52,523 bases of DNA from Acidobacteriota bacterium (GTDB taxonomy: Bacteria; Acidobacteriota; UBA4820; DSQY01): assembly GCA_040752915.1 (NCBI GenBank), contig JBFMHB010000012.1:1-52523 (forward strand). The letters are read 5' to 3'. Position 1 is the first letter of the stretch; each line of letters opens with the position of its first letter. The translations under genes and the position numbers were made by a program. This document shows positions 1-52,523 of this stretch, piece after piece. Under the pieces are notes generated by a model, which ran no database searches, had not been told where the DNA came from, and saw nothing but the letters and a program-made list of their open reading frames with translations.

Positions 1-613
1 AGGACGCACCTAAAGAGAGAAACTCCCCCCGAGATCCACGAAAACGGCCTCGTAAAATCGCCGAGGTTCAACGAAACGGGCTTGCTCTGAAGGTGGTCCC
101 GTCCCAGGCAGAAAAACCTTCTTGAAGAGGACCGCAAGCAACGCAGCTGGCGCCCAAAGGTGGGTCCTGGGGTGGTCCTTGGAGTGTGAAAAAGGGGTAA
201 GGTCTTGGATTGACACATGGTTGTGAGGCACGCATCCCCCGCCTGCTTTTCCGGCGGGGCTTTTGCTTCTTGAACCCGCCACCTTCGGTGTCCTGCCGCA
301 CAGCCTGGAGGCGAGGCGGCGGAGTCCTCCAATGGCAAGCCCTCCAACTCGTGCAGCGCGTGCGTTGGGCCAGCATCTTGCCCCGTTGAGGGTGGCCTGG
401 GCCGCGGCGGTGAAGGATTTCACGATGGAGTCTGGGCCGCCCCGGACCGGACCCTGGACCGCACTCGGCTGGGGCAAGAAAAGGAATCCGGTCTCGCATG
501 GCCGCATGGATGAGGCCGCCTGGGCGTAGGGCGCGGAAGAAGGCCTGATCGGGATCATCGGATCCGGGGAATTTTGGACTCCCGCGTGGCTGGTCCCGCG
601 GCCCAGCCCTTCG
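1..613. other. Gene-free left flank of tRNA-Ser
   Basis: No convincing gene is seen here. Open frames on both strands have no ribosome site, no recognisable domain and atypical composition; several run antisense through the tRNA downstream. The only clear structure is a terminator-like hairpin at 237-264. The stretch may be the downstream flank of a gene or RNA beyond the left edge. Confidence 0.6.
237..264 (+). terminator. Probable intrinsic terminator
   Basis: CCCCGCC (237-243) pairs perfectly with GGCGGGG (253-259) across a 9-nt loop and is followed by CTTTTGCTTCTT. It would end a plus-strand transcript entering from the left. The U tract is interrupted, so strength is uncertain. Confidence 0.5.
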
Positions 614-643
614 TTGACGCGAAGGCCGCGTCGCACCTATAAT
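614..643 (+). promoter_or_regulatory. Sigma-70 promoter of tRNA-Ser
   Basis: TTGACG (614-619) and TATAAT (638-643) are separated by 18 bp. The tRNA begins 20 bp after the -10 box, giving a short 5' leader. A near-consensus promoter fits a stable-RNA gene. Confidence 0.8.
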
Positions 644-663
644 GAAAGCGGCCACCGTTTCGC

Positions 664-978
<315 letters not shown>

Positions 979-988
979 AGAGACACCC

Positions 989-1009
989 AAGGGGGGCTCT
1001 GCCCCCCTT
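989..1009 (+). terminator. Perfect hairpin after the tRNA fragment
   Basis: AAGGGGGGC (989-997), loop TCT, GCCCCCCTT (1001-1009): a perfect 9-bp stem. No uridine run follows, so termination is uncertain. It lies 11 bases after the CCA of the duplicated tRNA end. Confidence 0.4.
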
Positions 1010-1263
1010 AGGCGCTCGCATCGCTCGCTGAACCCCCCTCGGGTGGTTGGCGCTGCAGCCGAAGTGAATTCGGCTTCGCGCCGTTTCGAGAAGAAGATTC
1101 CGCAAAGGACGTCGTTGGCCAGGAGGAAGAGCGAGGGGCCCCACCCCGGGAACCCTCAGGCGGCCTTGAAACGCAGGGGGTTCTTGGCATTCGGCCTTTA
1201 GACGGGCCAGGAGAGTGGCGTGCCTCTCGTGAGGCCATCCACTTGGGGCGGAACAGGTCTGCC

Positions 1264-2421
1264 TCACCCCGCTCCAGCAGGATCTCCTTCGGAACTCGCC
1301 TTGTCCCCCTTCGGAAGAGGAGGGGGCGTCCGTTTTGCTTGGGTGGACAAGAGGACGTCCATCCAGCGAACCGTCTTGGACACGGAGTAGGTTGCCCCCC
1401 CCTTGAAGCCCTTCGGTGCCCTGGGACCACCGGGTGCTCCTGCCGCGTCCATGCCGCCGCCGGGCATACCTCCCCCCATGCCGCCGCCGGGCATACCTCC
1501 CCCCATGCCGCCGCCGGGCATACCTCCCCCCATGCCGCCGCCGGGCATGCCTCCCCCCATGCCGCCGCCGGGCATGCCTCCCCCCGCACTTCCTTGGGCG
1601 GGGGTCATGGTCACCACCTCTTCGCGGTCCTGTCGGAGCTCGGGGACCTCAAGGCCGATACTCACTCTTCTGACTTCCCTCTGTTCTCGGTCCGGCCATT
1701 CCAAGCACAGTCCAGCCAAGGGAAGGCGGAATTCAAAGCAGAAGTTCGGAGGATCGTACCGGGACGCGGCGCAGAGGTCTTCAGAACCGCATTCCAGTTG
1801 CAACGCGGTCCGGCCCTCCTGCGTAACGAGAAGGATTCCCGGGTCCATGACCCTCTTACATATCTCCTGCGGATCGTTCCGACTAACCGTTGCCTGGGTC
1901 TCGAAACCTACCGAAGCATGGGGGTCCCCGAGACCTGGCGGCAAAGAGGGAAGCGGGCCCGCACCAAGGCCAGGGCCTGGAGGACGCTTATTGGAAAGCT
2001 CGCCTTTGTTGATTGACGCATCCTGGAAGGGATTGTGGTTCAACTCGATTTCGGCCAACAACTCTCTCGAGCCGGAGTACCGGACCTTGAGGTGAGGATC
2101 TCGCTGTCCCTTCGAATCGATCCACAGGCTCATCCCCTTGCGTGAGATCAAGTAGGCCGTTTCAACGCTGGAGATGCGAAGGAGAATGTAAAGAGAGGAC
2201 TGGTCATGGGCGAAACGGATGGTGGCCCAATCACCCGGGAGGTGGTGGTCTTCCACCGTAGTCCAATCCGCCGAGTATCCATCCACGGTGAGGGGGGATG
2301 TGACTCGATACCCGACAAGGTCGCTTGCCCGCATGCCGACGGGAGCCAGTGACACCAGGACGAGCGAAAAAAAACTTCTTGGATCGGCAAGACGGTAGAT
2401 GTTCGGCTTCTTTCTTCCCAT
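1264..2421 (-). CDS. Secreted DOMON/CBM9-like protein with Gly-Met-Pro repeats
   Basis: About 385 residues. ATG at 2421 is preferred because GGAGGA lies about 9 nt upstream; an ATG at 2430 directly abuts that site. An N-terminal hydrophobic stretch (about residues 15-33) is a likely signal peptide. Residues ~40-240 resemble the CBM9/DOMON-like beta-sandwich, with the usual opening VDGYSADWTTVED followed by alternating strands. Residues ~279-324 are five copies of a 9-residue Gly/Met/Pro repeat, and then a ~60-residue tail. Codon use looks less GC-biased than in the neighbours and the gene stands alone beside the tRNA repeat region, so horizontal origin is possible. Substrate unknown. The domain assignment rests on sequence pattern only. 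Confidence 0.65.
   Translation of the reverse strand: MGRKKPNIYRLADPRSFFSLVLVSLAPVGMRASDLVGYRVTSPLTVDGYSADWTTVEDHHLPGDWATIRFAHDQSSLYILLRISSVETAYLISRKGMSLWIDSKGQRDPHLKVRYSGSRELLAEIELNHNPFQDASINKGELSNKRPPGPGLGAGPLPSLPPGLGDPHASVGFETQATVSRNDPQEICKRVMDPGILLVTQEGRTALQLECGSEDLCAASRYDPPNFCFEFRLPLAGLCLEWPDREQREVRRVSIGLEVPELRQDREEVVTMTPAQGSAGGGMPGGGMGGGMPGGGMGGGMPGGGMGGGMPGGGMGGGMPGGGMDAAGAPGGPRAPKGFKGGATYSVSKTVRWMDVLLSTQAKRTPPPLPKGDKASSEGDPAGAG
1451..1585 (-). repeat. 27-bp tandem repeat, 5 copies
   Basis: Five direct 27-bp units begin at 1451, 1478, 1505, 1532 and 1559. The first three share one synonymous variant (CATACC) and the last two another (CATGCC). Each unit keeps frame and encodes Gly3-Met-Pro-Gly3-Met on the minus strand. 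The near-identity suggests recent expansion and likely copy-number variation. Confidence 0.9.
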
Positions 2422-3148
2422 TCTCGTCATTCCTCCGGAAGGGCCTTTCCTGACTGGGTGCGGCGCTTCTGGCCCGGGTCGCCGCAGGTTGATGGAGATG
2501 GCAGGATTGGGCCAGGCCGCAAGCGCGTGCGCCCTGGTCAGAATGGCGCTCCCATGTGGCAGACCACCGCACAAGTTGCTTGAGAAGACGAGGGCCGATT
2601 TCCTGCAGCAACGCATGCCCAGCCTGGAATTGGCATCCATGAGCTGTGGATGTCCCTCATTTCATCTCTCACCGCTTGCATTCACTCCCCTTGCGGACGC
2701 TGGGGATCGAGCATTCTAGGTGCCAAGTCGGACGAGATTCGCATCATCCGATGCGAGTCTCCACGAAGGGTTGCAAATGCCGGGCCCTCGTACCGGTTGA
2801 GAGTCTGTCCAAGATGGCATTGAGGCATCCGCAGTGACCATCATTTCAGATCGTCGTGCGGGGGGCAGCACGTTTCCTTGTACTTTGACGCCCCCAGGCG
2901 CACTCGATGGCCCCGGGAGTTCCTCTCGGAGGCAGTACCTCCCCGCTCACACCTCGGTGCGAAGGCCAGCCTTGAGTGCTCGGTGATTCTCCTCGCAAGG
3001 ACTGTCTTGTGCCCTGAAGAGGCTGTCAGTCGTGCAAAGCCATCGGAGAAGGAGAGTGGATCCCCCTGAGAAGCGATTGTGTTTCAGCCGCCCGGCCCTT
3101 TAATGACCCAAAGGGCGAGCTGGTCGCGGTTCGCCCTGCGCCTGCGAC
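2422..3148. other. Gene-free interval (about 0.7 kb)
   Basis: No open frame here has a ribosome site or recognisable domain, and composition is less GC-biased than in the flanking operons. One imperfect hairpin is visible: GAGATTCGCAT (2734-2744), loop CATCCG, ATGCGAGTCTC (2751-2761), with a single G-U-type mismatch. It may include the promoter of the minus-strand gene ending at 1264 and decayed sequence. Nothing else can be assigned. Confidence 0.5.
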
Positions 3149-3658
3149 CTACGGATGGCCGCCCTTATGGGTCCGGCCCCAGATCTCGTCCATCTTCCTT
3201 GCGACGGAGCCCGTGACATCGAGGTCCTTCTTGGACCAGACAACGCCGTCTTGCTTCCGGAGGGCAAGGTCCCACCCGTTTTCGGAGGCGAGTTCCTCCA
3301 CGGCACGGCGCAGGACGTCCTCCACCTCCTCAGCGGCCGCCTCGCGGCGGGCTCCCACCTGGGATTCAGCCTCCTGCCTCAGGGCGATCCACTGCCTCTT
3401 CATGGCTTCGAGGTCCCCGGGCCGAATGCGCCCGGCTTCTTCCGCCGCCTGGATCTCCCGGGCCATCCCGGACAACTGGTCCTGGACCTTCTCCGACAGC
3501 TTCTGAACCTCGGCGAAGGCGGCCTTCGCCGCGGCGGATTCGGAGGCGATGCGCTCCATGTCGAGGACCACCATGCGGGTCGGGCCCGCCTGGCAGGCGA
3601 AGAGAGGAACGAGAAGGATCAGGACAAAGGGAAGGAGCCGGACAGGAAGCGTTCTCAT
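3149..3658 (-). CDS. OmpH/Skp-like periplasmic chaperone, probable lipoprotein
   Basis: 169 residues. A hydrophobic leader ends in the lipobox-like LFAC (Cys22), so the protein is probably lipid-anchored in the periplasm. The body is a long charged helical region (residues ~35-130) rich in Ala, Glu, Arg and Lys, as in the tentacle helices of Skp/OmpH, which hold unfolded outer-membrane proteins. AGGAGA precedes the ATG. It is the last gene of the efflux operon, 105 bp after the second permease. A chaperone role there is inference; the coiled-coil composition makes the family call moderate. Confidence 0.65.
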   Translation of the reverse strand: MRTLPVRLLPFVLILLVPLFACQAGPTRMVVLDMERIASESAAAKAAFAEVQKLSEKVQDQLSGMAREIQAAEEAGRIRPGDLEAMKRQWIALRQEAESQVGARREAAAEEVEDVLRRAVEELASENGWDLALRKQDGVVWSKKDLDVTGSVARKMDEIWGRTHKGGHP

Positions 3659-3763
3659 GGTGCTCTCCTTTCTGAGTGCGCCGGCGAGTGGGACGCGGCG
3701 GGGACGAAACGGGACCGAAGGAAGGCGGGCGCCGTTGGAGGCCGTGAGGGTCCCCCGACGGAG

Positions 3764-4987
3764 TCAGCCGGCCGCATGGAGGGCCACGGCCGGCTCCAGC
3801 CGCGCGGCCTTCAGGGCGGGATAGAGGCCGAAGGCGACTCCCATGGCCACCGACAGCCCGAAGGCGTAGGCGGTGGCGCTCCAGGGCCACAGGAGGGGCC
3901 ATCGCATGAGGTACACGGTGAGCCAGGTTCCGCCCAGGCCCACAAGGACCCCCGAGAGGCCCCCCATGGCGGCCAGGCTGCCCGCCTCCAGAAGGAACTG
4001 CCCCAGGATGTCTCTCCTCCGGCCTCCCAGTGCCCTCCGAAGGCCGATCTCGCGGGTCCTCTCCCGGATGGAAATCAGCATGACGGCGAGAATGCCCACG
4101 CCTCCCGTAAAGAGGGAAACGCCGGCCACGCTCCCCACGAGGACCGTGAAGGCCTGGCTGGTGTCCTGCTCGGACCGCATGAGCTGGGCCTGGTCCTGGA
4201 TCGTGAAGTCGTTCTCCTTGCCCGGCTTGAGGCGGTGGGTCTTCCGGAGCACGGGGACGATCCGGTCCGGGAGGGAGGCCATGGCCTCGGCGCTTTCGGC
4301 CTGGATGAGGATGCTCTGGAGGTACGTGACGTGGAAGACGCGAACCATGGCGGTGGAGAGCGGCACGTACACCACGTCGTCCTGGTCGTCCCCGTTGAGG
4401 TCCTGGCCCCGCGGGGAGGTGACGCCCACGACCTTGAAGAGGATCTTGTTGATCTCCAGGGACTTGCCCACCGGATCGGCGCCCTCGAAGACGTTGGTGA
4501 CGACGGTGGGGCCGACCACCGCCACCCGGGCCAGGGACCGCTGTTCCAGGTCGGTGAAGAGGCGACCCCTCGCGGCGGAGACGCCCCGGATCCGGAAGAG
4601 GGCCGGCTCGGCCCCCGCCACGTCGGTGCGGGTGCGGATCCCCTTGTACCGGACCACGGCGCTCCTCTGGTACGCCCCCGCGATGCATTCGATACCCGTG
4701 AGCCGGCGCGAGAGGGCCTGGACGTCTCTTGGCGTGAGGGTCGTGAACGTGGAGACCTGGCGGGTCCGGCCTCCCACGTTCTGGAAGCGGCCGGCCTGGA
4801 CCACGAGGAGGTTCGTCCCCATGTTGCGGACTTTCCCGACGACCTCCTCCTCCGCCGCCTTTCCAGCCCCCACCATGATGACGACGGCGGCCACGCCGAT
4901 GGCGATGCCCGCGCTCGAGAGCACCGTCCGGAGCTTGTGTCCCATCAAGACGTCCCAGGAGATCACGAGCGTGCGGGCCAGATTCAT
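3764..4987 (-). CDS. MacB/FtsX-type ABC transporter permease (second of two)
   Basis: 407 residues. The N-terminus (SWDVLMGHKLRTVLS) leads into TM1 and then a large periplasmic domain (about residues 50-270) with the MacB-type core (TNLLVV, GRLFTDLE). Three C-terminal TM segments (about 280-395) form the FtsX domain, including the coupling segment REIGLRRALGGRRRDI. There is no fused ATPase; that subunit is the separate gene at 6396-7073. GGAGG lies 9 nt before the ATG. Paired with the homologous permease upstream, it probably forms a heterodimer moving a substrate from the periplasmic side to TolC. Substrate not determinable. Confidence 0.88.
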   Translation of the reverse strand: MNLARTLVISWDVLMGHKLRTVLSSAGIAIGVAAVVIMVGAGKAAEEEVVGKVRNMGTNLLVVQAGRFQNVGGRTRQVSTFTTLTPRDVQALSRRLTGIECIAGAYQRSAVVRYKGIRTRTDVAGAEPALFRIRGVSAARGRLFTDLEQRSLARVAVVGPTVVTNVFEGADPVGKSLEINKILFKVVGVTSPRGQDLNGDDQDDVVYVPLSTAMVRVFHVTYLQSILIQAESAEAMASLPDRIVPVLRKTHRLKPGKENDFTIQDQAQLMRSEQDTSQAFTVLVGSVAGVSLFTGGVGILAVMLISIRERTREIGLRRALGGRRRDILGQFLLEAGSLAAMGGLSGVLVGLGGTWLTVYLMRWPLLWPWSATAYAFGLSVAMGVAFGLYPALKAARLEPAVALHAAG

Positions 4988-5007
4988 CCAGGGAGCCCTC
5001 CGGAGAC

Positions 5008-5098
5008 ATTTGGGATTGGGGATGGGGGATTTGGGATGGAGGCAACCCGTCCCGCTTCCCGCCTCGAATCCGAAATCCCAAATCGAAAATCCGAAATC
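5008..5098. repeat. Inverted array of TTTGGGAT-like short repeats
   Basis: Between the two permease genes lie short direct repeats (ATTTGGGAT, GGGATTTGGGAT) at ~5009-5035. After a ~35-bp spacer, their complements (CCGAAATCCCAAATC, AAAATCCGAAATC) occur at ~5068-5098. The two arms could fold into a long imperfect hairpin. The array overlaps the stop codon of the upstream permease and is the only sizeable gap in this operon. Confidence 0.7.
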
Positions 5099-6383
5099 AT
5101 CTCAGCGCCTCCACGGGGTCGAGCCTCGCGGCCCGTCGAGCCGGCTGGACGCCGAAGACGAGCCCCACGAGGGAGGAGAAGAGAGCCGCGTAGGCGAAGG
5201 TCTTCCAGCTCACGGCCATGGGCATCATGGGGAAGAGCTTGGGGATGGCCAGCACGGGAACCAGCCCGAGGAGCACCCCCAGGGCCATTCCGAACAGGCT
5301 CACGATCACGGATTCCACCAGGAACTCGGAAAAGACGTCCCGCCTCGACGCGCCCAGGGCCCGCTTGAGGCCGATCTCCGGCACGCGCTCGCTGACGGAC
5401 AGGAGGAGGATGTTCATGAGGACCACCCCTCCGACGAGGAGGGCCACGAGGGTCAAGGCTCCGCCCACGAGCTGGGTGGTCCGGGCCATGCTGCGGACGC
5501 GCTGGGCGATGAAGTCCGGGGTGCGGACCCGGAAATCGTCCTCCTCCTCCTCCCGCACGTGATGGCGCTGTCGAAGGAGCGCCGTCACGCCCTGCACGAC
5601 GGACGGGACCTCGTACCCCTCGCGGACCTTGAGCCGGATGAACCGGATGGTGTCCACGCGGAATACCCGCCGCATCCCCGTCGAAAGGGGGACCCAGATC
5701 CGGTCGTCCATGTCGAAACCCATGGAGTTCGTCCCCCGCGACTGGAGAACGCCCTTCACCGTGAACTGGACCCGGTTCACCAGGATCCGCTGGCCCACCG
5801 GGTCCTCGTCCCCGAAAAGGTTCCGGGCCACGGTGGTCCCCAGCACGCAGCGTCTCGCCAGGGTCCTTTCGTCGTCCTCGTCAAGGGGCTCTCCGGCGGA
5901 GACGTACCAATCGAAGGTCTGACAGTAGGCCGGGTCGGCGGCGGTGACGTCGGTCTGCGCCTCCGCCTCTCCGGCCTTGATGGGGACATCCCGCTGGAAG
6001 AGCCCCGCGCAGATCACGGCCTCCTCGGAGAACCGGTCACGGACCGCGGCGGCGTCCTCGAGGCGGAGGGTGGAGGAGGAGGCGGACCTCCCCGGAGGGC
6101 CCATCATCCTCCCGCCGCCGGCGAAGACCATGATGGAGCGCGGACCAAAGGTGGACATGATCTCCGAGATCCTCCGCTCGACCCCGGCGCTCAGGCCCAC
6201 GACGGCCGTGAGGAGCATGATGCCGACGGCGGTGCCCAGGAGCATGAGGAAGGCCTTGCCCTTCTGCGCCCAGAGGGCGCCCGCGGCGTGGCGGGCCAGC
6301 CGGAAAAGGCGGAAGGAGGAGCGGGCCGGGCGGACGCGGGCCGGTGTCAGCGAAAGGCCCCGGGCGGTCTCGGTGTGATTCAT
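5097..6383 (-). CDS. MacB/FtsX-type ABC transporter permease (first of two)
   Basis: 428 residues with the same architecture as its downstream paralogue. A charged ~25-residue N-terminus leads to TM1 (ALWAQKGKAFLMLLGTAVG), then a MacB-like periplasmic domain (about 60-290) and three C-terminal TM segments with the FtsX coupling motif EIGLKRALGASRRDV. GAGGAG sits ~8 nt before the ATG, which follows the ATPase stop by 12 bp. Two diverged permeases with one ATPase suggest a heteromeric transporter rather than the MacB homodimer. Glycine/methionine-rich residues (FAGGGRMMGPPG) near residue 95 are unusual. Confidence 0.88.
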   Translation of the reverse strand: MNHTETARGLSLTPARVRPARSSFRLFRLARHAAGALWAQKGKAFLMLLGTAVGIMLLTAVVGLSAGVERRISEIMSTFGPRSIMVFAGGGRMMGPPGRSASSSTLRLEDAAAVRDRFSEEAVICAGLFQRDVPIKAGEAEAQTDVTAADPAYCQTFDWYVSAGEPLDEDDERTLARRCVLGTTVARNLFGDEDPVGQRILVNRVQFTVKGVLQSRGTNSMGFDMDDRIWVPLSTGMRRVFRVDTIRFIRLKVREGYEVPSVVQGVTALLRQRHHVREEEEDDFRVRTPDFIAQRVRSMARTTQLVGGALTLVALLVGGVVLMNILLLSVSERVPEIGLKRALGASRRDVFSEFLVESVIVSLFGMALGVLLGLVPVLAIPKLFPMMPMAVSWKTFAYAALFSSLVGLVFGVQPARRAARLDPVEALR

Positions 6384-6395
6384 GGGGCGGTCTCC

Positions 6396-7073
<678 letters not shown>

Positions 7074-7083
7074 GGCCACCGCC

Positions 7084-8166
7084 TCACAGGCCGCCGGTGT
7101 CGTTGGCTCGGGCGGCTCCCGGCACGAAGACCTTGTCCCCCTCGGAGAGCCCGGCCTTGATCTGGACGAACTCGCCCGACTCCCGACCGAGGGTCACGGG
7201 GCGGGCCGAGAGGCCCTTCCCTTCCGGGACCTGGACATAGGCCTTTCCGCCCTCGTGCTTGACCGCTCGAACGGGGACCACCAAGGCCCCTTTGGTGGTG
7301 TCCAGCGTGATCGAGACGGAGGCGGTCATCTGGGGCCTCAGGAGACCCTCGAAGGCGTCCTGAATACCGAGGATGACGGCGTAGTTGACGACGTTGTCCT
7401 GGATGACGGCCTGGGGGTAGATGGCTTCCACCACCGCCTGGAAGGTCTTGTCCGGAAACGCGTCCACGGTGAAGGTGGCGGCCTGTCCGACCTTGACCCG
7501 GCCGATGTCCACCTCGTCCACGTAGGCGTCCACCTCCAGACGGCTCAGGTCGATGACCGTGACGAAGGTCGGCGCGCTCAGGCTCGCGGCCACCGTCTCG
7601 CCCTCCTGGGTGGACACGGATCCGACGATGCCGTCGATGGGCGACGTGACGGTGGCGTAGGAGAGCTGGACCTCGGCATAGGCGAGTTGGGCCTTCGCGT
7701 TGTCCGCCTCGGCGCGGGCCTGCTCGTAGGCCCGCCGCGCCGCGTCCACGCTGTCCTGGGAGACGTAGCCCTTGGGGAGGAGTTCCTTCGTCCGGTCGTA
7801 ATTGGACTTGGCGTAATCCGCCGTGGCCAGCGCCGAGGCCAGCGCGGCCTTCGCCTTGTCCACGTTGGCCTGAAGATCGCGCTGCTCCAGGATCGCGAGG
7901 GTCTGCCCCCGGGTGACGCGGTCTCCCACCTGCACGTAGAGGCGTTCGAGCCGCCCCGAAACGCGGGGTCCCACCTTGACCTGGGCCCCCACCCTGGGGG
8001 TGACGGTCCCCGTGGCGATGACCTGTGCGGGCAGGTCCATGATTTTGACGGGGACCAGGTTTCCGGCGGGGGGCTTTCCGCCTCCGGCTTTCTTGCAGGC
8101 GCCCTGAAGGACACCGGCGAGGACTAGGGCGAGGACGAGCGAGTTCCGAAGGGTCTTGGGGCTCAT
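7084..8166 (-). CDS. macA: MacA-like periplasmic adaptor (HlyD/RND membrane-fusion family)
   Basis: 360 residues. ATG at 8166 shares an ATGA overlap with the upstream tolC-like stop. N-terminal hydrophobic leader with a possible lipid-attachment Cys24. Then the first half-barrel and lipoyl domain (GTVTPRVGAQVKVGPRVSG, VGDRVTRGQTLA), an alpha-helical hairpin (about residues 100-160), the second lipoyl half (TSPIDGIVG), a beta-barrel (VDEVDIGRVKVGQ) and a membrane-proximal domain. It bridges the inner-membrane ABC permeases and the TolC-like channel. Gene order adaptor-ATPase-permease matches macAB, but the symbol is by family resemblance. Confidence 0.9.
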   Translation of the reverse strand: MSPKTLRNSLVLALVLAGVLQGACKKAGGGKPPAGNLVPVKIMDLPAQVIATGTVTPRVGAQVKVGPRVSGRLERLYVQVGDRVTRGQTLAILEQRDLQANVDKAKAALASALATADYAKSNYDRTKELLPKGYVSQDSVDAARRAYEQARAEADNAKAQLAYAEVQLSYATVTSPIDGIVGSVSTQEGETVAASLSAPTFVTVIDLSRLEVDAYVDEVDIGRVKVGQAATFTVDAFPDKTFQAVVEAIYPQAVIQDNVVNYAVILGIQDAFEGLLRPQMTASVSITLDTTKGALVVPVRAVKHEGGKAYVQVPEGKGLSARPVTLGRESGEFVQIKAGLSEGDKVFVPGAARANDTGGL

Positions 8167-9557
8167 GGCGTGGGGTCCCCCTTGGCTGGGTCGGCCTGGT
8201 CGGATGAACGTGACAGCGAAAGCGCGGTGGAAGGCACGGTGATTCCCTCCAGTAGATCGATCCCCGTGGCGCGGCTCCATTGCAGATCGGAGAGGAGCGC
8301 CTGGAGGCGCGCCCTCACCAGGCGCAGCTTGGCGCTCTGCAGGGAGGTCGTGGCGTCCACCAGGTCGAGCATGGACCCGAGTCCTTCCCGGTACCGTCCC
8401 TCGGCCACCCGCGCGCTCTCCTCCGCGCTCAAGAGGTAGGCCTCGGCGGCCGCCACCGCCTGAAGGGATTCATCGAGGCCTATGCGCGCCGTGTACGCGG
8501 CCTTTTCCGCGGCGAGGAGGGCGCTCCGGGTTTCCTCCCGGGCGCCTTCGTACCCGGCCCGTGCTCCCGCCACGCTCCAGGACTTGGAGAAGCCCGTGAA
8601 GAGAGGAATCCGGATCGAGAGGCCCACGCTCCAGGTGTCCCGGTCGGGCCAGCGGCCCGCGTCCAGGCGGCCCACCGACCCGTCGGCCGTGACCGTGGGC
8701 CGGGTGGAGAACTTCGCGGCCTTCCAGGTGAGCCAGGAGGCCTCCTCCTCCGCCCTGGCGGCCTTTACCTCGGGGATGGCCGAGAGGGCCCGCTCCCGCC
8801 CCTCGATCCAGTCCGGAAGGGAGGGCAAGGTCCCTTCCCGGGGGACGCCCGCGATCTCGACGGGCGCATCCGCCGGAAATCCCATCAGGATGGCCAGGGC
8901 GGACCGTCCTCGGGATACGTCGCCGGCGGCCTGGACCACGCCCAGTCGGGCGTCCGCTTCGGCGGTGGCGGCCCGGAGCACGTCGGCCCGCGGCGCGAGG
9001 CCCACGGATTCTCTGGCCCGGGCCATTTCCAGGTGGACCGTGCTCTGGGACAGGATCTCCCGGGCCACTTCGAGGTCCCACAGGTAGCCCTGGAGAGTGT
9101 AGTAGGCCGTGGCCACCTCCATCGCCAGGTCCTGGACGGTGGCCTTGAACCTCCAGTCGGCGGCCTGGTACGCGGCGGCGGCTCCCTGGACCTCCGTCTT
9201 TCGCTGGCCGCCGTCCAGGAGCGTGACCTGGGTGGAAAGCGCGCCGCTGGAACTGGTGGCGGCGGACGAACGGCCCGAGGCGCCGGCCTCGGCTTCGGCG
9301 TAGGATCGGGACAACCCGCCGGAGGCCGTGAGGGTGGGCCAGTAGGAGGCCCGGCTCTGTCCGATGCGGGCCATGGAGGCTCGCCCGGCGTGAAGCATGG
9401 CCCCGACGTCCGGGTTGTGGCCGACCGCGATCTGGATGCACTCGCGCAGAGTGAGCGGAGGGCCGGAGGGACCCGCCGAGGGCTCCTCTCCTTCCGCTCC
9501 GATGCGAAGCGCCGTGGTCAGGAGAAGGCAGGTCAAGAGAAGGTGGCGGTGCCTCAC
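8163..9557 (-). CDS. TolC-family outer-membrane efflux channel
   Basis: 464 residues from a GTG at 9557 that forms a GTGA overlap with the upstream stop. Upstream in-frame sequence overlaps other genes and is not coding. Signal peptide (LLLTCLLLTTALRIGA) is followed by two repeats of the outer-membrane efflux protein fold: LTLRECIQIAVGHNPDV opens the first and SIRIPLFTGFSKSW marks the second. Long Ala/Glu/Arg-rich helices would form the periplasmic tunnel. It is the exit duct for the MacA/ABC complex encoded downstream. Confidence 0.9.
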   Translation of the reverse strand: MRHRHLLLTCLLLTTALRIGAEGEEPSAGPSGPPLTLRECIQIAVGHNPDVGAMLHAGRASMARIGQSRASYWPTLTASGGLSRSYAEAEAGASGRSSAATSSSGALSTQVTLLDGGQRKTEVQGAAAAYQAADWRFKATVQDLAMEVATAYYTLQGYLWDLEVAREILSQSTVHLEMARARESVGLAPRADVLRAATAEADARLGVVQAAGDVSRGRSALAILMGFPADAPVEIAGVPREGTLPSLPDWIEGRERALSAIPEVKAARAEEEASWLTWKAAKFSTRPTVTADGSVGRLDAGRWPDRDTWSVGLSIRIPLFTGFSKSWSVAGARAGYEGAREETRSALLAAEKAAYTARIGLDESLQAVAAAEAYLLSAEESARVAEGRYREGLGSMLDLVDATTSLQSAKLRLVRARLQALLSDLQWSRATGIDLLEGITVPSTALSLSRSSDQADPAKGDPTP

Positions 9558-10006
9558 GGTCGTTTCTCCTTCGGGGGATGGGGGAACATGCCCACCGAGT
9601 CGGGCATGTGGTCGCGCAGGGCCGCGAAGAACCGCTTGCGCTGCTCCGGATTGAGAAGCTTCTTCTGCTCGAGGAGGTGTTCCGTGACGGTCTGGAACAG
9701 GCGATCCGTCAGGTCTTGCAGTCGGGCCCGATGGAGGGAGAGGGCCTCCGGCGTGCAGTCGTCGGAGGCCAGCAGGACGAGCATCTTCTCGCGCTCCGCC
9801 CGCAACTCCGCCCTCAGGGCGTCCATTCGGGAGCGGAAGCCCTCGAAGTTTTCGTCCCATCGGGCCTGGACGGCCGGGGAGAGGCCCAGGTCGGGCGGGG
9901 ACATGTGGCGATGATGCCGCGCACCCCTCTGCATCAAAGCGACGAGCAGCCCCGCGTTGAGGGCGAGAGAGGCCAGAAGCCCGAGCGTGAGCCACCGGTG
10001 TCTCAT
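9554..10006 (-). CDS. Spy/CpxP-like periplasmic protein (heavy-metal sensor family)
   Basis: 150 residues. ATG at 10006 in an ATGA overlap with the anti-sigma stop. One N-terminal hydrophobic segment (residues ~5-23) is a signal sequence or anchor. The rest is helical and charged, with the family-type motif LLNPEQRKRFFAALRDHMPD near the C-terminus and His/Met residues (HHRHM) after the anchor. Members bind metals or unfolded proteins in the periplasm and often accompany extracytoplasmic sigma systems. Position between anti-sigma factor and TolC suggests a stress-sensing or buffering role. The ligand is not readable. Confidence 0.8.
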   Translation of the reverse strand: MRHRWLTLGLLASLALNAGLLVALMQRGARHHRHMSPPDLGLSPAVQARWDENFEGFRSRMDALRAELRAEREKMLVLLASDDCTPEALSLHRARLQDLTDRLFQTVTEHLLEQKKLLNPEQRKRFFAALRDHMPDSVGMFPHPPKEKRP

Positions 10007-10461
10007 GGTCCGCTCCTTCCGTCGGAAACGGTCTCCACCCCTGGACGCAGGCCCGAATAGGCCCTCTCCAGGGACCCGAAAGGCTCGTCGGCGAGGGCTT
10101 GCCCGTAGGCGGTCATCATGGCCCCCGAGGGCGCGGAGGAGGATTCGGCGGCGGCCCACGCCCTCCCGAGGACATATCCCAGGCCGAGGGCCGCCAGAGC
10201 CAGGGCCGCCGCGGCGACCCACCGCAGGCTTTCCCGGTAGGTCCGGCGCGGAGGGAGGCGCCGGAGGACGGCGGGAGCCAGGTCCGGGATCTCTCCGGGC
10301 GGATCGCCACGGCCGAGAAGATCCATCAGGGCCGCCTGCCGCCGGAACTCGCGGGCACAGTCGGGACAGGAAGTCAGGTGCTCCGCCAGGGCCGGCCCTG
10401 GATCGCGGGTTTCACGGAGGTCCATCCGGTCGATCGCTTTCAAGGCTTTAGCACACCGCAC
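10003..10461 (-). CDS. Anti-sigma factor with zinc-finger (ZAS) domain
   Basis: About 152 residues. I chose GTG at 10461, preceded by GGAGGAGG with a 4-nt gap; an ATG at 10482 would overlap that site. The N-terminal domain contains HLTSCPDC, the HxxxCxxC zinc-binding signature of anti-ECF factors. A TM segment (VAAAALALAALGLGYVLG) follows at about residues 80-98 and a ~50-residue periplasmic tail. It lies 60 bp after the ECF sigma gene and should hold that sigma factor at the membrane until an envelope signal arrives. Confidence 0.88.
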   Translation of the reverse strand: MRCAKALKAIDRMDLRETRDPGPALAEHLTSCPDCAREFRRQAALMDLLGRGDPPGEIPDLAPAVLRRLPPRRTYRESLRWVAAAALALAALGLGYVLGRAWAAAESSSAPSGAMMTAYGQALADEPFGSLERAYSGLRPGVETVSDGRSGP

Positions 10462-10521
10462 GGGGCCTCCTCCAACAGGCATAACGGTCGAGGGCCACAA
10501 ATCCTTCGGTCGGGAAGCGCG

Positions 10522-11088
10522 TCAGTCCAGGATGTCCGCCAGGCTCTCTCGGAGTGAACGCCGGGCCCGGGAGAGGAGAGATTCGGCGGCCTTGACTCCG
10601 ACATCGAGAAGGCGGGCCGTCTCCGCAACGGGGAGCCCCTCCAGGTGGAAGAGGACGACGGCCATCCTCTGGGCGGGCGGGAGGCCGGCCAAGGCCTTCT
10701 GCAGGGCCACCTGGCGCTCGGCGGCCAGCAAGCCCGCCTCCGAATCCGAGGTCCCCTGGATGGCCCCGGGATCGACGATGGGGACCAGGGCGGGTCGGCG
10801 ACGCCGGTCCAGGCAGAGGTTCACGGTGATGGTCCGCAAGTACGCGGGCAAGGGCTTCTCGGGACGGTAGCGCGCCGCCGCTTGCCATAGCCGCAGAAAG
10901 ACGTCCTGGGCCACGTCTTCGGCTTCGCTCCCGTCGCCGAGGTACCTCCGCGCGATGGAGTAGACGCCCGACTGATGCCGCCGGACAAGGATCCCGAGGG
11001 CGTCGCGGTCCCCCACGGCCGCGCGGGCCATGAGTTCCTCGTCGGTGAACGTGTCGTGAAGGTCCAGGGCTCCTCCTGCCGGATTCAT
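10522..11088 (-). CDS. ECF-family RNA polymerase sigma factor
   Basis: 188 residues. Region 2 contains the typical RRYLGDGSEAEDVAQDVFLR. Region 4 has LAGLPPAQRMAVVLFHLEGL and the helix-turn-helix VAETARLLDVGVKAAESLLSR. There is no region 1 or 3, as expected for group 4. ATG at 11088 has GGGAGC close upstream. It heads the nine-gene run down to 3149 and probably drives its own operon. A TATCCT box lies about 24 nt upstream of the start and an ECF-like AAACC-N15-CGGTC farther up; neither is certain. Confidence 0.92.
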   Translation of the reverse strand: MNPAGGALDLHDTFTDEELMARAAVGDRDALGILVRRHQSGVYSIARRYLGDGSEAEDVAQDVFLRLWQAAARYRPEKPLPAYLRTITVNLCLDRRRRPALVPIVDPGAIQGTSDSEAGLLAAERQVALQKALAGLPPAQRMAVVLFHLEGLPVAETARLLDVGVKAAESLLSRARRSLRESLADILD

Positions 11089-11306
11089 GCTCCCGCCCGG
11101 GGCGCCCGCCCAGGATACGACGCCACCGTCCCGGCCGCGCAAGGGGGCGTCGGGCGAGGGAGGGCCGGCCGAAGAGACGAAACCCGGCGAGCCCTCTTGG
11201 AGACCGCCGGGGAGGCCGAGGGGTTTAGACCGCTCCTCCGGTCCCGGTGGAGCGGGCCGAGGTGCGCGTGGGCCGCCGCGGATCGTCGCGGTACGGAGGG
11301 GCGCGG
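11089..11306 (-). promoter_or_regulatory. Intergenic region upstream of the ECF sigma operon
   Basis: Reading the minus strand from cpoB to the sigma gene: a hairpin with arms CCGCTCC (11230-11236) and GGAGCGG (11249-11255) that may terminate cpoB; then AAACC-N15-CGGTC, which resembles an ECF promoter (-35 AAC, -10 CGTC class); and a TATCCT -10-like box at 11112-11117. Autoregulation by the encoded sigma factor is inferred, not shown. Confidence 0.3.
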
Positions 11307-12092
11307 CTAGGGCGACTGGAGGCGGGCCAGGCGCTCCCGGGCGATGGCGGCCTCATCCGAATCCGGGGCGGACTGGATGAGAAGTCGGAGAGCGGTCATC
11401 CCCTGGGCCGTCTCCTCGAGCGCGAGGTGGGAGAATCCGAGCTTGAGCCGGGCCGCGAGGGCCTTCGGGCTCTTCGGGTAGCGGTCGAGCACCGTTCGGA
11501 AGGCCTCCTTGGCTTCGACGAAGGATTTCTTGCTGTAGAGGCACTCCCCGATCCAGTACTGCGCGTTACCCGCGCGGCCCTCCTCCGGGAAGGCCTGGAG
11601 GAAACGGCGGAACTCGTCCAGCGCGAGGTCGTATTTCCCCTGGAGGTAGTCCGCGTAGGCCTGGGCGTACAGGTCGGGGGAGACCGGCTCCGCCGGAGAG
11701 GGCGCGGGTGGGGAGGCGGCCCCCGACGGGGCCTCGCCTTGGGGATTGTCCAAGATCGTCGGCGGGGCCGAGGCCGGCGGAGCGGCCGCGAGTTCCTGGC
11801 GGCTCTGAAGGGCGGATACCTGCTCCTGGATCTGCTCCAGGCGCCGCTTCATCTCCTCCAGATCGGAGCGGATGTCGGCCGTTTGGGACGCGCGCCCCAG
11901 GGCCTCCACACGGGTGGCAAGGTCCTGGAGGGCTTTCTGAAGGAGCGGCAGTTGGGACTCCACCTGCTGGAGGCGGGCGCCCAGGGCGGCCACCTGCTGG
12001 TCCAGCCTTTGAATGTCCTCGCGGGTCCCGCCGGAGGCGGAAACCGCCGCGAAGACCGCCGCGGCGGCCAGGGTTTGCCGGAGGATGCCCAT
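11307..12092 (-). CDS. cpoB: Cell division coordinator CpoB (YbgF)
   Basis: 261 residues. Signal peptide (residues 1-20), then an N-terminal coiled coil (about 24-95, heptads such as LDQQVAALGARLQQVESQL), a Pro/Ala-rich linker, and a C-terminal TPR domain opening with the family motif YAQAYADYLQGKYDLALDEF and continuing NAQYWIGECLYSKKSF. CpoB is periplasmic, trimerises through the coiled coil and links the Tol-Pal machine with septal peptidoglycan synthesis. It lies 6 bp after pal on the same strand, as in many tol-pal operons. No tolQRAB genes are in this window. Confidence 0.92.
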   Translation of the reverse strand: MGILRQTLAAAAVFAAVSASGGTREDIQRLDQQVAALGARLQQVESQLPLLQKALQDLATRVEALGRASQTADIRSDLEEMKRRLEQIQEQVSALQSRQELAAAPPASAPPTILDNPQGEAPSGAASPPAPSPAEPVSPDLYAQAYADYLQGKYDLALDEFRRFLQAFPEEGRAGNAQYWIGECLYSKKSFVEAKEAFRTVLDRYPKSPKALAARLKLGFSHLALEETAQGMTALRLLIQSAPDSDEAAIARERLARLQSP

Positions 12093-12098
12093 GGACGC

Positions 12099-12656
12099 CT
12101 ACTTCACGTCGATGAGTAGGAACTCATCCCGGCGGTTCTGCTGCCAGCAGGCCTCGTCGTGGCTCTGGCAGGCGGGACGGGACTTGCCGTAGGAAACGGT
12201 CTGGATCCGGTCCGCCGGGACGCCGAGGCCCACGAGGTACTCCTTGGCGGAATTCGCTCTCCGCTCGCCCAGGGCGAGGTTGTACGCCTCCGTGTTCCGC
12301 TCGTCGCAGTGCCCCTCGACCGATACGCGGAACTGTGGATGGGCCAGGAGCCAGGCGGCGTTCTCCTTCAGAATGGGTCTCGCGTCGGCGCGGATCTCCC
12401 ACTTGTCGGTGTCGAAGTGGATGCGGCCCAGAACACCCTGGCGGTTGAAGGCCTCGGCGCTGCTCTCCACGTCGAGGGAGGGTGTGGCGGGCGCCTCCGG
12501 TGTCCAGGTGCTGGGAGGGGGGGCCGGCGGGACGGTCGTTCCCGGGCCGGGGCCCGCGGAGGCGGCCTCCTTCGTGGCGCAGCCCGTCAGAAAAGCGACC
12601 AGCAGCAGAAGCAGCGCCAGGAGTGCGGTCCGTCGGAAGGCCTTTTGCGCGCTCAT
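12099..12656 (-). CDS. pal: Peptidoglycan-associated lipoprotein Pal
   Basis: 185 residues. ATG at 12656 has GGAGGT 4 nt upstream; an in-frame ATG four codons earlier overlaps that site. Lipobox LTGC with acylated Cys26, a Pro-rich linker, then an OmpA-like peptidoglycan-binding domain (about residues 75-185) with VEGHCDERNTEAYNLALGE and RRANSAKEYL, the Pal hallmark. It anchors the outer membrane to the cell wall. A TAGAAT box at 12681-12686 overlaps the stop codon of the acetyltransferase gene and could provide a separate start. Otherwise pal-cpoB may be read through from the kamA cluster. Confidence 0.95.
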   Translation of the reverse strand: MSAQKAFRRTALLALLLLLVAFLTGCATKEAASAGPGPGTTVPPAPPPSTWTPEAPATPSLDVESSAEAFNRQGVLGRIHFDTDKWEIRADARPILKENAAWLLAHPQFRVSVEGHCDERNTEAYNLALGERRANSAKEYLVGLGVPADRIQTVSYGKSRPACQSHDEACWQQNRRDEFLLIDVK

Positions 12657-12683
12657 ATCAACCTCCATTCAGTTGAAGGCATT

Positions 12684-13214
12684 CTACCGGCCTCCAGGGG
12701 TCCCGGGCAAGGGGGAGGCGTCGGTGTCACCGGGCCCGGCAAGGTGCCGCACGAAAACGACCTTGTCGTCCCCGGGCGCGTAGAACTCCCTCAGCCGGGC
12801 CTCCTCCCGGTAGCCCATCCGGAGGTAGAAGTCCCGGGCGGGTGCGTACCGGGGAAGGGACGAGGTCTCGATCACGCACAACCGGGCGCCCCTCGCGGCC
12901 ATGTCCGCCTCGGCGTGGGAGAGGAGGAGGCGGCCGACGCCCCGCCGCTGATGGGCGGGGGAGGCGGCGATCCAGTACAGGTCGAAGGTCCCCAGTGTGC
13001 AGGGGGTGGGGCCCCAGCAGGCGTACCCCGCCACCTCGTCGCCGGCGGCGGCGACGGCGAATCGGTAATCGGGATGGTCGGGCCGTTCCAGAGCGGCGTC
13101 CACGAGCTCCAAGGCCACGGCCACCTCGTCCTCCCGAAACACCCCCGCGGAGCGGAGCAGGGTGGCGATCGGGGAACGGTCCCCGGGCTGGAGGGCCCTC
13201 AGCTTCAGGTCCAC
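12684..13214 (-). CDS. GNAT-family N-acetyltransferase of the kamA cluster
   Basis: 176 residues from a GTG at 13214 that overlaps the 3' end of the preceding ATP-grasp gene by 10 bp. Motif A is intact: LYWIAASPAHQRRGVGRLLL, the acetyl-CoA pyrophosphate loop RRGVGRL at about residues 90-100. The C-terminal strand/helix FYLRMGYREEARL is typical of GNATs acting on small amines or amino acids. In methanogens, lysine 2,3-aminomutase (AblA) is paired with a beta-lysine acetyltransferase (AblB). A comparable role here is inferred from context and is not demonstrable from sequence. Substrate unknown. Confidence 0.85.
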   Translation of the reverse strand: MDLKLRALQPGDRSPIATLLRSAGVFREDEVAVALELVDAALERPDHPDYRFAVAAAGDEVAGYACWGPTPCTLGTFDLYWIAASPAHQRRGVGRLLLSHAEADMAARGARLCVIETSSLPRYAPARDFYLRMGYREEARLREFYAPGDDKVVFVRHLAGPGDTDASPLPGTPGGR

Positions 13215-14323
13215 GGCTCGTTCACCTCGGCGGCTCCGAGCACCCGATGAGTCAGTTCGGAGTAGTCCCACCCGTGCGCCTTGGCCTGCTTGGCCAGCCC
13301 GGCGGAAGGGGAGAAGTCGGGGTTCGGGTTCACCTCGAGGATCTGGAGGTTTCCCTCCCGGTCTTCCCGGAAATCCACCCGAGCGTAGCTCCGGCACCCA
13401 AGGGCCAAGTAGGCCTCGCGGGCGAGCGCCCGGACGCGCTGGATCAGCTCCGGCTCCACCGGGGCCGGGCAGACCGTCGGCGTGGCGCGATAGGCCTCGC
13501 TCCCCTCCGCCCACTTGGCGTCGAAGGTCAGGACCTTCGGGTGGGAGGCGGGCATCTCCTCGTAATTCACGAGCGATGGGGGGAGGGCCACGATGCCGTC
13601 GGGCGTCTCCACCACGGAGCAGTTCAGTTCCCGCCCCGGCAGGAAGGGCTCCGCCAGGACGCCCGCCGGGAAACGCTCCAGGAGGACGCGCACCCTCTTC
13701 TGGAGGTCCTCCGGGTTCTGCACGAGGTTCTCGGCCTGGATGCCGTGGCTCGCGTCCTCGGCGGCGGGTTTGAGGAAGGCGGGGAAGCCGAAAGGGGGAG
13801 TCTCCGCGGCTTCGCTGGAGCGTTCGTACACGCGGAAGGGCGCGGTGGGAAGACCGGCCGCCTGGAGAAAGCGCTTGGCGATGGCCTTGTACAGGCCGAG
13901 GTGAAGGGAGAGGGGCGGGCACCCCGTGGAGCGGAGCCTCAAGGTCCTCAGGTGGATGGCGAGGGCCACCTCGCTGGGGGGGTCGTCGGCGAACCCTTCG
14001 AAGAGGTTGAAGACGGTGGAGCCCTTGGGGAGGGATTCCAAAGCGCGGGCCGCCCCGGAGAGGGGCGGTACGAGGGGAATCCTCTCCGCGGGCCGGCCCC
14101 CCTCCTCCAGGGCTCGGCAGACACCCTCGACGGTTTCGAGGACGGCCCGTTCGGCGATCCCTCCGTCCAGATCGCTGTCGAAATCGTTGTACAGCACGAA
14201 GACGGGCTTCCTCCGGAGGGTGAAGATCCGGAGTTGCTCCCCCTCCCACTCGGCGGCCGAGGGTTTCGGGGCCGTTTGGGGCCCCGGGGGCGAGAGGGAC
14301 CGATCCTGGGGAGACTGGGTCAT
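13205..14323 (-). CDS. ATP-grasp ligase, D-Ala-D-Ala ligase-like (second)
   Basis: 372 residues; ATG at 14323 with GGGAGC 7 nt upstream. An N-terminal pre-ATP-grasp segment (FNLFEGFADDPPSEVA) resembles the VFNxxEG motif of Ddl enzymes. The ATP-grasp fold follows with a lysine strand FPAFLKPAAEDASHGI, the adenine-binding stretch VLAEPFLPGRELN and the metal-binding ending RSYARVDFREDREGNLQILE then VNPNPDFSP. Catalytic Asp/Glu/Asn residues appear present. It probably forms an amide bond with an amino-acid substrate. It is one of two adjacent, clearly different ligases, so it is unlikely to be simply the housekeeping Ddl. Confidence 0.85.
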   Translation of the reverse strand: MTQSPQDRSLSPPGPQTAPKPSAAEWEGEQLRIFTLRRKPVFVLYNDFDSDLDGGIAERAVLETVEGVCRALEEGGRPAERIPLVPPLSGAARALESLPKGSTVFNLFEGFADDPPSEVALAIHLRTLRLRSTGCPPLSLHLGLYKAIAKRFLQAAGLPTAPFRVYERSSEAAETPPFGFPAFLKPAAEDASHGIQAENLVQNPEDLQKRVRVLLERFPAGVLAEPFLPGRELNCSVVETPDGIVALPPSLVNYEEMPASHPKVLTFDAKWAEGSEAYRATPTVCPAPVEPELIQRVRALAREAYLALGCRSYARVDFREDREGNLQILEVNPNPDFSPSAGLAKQAKAHGWDYSELTHRVLGAAEVNEPWT

Positions 14324-14349
14324 GACGGCGCTCCCACGTGAAGGAGGGG

Positions 14350-15345
14350 TCAGGCCAGGCCGCAGCGCTGGAGCGCCGCGCTCAGAATGGCCTCCATCAG
14401 TTGCGGGTAAGGCATGCCCATCCCCCGCGCGAGGATGGGGAGGTCCCCGTAGGTCGGGGAAAGCCCGGGGAGGGGGTTGATCTCCAAGAAAACGGGGCGC
14501 CCGTCCCGCATCCGGAAATCCACGCGGGCCGCGTCCCGGCACTCCAGGGCCTGGAAGGCGAGAACCGCATCGCCGTACAGTCGGTCAAGGGCCGGCCCAT
14601 CCAGGGGAGGCGGAACGTCGTACGCCACCCGGTTCCTCCAGTCCCGCTTCACCTCGACGGAATACACGAAGTCCGGATGAGGGCCCGCCTTGGGCCGGAT
14701 GCGCATGGCCCCGATGGCGCGGGGCGGATCGTTGCCCACGACCCCCACGGTGTATTCGTCCCCCGAGACGAACTCCTCGAGTAGGACGGGCTGCCCGTAG
14801 GCGCGGAGGGTGGCCTCCACGTGGCGGCGGGCCTCCTGAGGGCTCCGAACCACCGAGGCGTCGCGGATTCCCTTGGAGGATCCCTCGTAGGCCGGCTTGG
14901 CGATGCAAGGGAAGCGGAGCCCGTCCACCCGGTCCAGGTCCGCCGCCCGGCGCACCACGAGGTCCGCCGGGACGGCCACCCCCGAGAAGGCCACCAGCCG
15001 TTTGGTGAGGGCCTTGTCGAGGCTGAGGGCCAGCGTGAGGGGGTCGGACAGGGCATAGGGGATGCCCAGCATCTCGAGAACGGAGGGGACCTGGGCTTCG
15101 CGGCTGCGAAGGGTCCCTTGACCTTCGGCGATGTTGAAGACGAAATCCAGGCGCTCGGTGAGGGCCTTTTCGAGGAAGGACCGGCCCCCCCCGAGGGGCA
15201 CGACCTCGTGGCCGAGGGATTCGATGGCCGCGCCGATGGCGCCCACGGTTTCGGGCGGGTCGAACTCCTCGTAGAGGTCGTCGGGCTGCCCTTCCGCCGG
15301 TTCGCAGGCCGGCGGCTTCAGATCAAACGTCAGCCCGATTCGCAT
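14350..15345 (-). CDS. ATP-grasp ligase, D-Ala-D-Ala ligase-like (first)
   Basis: 331 residues, close to Ddl length. N-terminal domain contains VFNIAEGQGTLRSREAQVPS, the Ddl substrate-site region, and ALSLDKALTKRLVAFSGV. The ATP-grasp core shows FPCIAKPAYEGSSKGI, the adenine region PVLLEEFVSGDEYTVGV and the metal site AARVDFRMRDGRPVFLEINP. The start overlaps the end of kamA by 23 bp, so translation is coupled. Position directly after an aminomutase suggests ligation of a beta-amino acid or of D-amino acids. Housekeeping Ddl is possible but less likely given the pair. Confidence 0.87.
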   Translation of the reverse strand: MRIGLTFDLKPPACEPAEGQPDDLYEEFDPPETVGAIGAAIESLGHEVVPLGGGRSFLEKALTERLDFVFNIAEGQGTLRSREAQVPSVLEMLGIPYALSDPLTLALSLDKALTKRLVAFSGVAVPADLVVRRAADLDRVDGLRFPCIAKPAYEGSSKGIRDASVVRSPQEARRHVEATLRAYGQPVLLEEFVSGDEYTVGVVGNDPPRAIGAMRIRPKAGPHPDFVYSVEVKRDWRNRVAYDVPPPLDGPALDRLYGDAVLAFQALECRDAARVDFRMRDGRPVFLEINPLPGLSPTYGDLPILARGMGMPYPQLMEAILSAALQRCGLA

Positions 15346-16579
15346 GGACGGCCGTCCGGTCCCGCTTCACCAGGCGCGGCTTGCGGGGCTTGTCGGTTTC
15401 CTCGAAGGGGAGGGCGGGCGCCCGGCGCGGCCTGCGGGGGGGCGGAGGCGCTGGGTTTCGGTAATGGAAGATCCGCCCCTCGTAATTGCGCAGGACCAGG
15501 GTGTCCTCCGTGGAATAGAGGTGGTAGGTGGGGCCGAGGGGAATCTTCCCGCCGCCCTCCGTATCCACCACGAAGGTGGGCACCGCGAAGCCCGAGGTGT
15601 GGCCCCGCATCTTTTCCAGGATCTCGACGCCCGTCCAGACGGAGGTGCGCAGGTGCTCGGCCCCCCGCACCGGGTCGCACTGGAACAGATAGTAGGGCCG
15701 CACACCGATGCGCAGAAGCCCATGGCACAGCCGGAGCATCGTGTCGGCGCTGTCGTTGACGCCTCGGAGCAGGACGCTCTGGTTGTTCATGGGGACACCC
15801 GCTCGCTGAATGCGCCGGCAGGCTTCGGCGGACTCGGGCGTGATCTCGTTGGGATGGTTGAAGTGGGTGTGGACCCAGAGAGGGAGGTGGCGGGAGAGGA
15901 GGTCCGTCAGCTCCTCCGTGATCCGCTGGGGCAGAACCACGGGATACCGCGTCCCGATCCGGATGATCTCCACGTGCGGGATCTTGCGGAGCTCGGAGAG
16001 GCAGTAATCGAGCACCGAAAGGGGAAGGGAGAGCGGGTCCCCGCCGGAAAAGATCACGTCCCGGATCTGGGGCGTTTCCCGGATGTACCCGATCATGCGG
16101 TCGAGCTGGCTGCGGTTCTTGGGCTTCTCGCCGTCGTCCCATTCGCGCCTGCGCGTGCAGTGGCGGCAGTACATGGGGCACATGTTGGTGGCGATGAAGA
16201 GGGCGCGGTCCGGATACTTGTGGACGAGACCGTCCACGGTCATGTGGTTGTCCTCGGCCAGGGGATCCACGAGTCCCGGGTGCTGGGGCAGAAACTCGGA
16301 GGGCGAGGGCACGGCCTGCCGCCGGATGGGATCGTCCGGATCCTGCGGGTCGATGAGGCTGAGGTAGTAGGGAGGAATCCCAAGGTGCAGGCGAGGCCCC
16401 AGGAGCTTGAGCTGCTTGTACTCGGCGGCGGTCAGGGGCAGGAGCCGGGATAGGACGTCCAGGTCGCGGACGCGGTTCCTGTACTGCCACCGCCAATCGT
16501 TCCATTCGGCGTCGGTCGCCTCGGGAAAGAACTGGGCCCGGCCGCCCGCTCCTCGCGCGGGCGCCTCATTCGCGAGCAT
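15323..16579 (-). CDS. kamA: Lysine 2,3-aminomutase-type radical SAM enzyme (KamA family)
   Basis: 418 residues; ATG at 16579 preceded by GGGGAGGAG. The [4Fe-4S]/SAM motif CPMYCRHC gives Cys134, Cys138 and Cys141. Residues matching the lysine-binding set of clostridial lysine 2,3-aminomutase are present: Arg two residues after the last Cys (CTRRR), Asp in FQCDPVRGAEHLRTS and Asp in VVDTEGGGKIPL. Lys345 of that last motif should carry PLP. This supports alpha- to beta-lysine conversion, though glutamate aminomutases and EpmB are relatives. EpmB is less likely at this length and without efp or epmA nearby. A basic ~40-residue C-terminal tail is unusual. It heads a four-gene cluster with two ATP-grasp ligases and a GNAT. 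Confidence 0.9.
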   Translation of the reverse strand: MLANEAPARGAGGRAQFFPEATDAEWNDWRWQYRNRVRDLDVLSRLLPLTAAEYKQLKLLGPRLHLGIPPYYLSLIDPQDPDDPIRRQAVPSPSEFLPQHPGLVDPLAEDNHMTVDGLVHKYPDRALFIATNMCPMYCRHCTRRREWDDGEKPKNRSQLDRMIGYIRETPQIRDVIFSGGDPLSLPLSVLDYCLSELRKIPHVEIIRIGTRYPVVLPQRITEELTDLLSRHLPLWVHTHFNHPNEITPESAEACRRIQRAGVPMNNQSVLLRGVNDSADTMLRLCHGLLRIGVRPYYLFQCDPVRGAEHLRTSVWTGVEILEKMRGHTSGFAVPTFVVDTEGGGKIPLGPTYHLYSTEDTLVLRNYEGRIFHYRNPAPPPPRRPRRAPALPFEETDKPRKPRLVKRDRTAVHANRADV

Positions 16580-16590
16580 GGTCTCCTCCC

Positions 16591-16610
16591 CGCGGGAATG
16601 CGTTCCCGCG
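16591..16610 (-). promoter_or_regulatory. Hairpin next to the kamA ribosome binding site
   Basis: CGCGGGAA and TTCCCGCG form a perfect 8-bp stem with a 4-nt loop, ending only a few bases before the GGGGAGGAG site. It could protect the mRNA 5' side or modulate initiation. Confidence 0.5.
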
Positions 16611-16647
16611 AAAGAGCGCCGCGCAGAGCCCAGGAATCCGGCCAAGC

Positions 16648-16678
16648 AAAGAAAAAGCCTCGCCTGGAATAGGCGAGG
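16648..16678 (-). terminator. Intrinsic terminator inside the kamA leader
   Basis: Minus-strand CCTCGCC and GGCGAGG form a perfect 7-bp stem with loop TATTCCA, followed by CTTTTTCTTT. It lies ~160 nt after the inferred transcription start and ~70 nt before the kamA ATG, so it would act as an attenuator. A CGAGG in the preceding hairpin could compete for its 5' arm. Confidence 0.75.
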
Positions 16679-16844
16679 ACGGCACCGCCGGCGAGGGGCC
16701 GAAAGCCCCTCGGTGCCTGTGCGCACGCAGGCTCCTGACTTGTCCCTCTTCCATTCTCAGACGGAAGACTTTCGTCTCCCGACCTCCTCCTCTGGACCAG
16801 CCGCCGTTCACGACACCGCGCCGCGCACGTTACGACTTACGGGA

Positions 16845-16872
16845 AATATAGACCCTTACGGTTCGATGTCAA
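16845..16872 (-). promoter_or_regulatory. Sigma-70 promoter of kamA
   Basis: On the minus strand, TTGACA (16867-16872) and TATATT (16845-16850) are 16 bp apart. The -35 box overlaps the stop codon of the EamA gene. Transcription should start near 16838, about 260 nt before the kamA ATG. Confidence 0.75.
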
Positions 16873-17834
16873 GAGGTTGCGGTGAGAAGGAGAACCCCCG
16901 CGATGGAGGCCGCCGTTCCGAGAACGGCGCGGAGCGAAATCCGCTCGTGGAACACGACGCGGACGATGGGGAGGATGAGAATGGGAACCAGGGCCATCAG
17001 GGCCGAGGCCACCCCGACCTTCGCGTGGGCCACGGCCACGAGGGAGAGCCACACGCCGAGGAAGGGTCCGGTGACGGCCCCCGCCGCCGTGAGCGCCATG
17101 GCCCGGCCGTCCCGGAAGATGTCGGACACGGAGCCGCGGGACTTGAGGAGAGGAGTGACCGTCCAGAGGCCGGCCGCGGCCACCACCATGCGGATCAGGG
17201 TCCCCGAGAGGGCGGGCATGCCGGAGCGCAAGCCCTCCTTCGCGAGGACCACGCCGAGGGCCTGGCACAGCGCGCCGCCGAGGGCGAAGGCCACGCCCAC
17301 TCCGAGCCGTGACCCGTCCGGCCCGTCCTCCGGGCGTTTCCCCTCGAGGATGACCCACGCGATTCCCGCCACCGTGAGGAGGATGCCCGCGGCCTCCCGG
17401 AGCAAGAGCCGCTCTCCGAGGAGTAGGAGGGCGAGGAGGGAAGAGAAGATGGGCCAGGCGGCCATCACGAGCATGGCCCGCCGGGGGCCCAGGTCGAGCA
17501 GCGCCCGGAAGAGGAAGCTGTCCCCGAGGCTCAGGCCGACGAGACCGGAAAGGCCCAGCCAGACCCAGGCCGCCACCGGCGCGTCGAACGGAAGGAGGGC
17601 TCCGGTCTGGAGGACGTGCGTCGCGCCCAGGAGGACGACCGCCATGAGGAGGCGCGTGCGGTTCACGGCCATGGCGCCGGCCCGCTGGCCGGCCAGGGTG
17701 AAGAAGACCGCCGTGAAGGCCCACAGGAGGGCCGTGGCCAGGGCCGCGGCCTCGCCGATTCCTGGAACGTGGAGAATGAGAGAGCCTCCTTCCGGGCTGA
17801 ACCGCGCACGATCCAAGGCCAGCATACGCTTCAC
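16869..17834 (-). CDS. EamA/DMT-family transporter
   Basis: 321 residues with about ten hydrophobic segments in two EamA repeats (first about residues 28-165, second about 178-320). Typical motifs are ALLWAFTAVFF in TM1, GLSLGDSFLFRAL and AVAHAKVGVASALMALVPI near the end. The GTG at 17834 and an ATG at 17825 are both possible; neither has a strong ribosome site, and the first ~25 residues are poorly hydrophobic. It is an inner-membrane carrier of the drug/metabolite superfamily, several of which export amino acids. It lies just upstream of the kamA promoter on the same strand, so it may handle a product of that pathway (inference). Confidence 0.85.
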   Translation of the reverse strand: MKRMLALDRARFSPEGGSLILHVPGIGEAAALATALLWAFTAVFFTLAGQRAGAMAVNRTRLLMAVVLLGATHVLQTGALLPFDAPVAAWVWLGLSGLVGLSLGDSFLFRALLDLGPRRAMLVMAAWPIFSSLLALLLLGERLLLREAAGILLTVAGIAWVILEGKRPEDGPDGSRLGVGVAFALGGALCQALGVVLAKEGLRSGMPALSGTLIRMVVAAAGLWTVTPLLKSRGSVSDIFRDGRAMALTAAGAVTGPFLGVWLSLVAVAHAKVGVASALMALVPILILPIVRVVFHERISLRAVLGTAASIAGVLLLTATS

Positions 17835-17920
17835 GGCTCCGCCCGTGAAGCCGGGTCTTCCATGATCCGCCTGGGTTGCCGCGTCGCCTTCGCGGTAGGA
17901 TGGTGCGGGAGGATGAAGCC

Positions 17921-18724
17921 ATGCCGCTCCGTCGCGCGCTTACGGTGGCCGGTTCCGACTGCTCCGGTGGGGCCGGGATTCAGGCGGACCTGAAGACGTT
18001 TCACACCTTCGGGGTGTACGGGATGAGCGCCGTGACCGCCGTGGTGGCCGAGAATACGTTGGGGGTCCAGGGATGGCGGGCCCTCGACCCGGACTTCGTG
18101 GTCCAGCAGATCGCCTCGTGTCTGGACGACGTCGGCGTCGACGCGGTCAAGACGGGAATGCTGGTGGATGCCCCGACGATTCGCGCCGTGGCCGCCCTTC
18201 TCAGAGACCGCCGCATTGGGAACCTCGTGGTGGACCCCGTGATGAGGGCCAAGAGCGGCGATCCGCTCATCGACCCCGAGGCGGTGAGCACTCTCGTGGA
18301 GGAGATCTTCCCCCTGGCCCGCGTCGTCACGCCCAACGTTCCGGAGGCGGAGGTCCTCGCCGGATTTCCCCTCCGGGGGCTCGACGACTTCCGAAGGGCG
18401 GCGGAGGTGATCCGGGCGGCCGGACCCGAGGTCGTCGTCCTCAAGGGGGGCCACAGCCCCGTGAACCCCGGCGGGATTGCGCGCGATTTCGTGTGGGACG
18501 GCCGGGTGTGGGAGACCCTCGAGGGCGGCCGGAGCGGGGACCGAAACACCCACGGCACCGGATGCACCTTCTCCGCGGCCGCCGCCGCCGGACTGGCCCT
18601 GGGGCTCGACGTCCTTCCCGCCCTTCGCCGGGCCAAGGCCTTCATCACCGAGGCGATACGCACGGCGCCCGGGTTGGGCGGGGGCCACGGACCCGTGAAC
18701 CACTGGGCCTCCTTCTCGGAGTGA
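17921..18724 (+). CDS. thiD: Hydroxymethylpyrimidine (phosphate) kinase ThiD
   Basis: 267 residues; ATG at 17921 with GGGAGG ~9 nt upstream. Opens with ALTVAGSDCSGGAGIQADLK, the HMP-binding hallmark, contains AVKTGMLVD and VVDPVMRAKSG, and ends with the anion-hole motif NTHGTGCTFSAA. It phosphorylates HMP and HMP-P to HMP-PP for thiamine pyrophosphate synthesis in the cytoplasm. It is the only thiamine gene in the window. Divergent from the EamA transporter, with a TAGGAT box at 17896-17901. Confidence 0.94.
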   Translation: MPLRRALTVAGSDCSGGAGIQADLKTFHTFGVYGMSAVTAVVAENTLGVQGWRALDPDFVVQQIASCLDDVGVDAVKTGMLVDAPTIRAVAALLRDRRIGNLVVDPVMRAKSGDPLIDPEAVSTLVEEIFPLARVVTPNVPEAEVLAGFPLRGLDDFRRAAEVIRAAGPEVVVLKGGHSPVNPGGIARDFVWDGRVWETLEGGRSGDRNTHGTGCTFSAAAAAGLALGLDVLPALRRAKAFITEAIRTAPGLGGGHGPVNHWASFSE

Positions 18725-18847
18725 CCCGGGGGCCCGCGCCGGGAAACATCCTTACGAGAGCTCCCGCGGCGAAGACGACGCGCACCGCGGCCCTTCGCGG
18801 CGGGGCGGGATTGGGTCCGCCCCAGGGGCGGAGAAGGAGGTCTTCCC

Positions 18848-19396
18848 ATGGCACGCAGAGGCTGGGTCTTGCTGGTCGCGGCCCTTCTCGGCACGGCCGC
18901 GTCCGCCCAGAACACGGGGCGCCGGATCACGTACGCGGTGGATCCCGCCACGACCGCGCCGGCGGCCACGGTCATCCACAACGGGGAAGGGATCACCGTG
19001 GTCATCTTTCGGGCGGCGGAGCTGGACGAGGGCGGCACCTTCGTCTTCCGCGCCGACATGACGGCCCGCGGGAGGAACGTGTCCTTCCCCTTCGACGCCG
19101 AAATGGACGATCGCTCCAGGGGCAACGCCCTGGTGGAGAGTTTCGACCCCGAGGTGGTGACCTTCGTGGACGGGGCCACCCCCGCCTCGACCCTGGTGAC
19201 CGTCACCCTCCCGCCCGGCTCCTACGGGCCCAAAAAGAAGTTCGTCACGAAGGTCAAGGCGGAGCCCCTGCGCGGAAGCCGGGTGGGTGAGGGAACGGGG
19301 ATCAAGGTCGTGATCCGGGAAGGGACCGCCTCGTCGGCCGACGCCGAGGGGGCGCTCCTGGAGGAGATCCTGGAGGCTCTCTCTCCCGAGCCCTGA
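18848..19396 (+). CDS. Small secreted protein, function unknown
   Basis: 182 residues. AGGAGGT precedes the ATG. Cleavable signal peptide with likely cleavage after SAQ (about residue 21). The mature part is beta-rich and lacks cysteines; no domain is recognised. Repeated Val/Thr-rich strands (GEGITVVIFRAAEL, TPASTLVTVTLPPGSYG) suggest a beta-sandwich. It follows thiD by 123 bp and is convergent with the S9 peptidase. Its export signal and good ribosome site make it a real gene. Confidence 0.7.
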   Translation: MARRGWVLLVAALLGTAASAQNTGRRITYAVDPATTAPAATVIHNGEGITVVIFRAAELDEGGTFVFRADMTARGRNVSFPFDAEMDDRSRGNALVESFDPEVVTFVDGATPASTLVTVTLPPGSYGPKKKFVTKVKAEPLRGSRVGEGTGIKVVIREGTASSADAEGALLEEILEALSPEP

Positions 19397-19420
19397 CCGG
19401 AGGGCGAAAGGCCCGACCCG

Positions 19421-21601
19421 TCAGCGGGGAGGAACGGGGGCCAGGGCCTCCTCGAAGAACGCCAGCATGCGCTCGAAAAGATCGCGGCGGTGCGTCCTCT
19501 CCCGGATTCCGTGGTTCTGACCCGGGTAGTACGCCGTCTCGAAGGGCCGTCCTTCCTTCAGGAGGGCCTCGGCCATCCGGACACTGTTCTGGAAATGGAC
19601 GTTGTCGTCGGAAAGGCCGTGCATCATGAGAAGGCGGCCCGAGAGGGCGGCCGCGGCGTAGACGGGTGAGCTCTCCCGGTATCCCTCGGGGTTCTCCGCC
19701 GGAAGCCCCAAATAGCGTTCCGTATAGCACGAGTCGTAGGCCGCCCAGTCGGAGACCGGGGCCACGGCGACTCCCGCGCGGAAGGTGCCGGAGGGTGCGT
19801 GGGTCAGGGCGTAGAGGGTCATGAAGCCGCCGTAGCTCCACCCCCAGATCCCGATGCGCTCCGGGTCGACGAAGGGCAAGGACCGCAAGTAGGCGACGCC
19901 CGCGAGCTGGTCCTCGAGTTCAATCCGCCCCAGGCTCCCCGCGACGGCGGCTTCGAAGGCCGCGCCCCGCCGCCAGGAACCCCGGTTGTCCAGGGAGAAG
20001 ACCACGAAACCGCGCTGGGCGAAAAGATGGCCGATGGCTTCCCAGCGCGCGACCCATCGATCTTGAACCATCTGGGCGTGCGGTCCCCCGTACACGTCCA
20101 CGATGGCGGGATACCGTTTCGCGGGGTCGAAGTCCCGGGGCCGGGACAGCCGGCCGTGGAGCGTGGTCCCGTCGAGGGCCTTGAGGAGGATCGGTTCGGG
20201 CGTGACGAACCCGAATTCCGCCAGCGCGGGCTCTGCGTTTTCGTACAGCACCGTCGCGCTCCCTCCGCGCGTCGGCACCAAGTCGGCCCTCGGGGGGACC
20301 CCCCGGCGGGAGTGGAGGTCGAGGAACCAGGCGCCGTCGGGGGAAACCTCGGCCTCGTGCCAACCCTTACCGTCCGTGAGGAGGAGGGGAGGGGAGCCGG
20401 AGAGGTCCGTCCGGTAGACCTGGCGGCCCGTGGGATCTTCCCGGTTTCCGGAGAAGTACAGGTGCCCCCGCGCCTCGTCCACGGCCAGGAGGTCGTCCAC
20501 CACCCAATTTCCCCGTGTGATTTGCACGAGGTCCCCTCCGTCCAGCCGCCCGAGGTACAGATGGGCGAAGCCGTCGCGCTCGCTCATCCAGAGGAAGCGC
20601 TTTCCGTCGGAGAGAAAGCGCGGGGGGCCGATGAAGTTGATCCACGAGGCGGAGGTCTCCTCCAGCACGGTGCGGGGAGAAGCGCCCGACAGGTCCGAAA
20701 GGAGGAGGCGGAGACGCTTCTGCCTCCGGTCCAGAAGGACGAAGGTCAGGGCGGAGCCGTCCGGGCTCCACGCCGCGCGGGGAAGGTACCCGTCGCCCGA
20801 ATCGGCGCCGGCCACCTCCGTGGAGACGCCCGAGGCAACCTCCGCCACCCGCAGGCGGACCCGGGGGTTGGCATCGCCGGGGCGGGGATAGAACTGGGGC
20901 TCCACCTGGGGATGGATGGACCGGGCGTCCACCATGGGGAACGTGGGGACCTCCGCCTCGTCGAAGACCCAGTAAGCAATCCGGCGTCCGTCGGGAGACC
21001 AGAGGATGCCGCTCTCGAAGTCCAGTTCCTCCCCGTACAGCCAGTCCCCCCGTCCCACGAGGACCTTCTCGGAGGGAGACGGGGCCAGGTTTCGCGGAGG
21101 GCCTCCGGCGAGGTCCACCACCCAGAGGCCGCGGCGGTTGGCATAGGCCACGAGGGAGCCGTCGGGGGACCACTCCGGATTCTCCGCCTCCTCGGCTTCG
21201 GGCAGGAGCCGGCGCAGGGTCCCCGTGGCCAGGTTCAGGACCCACCACCCCTTCGCCTCCACCAATGCGTGAGCGCCCGAAGGAGAAAGGTCAAATGACA
21301 TGAGTTTCTTGTCGGAGCCCGTGGCGGCCAGGAAGGCCTCTTGCGACAAGACCTTTCTGCGCGAGAGGGTGGTCGGATCGAGGCCCACGAGGTCCCCTTC
21401 CGCTCCCGATGGATCGGGCTCGAGAAAGTAGAGCCGGTCCCCCTTTGGGCTCCATGCGGCCTCTCTCGGGACCTGGGCGGCGAAACGGTCGGGCGTCACC
21501 GCCTCCTCCACGGAAAGGTCCCTGAAGTCGGCGAGGGGACCCCGGGCCCACAGAACCAGCGTGAGGACGGCCAGCGCGGCTCTTCTCGACGTGCTCGTCA
21601 C
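19421..21601 (-). CDS. Dipeptidyl peptidase IV-type S9 serine peptidase
   Basis: 726 residues from a GTG at 21601, 6 nt after GGGAGGTGA. Signal sequence, an eight-bladed beta-propeller (about residues 30-470) and a C-terminal alpha/beta-hydrolase. Catalytic residues are Ser589 in GWSYGG, Asp665/666 in HGLSDDNVHF and His697 in YPGQNHGI. WLYGEELDF carries the double-Glu site that binds a free N-terminus in DPP-IV, so removal of N-terminal dipeptides (Xaa-Pro or Xaa-Ala) is likely. Probably periplasmic or outer-surface, in protein scavenging. TACAAT at 21623-21628 (minus) could be its -10 box. Confidence 0.93.
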   Translation of the reverse strand: MTSTSRRAALAVLTLVLWARGPLADFRDLSVEEAVTPDRFAAQVPREAAWSPKGDRLYFLEPDPSGAEGDLVGLDPTTLSRRKVLSQEAFLAATGSDKKLMSFDLSPSGAHALVEAKGWWVLNLATGTLRRLLPEAEEAENPEWSPDGSLVAYANRRGLWVVDLAGGPPRNLAPSPSEKVLVGRGDWLYGEELDFESGILWSPDGRRIAYWVFDEAEVPTFPMVDARSIHPQVEPQFYPRPGDANPRVRLRVAEVASGVSTEVAGADSGDGYLPRAAWSPDGSALTFVLLDRRQKRLRLLLSDLSGASPRTVLEETSASWINFIGPPRFLSDGKRFLWMSERDGFAHLYLGRLDGGDLVQITRGNWVVDDLLAVDEARGHLYFSGNREDPTGRQVYRTDLSGSPPLLLTDGKGWHEAEVSPDGAWFLDLHSRRGVPPRADLVPTRGGSATVLYENAEPALAEFGFVTPEPILLKALDGTTLHGRLSRPRDFDPAKRYPAIVDVYGGPHAQMVQDRWVARWEAIGHLFAQRGFVVFSLDNRGSWRRGAAFEAAVAGSLGRIELEDQLAGVAYLRSLPFVDPERIGIWGWSYGGFMTLYALTHAPSGTFRAGVAVAPVSDWAAYDSCYTERYLGLPAENPEGYRESSPVYAAAALSGRLLMMHGLSDDNVHFQNSVRMAEALLKEGRPFETAYYPGQNHGIRERTHRRDLFERMLAFFEEALAPVPPR

Positions 21602-21651
21602 GCATCACCTCCCAAGGGGAGCATTGTAGCCCGGCTCGTCCCCGCCTGGCG

Positions 21652-21660
21652 TGGTATCCT
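21652..21660 (+). promoter_or_regulatory. Extended -10 element before the SDR gene
   Basis: TGG followed by TATCCT (21655-21660), 26 bp before the ATG at 21686. The same element precedes mqnD at 50867-50875. No clear -35 box. Confidence 0.4.
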
Positions 21661-21685
21661 CGGAGCGTCGCGAAGGGAGGCCAGC

Positions 21686-22405
21686 ATGGGCAAAGCCATC
21701 CTGGTGGGGGCCAGTTCCGGAATCGGCAGGGAGCTGGCGAAGGTCATGGCGAAGGACGGTTGGGTTCTCGGGCTCGCCTCGCGGAACACCCATGCCCTGG
21801 AGGCGCTCCGCGCCGAATTGGGGGGGGAGCATCGGGTCCAGGCTCTGGACGTGACGCGTCCCGAGGAGGCGGCCGAGAAGCTCGATGCGCTGGCTCGCGA
21901 CCTGGGCGACGTGGACTGCGTGATCCTGTCTTCCGGGATCGGAATCGAGAACCGGAAGCTCCTGTGGGAACCCGAGGCCAAAACGATCGCCGCGAACGTC
22001 CTGGGCTTCGCCTCGTGCGCCGCCTGGGCCGGCCGCTACTTTCTCCAGCGCAAGCGCGGCCACATCGTGGGCATTTCCTCCGTGGCGGGCTTGAGGGGGA
22101 GCCCCTTCAACCCGGCCTACAACGCGTCCAAGGCATTCGTTTCCAATTACCTGGAAGGGCTCCGCTTGAATCTGGGCCGCTTCGAGGTTGCGGTGACGGA
22201 CGTGCGGCCGGGGTACGTGGCCACGCCCATGACCGAGGGCCAGAAAGGGATGTTCTGGGTCGCCGACGCGCGGACCGCCGCCCGGCAGATCTACGACGCC
22301 ATCCGAAAGCGCCGCTCGGTGGCCTACATCACCCGGAGATGGCGCTGGGTGGCGATGCTCTCGCGCAATGCGCCCGCCTTCCTCTATAAGAAGTTCTCCA
22401 ACTAG
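21686..22405 (+). CDS. Short-chain dehydrogenase/reductase
   Basis: 239 residues; ATG at 21686 preceded by AGGGAGG. Rossmann dinucleotide motif GASSGIG (residues 8-14), catalytic Tyr145 and Lys149 in YNASK with Ser131/132, and a PGYVATPM motif after beta-6 as in classical SDRs. ASRNT after beta-2, with its Arg, suggests NADP(H) preference. Substrate cannot be told. The C-terminus is basic and aromatic (RRWRWVAMLSRNAPAFLYK), which may touch the membrane. Divergent from the S9 peptidase. Confidence 0.9.
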   Translation: MGKAILVGASSGIGRELAKVMAKDGWVLGLASRNTHALEALRAELGGEHRVQALDVTRPEEAAEKLDALARDLGDVDCVILSSGIGIENRKLLWEPEAKTIAANVLGFASCAAWAGRYFLQRKRGHIVGISSVAGLRGSPFNPAYNASKAFVSNYLEGLRLNLGRFEVAVTDVRPGYVATPMTEGQKGMFWVADARTAARQIYDAIRKRRSVAYITRRWRWVAMLSRNAPAFLYKKFSN

Positions 22406-22435
22406 ATCCGCGGGCCGGGTCCGGGCTCCACCGGG

Positions 22436-22444
22436 TGCTATACT
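22436..22444 (+). promoter_or_regulatory. Extended -10 element before the M32 peptidase gene
   Basis: TGC then TATACT (22439-22444), about 49 bp before the ATG. Identical to the element at 33285-33293. No clear -35. Confidence 0.5.
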
Positions 22445-22492
22445 TCCCCCTTTCCACGCGGGGTGTGCGCGGTGGAAACCGGGGAGGAGCGC

Positions 22493-23980
22493 ATGGCATC
22501 CGACTTCGAGCGGTTCGTCGAAAAGAGCCTCGTCGTCCATGATCTGATGGAGATCCAGCAACTTCTGGAATGGGACCAGCAGGTGATGATGCCGCGCAAG
22601 GGCGCCGAACAGCGCGGCGCCCACCAGGCGGCGCTGGCGGCGGTGGTCCACGAGCGCCTCTCGGATCCGGCGTTCGGCGAACTCCTCGACCGGCTGGAAG
22701 GGCAGTCCCTCGGAGAGGACCCGGCGGCGGACCTGAGGGAGGCGCGGCGCGCCTGGGAGCGGGCCGTGAAGGTCCCCTCGCGCCTCGTCTCCGAGCGGGC
22801 CAGGGCCGTGGCGCTCTCGCAGGAGGCCTGGGTCGAGGCCAAGAAGCACGACGATTTTCCAGCCTTCCTCCCCCACCTGGAACGCGTTCTCAGGCTGACC
22901 CGGGAGACGGCCTCCCTTCTCAATCCCGACCACCCCTACGACGCCCTGCTCGAGGAGTACGAACCCGGGATGACCGAGGCCGAACTGGCCGCCGTCTTCG
23001 CCGATCTCAAGGGCCGCCTCCTGCCCCTGCTCGACCGCATCCTCGGCGCCCCTTCGCCGCCCGACGCCTCGATCCTGGCGCGGCGGTATCCGGTGGCGGC
23101 CCAGGAGGCCTTCTGCCGCGACCTCGCGGCGGACCTCGGATACGATTACGAGGCGGGCCGGCTGGACCGGTCGGCCCATCCCTTCACCAACGGGACCTTC
23201 CGGGACGTCCGGATCACCACGCGGTACAGCGAGACGTTTCTGAACACGGCCGTCTTCGGGACCATCCACGAGACGGGCCACGCTCTGTACGAGCAGGGCC
23301 TCGACCCCGACCGCTTCCGAATGCCCGCCGGCCAGGCCTGCTCCCTGGGCATCCACGAGTCCCAATCCCGTTTCTGGGAGAACGTGGTGGGAAGGTCGCT
23401 CCCCTTCTGGTCCCATTACTTTCCCAAGCTGCGAACGGTCTTCCCCGCCGCCCTGGAGGGAGTGGAGGAAAGGGATTTCTACCGGGCCGTGAACGCCGTG
23501 AAACCCTCCCTCATCCGCGTGGAAGCCGACGAGGTCACCTACAACCTCCACATCATTCTCAGGTTCGAGCTGGAGAGCGCGCTCCTGAAAGGTTCCCTGG
23601 AACCCAAGGACCTTCCCGAGGCCTGGCGCGAGGGGATGCGCGGGCTCCTGGGGATCGAGCCGGCCACGGACCGCGAGGGCGTCTTGCAGGACATCCACTG
23701 GTCGGCCGGCCTCGTGGGGTACTTCCCGACCTACGCCCTCGGCAACCTCTACGGGGGGCAGTTCCTCCAGGCGCTTCGGGCGGACCTTCCCGACCTGGAT
23801 GCCCGGATCGCCGCCGGAGAATTCGCCTCCCTCCGGGAGTGGCTGAGGGTCAAGATCCACCGGCAGGGCCGGCGCCACCTGGCGCCCGAACTCTGCCTCC
23901 AGGTGACGGGGAAGCCTCTCTCGGCGGCCCCATTGATGGCCTATCTGGAGGCCAAGTTCGCGGACGTGTACGGACTTTGA
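22493..23980 (+). CDS. M32-family metallocarboxypeptidase (Taq type)
   Basis: 495 residues, the usual M32 length. ATG at 22493 follows GGGGAGGAG. Zinc site HETGH at residues 259-263, with the third ligand expected in GIHESQSRFWEN. Further M32 motifs are DVRITTRY (about 238-245) and MMPRKGAEQR near the N-terminus. No signal peptide, so cytoplasmic; it removes C-terminal residues from peptides with broad specificity. Aspartase starts 13 bp downstream, so the two are probably co-transcribed in peptide/amino-acid catabolism. Confidence 0.95.
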   Translation: MASDFERFVEKSLVVHDLMEIQQLLEWDQQVMMPRKGAEQRGAHQAALAAVVHERLSDPAFGELLDRLEGQSLGEDPAADLREARRAWERAVKVPSRLVSERARAVALSQEAWVEAKKHDDFPAFLPHLERVLRLTRETASLLNPDHPYDALLEEYEPGMTEAELAAVFADLKGRLLPLLDRILGAPSPPDASILARRYPVAAQEAFCRDLAADLGYDYEAGRLDRSAHPFTNGTFRDVRITTRYSETFLNTAVFGTIHETGHALYEQGLDPDRFRMPAGQACSLGIHESQSRFWENVVGRSLPFWSHYFPKLRTVFPAALEGVEERDFYRAVNAVKPSLIRVEADEVTYNLHIILRFELESALLKGSLEPKDLPEAWREGMRGLLGIEPATDREGVLQDIHWSAGLVGYFPTYALGNLYGGQFLQALRADLPDLDARIAAGEFASLREWLRVKIHRQGRRHLAPELCLQVTGKPLSAAPLMAYLEAKFADVYGL

Positions 23981-23993
23981 CGGAGAGAGCACC

Positions 23994-25427
23994 ATGCGAT
24001 TTCGAGATGCGGGCGTGGACGGCGCGGACTGCCGGATCGAGCGGGACTCCCTGGGGGAAGCGCGGGTTCCCCGGTCGGCCTACTACGGGAGCCAGACTCA
24101 GAGGGCCATCGAGAACTTCCAGCTCACCGGCGTGAGCCTGGAGTCCTTTCCCACCTTCATCCGAGCCCTGGCCATGGTGAAGAAGGCGGCGGCCCTGGCC
24201 AACCGCCAGCTGGGCCACCTCCCGGCGCCGACTGCCGACGCCATCGCCGCGGCCTGCGACGACATCGCCGCGGACCGCCTCCACGAGCATTTCGTGGTGG
24301 ACATGCTCCAGGGGGGGGCGGGCACCTCCACCAACATGAACGCCAACGAGGTCATCGCCAACCGGGCCCTGGAGATCCTTGGAAGGCCCCGGGGCGACTA
24401 TGCTCACTGCCACCCCAACGACCATGTGAACATGTCCCAGTCGACCAACGACGTCATCCCCACCGCCATCAAGGTGGCCGCCCTCTACGGAGTGAGGGAC
24501 CTGCGAGAGGCCCTGGGCAGGCTCTGCGAGGCCTTCGCGGCCAAGGGGAGGGAGTTCTCCGACGTCCTGAAGATCGGGCGCACGGAAATGCAGGACGCCG
24601 TGCCCATGACCCTGGGACAGGAGTTCGAGGCGTACGCGGTGATGATCCGCGAAAGCCGCGATGCCCTGCAGCGGGCCGAATTCCTCCTCCAGGAGATCTC
24701 CATGGGCGCCACGGCCGTCGGCACGGGGCTCAACACGGACCCGCGGTACGCCGGCCTCGTCTGCAAGCACCTCTCGAGCCTGACGGGTTTCCCCCTCGTG
24801 ACGGCCGTCAACCTCGTGGAGGCGACGCAGGACAGCGGAGATTTCGCCGAAGTGTCGGGCATCCTCAAGCGGATCGCCATCCAGCTTTCCAAGATCGCCC
24901 ACGACCTGAGGCTCCTCTCCTCGGGTCCCCGCGCGGGGTTCGCGGAAATCGCGCTTCCGGCCCTTCAGCCGGGCTCCTCCATCATGCCCGGCAAGGTGAA
25001 CCCGGTGATCCCCGAGGCCATCAGCCAGGTGGCCTACCAGGTGATCGGCAACGACGTGGCCGTCTCCATGGCCGCCGAGGCGAGCCAGCTCGAGCTCAAC
25101 CCCTTCGAACCCCTCATCGCGTACAACCTATTCATGTCCATCGGAATGCTCAAGGCGGCTGCCGAGACCTTCCGCACGCGGTGCATCGAGGGCATCACGG
25201 CGAACCGCGACCGCTGTCAGGTGCTCGTCGAACGGAGCGTGACGCTGGTGACCGCCCTCGTTCCCTACATCGGGTACGAGGCCGCCGGAGACGTGGCCAA
25301 GGAAGCCCTGGCCACCGGAAAACACGTGCGCCAGATCGTGCTCGATCGGGGGCTGCTATCGGAGGAGAGGCTGGGGGAGATTCTCGATCCCGCCAAGATG
25401 ACCCACCCCCGGGCCATCCTTCCCTGA
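23994..25427 (+). CDS. aspA: Aspartate ammonia-lyase
   Basis: 477 residues of the fumarase/aspartase superfamily. N-terminal RIERDSLGEARVPRSAYYG, conserved GGAGTSTNMNANEVIANRA, STNDVIPTA and the mobile signature loop GSSIMPGKVNPVIPE (about residue 327 onward). The VNPVIPE ending, SSGPRAGFAEI and GTGLNT favour aspartase over class II fumarase. It converts L-aspartate to fumarate plus ammonia. Follows the M32 peptidase by 13 bp and ends 4 bp from the convergent pilin gene, leaving no room for a terminator between them. Confidence 0.9.
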   Translation: MRFRDAGVDGADCRIERDSLGEARVPRSAYYGSQTQRAIENFQLTGVSLESFPTFIRALAMVKKAAALANRQLGHLPAPTADAIAAACDDIAADRLHEHFVVDMLQGGAGTSTNMNANEVIANRALEILGRPRGDYAHCHPNDHVNMSQSTNDVIPTAIKVAALYGVRDLREALGRLCEAFAAKGREFSDVLKIGRTEMQDAVPMTLGQEFEAYAVMIRESRDALQRAEFLLQEISMGATAVGTGLNTDPRYAGLVCKHLSSLTGFPLVTAVNLVEATQDSGDFAEVSGILKRIAIQLSKIAHDLRLLSSGPRAGFAEIALPALQPGSSIMPGKVNPVIPEAISQVAYQVIGNDVAVSMAAEASQLELNPFEPLIAYNLFMSIGMLKAAAETFRTRCIEGITANRDRCQVLVERSVTLVTALVPYIGYEAAGDVAKEALATGKHVRQIVLDRGLLSEERLGEILDPAKMTHPRAILP

Positions 25428-25431
25428 CGGC

Positions 25432-25926
25432 TCAGTCGCACTTTCTCTGTTTGCCCTCGGGCCAGAGGACGAATCCCCCGTTCACCCAGACGATGTCGTT
25501 CTCGAGGCAGAGGGTGGCCGAGGGCGCCGCGTTGACGGAGGAGGCGAAGGTCTCCCCGTCGTCCTGCCCCCCCTTGCCCATGGACCGCAGAGCGAAATCC
25601 GAGCCCGTGTCGGTGGTGGAGTACTGGTACTTGATGTCCCACGGGTCGGGATTGGGCACTTCCTTGATGTAGTAAGGGGCGAGTTCGCCCACGGGGATGA
25701 CGACGTCCGTGTCCTGCCAGGAGGTGTTGGCCAGAGGGTAGATGTTCGTGTCCGTGCTGTAGGAGTTGCAGGCCGTGGCGAGGCCCCGGATTTCCGACAT
25801 GGCGCGCTTCTGCTTGGCCCGGTGGATGGCCGAGAAGAGGCTGGGGATCATGATGGCCGCAAGGATGGCGATGATCGCCACGACGATGAGGACTTCAATG
25901 AGCGTGAACCCCTTCTCTCCCCTCAT
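25432..25926 (-). CDS. Type IV pilin / GspG-like pseudopilin
   Basis: 164 residues. Prepilin leader MRGEKG with cleavage before FTLIEV and Glu5 of the mature protein, then a ~25-residue hydrophobic helix. The globular part has a GspG-like end (PNPDPWDIKYQY ... DFALRSMGKGGQDDGE), reminiscent of the calcium-binding loop of major pseudopilins. Cysteines near residue 48 and in the tail could form a disulfide. No assembly genes are nearby, so this is an orphan subunit served by a pilus or type II system elsewhere. GGGAGG precedes the ATG. Expression is probably sigma-54 dependent. Confidence 0.88.
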   Translation of the reverse strand: MRGEKGFTLIEVLIVVAIIAILAAIMIPSLFSAIHRAKQKRAMSEIRGLATACNSYSTDTNIYPLANTSWQDTDVVIPVGELAPYYIKEVPNPDPWDIKYQYSTTDTGSDFALRSMGKGGQDDGETFASSVNAAPSATLCLENDIVWVNGGFVLWPEGKQRKCD

Positions 25927-25955
25927 GGAAGCCTCCCAAGCTCACGGGAAAGAAT

Positions 25956-25971
25956 AGCAAGAGTTGTTCCA
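25956..25971 (-). promoter_or_regulatory. Sigma-54 (-24/-12) promoter of the pilin gene
   Basis: Minus-strand TGGAAC-N5-TTGCT, with GG and GC separated by exactly 10 bp, matches TGGCAC-N5-TTGCW except at one position. Predicted start near 25944, ~18 nt before the ATG. The same DNA also reads as TTGCAT-N16-TATTCT, so a sigma-70 promoter cannot be excluded. Confidence 0.65.
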
Positions 25972-26036
25972 CATGCAAACTCCTTGTCAATCAACGAATA
26001 AGGCAGGTGACTGCCAATAGGTGTTACCCCGAGGGG

Positions 26037-27173
26037 TCACGGATTGCCACCGGTCGGGACCAGGGTGAGGAGGGCTACCTCGCCCCGCCGGAAGAGGCGC
26101 ATGGGCGGTCCCCACGTTCCCGTTCCCCGGCTGACCAGAAGGGTCATGCCCCCCACCCTGTACGTGCCTTCGAGGCGCGGGTAGGCCAGTCGGACGAGCA
26201 GGCCGAAGGGCCAAATCTGACCGCCGTGGGTGTGGCCGGAGAGCATGAGGCCGGCTCCTCGGGTGGCGGCCTCCTCGGCCCGGAGGGGGCTGTGGCTGAG
26301 AAGTATCAAGGCGCCGGCCCCGCCGGGGCCCAGGGCCTCCGCCACAGGGTCCCCCGCCAAACCGAACTGGCCGCGGGCGGTGAGGTCGTCCACGCCGGCG
26401 ATCCGGAGTCCCGGGGCCGCCTCCGCCGCCTCTTGCCGAAGGACCACCCATCCCGCCGAGGCCAGGAAGCCTGCGGAGCGGTCGGCGCCGGCATAGAACT
26501 CATGGTTGCCCAGGACCGCCCATTTTCCCAAGGGGGGGCGCCACTCGGACATCAGAGGCAGCAAGGGCTCCACATCGGGGAGATGACCGTCCACGAGGTC
26601 GCCGGTGACCACGATGAGGTGGGGATCCAGCCCCTGAACCTGGTCCACCAGGCGCCTCAGCCAACGGCGGCCCAGCAAGGTGCCCAGGTGCAGGTCGGAT
26701 ACCTGGACTATCCGGGTGCCCCGGAGGCCCTCTGGAAGCCCGGGAAGGACAACCGTCCGTCGGACAACCTCGGGTGCCCTCAACCCCTGCACGAGGGCCA
26801 CGGCGGACAAGGCGCCCGCGGCGGCCAGGGCTCCGAGCCGAAGGTGAGTCGTCCAGGGGCGGAGCCAGACGCCGAACCCCGAGAGGAGATCGGTGGCGAG
26901 CAGGCAGACCATGGAGAGAAACAGGGCCCCCATCCACACGGCGCCGGCGAACTCCATCGCGTAGGCGGAGCGTCCGGGGAGGAGTCGGGCGAGGACGCGG
27001 CCCGCGGGATAGAGGGCCCACAGAACCGCCAAAAGGAGGATGGCCCACCGCCTCGCCGGTCCCGCGGCCAGGGGGGGCAGGCGCCACACTCGGTGGAGCA
27101 GGTAAAGGTGCATGGCCGTCCAGGTCCCCAGGACGACGGAAAGAAAGAGGGCGAAGCGCAGGACTCCGTTCAT
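26037..27173 (-). CDS. Membrane-anchored calcineurin-like metallophosphoesterase
   Basis: 378 residues from ATG at 27173. Four or so hydrophobic segments fill residues 1-130, then a metallophosphoesterase domain with all metal motifs: DLHLG, GDLVDG, GNHE, HSP and GHTHGGQ. This YkuE/YaeI-like layout is linked to hydrolysis of membrane phospho-lipids or headgroups at the membrane surface. The ribosome site is weak. Separately transcribed; divergent from addA. Substrate unknown. Confidence 0.88.
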   Translation of the reverse strand: MNGVLRFALFLSVVLGTWTAMHLYLLHRVWRLPPLAAGPARRWAILLLAVLWALYPAGRVLARLLPGRSAYAMEFAGAVWMGALFLSMVCLLATDLLSGFGVWLRPWTTHLRLGALAAAGALSAVALVQGLRAPEVVRRTVVLPGLPEGLRGTRIVQVSDLHLGTLLGRRWLRRLVDQVQGLDPHLIVVTGDLVDGHLPDVEPLLPLMSEWRPPLGKWAVLGNHEFYAGADRSAGFLASAGWVVLRQEAAEAAPGLRIAGVDDLTARGQFGLAGDPVAEALGPGGAGALILLSHSPLRAEEAATRGAGLMLSGHTHGGQIWPFGLLVRLAYPRLEGTYRVGGMTLLVSRGTGTWGPPMRLFRRGEVALLTLVPTGGNP

Positions 27174-27279
27174 GGAAAGGGAGCCTAGCACGATTCCGTG
27201 ACTCCGCCCAGGCGGCGAGGGCACGTACACCGGGCGAGGAGCCGGCGGAATCGGAGTGAACGCTGGATGCACTGGACGG

Positions 27280-27288
27280 TGGTACACT
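27280..27288 (+). promoter_or_regulatory. Extended -10 element before addA
   Basis: TGG then TACACT (27283-27288), 21 bp before the chosen ATG at 27309. No strong -35. Confidence 0.4.
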
Positions 27289-27308
27289 CGGCGAGAAAGG
27301 ACGGCGCC

Positions 27309-30300
27309 ATGGCTCCTTCCCTCCCATCCGCCCCGGGTTCCCCCATGGGCGTGGAGCGCCTGACGGCCTCGGCCGGGTCCGGCAAGACCCACCGGCTGGC
27401 TCTCCGGTTCCTCGGCCTGCTCCTTGCGCCGAACGTCCCCGACACAGACCTTTCCCGCATCCTGGCCGTCACCTTCACCAACAAGGCCGCCGGGGAGATG
27501 CGGGAGCGCGTGTTGTCCTGGCTGGAAGCCCTCGCCCTCCAGCGCGCGCCTCAGGACGTGGAAATCGTCCAGAACTTGTCCTCTTGGTTGGGACAGTCCC
27601 CCGAGGCGCTCCGCGCGGCCGCGCGGGAGGTCCTGGACCGGATCTACCGGAGGTGGCCCGAGCTCTCCCTCAAGACCATCGACTCGTATCTGATGACGCT
27701 GGCCCGGGCCTCCGCCTTCGAACTCGGTCTCGCTCCCGGCGCGCGCGTTCTCCTCGACCCCCGTCCCCTCCTGCGCAGGGCCGTGGGCCGCTTGCTGGAG
27801 GAAGCGGAGGATGATCCCCCGTCGGCCGAGGTCCTGCGGACCGTCCTGGAGGACCTTCTCCTGGGCGACGAATCCCTGGGTTGGGACCTGGCGGAGGTCC
27901 TCGTGGAGATCGATGCGCGACTGCGGACGCTCTGGGTCTCCAAACTGAAGAAACTCCAGGTGGACCCTGCCGGCTTCCGGGCCTACCATCACGAGCTGGA
28001 AGGGTCCCTGGCCGCGGGAAGGGACCTCCTCGACGCCGTGGGGAAGGCGGGGCTCGAGTTTCGTGGAGGTACCTTCCAGCGGGACCTTTGCCGGTTTCTG
28101 GACACGCGTCAGCCCGAGGTCCTGAAATCGGCGGCCTTCTTCAAGCCCTCCCTGAAGGAGGCCGTCCTCAAGTCCCGGGCAGGCGCCGTGACTCCGACCC
28201 TCGAGGGCCTCTTCAACGCATTTCGGGAGGCCTTGGCTCGTGCCGCGGAGGCCTGGGCCCTTGGCAGGACCGCGCCGCAAGTCCAGCTCCACGCCCGGTT
28301 GATCCCCGCCCTGGAGCGAGAGGCCGCGAGGGAGGGCGCTCTGTTGCTCGACGAGGTTCCCTCGCGGATCGCCGCGCGATTGTCCGAGGGCGGGGTGCCC
28401 TCGATCTACCTGGCCCTGGGAGACCACCTCCGGCATTTCCTTCTGGACGAGTTCCAGGACACGGGCGCCGCCCAGTGGGCCGCGCTTCTCCCCCTGGTGG
28501 AGGAGGGGCTGGCCTCCGGCGGCTCCCTCTTCTACGTGGGGGACCAGAAGCAGTCGCTGTACCGTTTTCGCGGCGGGGACCCGGACCTCTTCGATCGGGC
28601 CTTGGAGGACCTCTCCGCCTTCGAGACCCGCCGGGAGGTCTTGAGACGTAACTTTCGAAGCCGCGCCGTGCTGGTGGACTTCTTCAACCGGACTTTCTCG
28701 CGGGAAGCCCTGGAGCGCTGGTTCTTCTCCCTGGGGGATTCGCCGGAAGAGGAGGAGGACCTTCGGCGGGAGGATTTCGAGCGGCGGATCTGGCCCTTCT
28801 TTAAAGAGGCCCGGCAGGAGCCGTCCCCGAAAAGGGAAGGGGGCCGCGTGGGCGTGATCCCCATTGCCCTTGACCCGGGCCTGTCCCGGGAGGAGGCCGT
28901 GGCCGCCGCCGCTGAAGAGGCCGCCGGACGGATCCTTCCGGACCTTCTCGGCCGGGGATACTCGCCCTCCGACGTGGCGTTCTTGCTCCGGACCAACCGG
29001 GAAGCCGTCGCCGTGGGAGAGGCCCTCCAGCGGCGGGGGTACCGGGTGGCCTCCGAGTCCACCGCCCGGATGACGTCCCACCCGCTCGTCCGGGAGGTCC
29101 TCGACCTCCTCCGCTTCGTCACCTCCCCGGCCGACGATCTCGCCTTCGCCTCCTTCGCCGGCGGCCGGATCATGGAATCCGTCTCGGGGGTTTCCAGGGA
29201 CGACTTTCTGGCCCTCCTTCATACGAGGCCTCCCGGCTCCCGGGGGAACTTGTACGCGTGGTACCGGGAAGCCTTCCCGGAGCCGTGGCTACGGCTCGTG
29301 AATCCGGCCTTCCAGTCGGCGGGCTACCTTCCGCCCTACGACCTCGTCCGGGATTTCTTCGAGCGGGCGGGGGTTCTGGAGGCCTTTCCGGAGGACCGGG
29401 CCTTTCTCCTGCACCTCCTGGAACGGCTCGCCGAGAGGGAGGGGGAGGGCGAGGCGACGGCGGCGGATTTTCTCGCGTACCTACAGGAGAGCGAGGAGGA
29501 CCCGGCCCTCCAGGTGCCCCTCCCCGAATCGGGAGACGCGGTGCGGGTCCTCACGGTCCACAAGTCCAAGGGGCTGGGCTTTCCTGTCGTGGTCCTCCTC
29601 CTCCCCAACCTCTCCCCGCCCGCCATCCGGGAGGCCGTCTTGGAGGAGGGGCCGACCCTGCGCCTCCTGCGGCTCTCGGCCTGGGGTTGCCGATTCTCTC
29701 CGGTCCTGCGGAGGGCCAGGGACCAGGAGAAGGTCCTGGCCTTGAGGGATGAACTGAACGCCTACTACGTGGCGGTGACCCGGGCGAAGGACGAACTGTA
29801 CGTGATCCTGGAGTCGAATCGGAGTCGGCAGAAACCCGTTCCCCTGCCGGCCGAGGTGGGCGGGGAGGGATACGCCGCCGGCGAGGCCGTCCCCTTCGAG
29901 GGGGATCGCCCGGGGGGCGCCCTTCCGTGTCCGGGCCCCTCCCGCCGCGTCCCGTGGAGGCCCCGGATGGGGCCCGCCGGGGACCCCGCGTACCGGCCCC
30001 CCACGACGGAGTCGGTGGCGGCGGCCAGGAGGGGAAAGATCCTCCACGCGGGGCTGGAGGCCGGTCTTCGAGGGAGACCTGGCGACGAAGCCGCCTTCGA
30101 GGGCCTGGGCGCCTCGGCCGAGGAGGCCCGGGAAATGGCCGGACTGCTCCGGCGTTTGGCGGGCCACCCGCACATCGGACCGCTGATCGCGCCCGAAGAC
30201 GCGGAGGTCCTCGACGAAGTGGAGTTTCTCGACCCGGAGGGACGGTTTCTCCGGGTGGACCGCCTGATCCGGGACCGGGACGGCTTCACGGTGGTCGACT

Positions 30301-30446
30301 GGAAGTCGGGGGAGGAGGAAAGACCCGGCCAGCATGAACAGGTGGCCCGCTACTGCCGGCTCCTGGCCCGCCTGCACCCCGGGGAGCGGGTCCGGGGGGT
30401 TCTCGTCTATCTGGCGGGCGGACGCGCGGAGGACGTGGCATGGTGA
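27309..30446 (+). CDS. addA: AddA/RecB-type helicase-nuclease subunit
   Basis: 1045 residues; ATG at 27309 with AAAGGA ~8 nt upstream. SF1A (UvrD-like) helicase motifs are Walker A ASAGSGKT (residues ~20-27), motif II DEFQDTGAAQW (~380), VGDQKQSLYRFRGGD, LRRNFRSR, VLTVHKSKGLGFPVVV and YYVAVTRAKDELYV. A C-terminal PD-(D/E)XK nuclease has VDWKSG near residue 996 with the upstream acidic residue in FLRVDRLI. With AddB it resects double-strand ends for RecA loading. addB starts inside its last codons (7-base overlap). Somewhat shorter than AddA of Bacillus. Confidence 0.92.
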   Translation: MAPSLPSAPGSPMGVERLTASAGSGKTHRLALRFLGLLLAPNVPDTDLSRILAVTFTNKAAGEMRERVLSWLEALALQRAPQDVEIVQNLSSWLGQSPEALRAAAREVLDRIYRRWPELSLKTIDSYLMTLARASAFELGLAPGARVLLDPRPLLRRAVGRLLEEAEDDPPSAEVLRTVLEDLLLGDESLGWDLAEVLVEIDARLRTLWVSKLKKLQVDPAGFRAYHHELEGSLAAGRDLLDAVGKAGLEFRGGTFQRDLCRFLDTRQPEVLKSAAFFKPSLKEAVLKSRAGAVTPTLEGLFNAFREALARAAEAWALGRTAPQVQLHARLIPALEREAAREGALLLDEVPSRIAARLSEGGVPSIYLALGDHLRHFLLDEFQDTGAAQWAALLPLVEEGLASGGSLFYVGDQKQSLYRFRGGDPDLFDRALEDLSAFETRREVLRRNFRSRAVLVDFFNRTFSREALERWFFSLGDSPEEEEDLRREDFERRIWPFFKEARQEPSPKREGGRVGVIPIALDPGLSREEAVAAAAEEAAGRILPDLLGRGYSPSDVAFLLRTNREAVAVGEALQRRGYRVASESTARMTSHPLVREVLDLLRFVTSPADDLAFASFAGGRIMESVSGVSRDDFLALLHTRPPGSRGNLYAWYREAFPEPWLRLVNPAFQSAGYLPPYDLVRDFFERAGVLEAFPEDRAFLLHLLERLAEREGEGEATAADFLAYLQESEEDPALQVPLPESGDAVRVLTVHKSKGLGFPVVVLLLPNLSPPAIREAVLEEGPTLRLLRLSAWGCRFSPVLRRARDQEKVLALRDELNAYYVAVTRAKDELYVILESNRSRQKPVPLPAEVGGEGYAAGEAVPFEGDRPGGALPCPGPSRRVPWRPRMGPAGDPAYRPPTTESVAAARRGKILHAGLEAGLRGRPGDEAAFEGLGASAEEAREMAGLLRRLAGHPHIGPLIAPEDAEVLDEVEFLDPEGRFLRVDRLIRDRDGFTVVDWKSGEEERPGQHEQVARYCRLLARLHPGERVRGVLVYLAGGRAEDVAW

Positions 30447-33223
30447 CCCTCGTGGATGTTCCCGTCGGCGAGGACCTCCTGGAGAGGGCCCTGGCCGAGT
30501 GCGAGGGTGTCCCGCCCGATGGGCTGGCCGTGGTCTTTCCGGGAAGCCGCGCCGTCCATCATTTCGCGACGCGATACGCCCGATCCGCGGGCGGGCCGTG
30601 CCGTCCCCCGAGACTCTGCACGCTGGAATCCCTGGCCGCCCGGTTGGCGGGAACCTCCGGTGAGGCCCTCGAGGAGTTCCAGGCCGTCGCACTCCTCTCG
30701 GAGGCCGTGGCTTCGGCCGGAGGTCCGGTTCTGAGAAGGCTGGCGGGCGACTTGGTGGCCTTCTACGGTTGGGGGGTCTCGTTCCTGAAGGCGTTGGCGA
30801 CGCTGGGGGAGGAGATGGTCGCCGATGCGGACCTCCTTCGGCTTCGCGGGCTCGATTCCTTCGACGTTCTTGCGCCGCCGGTGCGCGAATTCTACGAGCG
30901 GTACCCGGAGATCCGCGAGGCCTTCGAATCGCGCGTTTCGGCGGCGAATTCGTTCACGCGGGGACAGGTTTACGCCCGTTCTCTGTCTCGGCTTGCCTCC
31001 GGGGCGGCCCAGGTTCCCGACCGCATCCTCCTGGTGGGGTTCTTCTCCTTTTCGCGCGGGCAGGCGCGCCTGGTGGAGGCGGCCGGGCGGGTCGCCGAGG
31101 TGACGGTCCTCCGGCACCAGGACGGGCGGGACTGGAAGGCCTTCGAAGCCATGGAGAGGCTCCTGCCCGTCGGGAGACCCGTCCGCCACGCGCCGTGCTC
31201 CCCCCCGCCGTTGGAGGTGTGCTCCGCTCCCAGCGTCCACGCCGAGGTTCTCTACGCGGGCGCCTACCTCGAAAGGGAAGGGGTGGAACCGGAGTCCACG
31301 GTGGTGGTGCTTCCGGACACCGGAAGCCTCCAGCCGCTCCTCTGGGACGGCATGGCCTACTTTCCCGGGCAATTCAACGTCACGCTGGGCTACCCCCTGG
31401 CCCGAACCCCCCTCTTCGCGCTCTTTCAGCGCGTTCTGGATCTGGCCGAAGGGGTCGGGGAGGACCGCGTGGCCTCCCGAGCGTACCTGAACCTCCTCCT
31501 GCACCCGTACGTGAAGAATCTCTCCATCGAGGGCCATGGCCCCGGGGCCATGCGTCCCCTGGCTCACGCCATCGAGGAGAGCGTTCTCAGAAAGGGGAAC
31601 CCCCGCCTCTTTCTCGCCGCCCTCGAGGATTCCCCGGAGCTGCCGCGCCGGGCCCGGGCGATGCAGCCGGAGGGGCCCGATGAAGAGGCCCTGGCCTTGG
31701 CCCTTCGGCGCTTCCACGATCTGTTCATCCGAAGGGTGCGGAGGGCGTCCACTCTGCGGGCGCTCTCCCAGGCCCTTCGGGCCGTTCTCGAGGAGGTGGC
31801 CCACCGGTCTCCGGCCCCCTTCCATCCCTTCTATCGGGATTGCTTCGCGCGGGCCTTGACCCTGCTCGACGGATTGGCCGATTGGCCCGGGTCCGGTCGG
31901 GAGGGTCCGAGCCCAGGGGACCTTCACGACTTCCTGAGGGCGCGGCTGAGGGAGGCGCGGGTGCCCTTCACGGGCCTTCCCGTCCGCGGGCTCCAGGTGA
32001 TGGGCCTCCTCGAGAGCCAGGCCCTCCGATTCGACACGGTGTTGGTCCTGGACGCTTCGGAGGACGTGCTCCCCACATCCTCCGCCCCCGACCCCGTCCT
32101 GCCGCCCTCGTTCCGGAAAGCGCTGGGCCTCCCGGGAGCCATCGAACGAGAGGAGGTCTACCGGTACCACCTGTTCCGGCTCCTCGAGGCGTCCAAGCGA
32201 TGCTCCATCCTGTATGTCGACCGCCCCGACGCGGGGCGCTCCCATTTTGTCGATCAACTCCTGTACGAGGCCCGCCGGGATGGAGGAACCCCGACCGTCC
32301 GATCCGTCTGCCTCCCCGCCTCGAGCGCGGCGGGCTCGGTGCGGCGCGCCGCGGCGAAGTCCTCCCAGATGCTGGAACGGCTGTCCACGATGGCCTACTC
32401 GCCGACGTCCCTGGACGCCTATCTCCGTTGTCCCATGGGCTTCTACTACGGCCACGCGGCGGGGCTTCGCGAGAGGGAGGTCCTCGAGGAGGGCGATTCG
32501 AAGGGGACGGGGAAAAGGCTCCACGACACCCTGGCGGAGCTGTACGAGCCCTACGTGGGGCAGGTCATGACGCACGAAGTCTACGACCAGATGCTCGTCC
32601 GGCTTCCGGGCGTGGTGGCGGCCCACTTCGGAGGTTCGGGCGAGGCCGCCCTGGTGGGACGGTTGGCCGAAAGGCGGATCGGCGACCGACTTCGCAGGGA
32701 GCGCACGGAGGAGGCGGGGAAAACCGTTCTTCAAGGAGTGAACGTGCGCCTCGAGGCGTCCTTCGACGCGCCCGGGGCCACGGTACGCCTACGCGGAGAG
32801 CTGGACCGCCTCGACGGGCGGGCGGGAGGTCTGCGGATCGTGGACTACAAGAGCGGAAAGTCCCTCCGGGACCGGTACATTCCCCGTCCGGACCGGGTGA
32901 GGGTCGATTCCCCCCGGGGGGACCTGGCCCGCTCCGTCAAGTCCATCCAGTTGCCGGCGTATGTGGAATTGCTCCACCGGGCGCGCGGAGCGCCCTACGG
33001 GAGCCTTTCCGCCGTGCTCCTCTCCCTGCGCGATCCGAGGGAGCCTCCCGGACCGCTCTTCGTCGAACCGTCCCGGGCCGAGGCGCAGATGGAGGGCGTG
33101 TACCTGCCGGTGATCCGAAGGATCCTGGGGGAAATCCTGGACCCCTCGGTTCCCTTCGAGCCGGACCCTTCGGAGCCTCGGGCTTGCGCCGCGTGTCCCT
33201 TCGGCACCCTGTGCGGGCGTTGA
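30440..33223 (+). CDS. addB: AddB-type nuclease subunit with Fe-S cluster
   Basis: 927 residues. The N-terminus (residues 1-250) is helicase-like but has no working Walker A, as in AddB. YSPTSLDAYLRCP (Cys664) and C-terminal Cys916, Cys919 and Cys925 match the AddB iron-sulphur pattern C...CxxCx5C exactly. The PD-(D/E)XK nuclease has LRGELDRLDG and IVDYKSGK near residue 800. It partners AddA, cutting one strand and scanning for Chi-like sites. The start overlaps the addA stop by 7 bases, so translation is coupled. Confidence 0.92.
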   Translation: MVTLVDVPVGEDLLERALAECEGVPPDGLAVVFPGSRAVHHFATRYARSAGGPCRPPRLCTLESLAARLAGTSGEALEEFQAVALLSEAVASAGGPVLRRLAGDLVAFYGWGVSFLKALATLGEEMVADADLLRLRGLDSFDVLAPPVREFYERYPEIREAFESRVSAANSFTRGQVYARSLSRLASGAAQVPDRILLVGFFSFSRGQARLVEAAGRVAEVTVLRHQDGRDWKAFEAMERLLPVGRPVRHAPCSPPPLEVCSAPSVHAEVLYAGAYLEREGVEPESTVVVLPDTGSLQPLLWDGMAYFPGQFNVTLGYPLARTPLFALFQRVLDLAEGVGEDRVASRAYLNLLLHPYVKNLSIEGHGPGAMRPLAHAIEESVLRKGNPRLFLAALEDSPELPRRARAMQPEGPDEEALALALRRFHDLFIRRVRRASTLRALSQALRAVLEEVAHRSPAPFHPFYRDCFARALTLLDGLADWPGSGREGPSPGDLHDFLRARLREARVPFTGLPVRGLQVMGLLESQALRFDTVLVLDASEDVLPTSSAPDPVLPPSFRKALGLPGAIEREEVYRYHLFRLLEASKRCSILYVDRPDAGRSHFVDQLLYEARRDGGTPTVRSVCLPASSAAGSVRRAAAKSSQMLERLSTMAYSPTSLDAYLRCPMGFYYGHAAGLREREVLEEGDSKGTGKRLHDTLAELYEPYVGQVMTHEVYDQMLVRLPGVVAAHFGGSGEAALVGRLAERRIGDRLRRERTEEAGKTVLQGVNVRLEASFDAPGATVRLRGELDRLDGRAGGLRIVDYKSGKSLRDRYIPRPDRVRVDSPRGDLARSVKSIQLPAYVELLHRARGAPYGSLSAVLLSLRDPREPPGPLFVEPSRAEAQMEGVYLPVIRRILGEILDPSVPFEPDPSEPRACAACPFGTLCGR

Positions 33224-33284
33224 GGGGGACGGCCGATTTGAGCGCGGGGCGGCCCGGGGTGTCCCGGCCTCCACCTCCACGGGG

Positions 33285-33293
33285 TGCTATACT
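33285..33293 (+). promoter_or_regulatory. Extended -10 element before the lysine-dehydrogenase-like gene
   Basis: TGC then TATACT (33288-33293), 50 bp before the ATG at 33343. Same nonamer as at 22436-22444. Confidence 0.5.
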
Positions 33294-33342
33294 CACGGCC
33301 AGCGGGGGCGCGGGGCCCGCCGCCGTTCTCCAGGAGGATCTC

Positions 33343-34473
33343 ATGCACGTGGCCGTGTTGGGCGCCGGGCGAGTGGGGAAGGCCATCGCCCTGGATCTGG
33401 CCAAGGGGGGTGAGTTCTCGGTGACCGCCGCGGACGTGTCCCAGACCTCCCTGGACGGGCTGGCTGGGGCCGAGGGGGTGACGCCCCTCCGCGCGGACCT
33501 CTCCAAGCCGGAGGAGGTGGCTCGCGCGGTGAAAGGCGCCGACTTGGTGGTGGGGGCCGTTCCCGGCCACATGGGCTTTGAGACCCTCAAAACGCTGATC
33601 GGGCTCGGGCGAAACGTGGTGGACATTTCTTTCTTCGAGGAGGACCCCTTCGCCCTGGACGCCCTGGCCAGGGAGAGGGGCGTCGTGGCCATTGTGGACT
33701 GCGGCATCGCCCCGGGCGCCAGCAACATCATCCTCGGCTACTCGCAGACCGCCATGGACCGCATCGAGCGCTTCGACTGCCTGGTGGGCGGCCTGCCGGC
33801 CATGCGGGTTTGGCCCTACGAATACAAGGCCGTCTTTTCGCCTTCGGACGTCATCGAAGAGTACGTGCGCCCGGCCCGGTTCGTCGAGCATGGGGAGGTG
33901 GTGGTTCGTCCGGCCCTGTCCGATCCCGAACTCCTGGATTTCCCGCAGGTCGGCACGCTGGAGGCCTTCAACACGGATGGCCTGAGGAGCCTCCTGACCA
34001 CCTGCAAGGTTCCAAACATGAAGGAGCGGACCCTAAGGTACCCCGGCCACATCGAGAAGATGCGGGTCTTGAGGGAGACGGGTTTCTTCTCCAAGGACCC
34101 TGTGGAGGTCGGAGGGGTTTCGGTCCGGCCCCTCGACCTCACCTCCCGGCTCCTGTTCCCCATGTGGCAGCTGACCGAAGGGGAGGAGGACTTCACCGTC
34201 ATGCGCGTCACCGTGGAGGGCGAGAAGGACGGCCGGAAGGTCCGGCGCGTCTACGACCTCCTGGACCGCTACGACGCGGCCACCCGGACCACGTCCATGG
34301 CCCGGACGACGGGGTACACCTGCACGGCGGGCGTCCGGTCGGTGGCGCGGGGCCTGTTCCGGCGCCCGGGGGTCTCTCCGCCCGAGTTCCTCGGCAGGGA
34401 GCCCGGTTGCCACCTGTTCGTCATGCAGGAACTGGCCCGTCGGGGCGTGGTGTTTCACGAGACGGTGAGCTGA
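33343..34473 (+). CDS. Saccharopine dehydrogenase-family oxidoreductase (lysine 6-dehydrogenase-like)
   Basis: 376 residues; AGGAGG precedes the ATG. N-terminal Rossmann domain with GAGRVGKAIALDL, an acidic residue after beta-2 (AADVS, NAD-type) and GAVPG. A catalytic/dimerisation domain of the saccharopine reductase fold includes VDCGIAPGASNIILG and a long C-terminal beta region. Overall pattern fits L-lysine 6-dehydrogenase/saccharopine dehydrogenase relatives. The substrate is not proven; the motif set is shared by several amino-acid dehydrogenases. Its 3' end overlaps the convergent glycosyltransferase gene by 53 bp. Confidence 0.82.
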   Translation: MHVAVLGAGRVGKAIALDLAKGGEFSVTAADVSQTSLDGLAGAEGVTPLRADLSKPEEVARAVKGADLVVGAVPGHMGFETLKTLIGLGRNVVDISFFEEDPFALDALARERGVVAIVDCGIAPGASNIILGYSQTAMDRIERFDCLVGGLPAMRVWPYEYKAVFSPSDVIEEYVRPARFVEHGEVVVRPALSDPELLDFPQVGTLEAFNTDGLRSLLTTCKVPNMKERTLRYPGHIEKMRVLRETGFFSKDPVEVGGVSVRPLDLTSRLLFPMWQLTEGEEDFTVMRVTVEGEKDGRKVRRVYDLLDRYDAATRTTSMARTTGYTCTAGVRSVARGLFRRPGVSPPEFLGREPGCHLFVMQELARRGVVFHETVS

Positions 34474-35542
34474 CCGGTTCCCTGGCCAGCTGACGCTCGA
34501 TCAGATCCACCGCCGCCTGGGTGCCATCCCTCGCCTCCAATCCGATGCGGTCCCGGTAGAGGGGCAGGGCATTCAGAAAGGCCTCCACCGAGCCGGGGGT
34601 CAGGCGTCGGGGGTCCGCCCAGTCTCCGGCCCCGCCGAGCCGCAGGAAATGTGCGTTGATGGCCTGTTCGAAATTCCCCGGCTCCGGGAGGGCGAGCACC
34701 GGCTTTCCCAGAAACAGCGATTCCCCCACCACCTGGTTCCCGGCCGTGGTCACCAGCGCCTCACAGGACGCGAGGTCGGCCAGAAACCCGGACTCGCCAA
34801 TGGGGTGAAAGGTCAGACGGCCTTCCGGGGGACGCTCTCCGGCCCCGTAAACGCGGGCCTCCAGGCCGAGTCTCCGGAGGGCGGCCAGGACGCCCTCCAT
34901 CCCTCCCCGCCGAAGGTAGACGAGGAGGAACCCCTCCCTCCGGGGGAGGCTCCGCCTCAGTTCGGGCCGGAGGAGGGGGCCCACCTGGTGGACGTTTCGC
35001 AGGCCGGGCCGGAGCGGGGGGGCGCAAAAGGAGGAAACCACCGTGGCCGCCTGGCCCGTGTAATAGGCCCGGACCACGAGGGACATGCCCCAGGCGGCGG
35101 CCCGCAGCCTTGGGGGCAGGGACGAGAGGTCGTTGACGGTCAGGAAGTGCTGGTGGTCGAGGCTGACGAAGGGGATGCCCAGGCGGCGCGCCGCCCTCGG
35201 CAGAGCGGGCTCAAAGTCGGTGATGCAGAGGTCCGGTCGCTCCCGACGCAGGTGGGCGTCGAGGTATGCCAGGGTGCCGGGCATCTTGCGGAGGTAGGCC
35301 AGGGCGCCCGAGGCGGTGGCCAGCGGGGCCAGTACGCCCGAGGCGCCGTAGCGGAAGCGGAGCCCCCGAAGATGGCGGACGGCGACCTCCGAGCGGGCGA
35401 AGGCTTTCTGCAGGGGCTCGTAAGCCTGTCCGGGGGCGAAGAGGACCACACGGTGCCGCTCCCTCAGCCGCTCCACCACGGCCCGGACGCGGGTGCAGTG
35501 CCCGCGACCCTCTCCCGAAAGGCTGTACAAGATGGTGGCCAC
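34421..35542 (-). CDS. Glycosyltransferase, MurG/UGT-like GT-B fold
   Basis: 373 residues from a GTG at 35542, 10 nt after AAGGAGG; an upstream in-frame GTG (35563) overlaps that site. N-terminal [21 protein letters not shown] resembles the glycine-rich acceptor loop of GT28-like enzymes. C-terminal [19 protein letters not shown] then [22 protein letters not shown] is the nucleotide-sugar-binding half, where the H of the usual HGG is replaced by AGN. Possible role in envelope glycolipid or exopolysaccharide synthesis. Convergent with the dehydrogenase, overlapping 53 bp; no operon partner. Donor and acceptor unknown. Confidence 0.82.
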
Positions 35543-35639
35543 GTCTCTCCGGCCTCCTTTCACCCGAAAGGATGCGCAGGCTTCGTGGAGGCACCGTCTC
35601 GGAAGGGTTGCGGAATCGACCAGGGAGGCCCCCCCGCCC

Positions 35640-35669
35640 TTTACAGAAGAAGCGGGGGTGTGCTATGCT
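35640..35669 (+). promoter_or_regulatory. Sigma-70 promoter of rpsO
   Basis: TTTACA (35640-35645), 18-bp spacer, TATGCT (35664-35669) with TGC before it. Start expected near 35677, ~26 nt before the rpsO ATG. Confidence 0.65.
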
Positions 35670-35702
35670 CTTTCCTTTGAGACAGATAGGAGAAACGGGA
35701 AG

Positions 35703-35966
35703 ATGGAGAAGCAGACGAAGAAGGCCCTGATCGAGCAGTTCGGAAAGAACCCTGCCGACACGGGCTCCCCGGAGGTGCAGATCGCGCTCCTGTCGGACCG
35801 CATCAGCTCCCTCACCGAACACCTCAAGAAGCACCGCAAGGATTTCGCCACCCGCCGAGGCCTTCTCATGCTCGTCGGTCAGCGCCGCCGGCTCCTGAAC
35901 TACCTCAAGGACAGGGACATCGAGCGGTATCGCGACCTCATCGGCCGCCTGGGCCTGCGCAAGTAG
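35703..35966 (+). CDS. rpsO: 30S ribosomal protein S15
   Basis: 87 residues, the standard size. Conserved [32 protein letters not shown] and [12 protein letters not shown]. Binds 16S rRNA central domain and is a primary assembly protein. AGGAG lies upstream of the ATG at 35703. In many bacteria S15 represses its own mRNA, but no such structure was resolved here. Followed by pnp after 73 bp, the classic rpsO-pnp pair. Confidence 0.97.
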
Positions 35967-36039
35967 TTCCCCCGACACGAACGGACGCCTTCCTCCCCGC
36001 CGACGGGGGGGGTGTGTCCCGTGTCCATTAGGAGCAACC

Positions 36040-38247
36040 ATGTACCGCGAAGAGACCGTCGAAGTCGAGGTGGGGGGAAGGCCCCTGAAACTGTCCACCG
36101 GCAAGGTGGCGAAACAGGCCCACGGCGCCATGTGGGTGCGCTATGGAGATTCGGTGGTCCTCGTGACCGCCGGCATGGACAAGAAGGAGCGTCCCGGCCT
36201 GGACTTCCTTCCCTTCACCGTGGACTACCGCGAATTCACCTACGCCGGAGGGCGGATCCCGGGCGGCTTCTTCAAGCGCGAGGGCAAGCCGACGGATCCG
36301 GAGGTGCTCGTCTGCCGGATGATCGACCGCCCCCTCCGACCGCTCTTTCCTGAGGGCTATCACCTGGAGACCCAGGTCATCGCCATGGTTCTCTCGGCGG
36401 ACTTCGAGAACGCCCCCGACCTCATGGCGATCAACGGCGCCTCGTGCGCCCTCTACTGCTCGCCGATCCCCTTCACCCGTCCCGTGGGCGCCGTCCGCAT
36501 CGGCCTGATCGACGGGCAACTCGTGGTGAACCCCTCCCTCAAGGTGATCCAGCAGAGCCGATTGAACCTCCTCGTGGCGGGGACCAAGGAGGCCATCTGC
36601 ATGGTGGAGGCGGGCGCCCAGGAGCTCTCCGAAGAGCAGATGGTGGAGGCTCTGGACTTGGCGCACCGCGAGATCAAGAGAATCGTGGCGGCCCAGGAGG
36701 AACTCTACTCCCGGCTCCACATCCAGAAAATCCAAGTCGAGCCCCCCCACGTGGATCCGGACAAGCTGGCGGCCGTCGAGCAGCGGGTCGCCGGGCCCCT
36801 CCGGGAGGCCATGGCGGTCCGCGGGAAACTCAACATGTATGCGGCCCTGGAGCAGGTGGAGAAGGACTTCCTGGCCACCGTGCCGGAGGACGACGAGGAG
36901 GCTCGGGCCGAAGCGGCCCACCTCTTCCACGAAGTGCTCGTCCGCACGTTCCGGACAGTGCTCCTCAAGGAGGGGCGCCGGGTGGACGGGCGCCTCTTCG
37001 ACGAGATCCGCCCCGTTTGGAGCGAGGTGGGCGTTCTGCCGAGGACGCACGGCTCGGCCCTCTTCGCCCGGGGCGAGACCATGGCCCTGGCCAACTGCAC
37101 CCTGGGCACCGCCGCCGACGTGCAGAGGCTCAGCGGCCTCCTCGAGGGGCAGGAGAAGCACTTCATCCTCCACTACAACTTCCCGCCCTTCAGCGTGGGC
37201 GAGGTCAAGATGGTCCGGGGACCGGGGCGGCGGGAGATCGGCCACGGGGCCCTCGCGGAACGCGCCGTGCTCCCGGTCATCCCTCCGGAGACCGAGTTCC
37301 CCTACACGATCCGCGTCGTGTCCGACATCCTGGAATCCAACGGCTCCTCCTCCCAGGCCACCATCTGCGGGGCCACCCTGGCCCTGATGGACGCCGGCGT
37401 TCCCATCAAGGCGCCCGTGGCGGGCGTCGCCATGGGCCTGGTCATGGAGGGGGACCGGTACGCCATCCTCTCCGACATCGCGGGCCTGGAAGACCACTAC
37501 GGGGACATGGACTTCAAAGTGGCCGGGACGGCCGCGGGAATCACCGCCCTCCAGATGGACATCAAGGTGGACGGCGTTTCTTTTGACATCATGAGACAGG
37601 CCCTCGAGCAGGCCCGGCGGGGGCGTCTCCATCTCCTGGAACTCATGGCCCAGACGCTTCCCGCGCCGCGACCGGAGATTTCCCCCCTGGCGCCGCGCAT
37701 CTACACCGTCACGATTCCCAAGTCCAAGATCGGGGAACTCATCGGCCCCGGAGGAAAGAACGTCCGCGCCATCCAGGAGAACACGGGCGTGGACATCAAC
37801 ATCGAGGAAGACGGGACGGTCACCGTCGCCTCCAACAATCCCGAAATGGCCCAGAAGGCCCTCGAACTCATCCGCGCCCAGATGGAGGAGCCCGAAGTGG
37901 GCAAGATCTACAGAGGCACGGTGAGGAGGGTCGAGCCGTACGGGGCCTTTGTGGAGATCCTGCCCGGAACGGACGGCCTCCTGCACGTGTCCGAACTCGA
38001 CTGGAAGCGCGTCGAGAAGGTGGAGGAGTACCTGCAGGTGGGCGACGAGATCGAGGTCAAGCTGCTCGATTTCGAGCGCGGCGGGAAGCTCCGGCTGAGC
38101 CGGAAGGCCCTCCTGCCCAAGCCGGACGGCTGGGTGGAGCGCCCCGAGGGAGAGCGCCGTCCGCCGCGCCCGCGCGAGGACGGCCGGCCCCCCAGGGGGG
38201 GGGACCGGGACCGCCGCGACCGGGACCGCCGTCCGCCGCGCCGCTGA
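36040..38247 (+). CDS. pnp: Polyribonucleotide nucleotidyltransferase (PNPase)
   Basis: 735 residues. Two RNase PH domains: the first has FFKREGKPTDPEVLVCRMIDRPLRPLFP-type sequence near residues 80-110; the second has the catalytic aspartates in GDMDFKVAGT. KH domain with IGPGGKNVRAI (about 565-620), S1 domain with GAFVEILPGTDGLLHVSEL (about 625-695), and a ~40-residue Arg/Asp/Pro-rich tail that may bind RNA. Phosphorolytic 3'-5' exonuclease of RNA turnover. TTAGGAG precedes the ATG. Confidence 0.97.
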   Translation: MYREETVEVEVGGRPLKLSTGKVAKQAHGAMWVRYGDSVVLVTAGMDKKERPGLDFLPFTVDYREFTYAGGRIPGGFFKREGKPTDPEVLVCRMIDRPLRPLFPEGYHLETQVIAMVLSADFENAPDLMAINGASCALYCSPIPFTRPVGAVRIGLIDGQLVVNPSLKVIQQSRLNLLVAGTKEAICMVEAGAQELSEEQMVEALDLAHREIKRIVAAQEELYSRLHIQKIQVEPPHVDPDKLAAVEQRVAGPLREAMAVRGKLNMYAALEQVEKDFLATVPEDDEEARAEAAHLFHEVLVRTFRTVLLKEGRRVDGRLFDEIRPVWSEVGVLPRTHGSALFARGETMALANCTLGTAADVQRLSGLLEGQEKHFILHYNFPPFSVGEVKMVRGPGRREIGHGALAERAVLPVIPPETEFPYTIRVVSDILESNGSSSQATICGATLALMDAGVPIKAPVAGVAMGLVMEGDRYAILSDIAGLEDHYGDMDFKVAGTAAGITALQMDIKVDGVSFDIMRQALEQARRGRLHLLELMAQTLPAPRPEISPLAPRIYTVTIPKSKIGELIGPGGKNVRAIQENTGVDINIEEDGTVTVASNNPEMAQKALELIRAQMEEPEVGKIYRGTVRRVEPYGAFVEILPGTDGLLHVSELDWKRVEKVEEYLQVGDEIEVKLLDFERGGKLRLSRKALLPKPDGWVERPEGERRPPRPREDGRPPRGGDRDRRDRDRRPPRR

Positions 38248-38269
38248 TCCGGACTCGTTGAAGACCGAC

Positions 38270-38299
38270 ACGGGCGAGGGGCGACCCTCGCCCGTTCCG
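38270..38299 (+). terminator. Strong hairpin after pnp
   Basis: ACGGGCGAGGG (38270-38280), tetraloop GCGA, CCCTCGCCCGT (38285-38295): perfect 11-bp stem, followed by TCCGTT rather than a U run. Likely a terminator or 3'-end stabiliser of the rpsO-pnp mRNA, 17 nt before the next gene. Confidence 0.55.
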
Positions 38300-38316
38300 T
38301 TGAGGGAGGGCCCTTC

Positions 38317-38982
38317 ATGCATGCCACGACGGTTCGAGTGGTGAACGGAGCCGAAGGGGTCGCCCTCGGCTGGGTCTACGGCGAAGGGGTGCGGGTGGGA
38401 CCCAGCGGCAGGTCCTGGGAGGCGGAGTTCGAGAGGGCCCTGAGCCGCTGGCGGGGCCGGGAGGAAGCCCCTGCGACGACTTGCTTGAAGGCGGCCGTCC
38501 GCCAGATGCTGCGCCACGGAAGCTACAAGCCCACGGGGCGGGGAAAACCGGCCAGCGAGTACCTCCTCCACGCCGCCCTTGAGGGCCGGTTTCCGCGCGT
38601 GTCCAATGTGGTGGACGCGGCCAACCTGGCCTCCCTGGAGAGCCTCCTTCCGATCTCCCTGCTGGACGTGGACCGGTGCGGATCGGAGGCCTTCGGGATC
38701 CGGAGGGGTCGCGCGGGGGAACGATACGTCTTCAACCCATCCGGGCAGGAACTGGACCTCCAGGATCTCCTTCTCGCGGCCACGCTCCCTGGAGACGTCC
38801 CCTGCGGGAGCCCCGTCAAGGACTCCCAGGCCACCAAGGTGGCCCCGGATACGACGAGGATCCTCGGCGTGGTGTATGCTCCATCGGCCATGGCGGACCA
38901 GGCGCGGGAGGTTGCGGACCGCCTCGCCCGGCTCCTCGAGGCCGAGGACGCCCGGACCCTGAGCGGAGTCTCTTTTCCGTAA
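38317..38982 (+). CDS. B3/B4 tRNA-binding (PheT editing-like) domain protein
   Basis: 221 residues; GAGGGAGGG upstream of the ATG. The segment SYKPTGRGKPASEYLLHAAL with FPRVSNVVDAANLASL and PISLLDVDRCG matches the B3/B4 fold of phenylalanyl-tRNA synthetase beta, found stand-alone in many bacteria. A trans-editing or amino-acid-binding role is suspected for such proteins but not established. Lies 17 nt after the pnp hairpin, so may be partly co-transcribed with rpsO-pnp. Confidence 0.82.
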   Translation: MHATTVRVVNGAEGVALGWVYGEGVRVGPSGRSWEAEFERALSRWRGREEAPATTCLKAAVRQMLRHGSYKPTGRGKPASEYLLHAALEGRFPRVSNVVDAANLASLESLLPISLLDVDRCGSEAFGIRRGRAGERYVFNPSGQELDLQDLLLAATLPGDVPCGSPVKDSQATKVAPDTTRILGVVYAPSAMADQAREVADRLARLLEAEDARTLSGVSFP

Positions 38983-39074
38983 AGGGTGCATCGTGGAACG
39001 AGTGTGAACGGAGTATTCTTTTCTTGACTGGGGTGGCCCCCTGGCATTAGGTTAGGGTGGGTGGCTGGGAGAGG

Positions 39075-39446
39075 ATGAAGCAGACGATTCTCGTCATCGA
39101 CGACAACCCGGATCTCTTGGACATTGTGGACGCCATCCTTTCGGATGCCGGATACGTCGTAGCCAAGGCCCTGAGCGGGGAGGACGGGCTCCACGTGGCG
39201 AGGGTCCTGAAGCCGAACTTGGTGCTTCTCGACCTCAACATGCCCAAGATGGACGGCTGGGAGGTCCTCAAGCTCCTCAAGGCGGATTCGGCGACCAAGG
39301 AAATTCCCGTGGCCATCTTTTCCGTCCGCACCGACCTCAAGGACAAGATCTTCGGCCTCCAGCGCGGGGCCGTGGACTACATCTCCAAGCCCTTCCAGTA
39401 CGACCGCCTCACGGAGCGCATCGGCCGGATCCTGGCCAGCGCCTGA
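39075..39446 (+). CDS. Stand-alone response-regulator receiver protein
   Basis: 123 residues: a single REC domain without output. Acidic pair Asp9/Asp10 in VIDDNPDLL, phosphoacceptor Asp53 in LLDLNMPKMDG, Ser83 in IFSVRT and Lys105 in YISKPF are all present. Such CheY-like proteins relay phosphate or act by protein contact. No kinase is adjacent; the nearest is the hybrid kinase at 47852-50740. A TTGACT at 39024-39029 may be a -35 box but the -10 is poor. Confidence 0.93.
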   Translation: MKQTILVIDDNPDLLDIVDAILSDAGYVVAKALSGEDGLHVARVLKPNLVLLDLNMPKMDGWEVLKLLKADSATKEIPVAIFSVRTDLKDKIFGLQRGAVDYISKPFQYDRLTERIGRILASA

Positions 39447-39554
39447 GGCGGACGGCGCTCCGGCTCGGGAGCCTGCACCGCTTCTCCGGACGAGCCTCCT
39501 GGAATTCGCGGAGGGAACAGCTTGCCGAGCCCCCCCAGGGGCGGACCGCGAGCG

Positions 39555-39812
39555 CTAGGCGCGAATACGGCCCCGGACGATGGCGGCGCAGACGAGGGCC
39601 CTCAAGCGCTCCATCTCCTCGCGGACCTTCTCTTCGATTCCGGGTCCGGCCGGATCCTCCCGGAGCGAACCGTACTCCTGACGCCGCTGAAAGAGGATGC
39701 GGCCTCCCACGTAGACTCGGGCCTCCAGGACACGCTCCCGGTCCAGGTCCTCGATCTGAAGGTGGTACTCCACGCCTTCGTGGGGGAAGGTCTCGTTGAT
39801 CCCCGTGATCAT
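39555..39812 (-). CDS. Small conserved-looking protein paired with a phosphoesterase
   Basis: 85 residues; ATG at 39812 in an ATGA overlap with the phosphoesterase stop, so translation is coupled. Sequence begins MITGINETFPHEGVEYHLQ and continues with beta-strand-like IEDLDRERVLEARVYVGGR and a C-terminal amphipathic helix (about residues 58-78). No signal peptide or TM. I do not recognise the family. The coupled start and regular strand/helix pattern support a real gene. Confidence 0.7.
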   Translation of the reverse strand: MITGINETFPHEGVEYHLQIEDLDRERVLEARVYVGGRILFQRRQEYGSLREDPAGPGIEEKVREEMERLRALVCAAIVRGRIRA

Positions 39813-40558
39813 GACCCCACCTGGAGCCGATTCGCGAGGTTGGCGGGAAGTCCGGCCCGCCGGATCCGGTGGGCGGCGCCCTCGAAATCGTACGGGATTC
39901 TGCGCACAACGAGGCGCCGGGACTCGGGGTAGAACTCGGCGAAGGCGGCCTTGGGATTCCGGTCCCTGGGCTGTCCCACGGATCCTGGATTGATCAAGTA
40001 GCGGGCCTTGGCGTCGAGGACCACTTCCACCGTGTCGCCCGCCAGCGGGACGTGATCCACCCCGCCGGGCGTCTCCTGGTACAGGGCGGGAAAGTGCGTG
40101 TGCCCGTAGAAGCACAGCCAGAAATCCCCGGCGCGGAAGGACTGGTACGCGTCGAAGTCGGAGAAGAGATAAGCATCCTCGTCCGGGAAGGAGCCGTGGG
40201 CGATCCAGACTCCGGGCAGAACCTCCAGGGGACCCCGGGGCAGTGCGGAGAGGAAGGAGCGGTTCCCGGCCGTCAGTTTTCCGTGAGTCCAGCGGGCCGC
40301 CTCCAGAGCCGAGGAATTGAAGTTCCCTCCGTTGTCCATGCCGCAACAGACCTTGTCGTGGTTGCCCCGGACGGCCAGGAGGTTCTTGATTCGCCTCAGC
40401 CGGGCCACCACGGCATTGGGGCTGGCACCGTACCCCACCAGGTCTCCCATGCAGAGCACACCCGCGTAACGCCGGCGTTCCACCGCGCGAAACACGGCCT
40501 GGAGGGCCTCCATGTTGGAATGGACGTCCGAAAGAATGAGGTACCGAGCTCGACCCAA
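39809..40558 (-). CDS. Metallophosphoesterase (YfcE/ApaH-like)
   Basis: 249 residues. Calcineurin-like core with SDVHSN, GDLVGYG, GNHDK, AHGS and GHTHFP. Lacks TM segments and signal, so cytoplasmic. Related to MJ0936/YfcE-type phosphodiesterases; nucleotide or signalling-nucleotide substrates are possible but not shown. The start appears to be TTG at 40558 with only a weak G-rich site. A TATAAT at 40584-40589 (minus), inside the last codons of aroK, could be its -10 box. Followed by the overlapping 85-residue gene. Confidence 0.88.
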   Translation of the reverse strand: MGRARYLILSDVHSNMEALQAVFRAVERRRYAGVLCMGDLVGYGASPNAVVARLRRIKNLLAVRGNHDKVCCGMDNGGNFNSSALEAARWTHGKLTAGNRSFLSALPRGPLEVLPGVWIAHGSFPDEDAYLFSDFDAYQSFRAGDFWLCFYGHTHFPALYQETPGGVDHVPLAGDTVEVVLDAKARYLINPGSVGQPRDRNPKAAFAEFYPESRRLVVRRIPYDFEGAAHRIRRAGLPANLANRLQVGS

Positions 40559-40584
40559 GGTGCCCCCCGCCGCCTTCCCGTTGA

Positions 40585-41073
40585 TTATAACAGCCTCAAG
40601 ATGGATTCAACCACCTCGTCCACCGTAAGCCCCTCCGTCCACACCCGGTGGCGGGCGCGCGCATACCAACGTTTCCTACGTAGAAAGAGGCCGAAAAGAT
40701 CGGGGTCCGAGGCCAGGGGCCTCCGTCGGTCGCCGCCGATCCGCCGCACCGCCTCCTGAAAGGTGAGGTCCAGGTGGACCGTGGGTCCAAGCCCGTTCAA
40801 GAAGGGCAGGGTGACCTCGTCGCAGGCCCCCCCGCCGAGGGCCATGACCCGCTCCCCCTCCTCGGGCGTGGACAGGACGACGCGCCGTTCCACCTCCCGG
40901 AAGTAGGCCTCGCCCTGCTCGGCGAAGATCCGCGCGATGGACCGCCCCTCCAGGTCTTCCACGAGGGCGTCCGTGTCCCGAAAGGGCCACTTGAGCCTCT
41001 GGGACAAGATCCTCCCCACGGTGCTCTTGCCCGAACCCATAAACCCCATGAGGGTAACCGTGCGCCCGCCCAT
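40585..41073 (-). CDS. aroK: Shikimate kinase
   Basis: 162 residues. P-loop GFMGSGKSTVG, shikimate-binding DTDALVEDLEGRSIARIF with the conserved Asp and Arg, EVERRVV and the GGG motif LGGGACDE. The lid region has RRPLASD. Phosphorylates shikimate at the 3-OH in the chorismate pathway. No other aro genes are near. Divergent from tRNA-Val. Confidence 0.95.
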   Translation of the reverse strand: MGGRTVTLMGFMGSGKSTVGRILSQRLKWPFRDTDALVEDLEGRSIARIFAEQGEAYFREVERRVVLSTPEEGERVMALGGGACDEVTLPFLNGLGPTVHLDLTFQEAVRRIGGDRRRPLASDPDLFGLFLRRKRWYARARHRVWTEGLTVDEVVESILRLL

Positions 41074-41116
41074 GTCCCCACCCTAGCACACCTCCCGCCC
41101 CGCAACCCCCATCCCC

Positions 41117-41146
41117 TTGACAGCCTCCCGGCGAGACCCGTAAAAT
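41117..41146 (+). promoter_or_regulatory. Sigma-70 promoter of tRNA-Val
   Basis: TTGACA (41117-41122), 18-bp spacer, TAAAAT (41141-41146). The tRNA starts 9 bp after the -10 box. Same 18-bp spacing as the tRNA-Ser promoter. Confidence 0.8.
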
Positions 41147-41155
41147 CAACTTCTT

Positions 41156-41230
41156 GGGCGATTAACTCAGCGGAAGAGTACTATCCTCACACGGTAGGAG
41201 TCGCTGGTTCGAATCCAGCATCGCCCACCA
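41156..41230 (+). tRNA. tRNA-Val (anticodon CAC)
   Basis: Acceptor GGGCGAT (41156-41162) pairs with ATCGCCC (41220-41226); discriminator A and encoded CCA end at 41230. The anticodon stem CTATC/GGTAG encloses CTCACAC, so the anticodon is CAC, reading GUG. T arm GCTGGTTCGAATCCAGC. 75 nt. Confidence 0.95.
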
Positions 41231-41459
41231 CCTTGGAGCAGAGGGGCCTCGCGTCGTCGGGGCCCCTTCGCTTCTTGCCGCCCGGGTCATTTCGTCGCTT
41301 GGCCGAAGTCTTCCTCGATCGCCGTTGCCAGGCGCATCCGGGTCCTCTACAATCGAGGCGGAGCGGCGGCGTCTGCCGCCCCCGCGCGAAGGAGACCCCG
41401 GCCCCCGTTCGGGGGCGGTCCGGTTTGAAGCGAACCTGCCAATCTGGTCGGAGGCATCC

Positions 41460-43091
41460 ATGGCGAACAACGTCATTCCCGTCCCCAAACCGCAGAACGA
41501 GCCCGTCCTGTCCTACGGTCCCGGCTCGCCCGAAAAGGCGGCCCTCAAGGCCGAGCTGAAGCGCCAGCTGTCGGAGGAGATCGAGATTCCCCTGCTCATC
41601 GGAGGGAAGGAGGTCCGAACGGGCAACACGGCCAAGGCCGTCTGCCCCCACGACCACCGCCACGTCCTGGCCACGTACCACCAGGCGGGCGCAAAGGAGG
41701 TCGAGCAGGCCATCGCCGCTTCCCAGCAGGCCTGGCGGGATTGGTCCGAAATGCCCTGGGAGCACCGGGCGGCGATCTTCCTCAAAGCCGCGGAGCTCCT
41801 GGCCGGCCCCATGAGGGCTTCGGCCAACGCGGCCACCATGCTCAACCAGTCGAAGACCGCCTTTCAGGCGGAGATCGACTCGGCTTGCGAACTCATCGAC
41901 TTCTATCGGTTCAATCCCTACTACATGCGGTTCGTGTACGAGCAACAGCCCGACAGCGCCAAGGGGATCTGGGACTACGCCGAATACAGGGCCCTCGAAG
42001 GGTTCGTCTTCGCCGTCACCCCCTTCAACTTCACCTCCATCGCCGGAAACCTCCCGACCTCCCCCGCCATGATGGGGAACACGGTTCTCTGGAAGCCCGC
42101 GTCGTCCGCGGTCTTCTCGGCCTACCACATCTTGAAGGTCTTGCAAGCCGCGGGCCTGCCCGACGGCGTGATCAATTTCGTCCCCGGCCGCGGGGGCCAG
42201 GTGGGCGATCCGGTCCTGGCCAGCCCCCACTTCGCCGGTGTCCATTTCACCGGCTCCACCGCCGTTTTTCACGACATGTGGAGGACCATCGGAGCCAACA
42301 TCGCGACCTACAAGGGGTATCCGCGCATCGTCGGCGAGACGGGCGGCAAGGACTTCGTATTCGCCCACGCCAGCGCCGATGCCGCGGCCCTCGCCACGGC
42401 TCTCGTGCGCGGGGCCTTCGAGTTCCAGGGCCAGAAGTGCTCCGCCGCTTCCCGGGCCTACATCCCCAAGAGCCTCTGGCCGAAGGTGAAGGACGACCTC
42501 CTCGGGCAGGTGGGGGAGATCAAGATGGGGCCTCCCACGGACTTCCGGAACTTCTTCACGGCCGTCATCGACCGGGGCGCTTTCCGAGACCACAAGGGCT
42601 ACATCGATTTCGCGAAATCCTGTCCCGAGTGCTCGATCTTGGCCGGAGGGGGCTGCGACGACAGCACGGGGTACTTCATCCAGCCGACGGTGGTCCAGAC
42701 CACGGACCCCAAGTGCAAGATGATGGAGGAGGAGATCTTCGGCCCCGTGCTCACGCTCTATGTCTACGACGACGCCAGGTTCGAGGAGACCCTGGACCTG
42801 TGCGACACCACCAGCCCCTACGCCCTCACCGGGGCCATCTTCTCGACCGACCGAAAGGCCACGGTGACCATGATGAACCGCCTGCGCCACGCCGCCGGGA
42901 ACTTCTACATCAACGACAAGCCCACGGGCGCCGTCGTGAGTCAGCAGCCCTTCGGCGGGGGAAGGGCCTCCGGGACCAACGACAAGGCGGGATCCTACCT
43001 GAATCTCATCCGGTGGACGTCCATGCGGGCGGTGAAGGAGACCTTCGTCCCGCCCACCCACTTCGCCTACCCCTTCATGGCGGAGGAGTGA
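41460..43091 (+). CDS. pruA: L-glutamate gamma-semialdehyde (pyrroline-5-carboxylate) dehydrogenase
   Basis: 543 residues, the length of stand-alone P5C dehydrogenases rather than the bifunctional PutA. GGAGG lies 5 nt before the ATG. Aldehyde dehydrogenase motifs: FTSIAGNLPTSPAMMGNTVLWKP, FTGSTAVF, catalytic Glu in GETGGKD, catalytic Cys in FQGQKCSAASR, and NFYINDKPTGAVVSQQPFGG typical of P5C dehydrogenase. Oxidises glutamate semialdehyde from proline (or ornithine) to glutamate with NAD+. No proline dehydrogenase gene is adjacent. Ends at a strong terminator. Confidence 0.94.
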   Translation: MANNVIPVPKPQNEPVLSYGPGSPEKAALKAELKRQLSEEIEIPLLIGGKEVRTGNTAKAVCPHDHRHVLATYHQAGAKEVEQAIAASQQAWRDWSEMPWEHRAAIFLKAAELLAGPMRASANAATMLNQSKTAFQAEIDSACELIDFYRFNPYYMRFVYEQQPDSAKGIWDYAEYRALEGFVFAVTPFNFTSIAGNLPTSPAMMGNTVLWKPASSAVFSAYHILKVLQAAGLPDGVINFVPGRGGQVGDPVLASPHFAGVHFTGSTAVFHDMWRTIGANIATYKGYPRIVGETGGKDFVFAHASADAAALATALVRGAFEFQGQKCSAASRAYIPKSLWPKVKDDLLGQVGEIKMGPPTDFRNFFTAVIDRGAFRDHKGYIDFAKSCPECSILAGGGCDDSTGYFIQPTVVQTTDPKCKMMEEEIFGPVLTLYVYDDARFEETLDLCDTTSPYALTGAIFSTDRKATVTMMNRLRHAAGNFYINDKPTGAVVSQQPFGGGRASGTNDKAGSYLNLIRWTSMRAVKETFVPPTHFAYPFMAEE

Positions 43092-43131
43092 GCCTCAGGG
43101 CTCGGGGCTGGGCGGCACGCCCGAGCCGTTC

Positions 43132-43164
43132 AAGAGGTCCGGCCCCCGGCCGGACCTCTTTTCG
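43132..43164. terminator. Intrinsic terminator between pruA and the serine hydrolase
   Basis: AAGAGGTCCGGCC (43132-43144), loop CCC, GGCCGGACCTCTT (43148-43160): perfect 13-bp stem, with TTTTCGTTCTC around and after its 3' arm. Ends pruA; it may also act on the convergent hydrolase gene. Confidence 0.85.
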
Positions 43165-43192
43165 TTCTCCGGAAGCGCCTTGGCGTGGGGTT

Positions 43193-44362
43193 TCATGGGG
43201 CGGGGGATGGGGTCCTCGGGTCCTCCGGGCGGAGCGCCGGCGGGCGGCTGGGCCCGGGGCCGGGACCCGAGGCCGCCACGGCGGCCACCAGGCGCCGCGC
43301 CAGCACGCGCCCGTTGGCGGCGTCGTGGTCGAGGATCGTGCCCCCCACGGTCAAATCCAGGGACGGAACGTGAAAGGCGAAGGTGTTCCAAAACCCCTGG
43401 TGGCCGTAGGCGATCCACCCGTCCAACTCGATGACCATCAACCCGAGGCGGTAGGGCAGAGTCCCCCGGCCGGTCATGTCCTCCAGGGTCTGAGGGCGAT
43501 CCAGAACGCCTCCGGTCAGGAGCCGCCGCATGAAGGAGGTCAGTTCCTGCGCATCCGTGACGATACCTCCCCCTCCGAAGAGGTCGAAGGAGGCCCGGAA
43601 GGCCGTGACGTCCGTCGGGCCCAGGTATTGATGGGCCCGGGGGCCCGCCTCCGGGGGAGGGGGCTCCATGTATTCCCAGTAGGTGGACCTCAGGCCCAGC
43701 CGGTCGTAGCGGAGGAGGTCCCGCACGGCGGATCCAAGGCTCCGGCCCGTCCACCGTTCGATGAGGGAGCCCAGAAGGACGTACCCGCTGTCGCTGTACG
43801 CGTACTTCTCCCCAGGTTTCCCGACGGGGTCCTGCCACTCCACGAGCAGGCGGATCTGTTCCTCCGGAGTCCAGGCGTAGTGCGGGTCGGCGAGGATGCG
43901 CTGTTCAAAGCGGGGGTCCTTGGTGTGGTCCCCGAAACCGGCCGTGTGGCTCAGCACCTGGGCCAGGGTGATGGCGTCCACGTCGTACCCGTCGCTCTTC
44001 AAGAGGTCCCTTTGTGCCGCAGTCAGATTGGCCCCCAACCGATCGTCGAGGCTCAGGCGCCTCATCTCGCACAGGCGGAGGACCGAGGCCGCCACGTAGG
44101 TCTTGGTGTTGCTCGCGATCCGGAAGGTGTGCCGGGGTGTGAGGGCCTGCGACTCGCCCCGGGCTTCCTTTCCGGCGGCTCCCGACCAGTCCAGGTTCCG
44201 GGATGGGCACAGGACCGTGGCGGCGACCCCGGGAGCCTGGGGGTTCTCGGCGAGGAACGTCTCGAGGACCTCCTGGAGACGGTCCTTCGGATCGGCCGCC
44301 AGGGCCGCACGCGCCGCCGAAAGCAGCAGGAGGATGGCCGTTTGCCTGAGGAGTGGTTTCAT
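43193..44362 (-). CDS. Serine hydrolase, beta-lactamase/D,D-peptidase fold (class C-like)
   Basis: 389 residues from ATG at 44362. Signal peptide (LLLLSAARAALA), then a penicillin-binding fold: SxxK as SNTK (Ser84, Lys87), the tyrosine motif in YAYSDSGY (Tyr189) and the third-strand motif HQG in YGHQGFWNT, where KTG occurs in true beta-lactamases. HQG or HxG is frequent in esterases and D-aminopeptidases of this family. Periplasmic peptide or ester hydrolase; antibiotic resistance is not implied. C-terminal tail is Pro-rich. Its start lies ~220 bp from the divergent sigma gene. Confidence 0.87.
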   Translation of the reverse strand: MKPLLRQTAILLLLSAARAALAADPKDRLQEVLETFLAENPQAPGVAATVLCPSRNLDWSGAAGKEARGESQALTPRHTFRIASNTKTYVAASVLRLCEMRRLSLDDRLGANLTAAQRDLLKSDGYDVDAITLAQVLSHTAGFGDHTKDPRFEQRILADPHYAWTPEEQIRLLVEWQDPVGKPGEKYAYSDSGYVLLGSLIERWTGRSLGSAVRDLLRYDRLGLRSTYWEYMEPPPPEAGPRAHQYLGPTDVTAFRASFDLFGGGGIVTDAQELTSFMRRLLTGGVLDRPQTLEDMTGRGTLPYRLGLMVIELDGWIAYGHQGFWNTFAFHVPSLDLTVGGTILDHDAANGRVLARRLVAAVAASGPGPGPSRPPALRPEDPRTPSPAP

Positions 44363-44580
44363 GGGTCCCCTTCCCGGGGCGCGCGCCGCCGCCCGAGCCT
44401 CCGGCGATTGAACCACACAAAGACGGCCGCGGACCAGCACCGGCGCACCGCGTGTCGTGAACGGCTCCCGCTTCGCGAGGCGGGTCCCTTCATTCCTTCA
44501 AACCTTTTCGCCCTTTCCGGCGTCTTAACGGGTGAAGAGTGGACGCGGTCCCCCCCGGGAAATGCGTCGGGAGGCGAAGG

Positions 44581-45117
44581 TTGGAGCAGGCGCTGGCGAA
44601 CCGGGACACCTTCGACGTCGCGGCGGCCAAGGGAGGGGACCAGGCGGCCTTCGAGCGCCTGTATCGGGCCCACGCGGGTCGCATCCTCGCCCTCTGCGCG
44701 CGCCTGACGGGAGACCGGTCCGCGGCGGAGGATCTCACCCAGGAGGCCTTCGTCAAGGCGTGGGAGGGGCTTCCCTCCTTCCGGGGCGAGTGCGCCTTTG
44801 CCTCCTGGCTCCACCGCGTGGCCGTGCGGGTCGTGTTGGACGAGGCGCGGGCCAAGGTCCGGCGGCCGAGGACGATGAGCCTGGTGACCGACCCCGGGCG
44901 GGGCCCCGGATCGGCTCCGCCTCGGGCAGCCTCCTCCGACGTGGACCTGGAGCGGGCGGTGGCGGCCCTCCCGGAAGGGGCCCGGAGGGTCTTCGTCCTC
45001 CACGATGTGCACGGCTTCAGCCACGAGGAGATCGCCGAATTGGCCGGCCTGGCACCGGGGACCTCCAAGGCCCAGCTCCACCGTGCCCGGAAGCTGCTGA
45101 GGGAGGCGCTGAGATGA
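44581..45117 (+). CDS. ECF-family RNA polymerase sigma factor (second)
   Basis: 178 residues from a TTG at 44581, which has GGGAGG ~6 nt upstream; a GTG at 44539 is in frame but has no such site. Region 2 includes LTGDRSAAEDLTQEAFVKAW and FRGECAFASWLHRVAV. Region 4 has VAALPEGARRVFVLHDVHG and the helix-turn-helix HEEIAELAGLAPGTSKAQLH. The stop overlaps the anti-sigma start (ATGA). Shares little local sequence with the sigma factor at 10522-11088, so the two probably respond to different signals. Confidence 0.92.
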   Translation: MEQALANRDTFDVAAAKGGDQAAFERLYRAHAGRILALCARLTGDRSAAEDLTQEAFVKAWEGLPSFRGECAFASWLHRVAVRVVLDEARAKVRRPRTMSLVTDPGRGPGSAPPRAASSDVDLERAVAALPEGARRVFVLHDVHGFSHEEIAELAGLAPGTSKAQLHRARKLLREALR

Positions 45118-45761
45118 TGGACTGCCGGCGTGTGGAAGCTCTGCTGGACGACTACGTGGACGGGTGCCTTCCCGAGATCCAAGCCCGCGAGGTCGAGGCC
45201 CACCTCGGGACGTGCGTCCCTTGCGCCCGATCGGAGGACGAAATTCGATCCCTCCTCCGGCGTGCCGGATACCTGCCCATCGCCTTGGAGCCTTCCCGGG
45301 ACCTGTGGCCCGGAATCGAGGCGGAAATCCGGAGCCCTCGGCGCGAGAGCCCGCGCCGGGCCGGATCGCTCTCTCTCGGATGGCTGGCCGGGGCGGCCGC
45401 GGCCCTCGTGGTCCTGACCAGCGCCGTCACACTCTGGGTGACGAGATACCCTCCTTACCCGCAAGGGGGGATGGGGAGGTCTCATCCCGAACTGGCTTTC
45501 CTGTCCGCCTCGGAGCCGGACTACCTCCGGGCTCGCGCGGCCCTTCTCGCCGCTCTGGACGATCGTCGGGCCTCCCTTTCGCCCGAGACCCTGCGCGTGA
45601 TCGAGGAAAACCTCGCCGCCATGGACACCGCGCTGAACTCCATGAAGGCCGCCCTCGAGAAGGACCCCGGGAACCGCAGCCTGGCCGCGCTCATCGAGGC
45701 GACCTACCGCGAAGAGATCCGTCTGCTCCGGCGGGCCGCGAGTCTGCCCGCCCACGCCTGA
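45114..45761 (+). CDS. Anti-sigma factor with zinc-finger domain (second)
   Basis: 215 residues; starts at the ATGA overlap with the sigma gene (a second ATG follows directly). N-terminal CRRVEALLDDYVDG and HLGTCVPC give the HxxxCxxC zinc motif. One TM helix (WLAGAAAALVVLTSAVTLWV, about residues 88-107). The periplasmic part is helical and charged, ending in a pattern shared by Acidobacteria-type anti-sigma proteins (LRARAALLAALDDRRASL, MDTALNSMKAALEKDP). Controls the sigma factor just upstream. Confidence 0.88.
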   Translation: MMDCRRVEALLDDYVDGCLPEIQAREVEAHLGTCVPCARSEDEIRSLLRRAGYLPIALEPSRDLWPGIEAEIRSPRRESPRRAGSLSLGWLAGAAAALVVLTSAVTLWVTRYPPYPQGGMGRSHPELAFLSASEPDYLRARAALLAALDDRRASLSPETLRVIEENLAAMDTALNSMKAALEKDPGNRSLAALIEATYREEIRLLRRAASLPAHA

Positions 45762-45775
45762 AAAAGGAGACCGCC

Positions 45776-46609
45776 ATGTGGAAGAAGGCCTGGAAGACGT
45801 TAGCCGCCGCCGCCGCCGCGATGCTGACCCTCTCTCTCGCGGCCCAACAGAAGATCGACGAAAAGCGACCCGCCGCGCCCGACGGGCTCGTGACCGTTTC
45901 CAACGTGAGCGGGTCGGTCACGGTCAAAGGGTGGAGCCAGCCCGAGGTGGCCGTCTCGGGCACCCTCGGCAAGGGTTCCGAGCGGCTGGAGTTCGAGGTT
46001 TCTGGGGACCGGACCACCATTCGGGTGATCCTGCCCGAGAACGCCCGCCGGGTGGAGGGATCGGACCTGGAGATCCGGGTCCCGGAGTCCAGCCGCCTGG
46101 AGGTGGAGACCGTAAGCGCCGGCATTTCCGTATCGGGCCTCTCGGGCGGCCTTTCGCTGCAGAGCGTCAGCGGCGCGGTCTCGGCGACCGGTCCGGCGCC
46201 CGAAGTGGACGCCCACTCGGTGAGCGGACCGGTCGTCGTGGAGACGGACTCGAGGAAGGTCCGCGCCAAGTCGGTGAGCGGGGAGGTCACGGTACGTTCG
46301 AATTCGGCCCAGGACGTTCAGATGGAAAACGTCTCGGGCGCCCTCACCTTCGAAGGCGTCCTCTTTCGGGAAGGGTCACTTGAGATCTCGACCGTGAGCG
46401 GGCGCGTCGAAGCCTCGCTCCCCAGGGACCTGGCGGCCCGATTCTCCCTGGAGACCTTCAGCGGCGACATCTCCAGCGCCTTCGGGACCGGGAGGGATCT
46501 CGAAGAGGACGGGCCCGTCGGGAAGCGCCTGCGTTTCACCACGGGATCGGGCGCCGCCCGCGTGGACATCCAGACCTTCAGCGGGGACATCGTCCTGACC
46601 GGCCGTTGA
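45776..46609 (+). CDS. DUF4097-type secreted beta-helix protein
   Basis: 277 residues; GGAG ~7 nt before the ATG. Signal peptide (about residues 1-24), then short repeats of the form VSGxVxVxG with recurring Val-Ser-Gly (SNVSGSVTVKG, QSVSGAVSATG, KSVSGEVTVRS, STVSGRVEAS, TFSGDI), the DUF4097 right-handed beta-helix pattern. Probably a periplasmic or surface adhesin-like or sensor protein. Third gene after sigma and anti-sigma, 14 bp downstream, and thus a likely effector of that unit. Function unknown. Confidence 0.85.
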   Translation: MWKKAWKTLAAAAAAMLTLSLAAQQKIDEKRPAAPDGLVTVSNVSGSVTVKGWSQPEVAVSGTLGKGSERLEFEVSGDRTTIRVILPENARRVEGSDLEIRVPESSRLEVETVSAGISVSGLSGGLSLQSVSGAVSATGPAPEVDAHSVSGPVVVETDSRKVRAKSVSGEVTVRSNSAQDVQMENVSGALTFEGVLFREGSLEISTVSGRVEASLPRDLAARFSLETFSGDISSAFGTGRDLEEDGPVGKRLRFTTGSGAARVDIQTFSGDIVLTGR

Positions 46610-46635
46610 CCGGGCACGGCGCTTCGACGGCTGAT

Positions 46636-46672
46636 GCGGCGGGGCCACGGCCCCGCCGCCTTCCTTTCTCCC
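46636..46672 (+). terminator. Intrinsic terminator after the DUF4097 gene
   Basis: GCGGCGGG (46636-46643) and CCCGCCGC (46652-46659) form a GC stem, followed by CTTCCTTTCTCC. Lies between convergent genes. Confidence 0.65.
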
Positions 46673-46697
46673 CTGTCGCCTCCGCGACTCCCGGCCC

Positions 46698-47714
46698 TCA
46701 ATCGCCTCCGGCGAGCTTCAGCAGGGCCCGTCGCTGGGCCTGGTCGGCCAGTACGACGAGCACGTCCCCCGGCGCAAGCCTCCTCTCCCGAGGCGGATTG
46801 AAGAGGAATTCCCCGCCCCGGCTCCGGAGGGCCACCACCAGGGCCCCGGTCCGGGTGGACAGGTCGGCTTCAGAAAGGGTCTGGTCGACGAGGGAGGACC
46901 GTTCCTGGACCTCCGCCTCTTCCACCCTCAGGGACCCGTCGCCCCACCGCAGCATCTGATCCAGGAAGGTGACGACGTTGGGCCGAAGCATCTCCGAGGC
47001 CATCCTCAGGCCGCCGATGGTGTGGGGAAAGACCACCGCGTCGGCCCCGGCCTTGAGAAGCTTGTCCCTCGTGCTCTCCTCGTCCGCCCGGGCGATGATC
47101 CTCAGGCCGGGGTTCATGGAGCGCGCGGAGAGGACCACGAAGAGGTTGTCCTTGTCCTCCGACAGGGCCGCGAGGAGCCCCCTGGCGCGCTGAATGCCCG
47201 CGCGCTCCAGGACCGAGTCATGGGTGGCGTCGCCCTCCACGGTCAGGAGGCCCGGGTTGCCCTGGAACTCCTCCTCCAGCAGGTGCATGTCGCGGTCCAC
47301 GACCACGGCCTTCTGGCCCGTCCGCAGGAGCTCGGCGAGGATGACCGAACCCACGCGCCCGGCGCCGCAGATGATGTGGTGGTCCGAAAGCCGGGAGATG
47401 GCCTTGTCCATCTTTCCCCTCCTCAGGAGCGTGCGGAGTTCCCCCTCCACGAAAAAGGCGGTCACGGAGGAAACGGCGTAGAGCATGGTCCCCATCCCGC
47501 CAAGGATGAGGGCCGTGGTGAACCACCGGCCCAGCGGGTCGAGGGGGCGCGTCTCCCCGTAGCCCACCGTAGCCACGGTGATGATCGTCATGTAGGAGGC
47601 GTCCGGGAAGTCCCACCCCTGGAGGATCATGTAGCCCGCCACGCCCGCGGCGTATACCACGGCGAGAAGGCTCAGGGGCAGGGCGAGGCGGCGGAGGATC
47701 AACCGGAAGTCCAT
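46698..47714 (-). CDS. Potassium channel with RCK (TrkA-N/TrkA-C) domains
   Basis: 338 residues. Two TM helices (about 10-30 and 64-88) flank a pore loop with selectivity filter TVGYGE (residues 49-54). A cytoplasmic RCK domain has GAGRVG (117-122) and an acidic VVDRDMHLLEEE after beta-2. The C-terminal domain (about 250-338) includes RTGALVVALRSRGGEFLFNP and LAPGDVLVVLADQ. MthK-like architecture: a ligand- or nucleotide-gated K+ channel in the inner membrane. Divergent from the hybrid kinase. Confidence 0.93.
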   Translation of the reverse strand: MDFRLILRRLALPLSLLAVVYAAGVAGYMILQGWDFPDASYMTIITVATVGYGETRPLDPLGRWFTTALILGGMGTMLYAVSSVTAFFVEGELRTLLRRGKMDKAISRLSDHHIICGAGRVGSVILAELLRTGQKAVVVDRDMHLLEEEFQGNPGLLTVEGDATHDSVLERAGIQRARGLLAALSEDKDNLFVVLSARSMNPGLRIIARADEESTRDKLLKAGADAVVFPHTIGGLRMASEMLRPNVVTFLDQMLRWGDGSLRVEEAEVQERSSLVDQTLSEADLSTRTGALVVALRSRGGEFLFNPPRERRLAPGDVLVVLADQAQRRALLKLAGGD

Positions 47715-47851
47715 GGGGGCATTCTATCAGCCGGAGGCCCGGCCTCCTAGGGTGAGAGAGGGGTCGGCCGGATTTCCTCTTCAGTGATAAAATCTTGCGA
47801 TATTCACCCGGATGGCGCAGGACGGCGGCGGTCCTGCCTTGGGAGACGGGC

Positions 47852-50740
47852 ATGTGGCTCGCACTCGCTCAGAACGCGGCGCTCCTCCTGGCGCTCATCC
47901 TCCTCTACGACCTCTTGACTCTGCGGCCCAGACGACAGAAACCCACGTGGGATCAGGTTTTTACGGGCATGGCGGTGGGGCTGGTCACGGTGGCCGTCAT
48001 GGCGGCGAGCATCGAGCTCACGCCGGGTTTGGTCTTCGACACCCGCTCCATCCTGCTGGCGGTCTCGGGGCTCTTCTTCGGGGCCACCCCCACGATCATC
48101 GCCGGCCTCCTGGCCGCGGCCTACCGGCTTGACCTGGGCGGGGGCGGAACGGCCATGGGGCTGGCCGTCATCGTCAGTTCCTGCGCCATCGGCATCGCGT
48201 GGCGCCACCTCCGCAAGCGGGACCTCTCGTCGATCTCCTTGTGGGAGCTGTACCTTCTCGGCGTCGCGGTCCACGGCGTGATGCTCCTGTGCACGGTGTT
48301 CCTTCCCAGGGAGGAGTTGCGACGGACCCTCCCCGCCATCGGCCTTCCGGTGCTCCTGATTTACCCGGCCGCCACGGCCGCTCTGGGGGCCCTGCTCAGC
48401 CAGCGCCTGGAGCGAAAGCGCACGCTTGCGGCGCTCGCCGAGAGCGAAGCCCGCTTCCGGGAGATCGTGGAGCATAGCACCAACCTCTTCTACCGCCACA
48501 CCCCGGATCAGGTCCTCACCTACGTGAGCCCGCAATCCCGCCACTTCCTGGGCTGCGAGCCGGAGGAGGCCAGGGTCCGCTGGACCGAGTTCGTCACGGA
48601 CCACCCCCTGAACCGCGCCGGATACGAGGCCACCCTCCGGGCCATCGAAACGGGCCGGGCCCAGCCCCCCTACCCGTTGGAGCTTCGAACGAAGGACGGA
48701 CGCCTCATCTGGGTGGAGGTCCACGAGGCGCCGGTGGTGGAGGAAGGCAGGACCGTGGCCGTCGTCGGGGCCCTGACGGACATCACGGGTCGAAAGCGGG
48801 CCGAGGAGGCCCTGCGCGCGAGCGAGGAGAACTACCGGGAGATCTTCAACTCCACCAACGAAGCCATCTTCATCGACGAGGCCGAAACGGGCCGCATGGT
48901 GGATGTGAACGAGCCCATGCTCCGCATGTACGGGTACGACTCCAAGGATGAGGTCCTGGCGGGCACCATCGGAGACCTCAGCGCGAACGTGGCGCCGTAC
49001 ACCGAGGCCGCCGCTCAGGAGCACATCCGAAAGACCCTTACGGAGGGCCCTCAGACCTTCGAATGGCTGGCCAAGAAGAAGAACGGGGAAACTTTCTGGG
49101 TGGAAGTCTCCCTTCGCAGCTCACAGATCGGAGGCCGGGGCCGGATCCTGGCCGTGGTGCGGGACATCAGCGAGCGGAAGGGCGCCGAGGAGGCCCTGAA
49201 GCGTTGGGAGAACCTCCTGGACCGGATCTTCGACACCCTTCCCGTGGGGCTCTGGATCGCGGACGCCGAGGGGCGCCTCGTGAGGAGCAATCCGGCGGGA
49301 CGCCGCATATGGGGGGGCGAGCCGCTGGTGGGCCGGGAGGACTACGGAATCTTCAAGGCGCGAAGGCTGCCTTCGGGCGAGGAGGTCAAGCCCGAGGAGT
49401 GGGCCCTGGCGCGTACCGTTCGGGAGGGCGTGACGGTCCTGGGGGAGATGCTCGAGATCGACGCCTTCGACGGAAAGAAGCGGACCATCCTGAACTCCAC
49501 CGCTCCGGTGTTCGACGAGGCGGGTCGCGTGGAGGCGGCGGTCATCGTCAACCTGGACATCAGCGACCTGAGAAAGGCGGAGGCAGAAAAGGAGGCCCTC
49601 CAGGCCCAGCTCCTCCAGTCCCAAAAGATCGAGGCCATCGGCCGGCTGGCGGGAGGCGTGGCCCACGATTTCAACAACATGCTCAACATCATCACCATCT
49701 ACGCCGAGCTGGCCTTACGGAAGCTGGGCCCCGACGAGCCCCTCCGGCGGGACATCGAGGAGATCCAAAAGGCGGCGCGCCGCTCCGCCGCCCTCACCCG
49801 TCAGCTCCTGGGATTTGCCCGCAAGCAGCAAGCCATGCCCCGGGTCCTGGACCTCAACGAGTCCCTTCGCGAGATGGTCACCATGCTCTCCCGCCTCATG
49901 GGGGAGGACGTGGAGTTCACCTTCCTGCCCGGGCAGGACCTCTGGCCGGTCCGCATCGATCCCGTGCAGGTGGACCAGATCCTCGCGAACCTGGCCGCCA
50001 ACGCGCGGGACGCCATCGATGGAGTGGGCAGGGTCTCCCTGGAGACGCACAACGTTTGTCTGGACGAGGCCTTCCGGGCCCAATACCCGTTCGCCGAGCC
50101 CGGGGAGTATGTCCTGCTCACCTTCAGCGACTCGGGTCGGGGGATGGACGAGGAGACCGCGGGACGCATCTTCGAGCCCTTCTTCTCCACCAAGGAGCAC
50201 CTGGGGACCGGGCTTGGCCTCGCCACGGTCTACGGAATCGTCAAGCAGAACGGTGGGCACATCTTGGTGGACAGCGCCCCGGGACGGGGCGCCACGTTTC
50301 GGATCTACCTCCCCCGCTGGAAGGGAGCGGTGGACCGCGCCATCGAGCCCGAGGAGCAGATGGGGCCCGTCGGCGTGGAGACCGTCCTCGTCGTCGAGGA
50401 CGAGACGGCCATTCTGGAGCTGACCCGGAGAATCCTCTCCGCCCATGGGTACACGGTTCTGGCCGCCCGGTCCCCCGGGGAGGCGCTGGCCGTGGCGGAG
50501 AACTACGCCGGAACGATTCACCTCCTCCTCACCGACGTGATCATGCCCGGCTTGAACGGGAGGGAACTGGCCGGGCGCCTCGGGGCCACCCGCCCGGGCC
50601 TGCGAGTCGTGTACATGTCCGGTTATACCGCGGACGCCGTGGCCCGGGAGGGGGTCATCGAGGACGGGGTCCGCTTCATCGAGAAGCCGTTCTCCATCGA
50701 GAGGCTCCTGTCCGAAGTCCGGCGCGCCTTGGACGCTTGA
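47852..50740 (+). CDS. Hybrid sensor histidine kinase with PAS domains and receiver
   Basis: 962 residues; ATG at 47852 with GGGAG 7 nt upstream. N-terminal six or so hydrophobic segments (residues ~1-185), with FGATPTIIAGLLAAAYRL, resembling the 5TM-5TMR_LYT sensor. Three PAS domains follow (about 200-320, 325-450, 455-580). HisKA has phosphoacceptor His605 in GGVAHDFNNML, and HATPase has NARDAIDG, DSGRGM and GTGLGLATVYGIV. A C-terminal REC has Asp895 in LLLTDVIMPGLNG and Lys in FIEKPF. No cognate regulator is adjacent; the stand-alone REC at 39075 is a possible partner. Signal unknown. Confidence 0.93.
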   Translation: MWLALAQNAALLLALILLYDLLTLRPRRQKPTWDQVFTGMAVGLVTVAVMAASIELTPGLVFDTRSILLAVSGLFFGATPTIIAGLLAAAYRLDLGGGGTAMGLAVIVSSCAIGIAWRHLRKRDLSSISLWELYLLGVAVHGVMLLCTVFLPREELRRTLPAIGLPVLLIYPAATAALGALLSQRLERKRTLAALAESEARFREIVEHSTNLFYRHTPDQVLTYVSPQSRHFLGCEPEEARVRWTEFVTDHPLNRAGYEATLRAIETGRAQPPYPLELRTKDGRLIWVEVHEAPVVEEGRTVAVVGALTDITGRKRAEEALRASEENYREIFNSTNEAIFIDEAETGRMVDVNEPMLRMYGYDSKDEVLAGTIGDLSANVAPYTEAAAQEHIRKTLTEGPQTFEWLAKKKNGETFWVEVSLRSSQIGGRGRILAVVRDISERKGAEEALKRWENLLDRIFDTLPVGLWIADAEGRLVRSNPAGRRIWGGEPLVGREDYGIFKARRLPSGEEVKPEEWALARTVREGVTVLGEMLEIDAFDGKKRTILNSTAPVFDEAGRVEAAVIVNLDISDLRKAEAEKEALQAQLLQSQKIEAIGRLAGGVAHDFNNMLNIITIYAELALRKLGPDEPLRRDIEEIQKAARRSAALTRQLLGFARKQQAMPRVLDLNESLREMVTMLSRLMGEDVEFTFLPGQDLWPVRIDPVQVDQILANLAANARDAIDGVGRVSLETHNVCLDEAFRAQYPFAEPGEYVLLTFSDSGRGMDEETAGRIFEPFFSTKEHLGTGLGLATVYGIVKQNGGHILVDSAPGRGATFRIYLPRWKGAVDRAIEPEEQMGPVGVETVLVVEDETAILELTRRILSAHGYTVLAARSPGEALAVAENYAGTIHLLLTDVIMPGLNGRELAGRLGATRPGLRVVYMSGYTADAVAREGVIEDGVRFIEKPFSIERLLSEVRRALDA

Positions 50741-50866
50741 CCCCTGGCGTCGTGAGGTCCGCGACGGAAATGGCGATTCGGGCGGCGCGGCGCAGCGGCC
50801 GTCCCGAAGCGGTCCGCGGCCCCCAGGGCGGAGGTGCCGCCGCGCCTTGCCTACCGCCGCTCCCGC

Positions 50867-50875
50867 TGGTATCCT
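50867..50875 (+). promoter_or_regulatory. Extended -10 element before mqnD
   Basis: TGG then TATCCT (50870-50875), 24 bp before the mqnD ATG. Same nonamer as at 21652-21660. Confidence 0.4.
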
Positions 50876-50898
50876 CGGCCCTTCGAGCAGGAGGCCCC

Positions 50899-51735
50899 AT
50901 GGCCGGTCCCGTCATTCGTCTCGCCCACAGCCCCGATTCCGACGACGCCTTCATGTTCTACGCCCTCGCCAAGGGGCTCCTGGATACGGAGGGCCTGGTT
51001 TTCATCCACGAATTGCAGGACATCCAGAGCCTGAACGAGAGGGCCCTGCGGGCCGAGCTCGAAGTGACGGCCGTTTCCTTTCACGCCTACGCATTCCTTT
51101 CGGACCGATACCTGCTCCTGCCCCACGGGGCGTCCTTCGGGGACGGGTACGGCCCCATGGTGGTCTCCAAAGAACCCCGGGACGTCCGCTCTCTGCGCGG
51201 CCTCAAGGTGGCGGTGCCAGGGCGGATGACTTCGGCTTTCCTCGCCCTGAGGCTGGTGGAGCCGGACGTGGAGCCCGTCTTCATGGGCTTCGACGCCATC
51301 CTCCCGGCCGTCCGGTCCGGGGAGGTCCCGGCGGGCCTGATCATCCATGAAGGTCAATTGACCTATTTCCGCGAGGGAGTTCACCTGGTGGTCGATCTGG
51401 GCGTCTGGTGGAAGGGGCGGACGGGTCTTCCGCTGCCCCTGGGCGGAAACGTCATCCGGAAAGACTTGGGCCCCGAGCGGGTGGCCCAGGTGAGCCGCCT
51501 CTTGAAGGCGAGCATCGCCTACTCGCTCAGCCACCGGGAGGAGGCCCTGGACTACGCCATGACCTTCGGCCGCGGGCTCTCCCGAAAAGACGCGGACACC
51601 TTCGTGGGCATGTACGTCAACGAGTGGACCCTGGACTACGGAGAGGCCGGCCGGCGCGCCGTGCGGCTCTTCCTGGACGAGGCCTTCGAGAAAGGGCTCC
51701 TGCCCCACCGGCCGGTGGTGGAATTCGCGCCGTAG
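50899..51735 (+). CDS. mqnD: 1,4-dihydroxy-6-naphthoate synthase (futalosine pathway)
   Basis: 278 residues; AGGAGG 5 nt before the ATG. The N-terminus IRLAHSPDSDDAFMFYAL is the MqnD signature. It continues with VSFHAYAFLSDRYLLLPHG, GYGPMVVSKEP and LHLVVDLGVWWK-type sequence of the MqnA/MqnD periplasmic-binding-protein fold. Converts cyclic dehypoxanthine futalosine to 1,4-dihydroxy-6-naphthoate in the alternative menaquinone route. Other mqn genes are not in the window. Confidence 0.93.
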   Translation: MAGPVIRLAHSPDSDDAFMFYALAKGLLDTEGLVFIHELQDIQSLNERALRAELEVTAVSFHAYAFLSDRYLLLPHGASFGDGYGPMVVSKEPRDVRSLRGLKVAVPGRMTSAFLALRLVEPDVEPVFMGFDAILPAVRSGEVPAGLIIHEGQLTYFREGVHLVVDLGVWWKGRTGLPLPLGGNVIRKDLGPERVAQVSRLLKASIAYSLSHREEALDYAMTFGRGLSRKDADTFVGMYVNEWTLDYGEAGRRAVRLFLDEAFEKGLLPHRPVVEFAP

Positions 51736-51799
51736 GCGGTGGGGAAGAAGCCCCGGAGTCGGGCTTCGGCCCGGGCGATCTTCCTACTTGCGGTATGTG

Positions 51800-52219
51800 T
51801 CATGTGACATTCTTTCCTGTCGTCGTGGCTACGACCCCGCCATGCTTGACGCCGCGCGTGCTCAGAAGGGCGTCGGCGAGGCGCCGGATGACGGCGCTGG
51901 GGCCGCGGAGGATGACGACCTCCAGGCAGTTGTGGGCGTCCAGATGGACGTGGGTGGCGCTGACCACTTCTCCGTGGTGGTGGTGCTGGAGGTCCGTGAG
52001 CGCGTCGGCCAGGTGGTGCTCGTGGTGCTCGTACACCAGGCTCACGGTGGCGGCCACCTCCGCGCCGGGGTCCGCCCATTCTTCCCGAACCAGGTCCCGG
52101 CGGACGAGGTCGCGAAGCGCCTCCGAGCGGGTCGCGTAGCCCCTTTCCCGGGCCAGGCCGTCGAAGCGCCGGATGAGTTCCTCCTCCATGGACACGCCGA
52201 ATCGGACCACCCTGGCCAT
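51800..52219 (-). CDS. nikR: NikR-type nickel-responsive regulator
   Basis: 139 residues, the NikR length. ATG at 52219 with GGAGGTG upstream. N-terminal ribbon-helix-helix (RVVRFGVSMEEELIRRFDGL) binds DNA; the C-terminal ACT-like domain has YEHHEHHLADALTDLQHHHH, then HVHLDAHNCLEVVILRG with the His/Cys set that binds Ni(II) (His, HxH and Cys). It normally represses nickel uptake. No nickel transporter or hydrogenase/urease gene is present here. Convergent with mqnD. Confidence 0.92.
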   Translation of the reverse strand: MARVVRFGVSMEEELIRRFDGLARERGYATRSEALRDLVRRDLVREEWADPGAEVAATVSLVYEHHEHHLADALTDLQHHHHGEVVSATHVHLDAHNCLEVVILRGPSAVIRRLADALLSTRGVKHGGVVATTTGKNVT

Positions 52220-52523
52220 GGGGCACCTCCGCCGGCATTCTATCTCCACAAGGCTGATTCTCGATGGAAACGGCACGGCCTTCGGGGAAGGGCCGCACTT
52301 CCCGAGGGGGGCCCCGCTTTCTCCTCAACGGGGAGGGCCGTTCCCTTTCCGCCCCACGGGCGACGCCTGGAGTCAGTCCATCGCCCTCGGCGCCCGCCCG
52401 CCTTCGGCTCGAGGGCTCCCGGGCCCTGGTCCGGTGAAGCTCCGCGTTGGCTGGACCTCGGGTTCGTCCTCGCCTGAGACCGCCGTCCCGTTTCCACCGC
52501 GGGAGGGGCGCCGCCCGCCACCG
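52220..52523. other. nikR upstream region and right edge
   Basis: No gene is supported. Minus-strand TAGAAT (52237-52242) could be the nikR -10 box, with a weak TCGAGA 16 bp upstream. No clear NikR operator (GTATGA-N16-TCATAC) is seen. The remaining ~230 bases are GC-rich without a ribosome site or domain. Confidence 0.4.

Follow-up and report, generated by a model that had tools for sequence, protein, structure and literature searches.

A Conserved Gene Cassette of a Lysine 2,3-Aminomutase-Type Enzyme, Two ATP-Grasp Ligases and an Acetyltransferase Probably Encodes the Synthesis of a beta-Lysine Pseudopeptide

The Four-Gene kamA Cluster and Its Proposed Pathway

A gene for a lysine 2,3-aminomutase-type enzyme (kamA), two ligase genes (Lig1 and Lig2) and a GNAT acetyltransferase gene were found to cluster far beyond chance. 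Judged from the protein sequences, the four genes probably act in a single pathway that makes a small, soluble pseudopeptide containing beta-lysine, and we rate the cassette as a probable case of ligase-built peptide metabolism with beta-lysine. The cluster was analyzed in a window of 52,523 nucleotides (the whole stretch of DNA studied, contig JBFMHB010000012.1) from an Acidobacteriota MAG that is 98% complete.

The four ORFs are all open, lie on the minus strand and follow the order kamA, Lig1, Lig2, GNAT. The kamA gene (15323-16579) has an ATG start with the RBS ggggaggag and encodes a radical SAM/PLP enzyme of 418 aa. Lig1 (14350-15345, 331 aa) and Lig2 (13205-14323, 372 aa, with an NPNPD signature) encode two D-Ala-D-Ala-ligase-like ATP-grasp ligases, each belonging to a clade of its own. 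The last gene (12684-13214) has a GTG start and encodes a GNAT acetyltransferase of 176 aa, a relative of PDB 2R7H. The kamA and Lig1 genes overlap by 23 bp, a gap of 26 bp separates the Lig1 stop from the Lig2 start, and Lig2 and GNAT overlap by 10 bp. The original prediction of a four-gene cluster had given its positions, overlaps and gap exactly to the base. The Pfam and NCBIfam families assigned were LAM_C/Radical_SAM, Dala_Dala_lig_C (twice) and GNAT, with EamA, OmpA and TPR for the neighbours.

In the proposed pathway, KamA would convert L-lysine into beta-lysine (3,6-diaminohexanoate). Lig1 would form an acyl-phosphate and then join beta-lysine to another amino acid or to a carboxylate. 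By the same chemistry, Lig2 would add a second amide bond, and the final N-acetyl product would arise when the GNAT acetylates an amine. That Lig1 acts on beta-lysine is a prediction, and so are the sequence of the reactions, the amino acids that serve as coupling partners, the site of acetylation and the role of the compound in the cell. Our leading guess for this role is an abundant cytosolic metabolite, for example a compatible solute or a polycation; a secreted compound is less likely. More tentatively, the product could be an unrecognised and widely shared bacterial metabolite: an N-acetylated di- or tripeptide containing beta-lysine, assembled without ribosome or NRPS, that acts in the cytosol of many mostly uncultured phyla as a general solute or as a polyamine-like polycation.

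Distribution and Conservation of the Cassette

The Lig1 alignment was scanned against one genome per species, which gave at least 560 relatives. A scan of genome contigs with Lig2 as a single-protein query gave no match, unlike the Lig1 alignment scan. Among the 80 best Lig1 loci of these relatives, taken from named genomes and picked irrespective of KamA, kamA adjoined Lig1 in 57; all four genes were present in 32 of the 57, and some of the absent genes are explained by contig ends. The kamA-Lig1 loci came from at least ten phyla (Acidobacteriota, Chloroflexota, Planctomycetota, Omnitrophota, Margulisiibacteriota, Lindowbacteria, Spirochaetota, Bacteroidota, Bacillota, Myxococcota/Deltaproteobacteria and Magnetococcales), and the gene order, on whose conservation in relatives the original prediction was made to depend, does recur.

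Within the Acidobacteriota, Lig1 was counted above 270 bits across 396 genomes. Lig1 was found in 64 genomes and KamA in 85. KamA was present in 62/64 of the genomes with Lig1 versus 23/332 of the others (Fisher p 2.6e-50, ignoring phylogeny), and in 55/64 of the Lig1-bearing genomes the two genes lay within 6 kb of each other. The divergence of the four proteins was correlated, with r of 0.83-0.94, which is in part expected from species relatedness. In the source family, the gene order was unbroken in every member whose contig covers the cluster. Elsewhere in the phylum, the order KamA-Lig1-Lig2-GNAT was found in G043 and G071 and the order Lig1-Lig2-GNAT-KamA in G046 and G208. KamA was unlinked from the Lig1-Lig2-GNAT trio in G016, G031, G040, G052 and G075, and the trio occurred without KamA in G036 and G340. 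Since KamA is missing or unlinked in such genomes, an amino acid other than beta-lysine may at times be the substrate of the ligases.

The composition of the cassette also varied. The GNAT or Lig2 was absent from several lineages, Lig2 was fused to the GNAT at two loci (L163 and L168), and one locus (L145) carried two Lig1 copies plus KamA. In some Omnitrophota and Margulisiibacteriota, a weakly RimK/LysX-like ATP-grasp protein stood in place of Lig2; with this protein and the additional Lig1 copy of L145, the role of the second ligase recurs by replacement. The recurring idea of the variants is an aminomutase, one or two carboxylate-amine ligases and a capping step. A general fifth gene was sought by an all-against-all comparison of the loci, and none was found, only lineage-specific neighbours. 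These included a GNAT-HDAC fusion, MarC, DUF3109, an S66 peptidase and a 5'-nucleotidase. An S66 LD-carboxypeptidase followed the cluster with a RimK/LysX-like protein at L134, and some Planctomycetota clusters ended in a cysteine-rich protein, which was DUF3109 in the one tested. A histone-deacetylase-family protein was seen at several Dehalococcoidales and two Planctomycetota loci. It lies beside the cassette at L164:4124-5857 and L099:10578-12314, carries a GNAT-like N-terminal domain in L164, and is a possible deacetylation step.

The Aminomutase, the Acetyltransferase and Comparison with AblAB

KamA contains the CxxxCxxC motif and the residues D302, D339 and K345, which aligned to D293, D330 and K337 of clostridial lysine 2,3-aminomutase (LAM). 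The three residues were invariant in 28 cluster KamAs, in agreement with the assignment of a lysine-type aminomutase that had been made from the lysine-binding aspartates and the PLP lysine. Their invariance points to lysine as the substrate rather than glutamate or arginine. KamA differs from clostridial LAM in that it lacks the C-terminal zinc and multimerisation part; this part, with its zinc-cysteine motif C.C..C, was present in 0/28 of the cluster KamAs. The enzyme scored below the cut-offs of the AblA equivalog model TIGR03820 (472.5 bits, cut-off 525.4), the EpmB model TIGR03821 (259.3 bits for P0001, cut-off 369.3) and the glutamate aminomutase model. It is the sole KamA of the source genome, and in the tree the cluster KamAs do not form one exclusive clade.

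A lysine 2,3-aminomutase-type enzyme together with a GNAT resembles AblAB, the system for N-epsilon-acetyl-beta-lysine synthesis. The cluster could accordingly be an elaborated AblAB osmolyte pathway with N-acetyl-beta-lysine as a compatible solute, a reading that gains from the near-consensus promoters upstream of kamA in several phyla, which suggest strong expression. We consider it unlikely. The cluster KamA is below the AblA cut-off, and the GNAT is of another family: it is close to PDB 2R7H (same family, E 1.5e-54), whose title, 'putative D-alanine N-acetyltransferase of GNAT family', is the depositors' name only. The AblB model TIGR03827 gave no match in the source genome or in 19 relatives, with the controls positive, and the GNAT (P0004) was likewise without an AblB match. 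Membership in AblAB as such was ruled out on the score of KamA and the absence of AblB; together with the two extra ligases, for which AblAB itself has no need, this upholds the distinction from AblAB drawn in the original prediction. No Na+ or c-di-AMP riboswitch was found in the six sources searched. According to the record titles, many hosts came from freshwater, groundwater, sludge and hot springs; they are varied and not specially halophilic, which argues mildly against a pure salt osmolyte.

The synthesis of NAGGN by AsnO and Ngg also combines an ATP-grasp enzyme with a GNAT. There, the two activities jointly yield an N-acetyl dipeptide, and the Lig2-GNAT fusions of the cassette are reminiscent of this arrangement. 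The cassette differs in having an aminomutase and probably also in its GNAT and ligase families, and an asparagine-synthase partner was not noticed. Ngg-type models were absent among the 6 families of GNAT P0004 and 25 of the 30 families of P0003.

Relation to the Modification of EF-P

Beta-lysine is also the building block of EpmAB, the system for EF-P beta-lysylation. Like the cluster KamA, EpmB is without the C-terminal multimerisation part (PMC2821294). The source genome encodes an EpmA/GenX-like protein (L253:3216-4226, minus strand, 336 aa) that scored 281.4 bits against a cut-off of 286.9, as well as an EF-P (L254:1492-2055, plus strand) with a lysine in its KPGKGSA loop. Strong EpmA relatives were found in the source family, in a sister family (f2) and in two other genomes. 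The sister family keeps a KamA of the same clade together with EpmA and with no ligases adjoining, which suggests that KamA feeds EF-P modification there. Because the EpmA-like gene is present, the single KamA of the source lineage may feed EF-P as well, so that it would serve two pathways.

It is less probable that KamA mainly supplies beta-lysine for an EpmA-like modification of EF-P, with the ligases and the GNAT as a separate passenger function; we would expect this in only a minority of outcomes. In six genomes (G016, G031, G040, G043, G046 and G052), KamA and the ligase trio occur with no strong EpmA, so the cassette of ligases is independent of EpmA. KamA not only fails the EpmB model but lies outside the EpmB clade, far in the tree from the KamA of G054, which neighbours EF-P and EpmA. 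The genes linked to KamA in the cluster are amino-acid ligases, not EpmA or EF-P. The supply of EF-P and the ligase pathway are compatible uses of beta-lysine and not exclusive.

The Two Ligases and the Housekeeping Ddl

In a tree of 95 sequences, Lig1 (39), Lig2 (43) and Ddl (13) formed three well supported groups. A separate Ddl was present in 19/19 genomes tested, and that of the source genome (P0005) scored 517 bits against an NCBIfam cut-off of 457. Lig1 and Lig2 scored 153 and 123 bits, under the NCBIfam Ddl cut-off of 243. Both share with DdlA/DdlB the fold, the ATP/Mg residues and the transition-state arginine: the equivalents of K97, K144, K215, R255, D257, E270 and N272 were kept in the two source-genome ligases and in nearly all relatives. 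Predicted models of Lig1 and Lig2 had pLDDT values of 95.6 and 90.4, and their nearest structures were Ddl.

The differences from Ddl lie in the sites for the first and the second substrate. In the D-Ala1 site, which is intact in 13/13 Ddl (E15/S150/Y216), E15 is lost in both Lig1 and Lig2. The position of Y216 is occupied by R, E or K in most Lig1 and by W in all 43 Lig2, and that of S150 by S or T in Lig1 and by A or G in Lig2. The acceptor site is changed as well, with D at position 282 in most Lig1 and N274/D276 in Lig2. Since the ATP/Mg residues are kept and the D-Ala1 and acceptor sites altered, Lig1 and Lig2 are most likely active ligases with substrates other than those of Ddl. Identity of either protein with the housekeeping Ddl was ruled out by the separate genomic Ddl, the clades of their own and the altered substrate site. 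The claim of two different ligases, neither of them the housekeeping enzyme, is thereby borne out; it had been open to the objection that one ligase might be the sole ddl and the other might lack active-site residues, and neither is the case. Owing to their resemblance to Ddl, such proteins are easily misnamed D-Ala-D-Ala ligases, which recognition of the cassette would correct.

Further ATP-grasp relatives were noted. Fused double ATP-grasp proteins of about 700-830 aa, related to Lig1 and with no KamA nearby, occur at the Myxococcota loci L140, L142, L146-L148, L150 and L162 and at L170; similar fusions adjoin Lig2 and the GNAT at L151 and L154. At L088:6733-8810, a lone Lig2-like ATP-grasp gene lies directly downstream of a putative zinc metallopeptidase (Peptidase_Mx) gene, and similar-sized genes are found upstream of a single ligase in other Acidobacteriota (L082, L085, L086 and L090). 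On the symbiotic plasmid pNGR234a, the gene of a distant relative of Lig1 lies next to one of the CapA family (L250:5893-8975), and similar ligases are found on other rhizobial plasmids.

The kamA Leader, the Neighbouring Genes and the Product

A promoter-like site TTGACA-N16-TATATT (16845-16872, minus strand, 11/12) precedes kamA and was aligned in other loci of the same family. The leader of about 260 nt (16579-16872, minus strand) has a conserved GARRATGGA..CAA motif near 16758 and, after the promoter and before the kamA start, an intrinsic-terminator-like hairpin (16658-16678, minus strand). Leader and hairpin align in six same-family sequences with a well conserved terminator stem, and the hairpin is a putative attenuator. 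An Rfam search of the leader returned no family. Judged by eye, many clusters in other phyla have a promoter-like site of their own upstream of kamA.

The pal gene (12099-12668) starts 15 bp past the GNAT stop and is followed by cpoB; cpoB and EamA were located where the original prediction had set them. From these neighbours, an envelope or export role had been proposed: beta-lysine would become part of the cell envelope close to Pal/CpoB, or EamA would export it. The pal-cpoB pair is directly downstream in five related loci of the same family, and the 15-bp gap would allow co-transcription with the GNAT. Both pal-cpoB and EamA are neighbours in the source family only, EamA being upstream of kamA in some members, and neither was found beside clusters in other phyla. 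No envelope-type fifth gene recurs, and the promoter and the terminator part EamA from kamA. The envelope link was rejected because the adjacency is not conserved outside the family, and we regard this role as very improbable. Of the two fates that had been offered for beta-lysine, a short peptide or the envelope, the latter is thus abandoned, and we infer that the short peptide is the better half.

ATP-grasp dipeptide ligases make antibiotic-like peptides, and the product could be a secreted di- or tripeptide of this kind. A plasmid of Thioflavicoccus on which genes for a related ligase and a KamA accompany 2,3-diaminopropionate genes would fit such a product, as would the MFS protein that follows KamA-Lig1 in L152. 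We give this little credence, since the cassette is stable and co-diverging over many phyla with no recurrent transporter or resistance gene. For the intracellular pseudopeptide that we prefer, a search of the literature found no description of the gene set or its product, in line with the statement that the combination has no assigned product; an earlier survey of the gene neighbourhoods of amidoligases (Iyer et al. 2009) may already mention it. That the four-enzyme set is kept in ten or more phyla speaks for a common metabolite without a name, and the pathway, if true, would be a third use of beta-lysine, next to N-acetyl-beta-lysine and the modification of EF-P.

The Thioflavicoccus mobilis plasmid pTHIMO01 (L252:2563-8044) carries genes for a diaminobutyrate transaminase, SbnA, a member of the ornithine cyclodeaminase family, a Lig1-like ATP-grasp protein and a divergent KamA. 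This gene group may be a diamino-acid peptide pathway.
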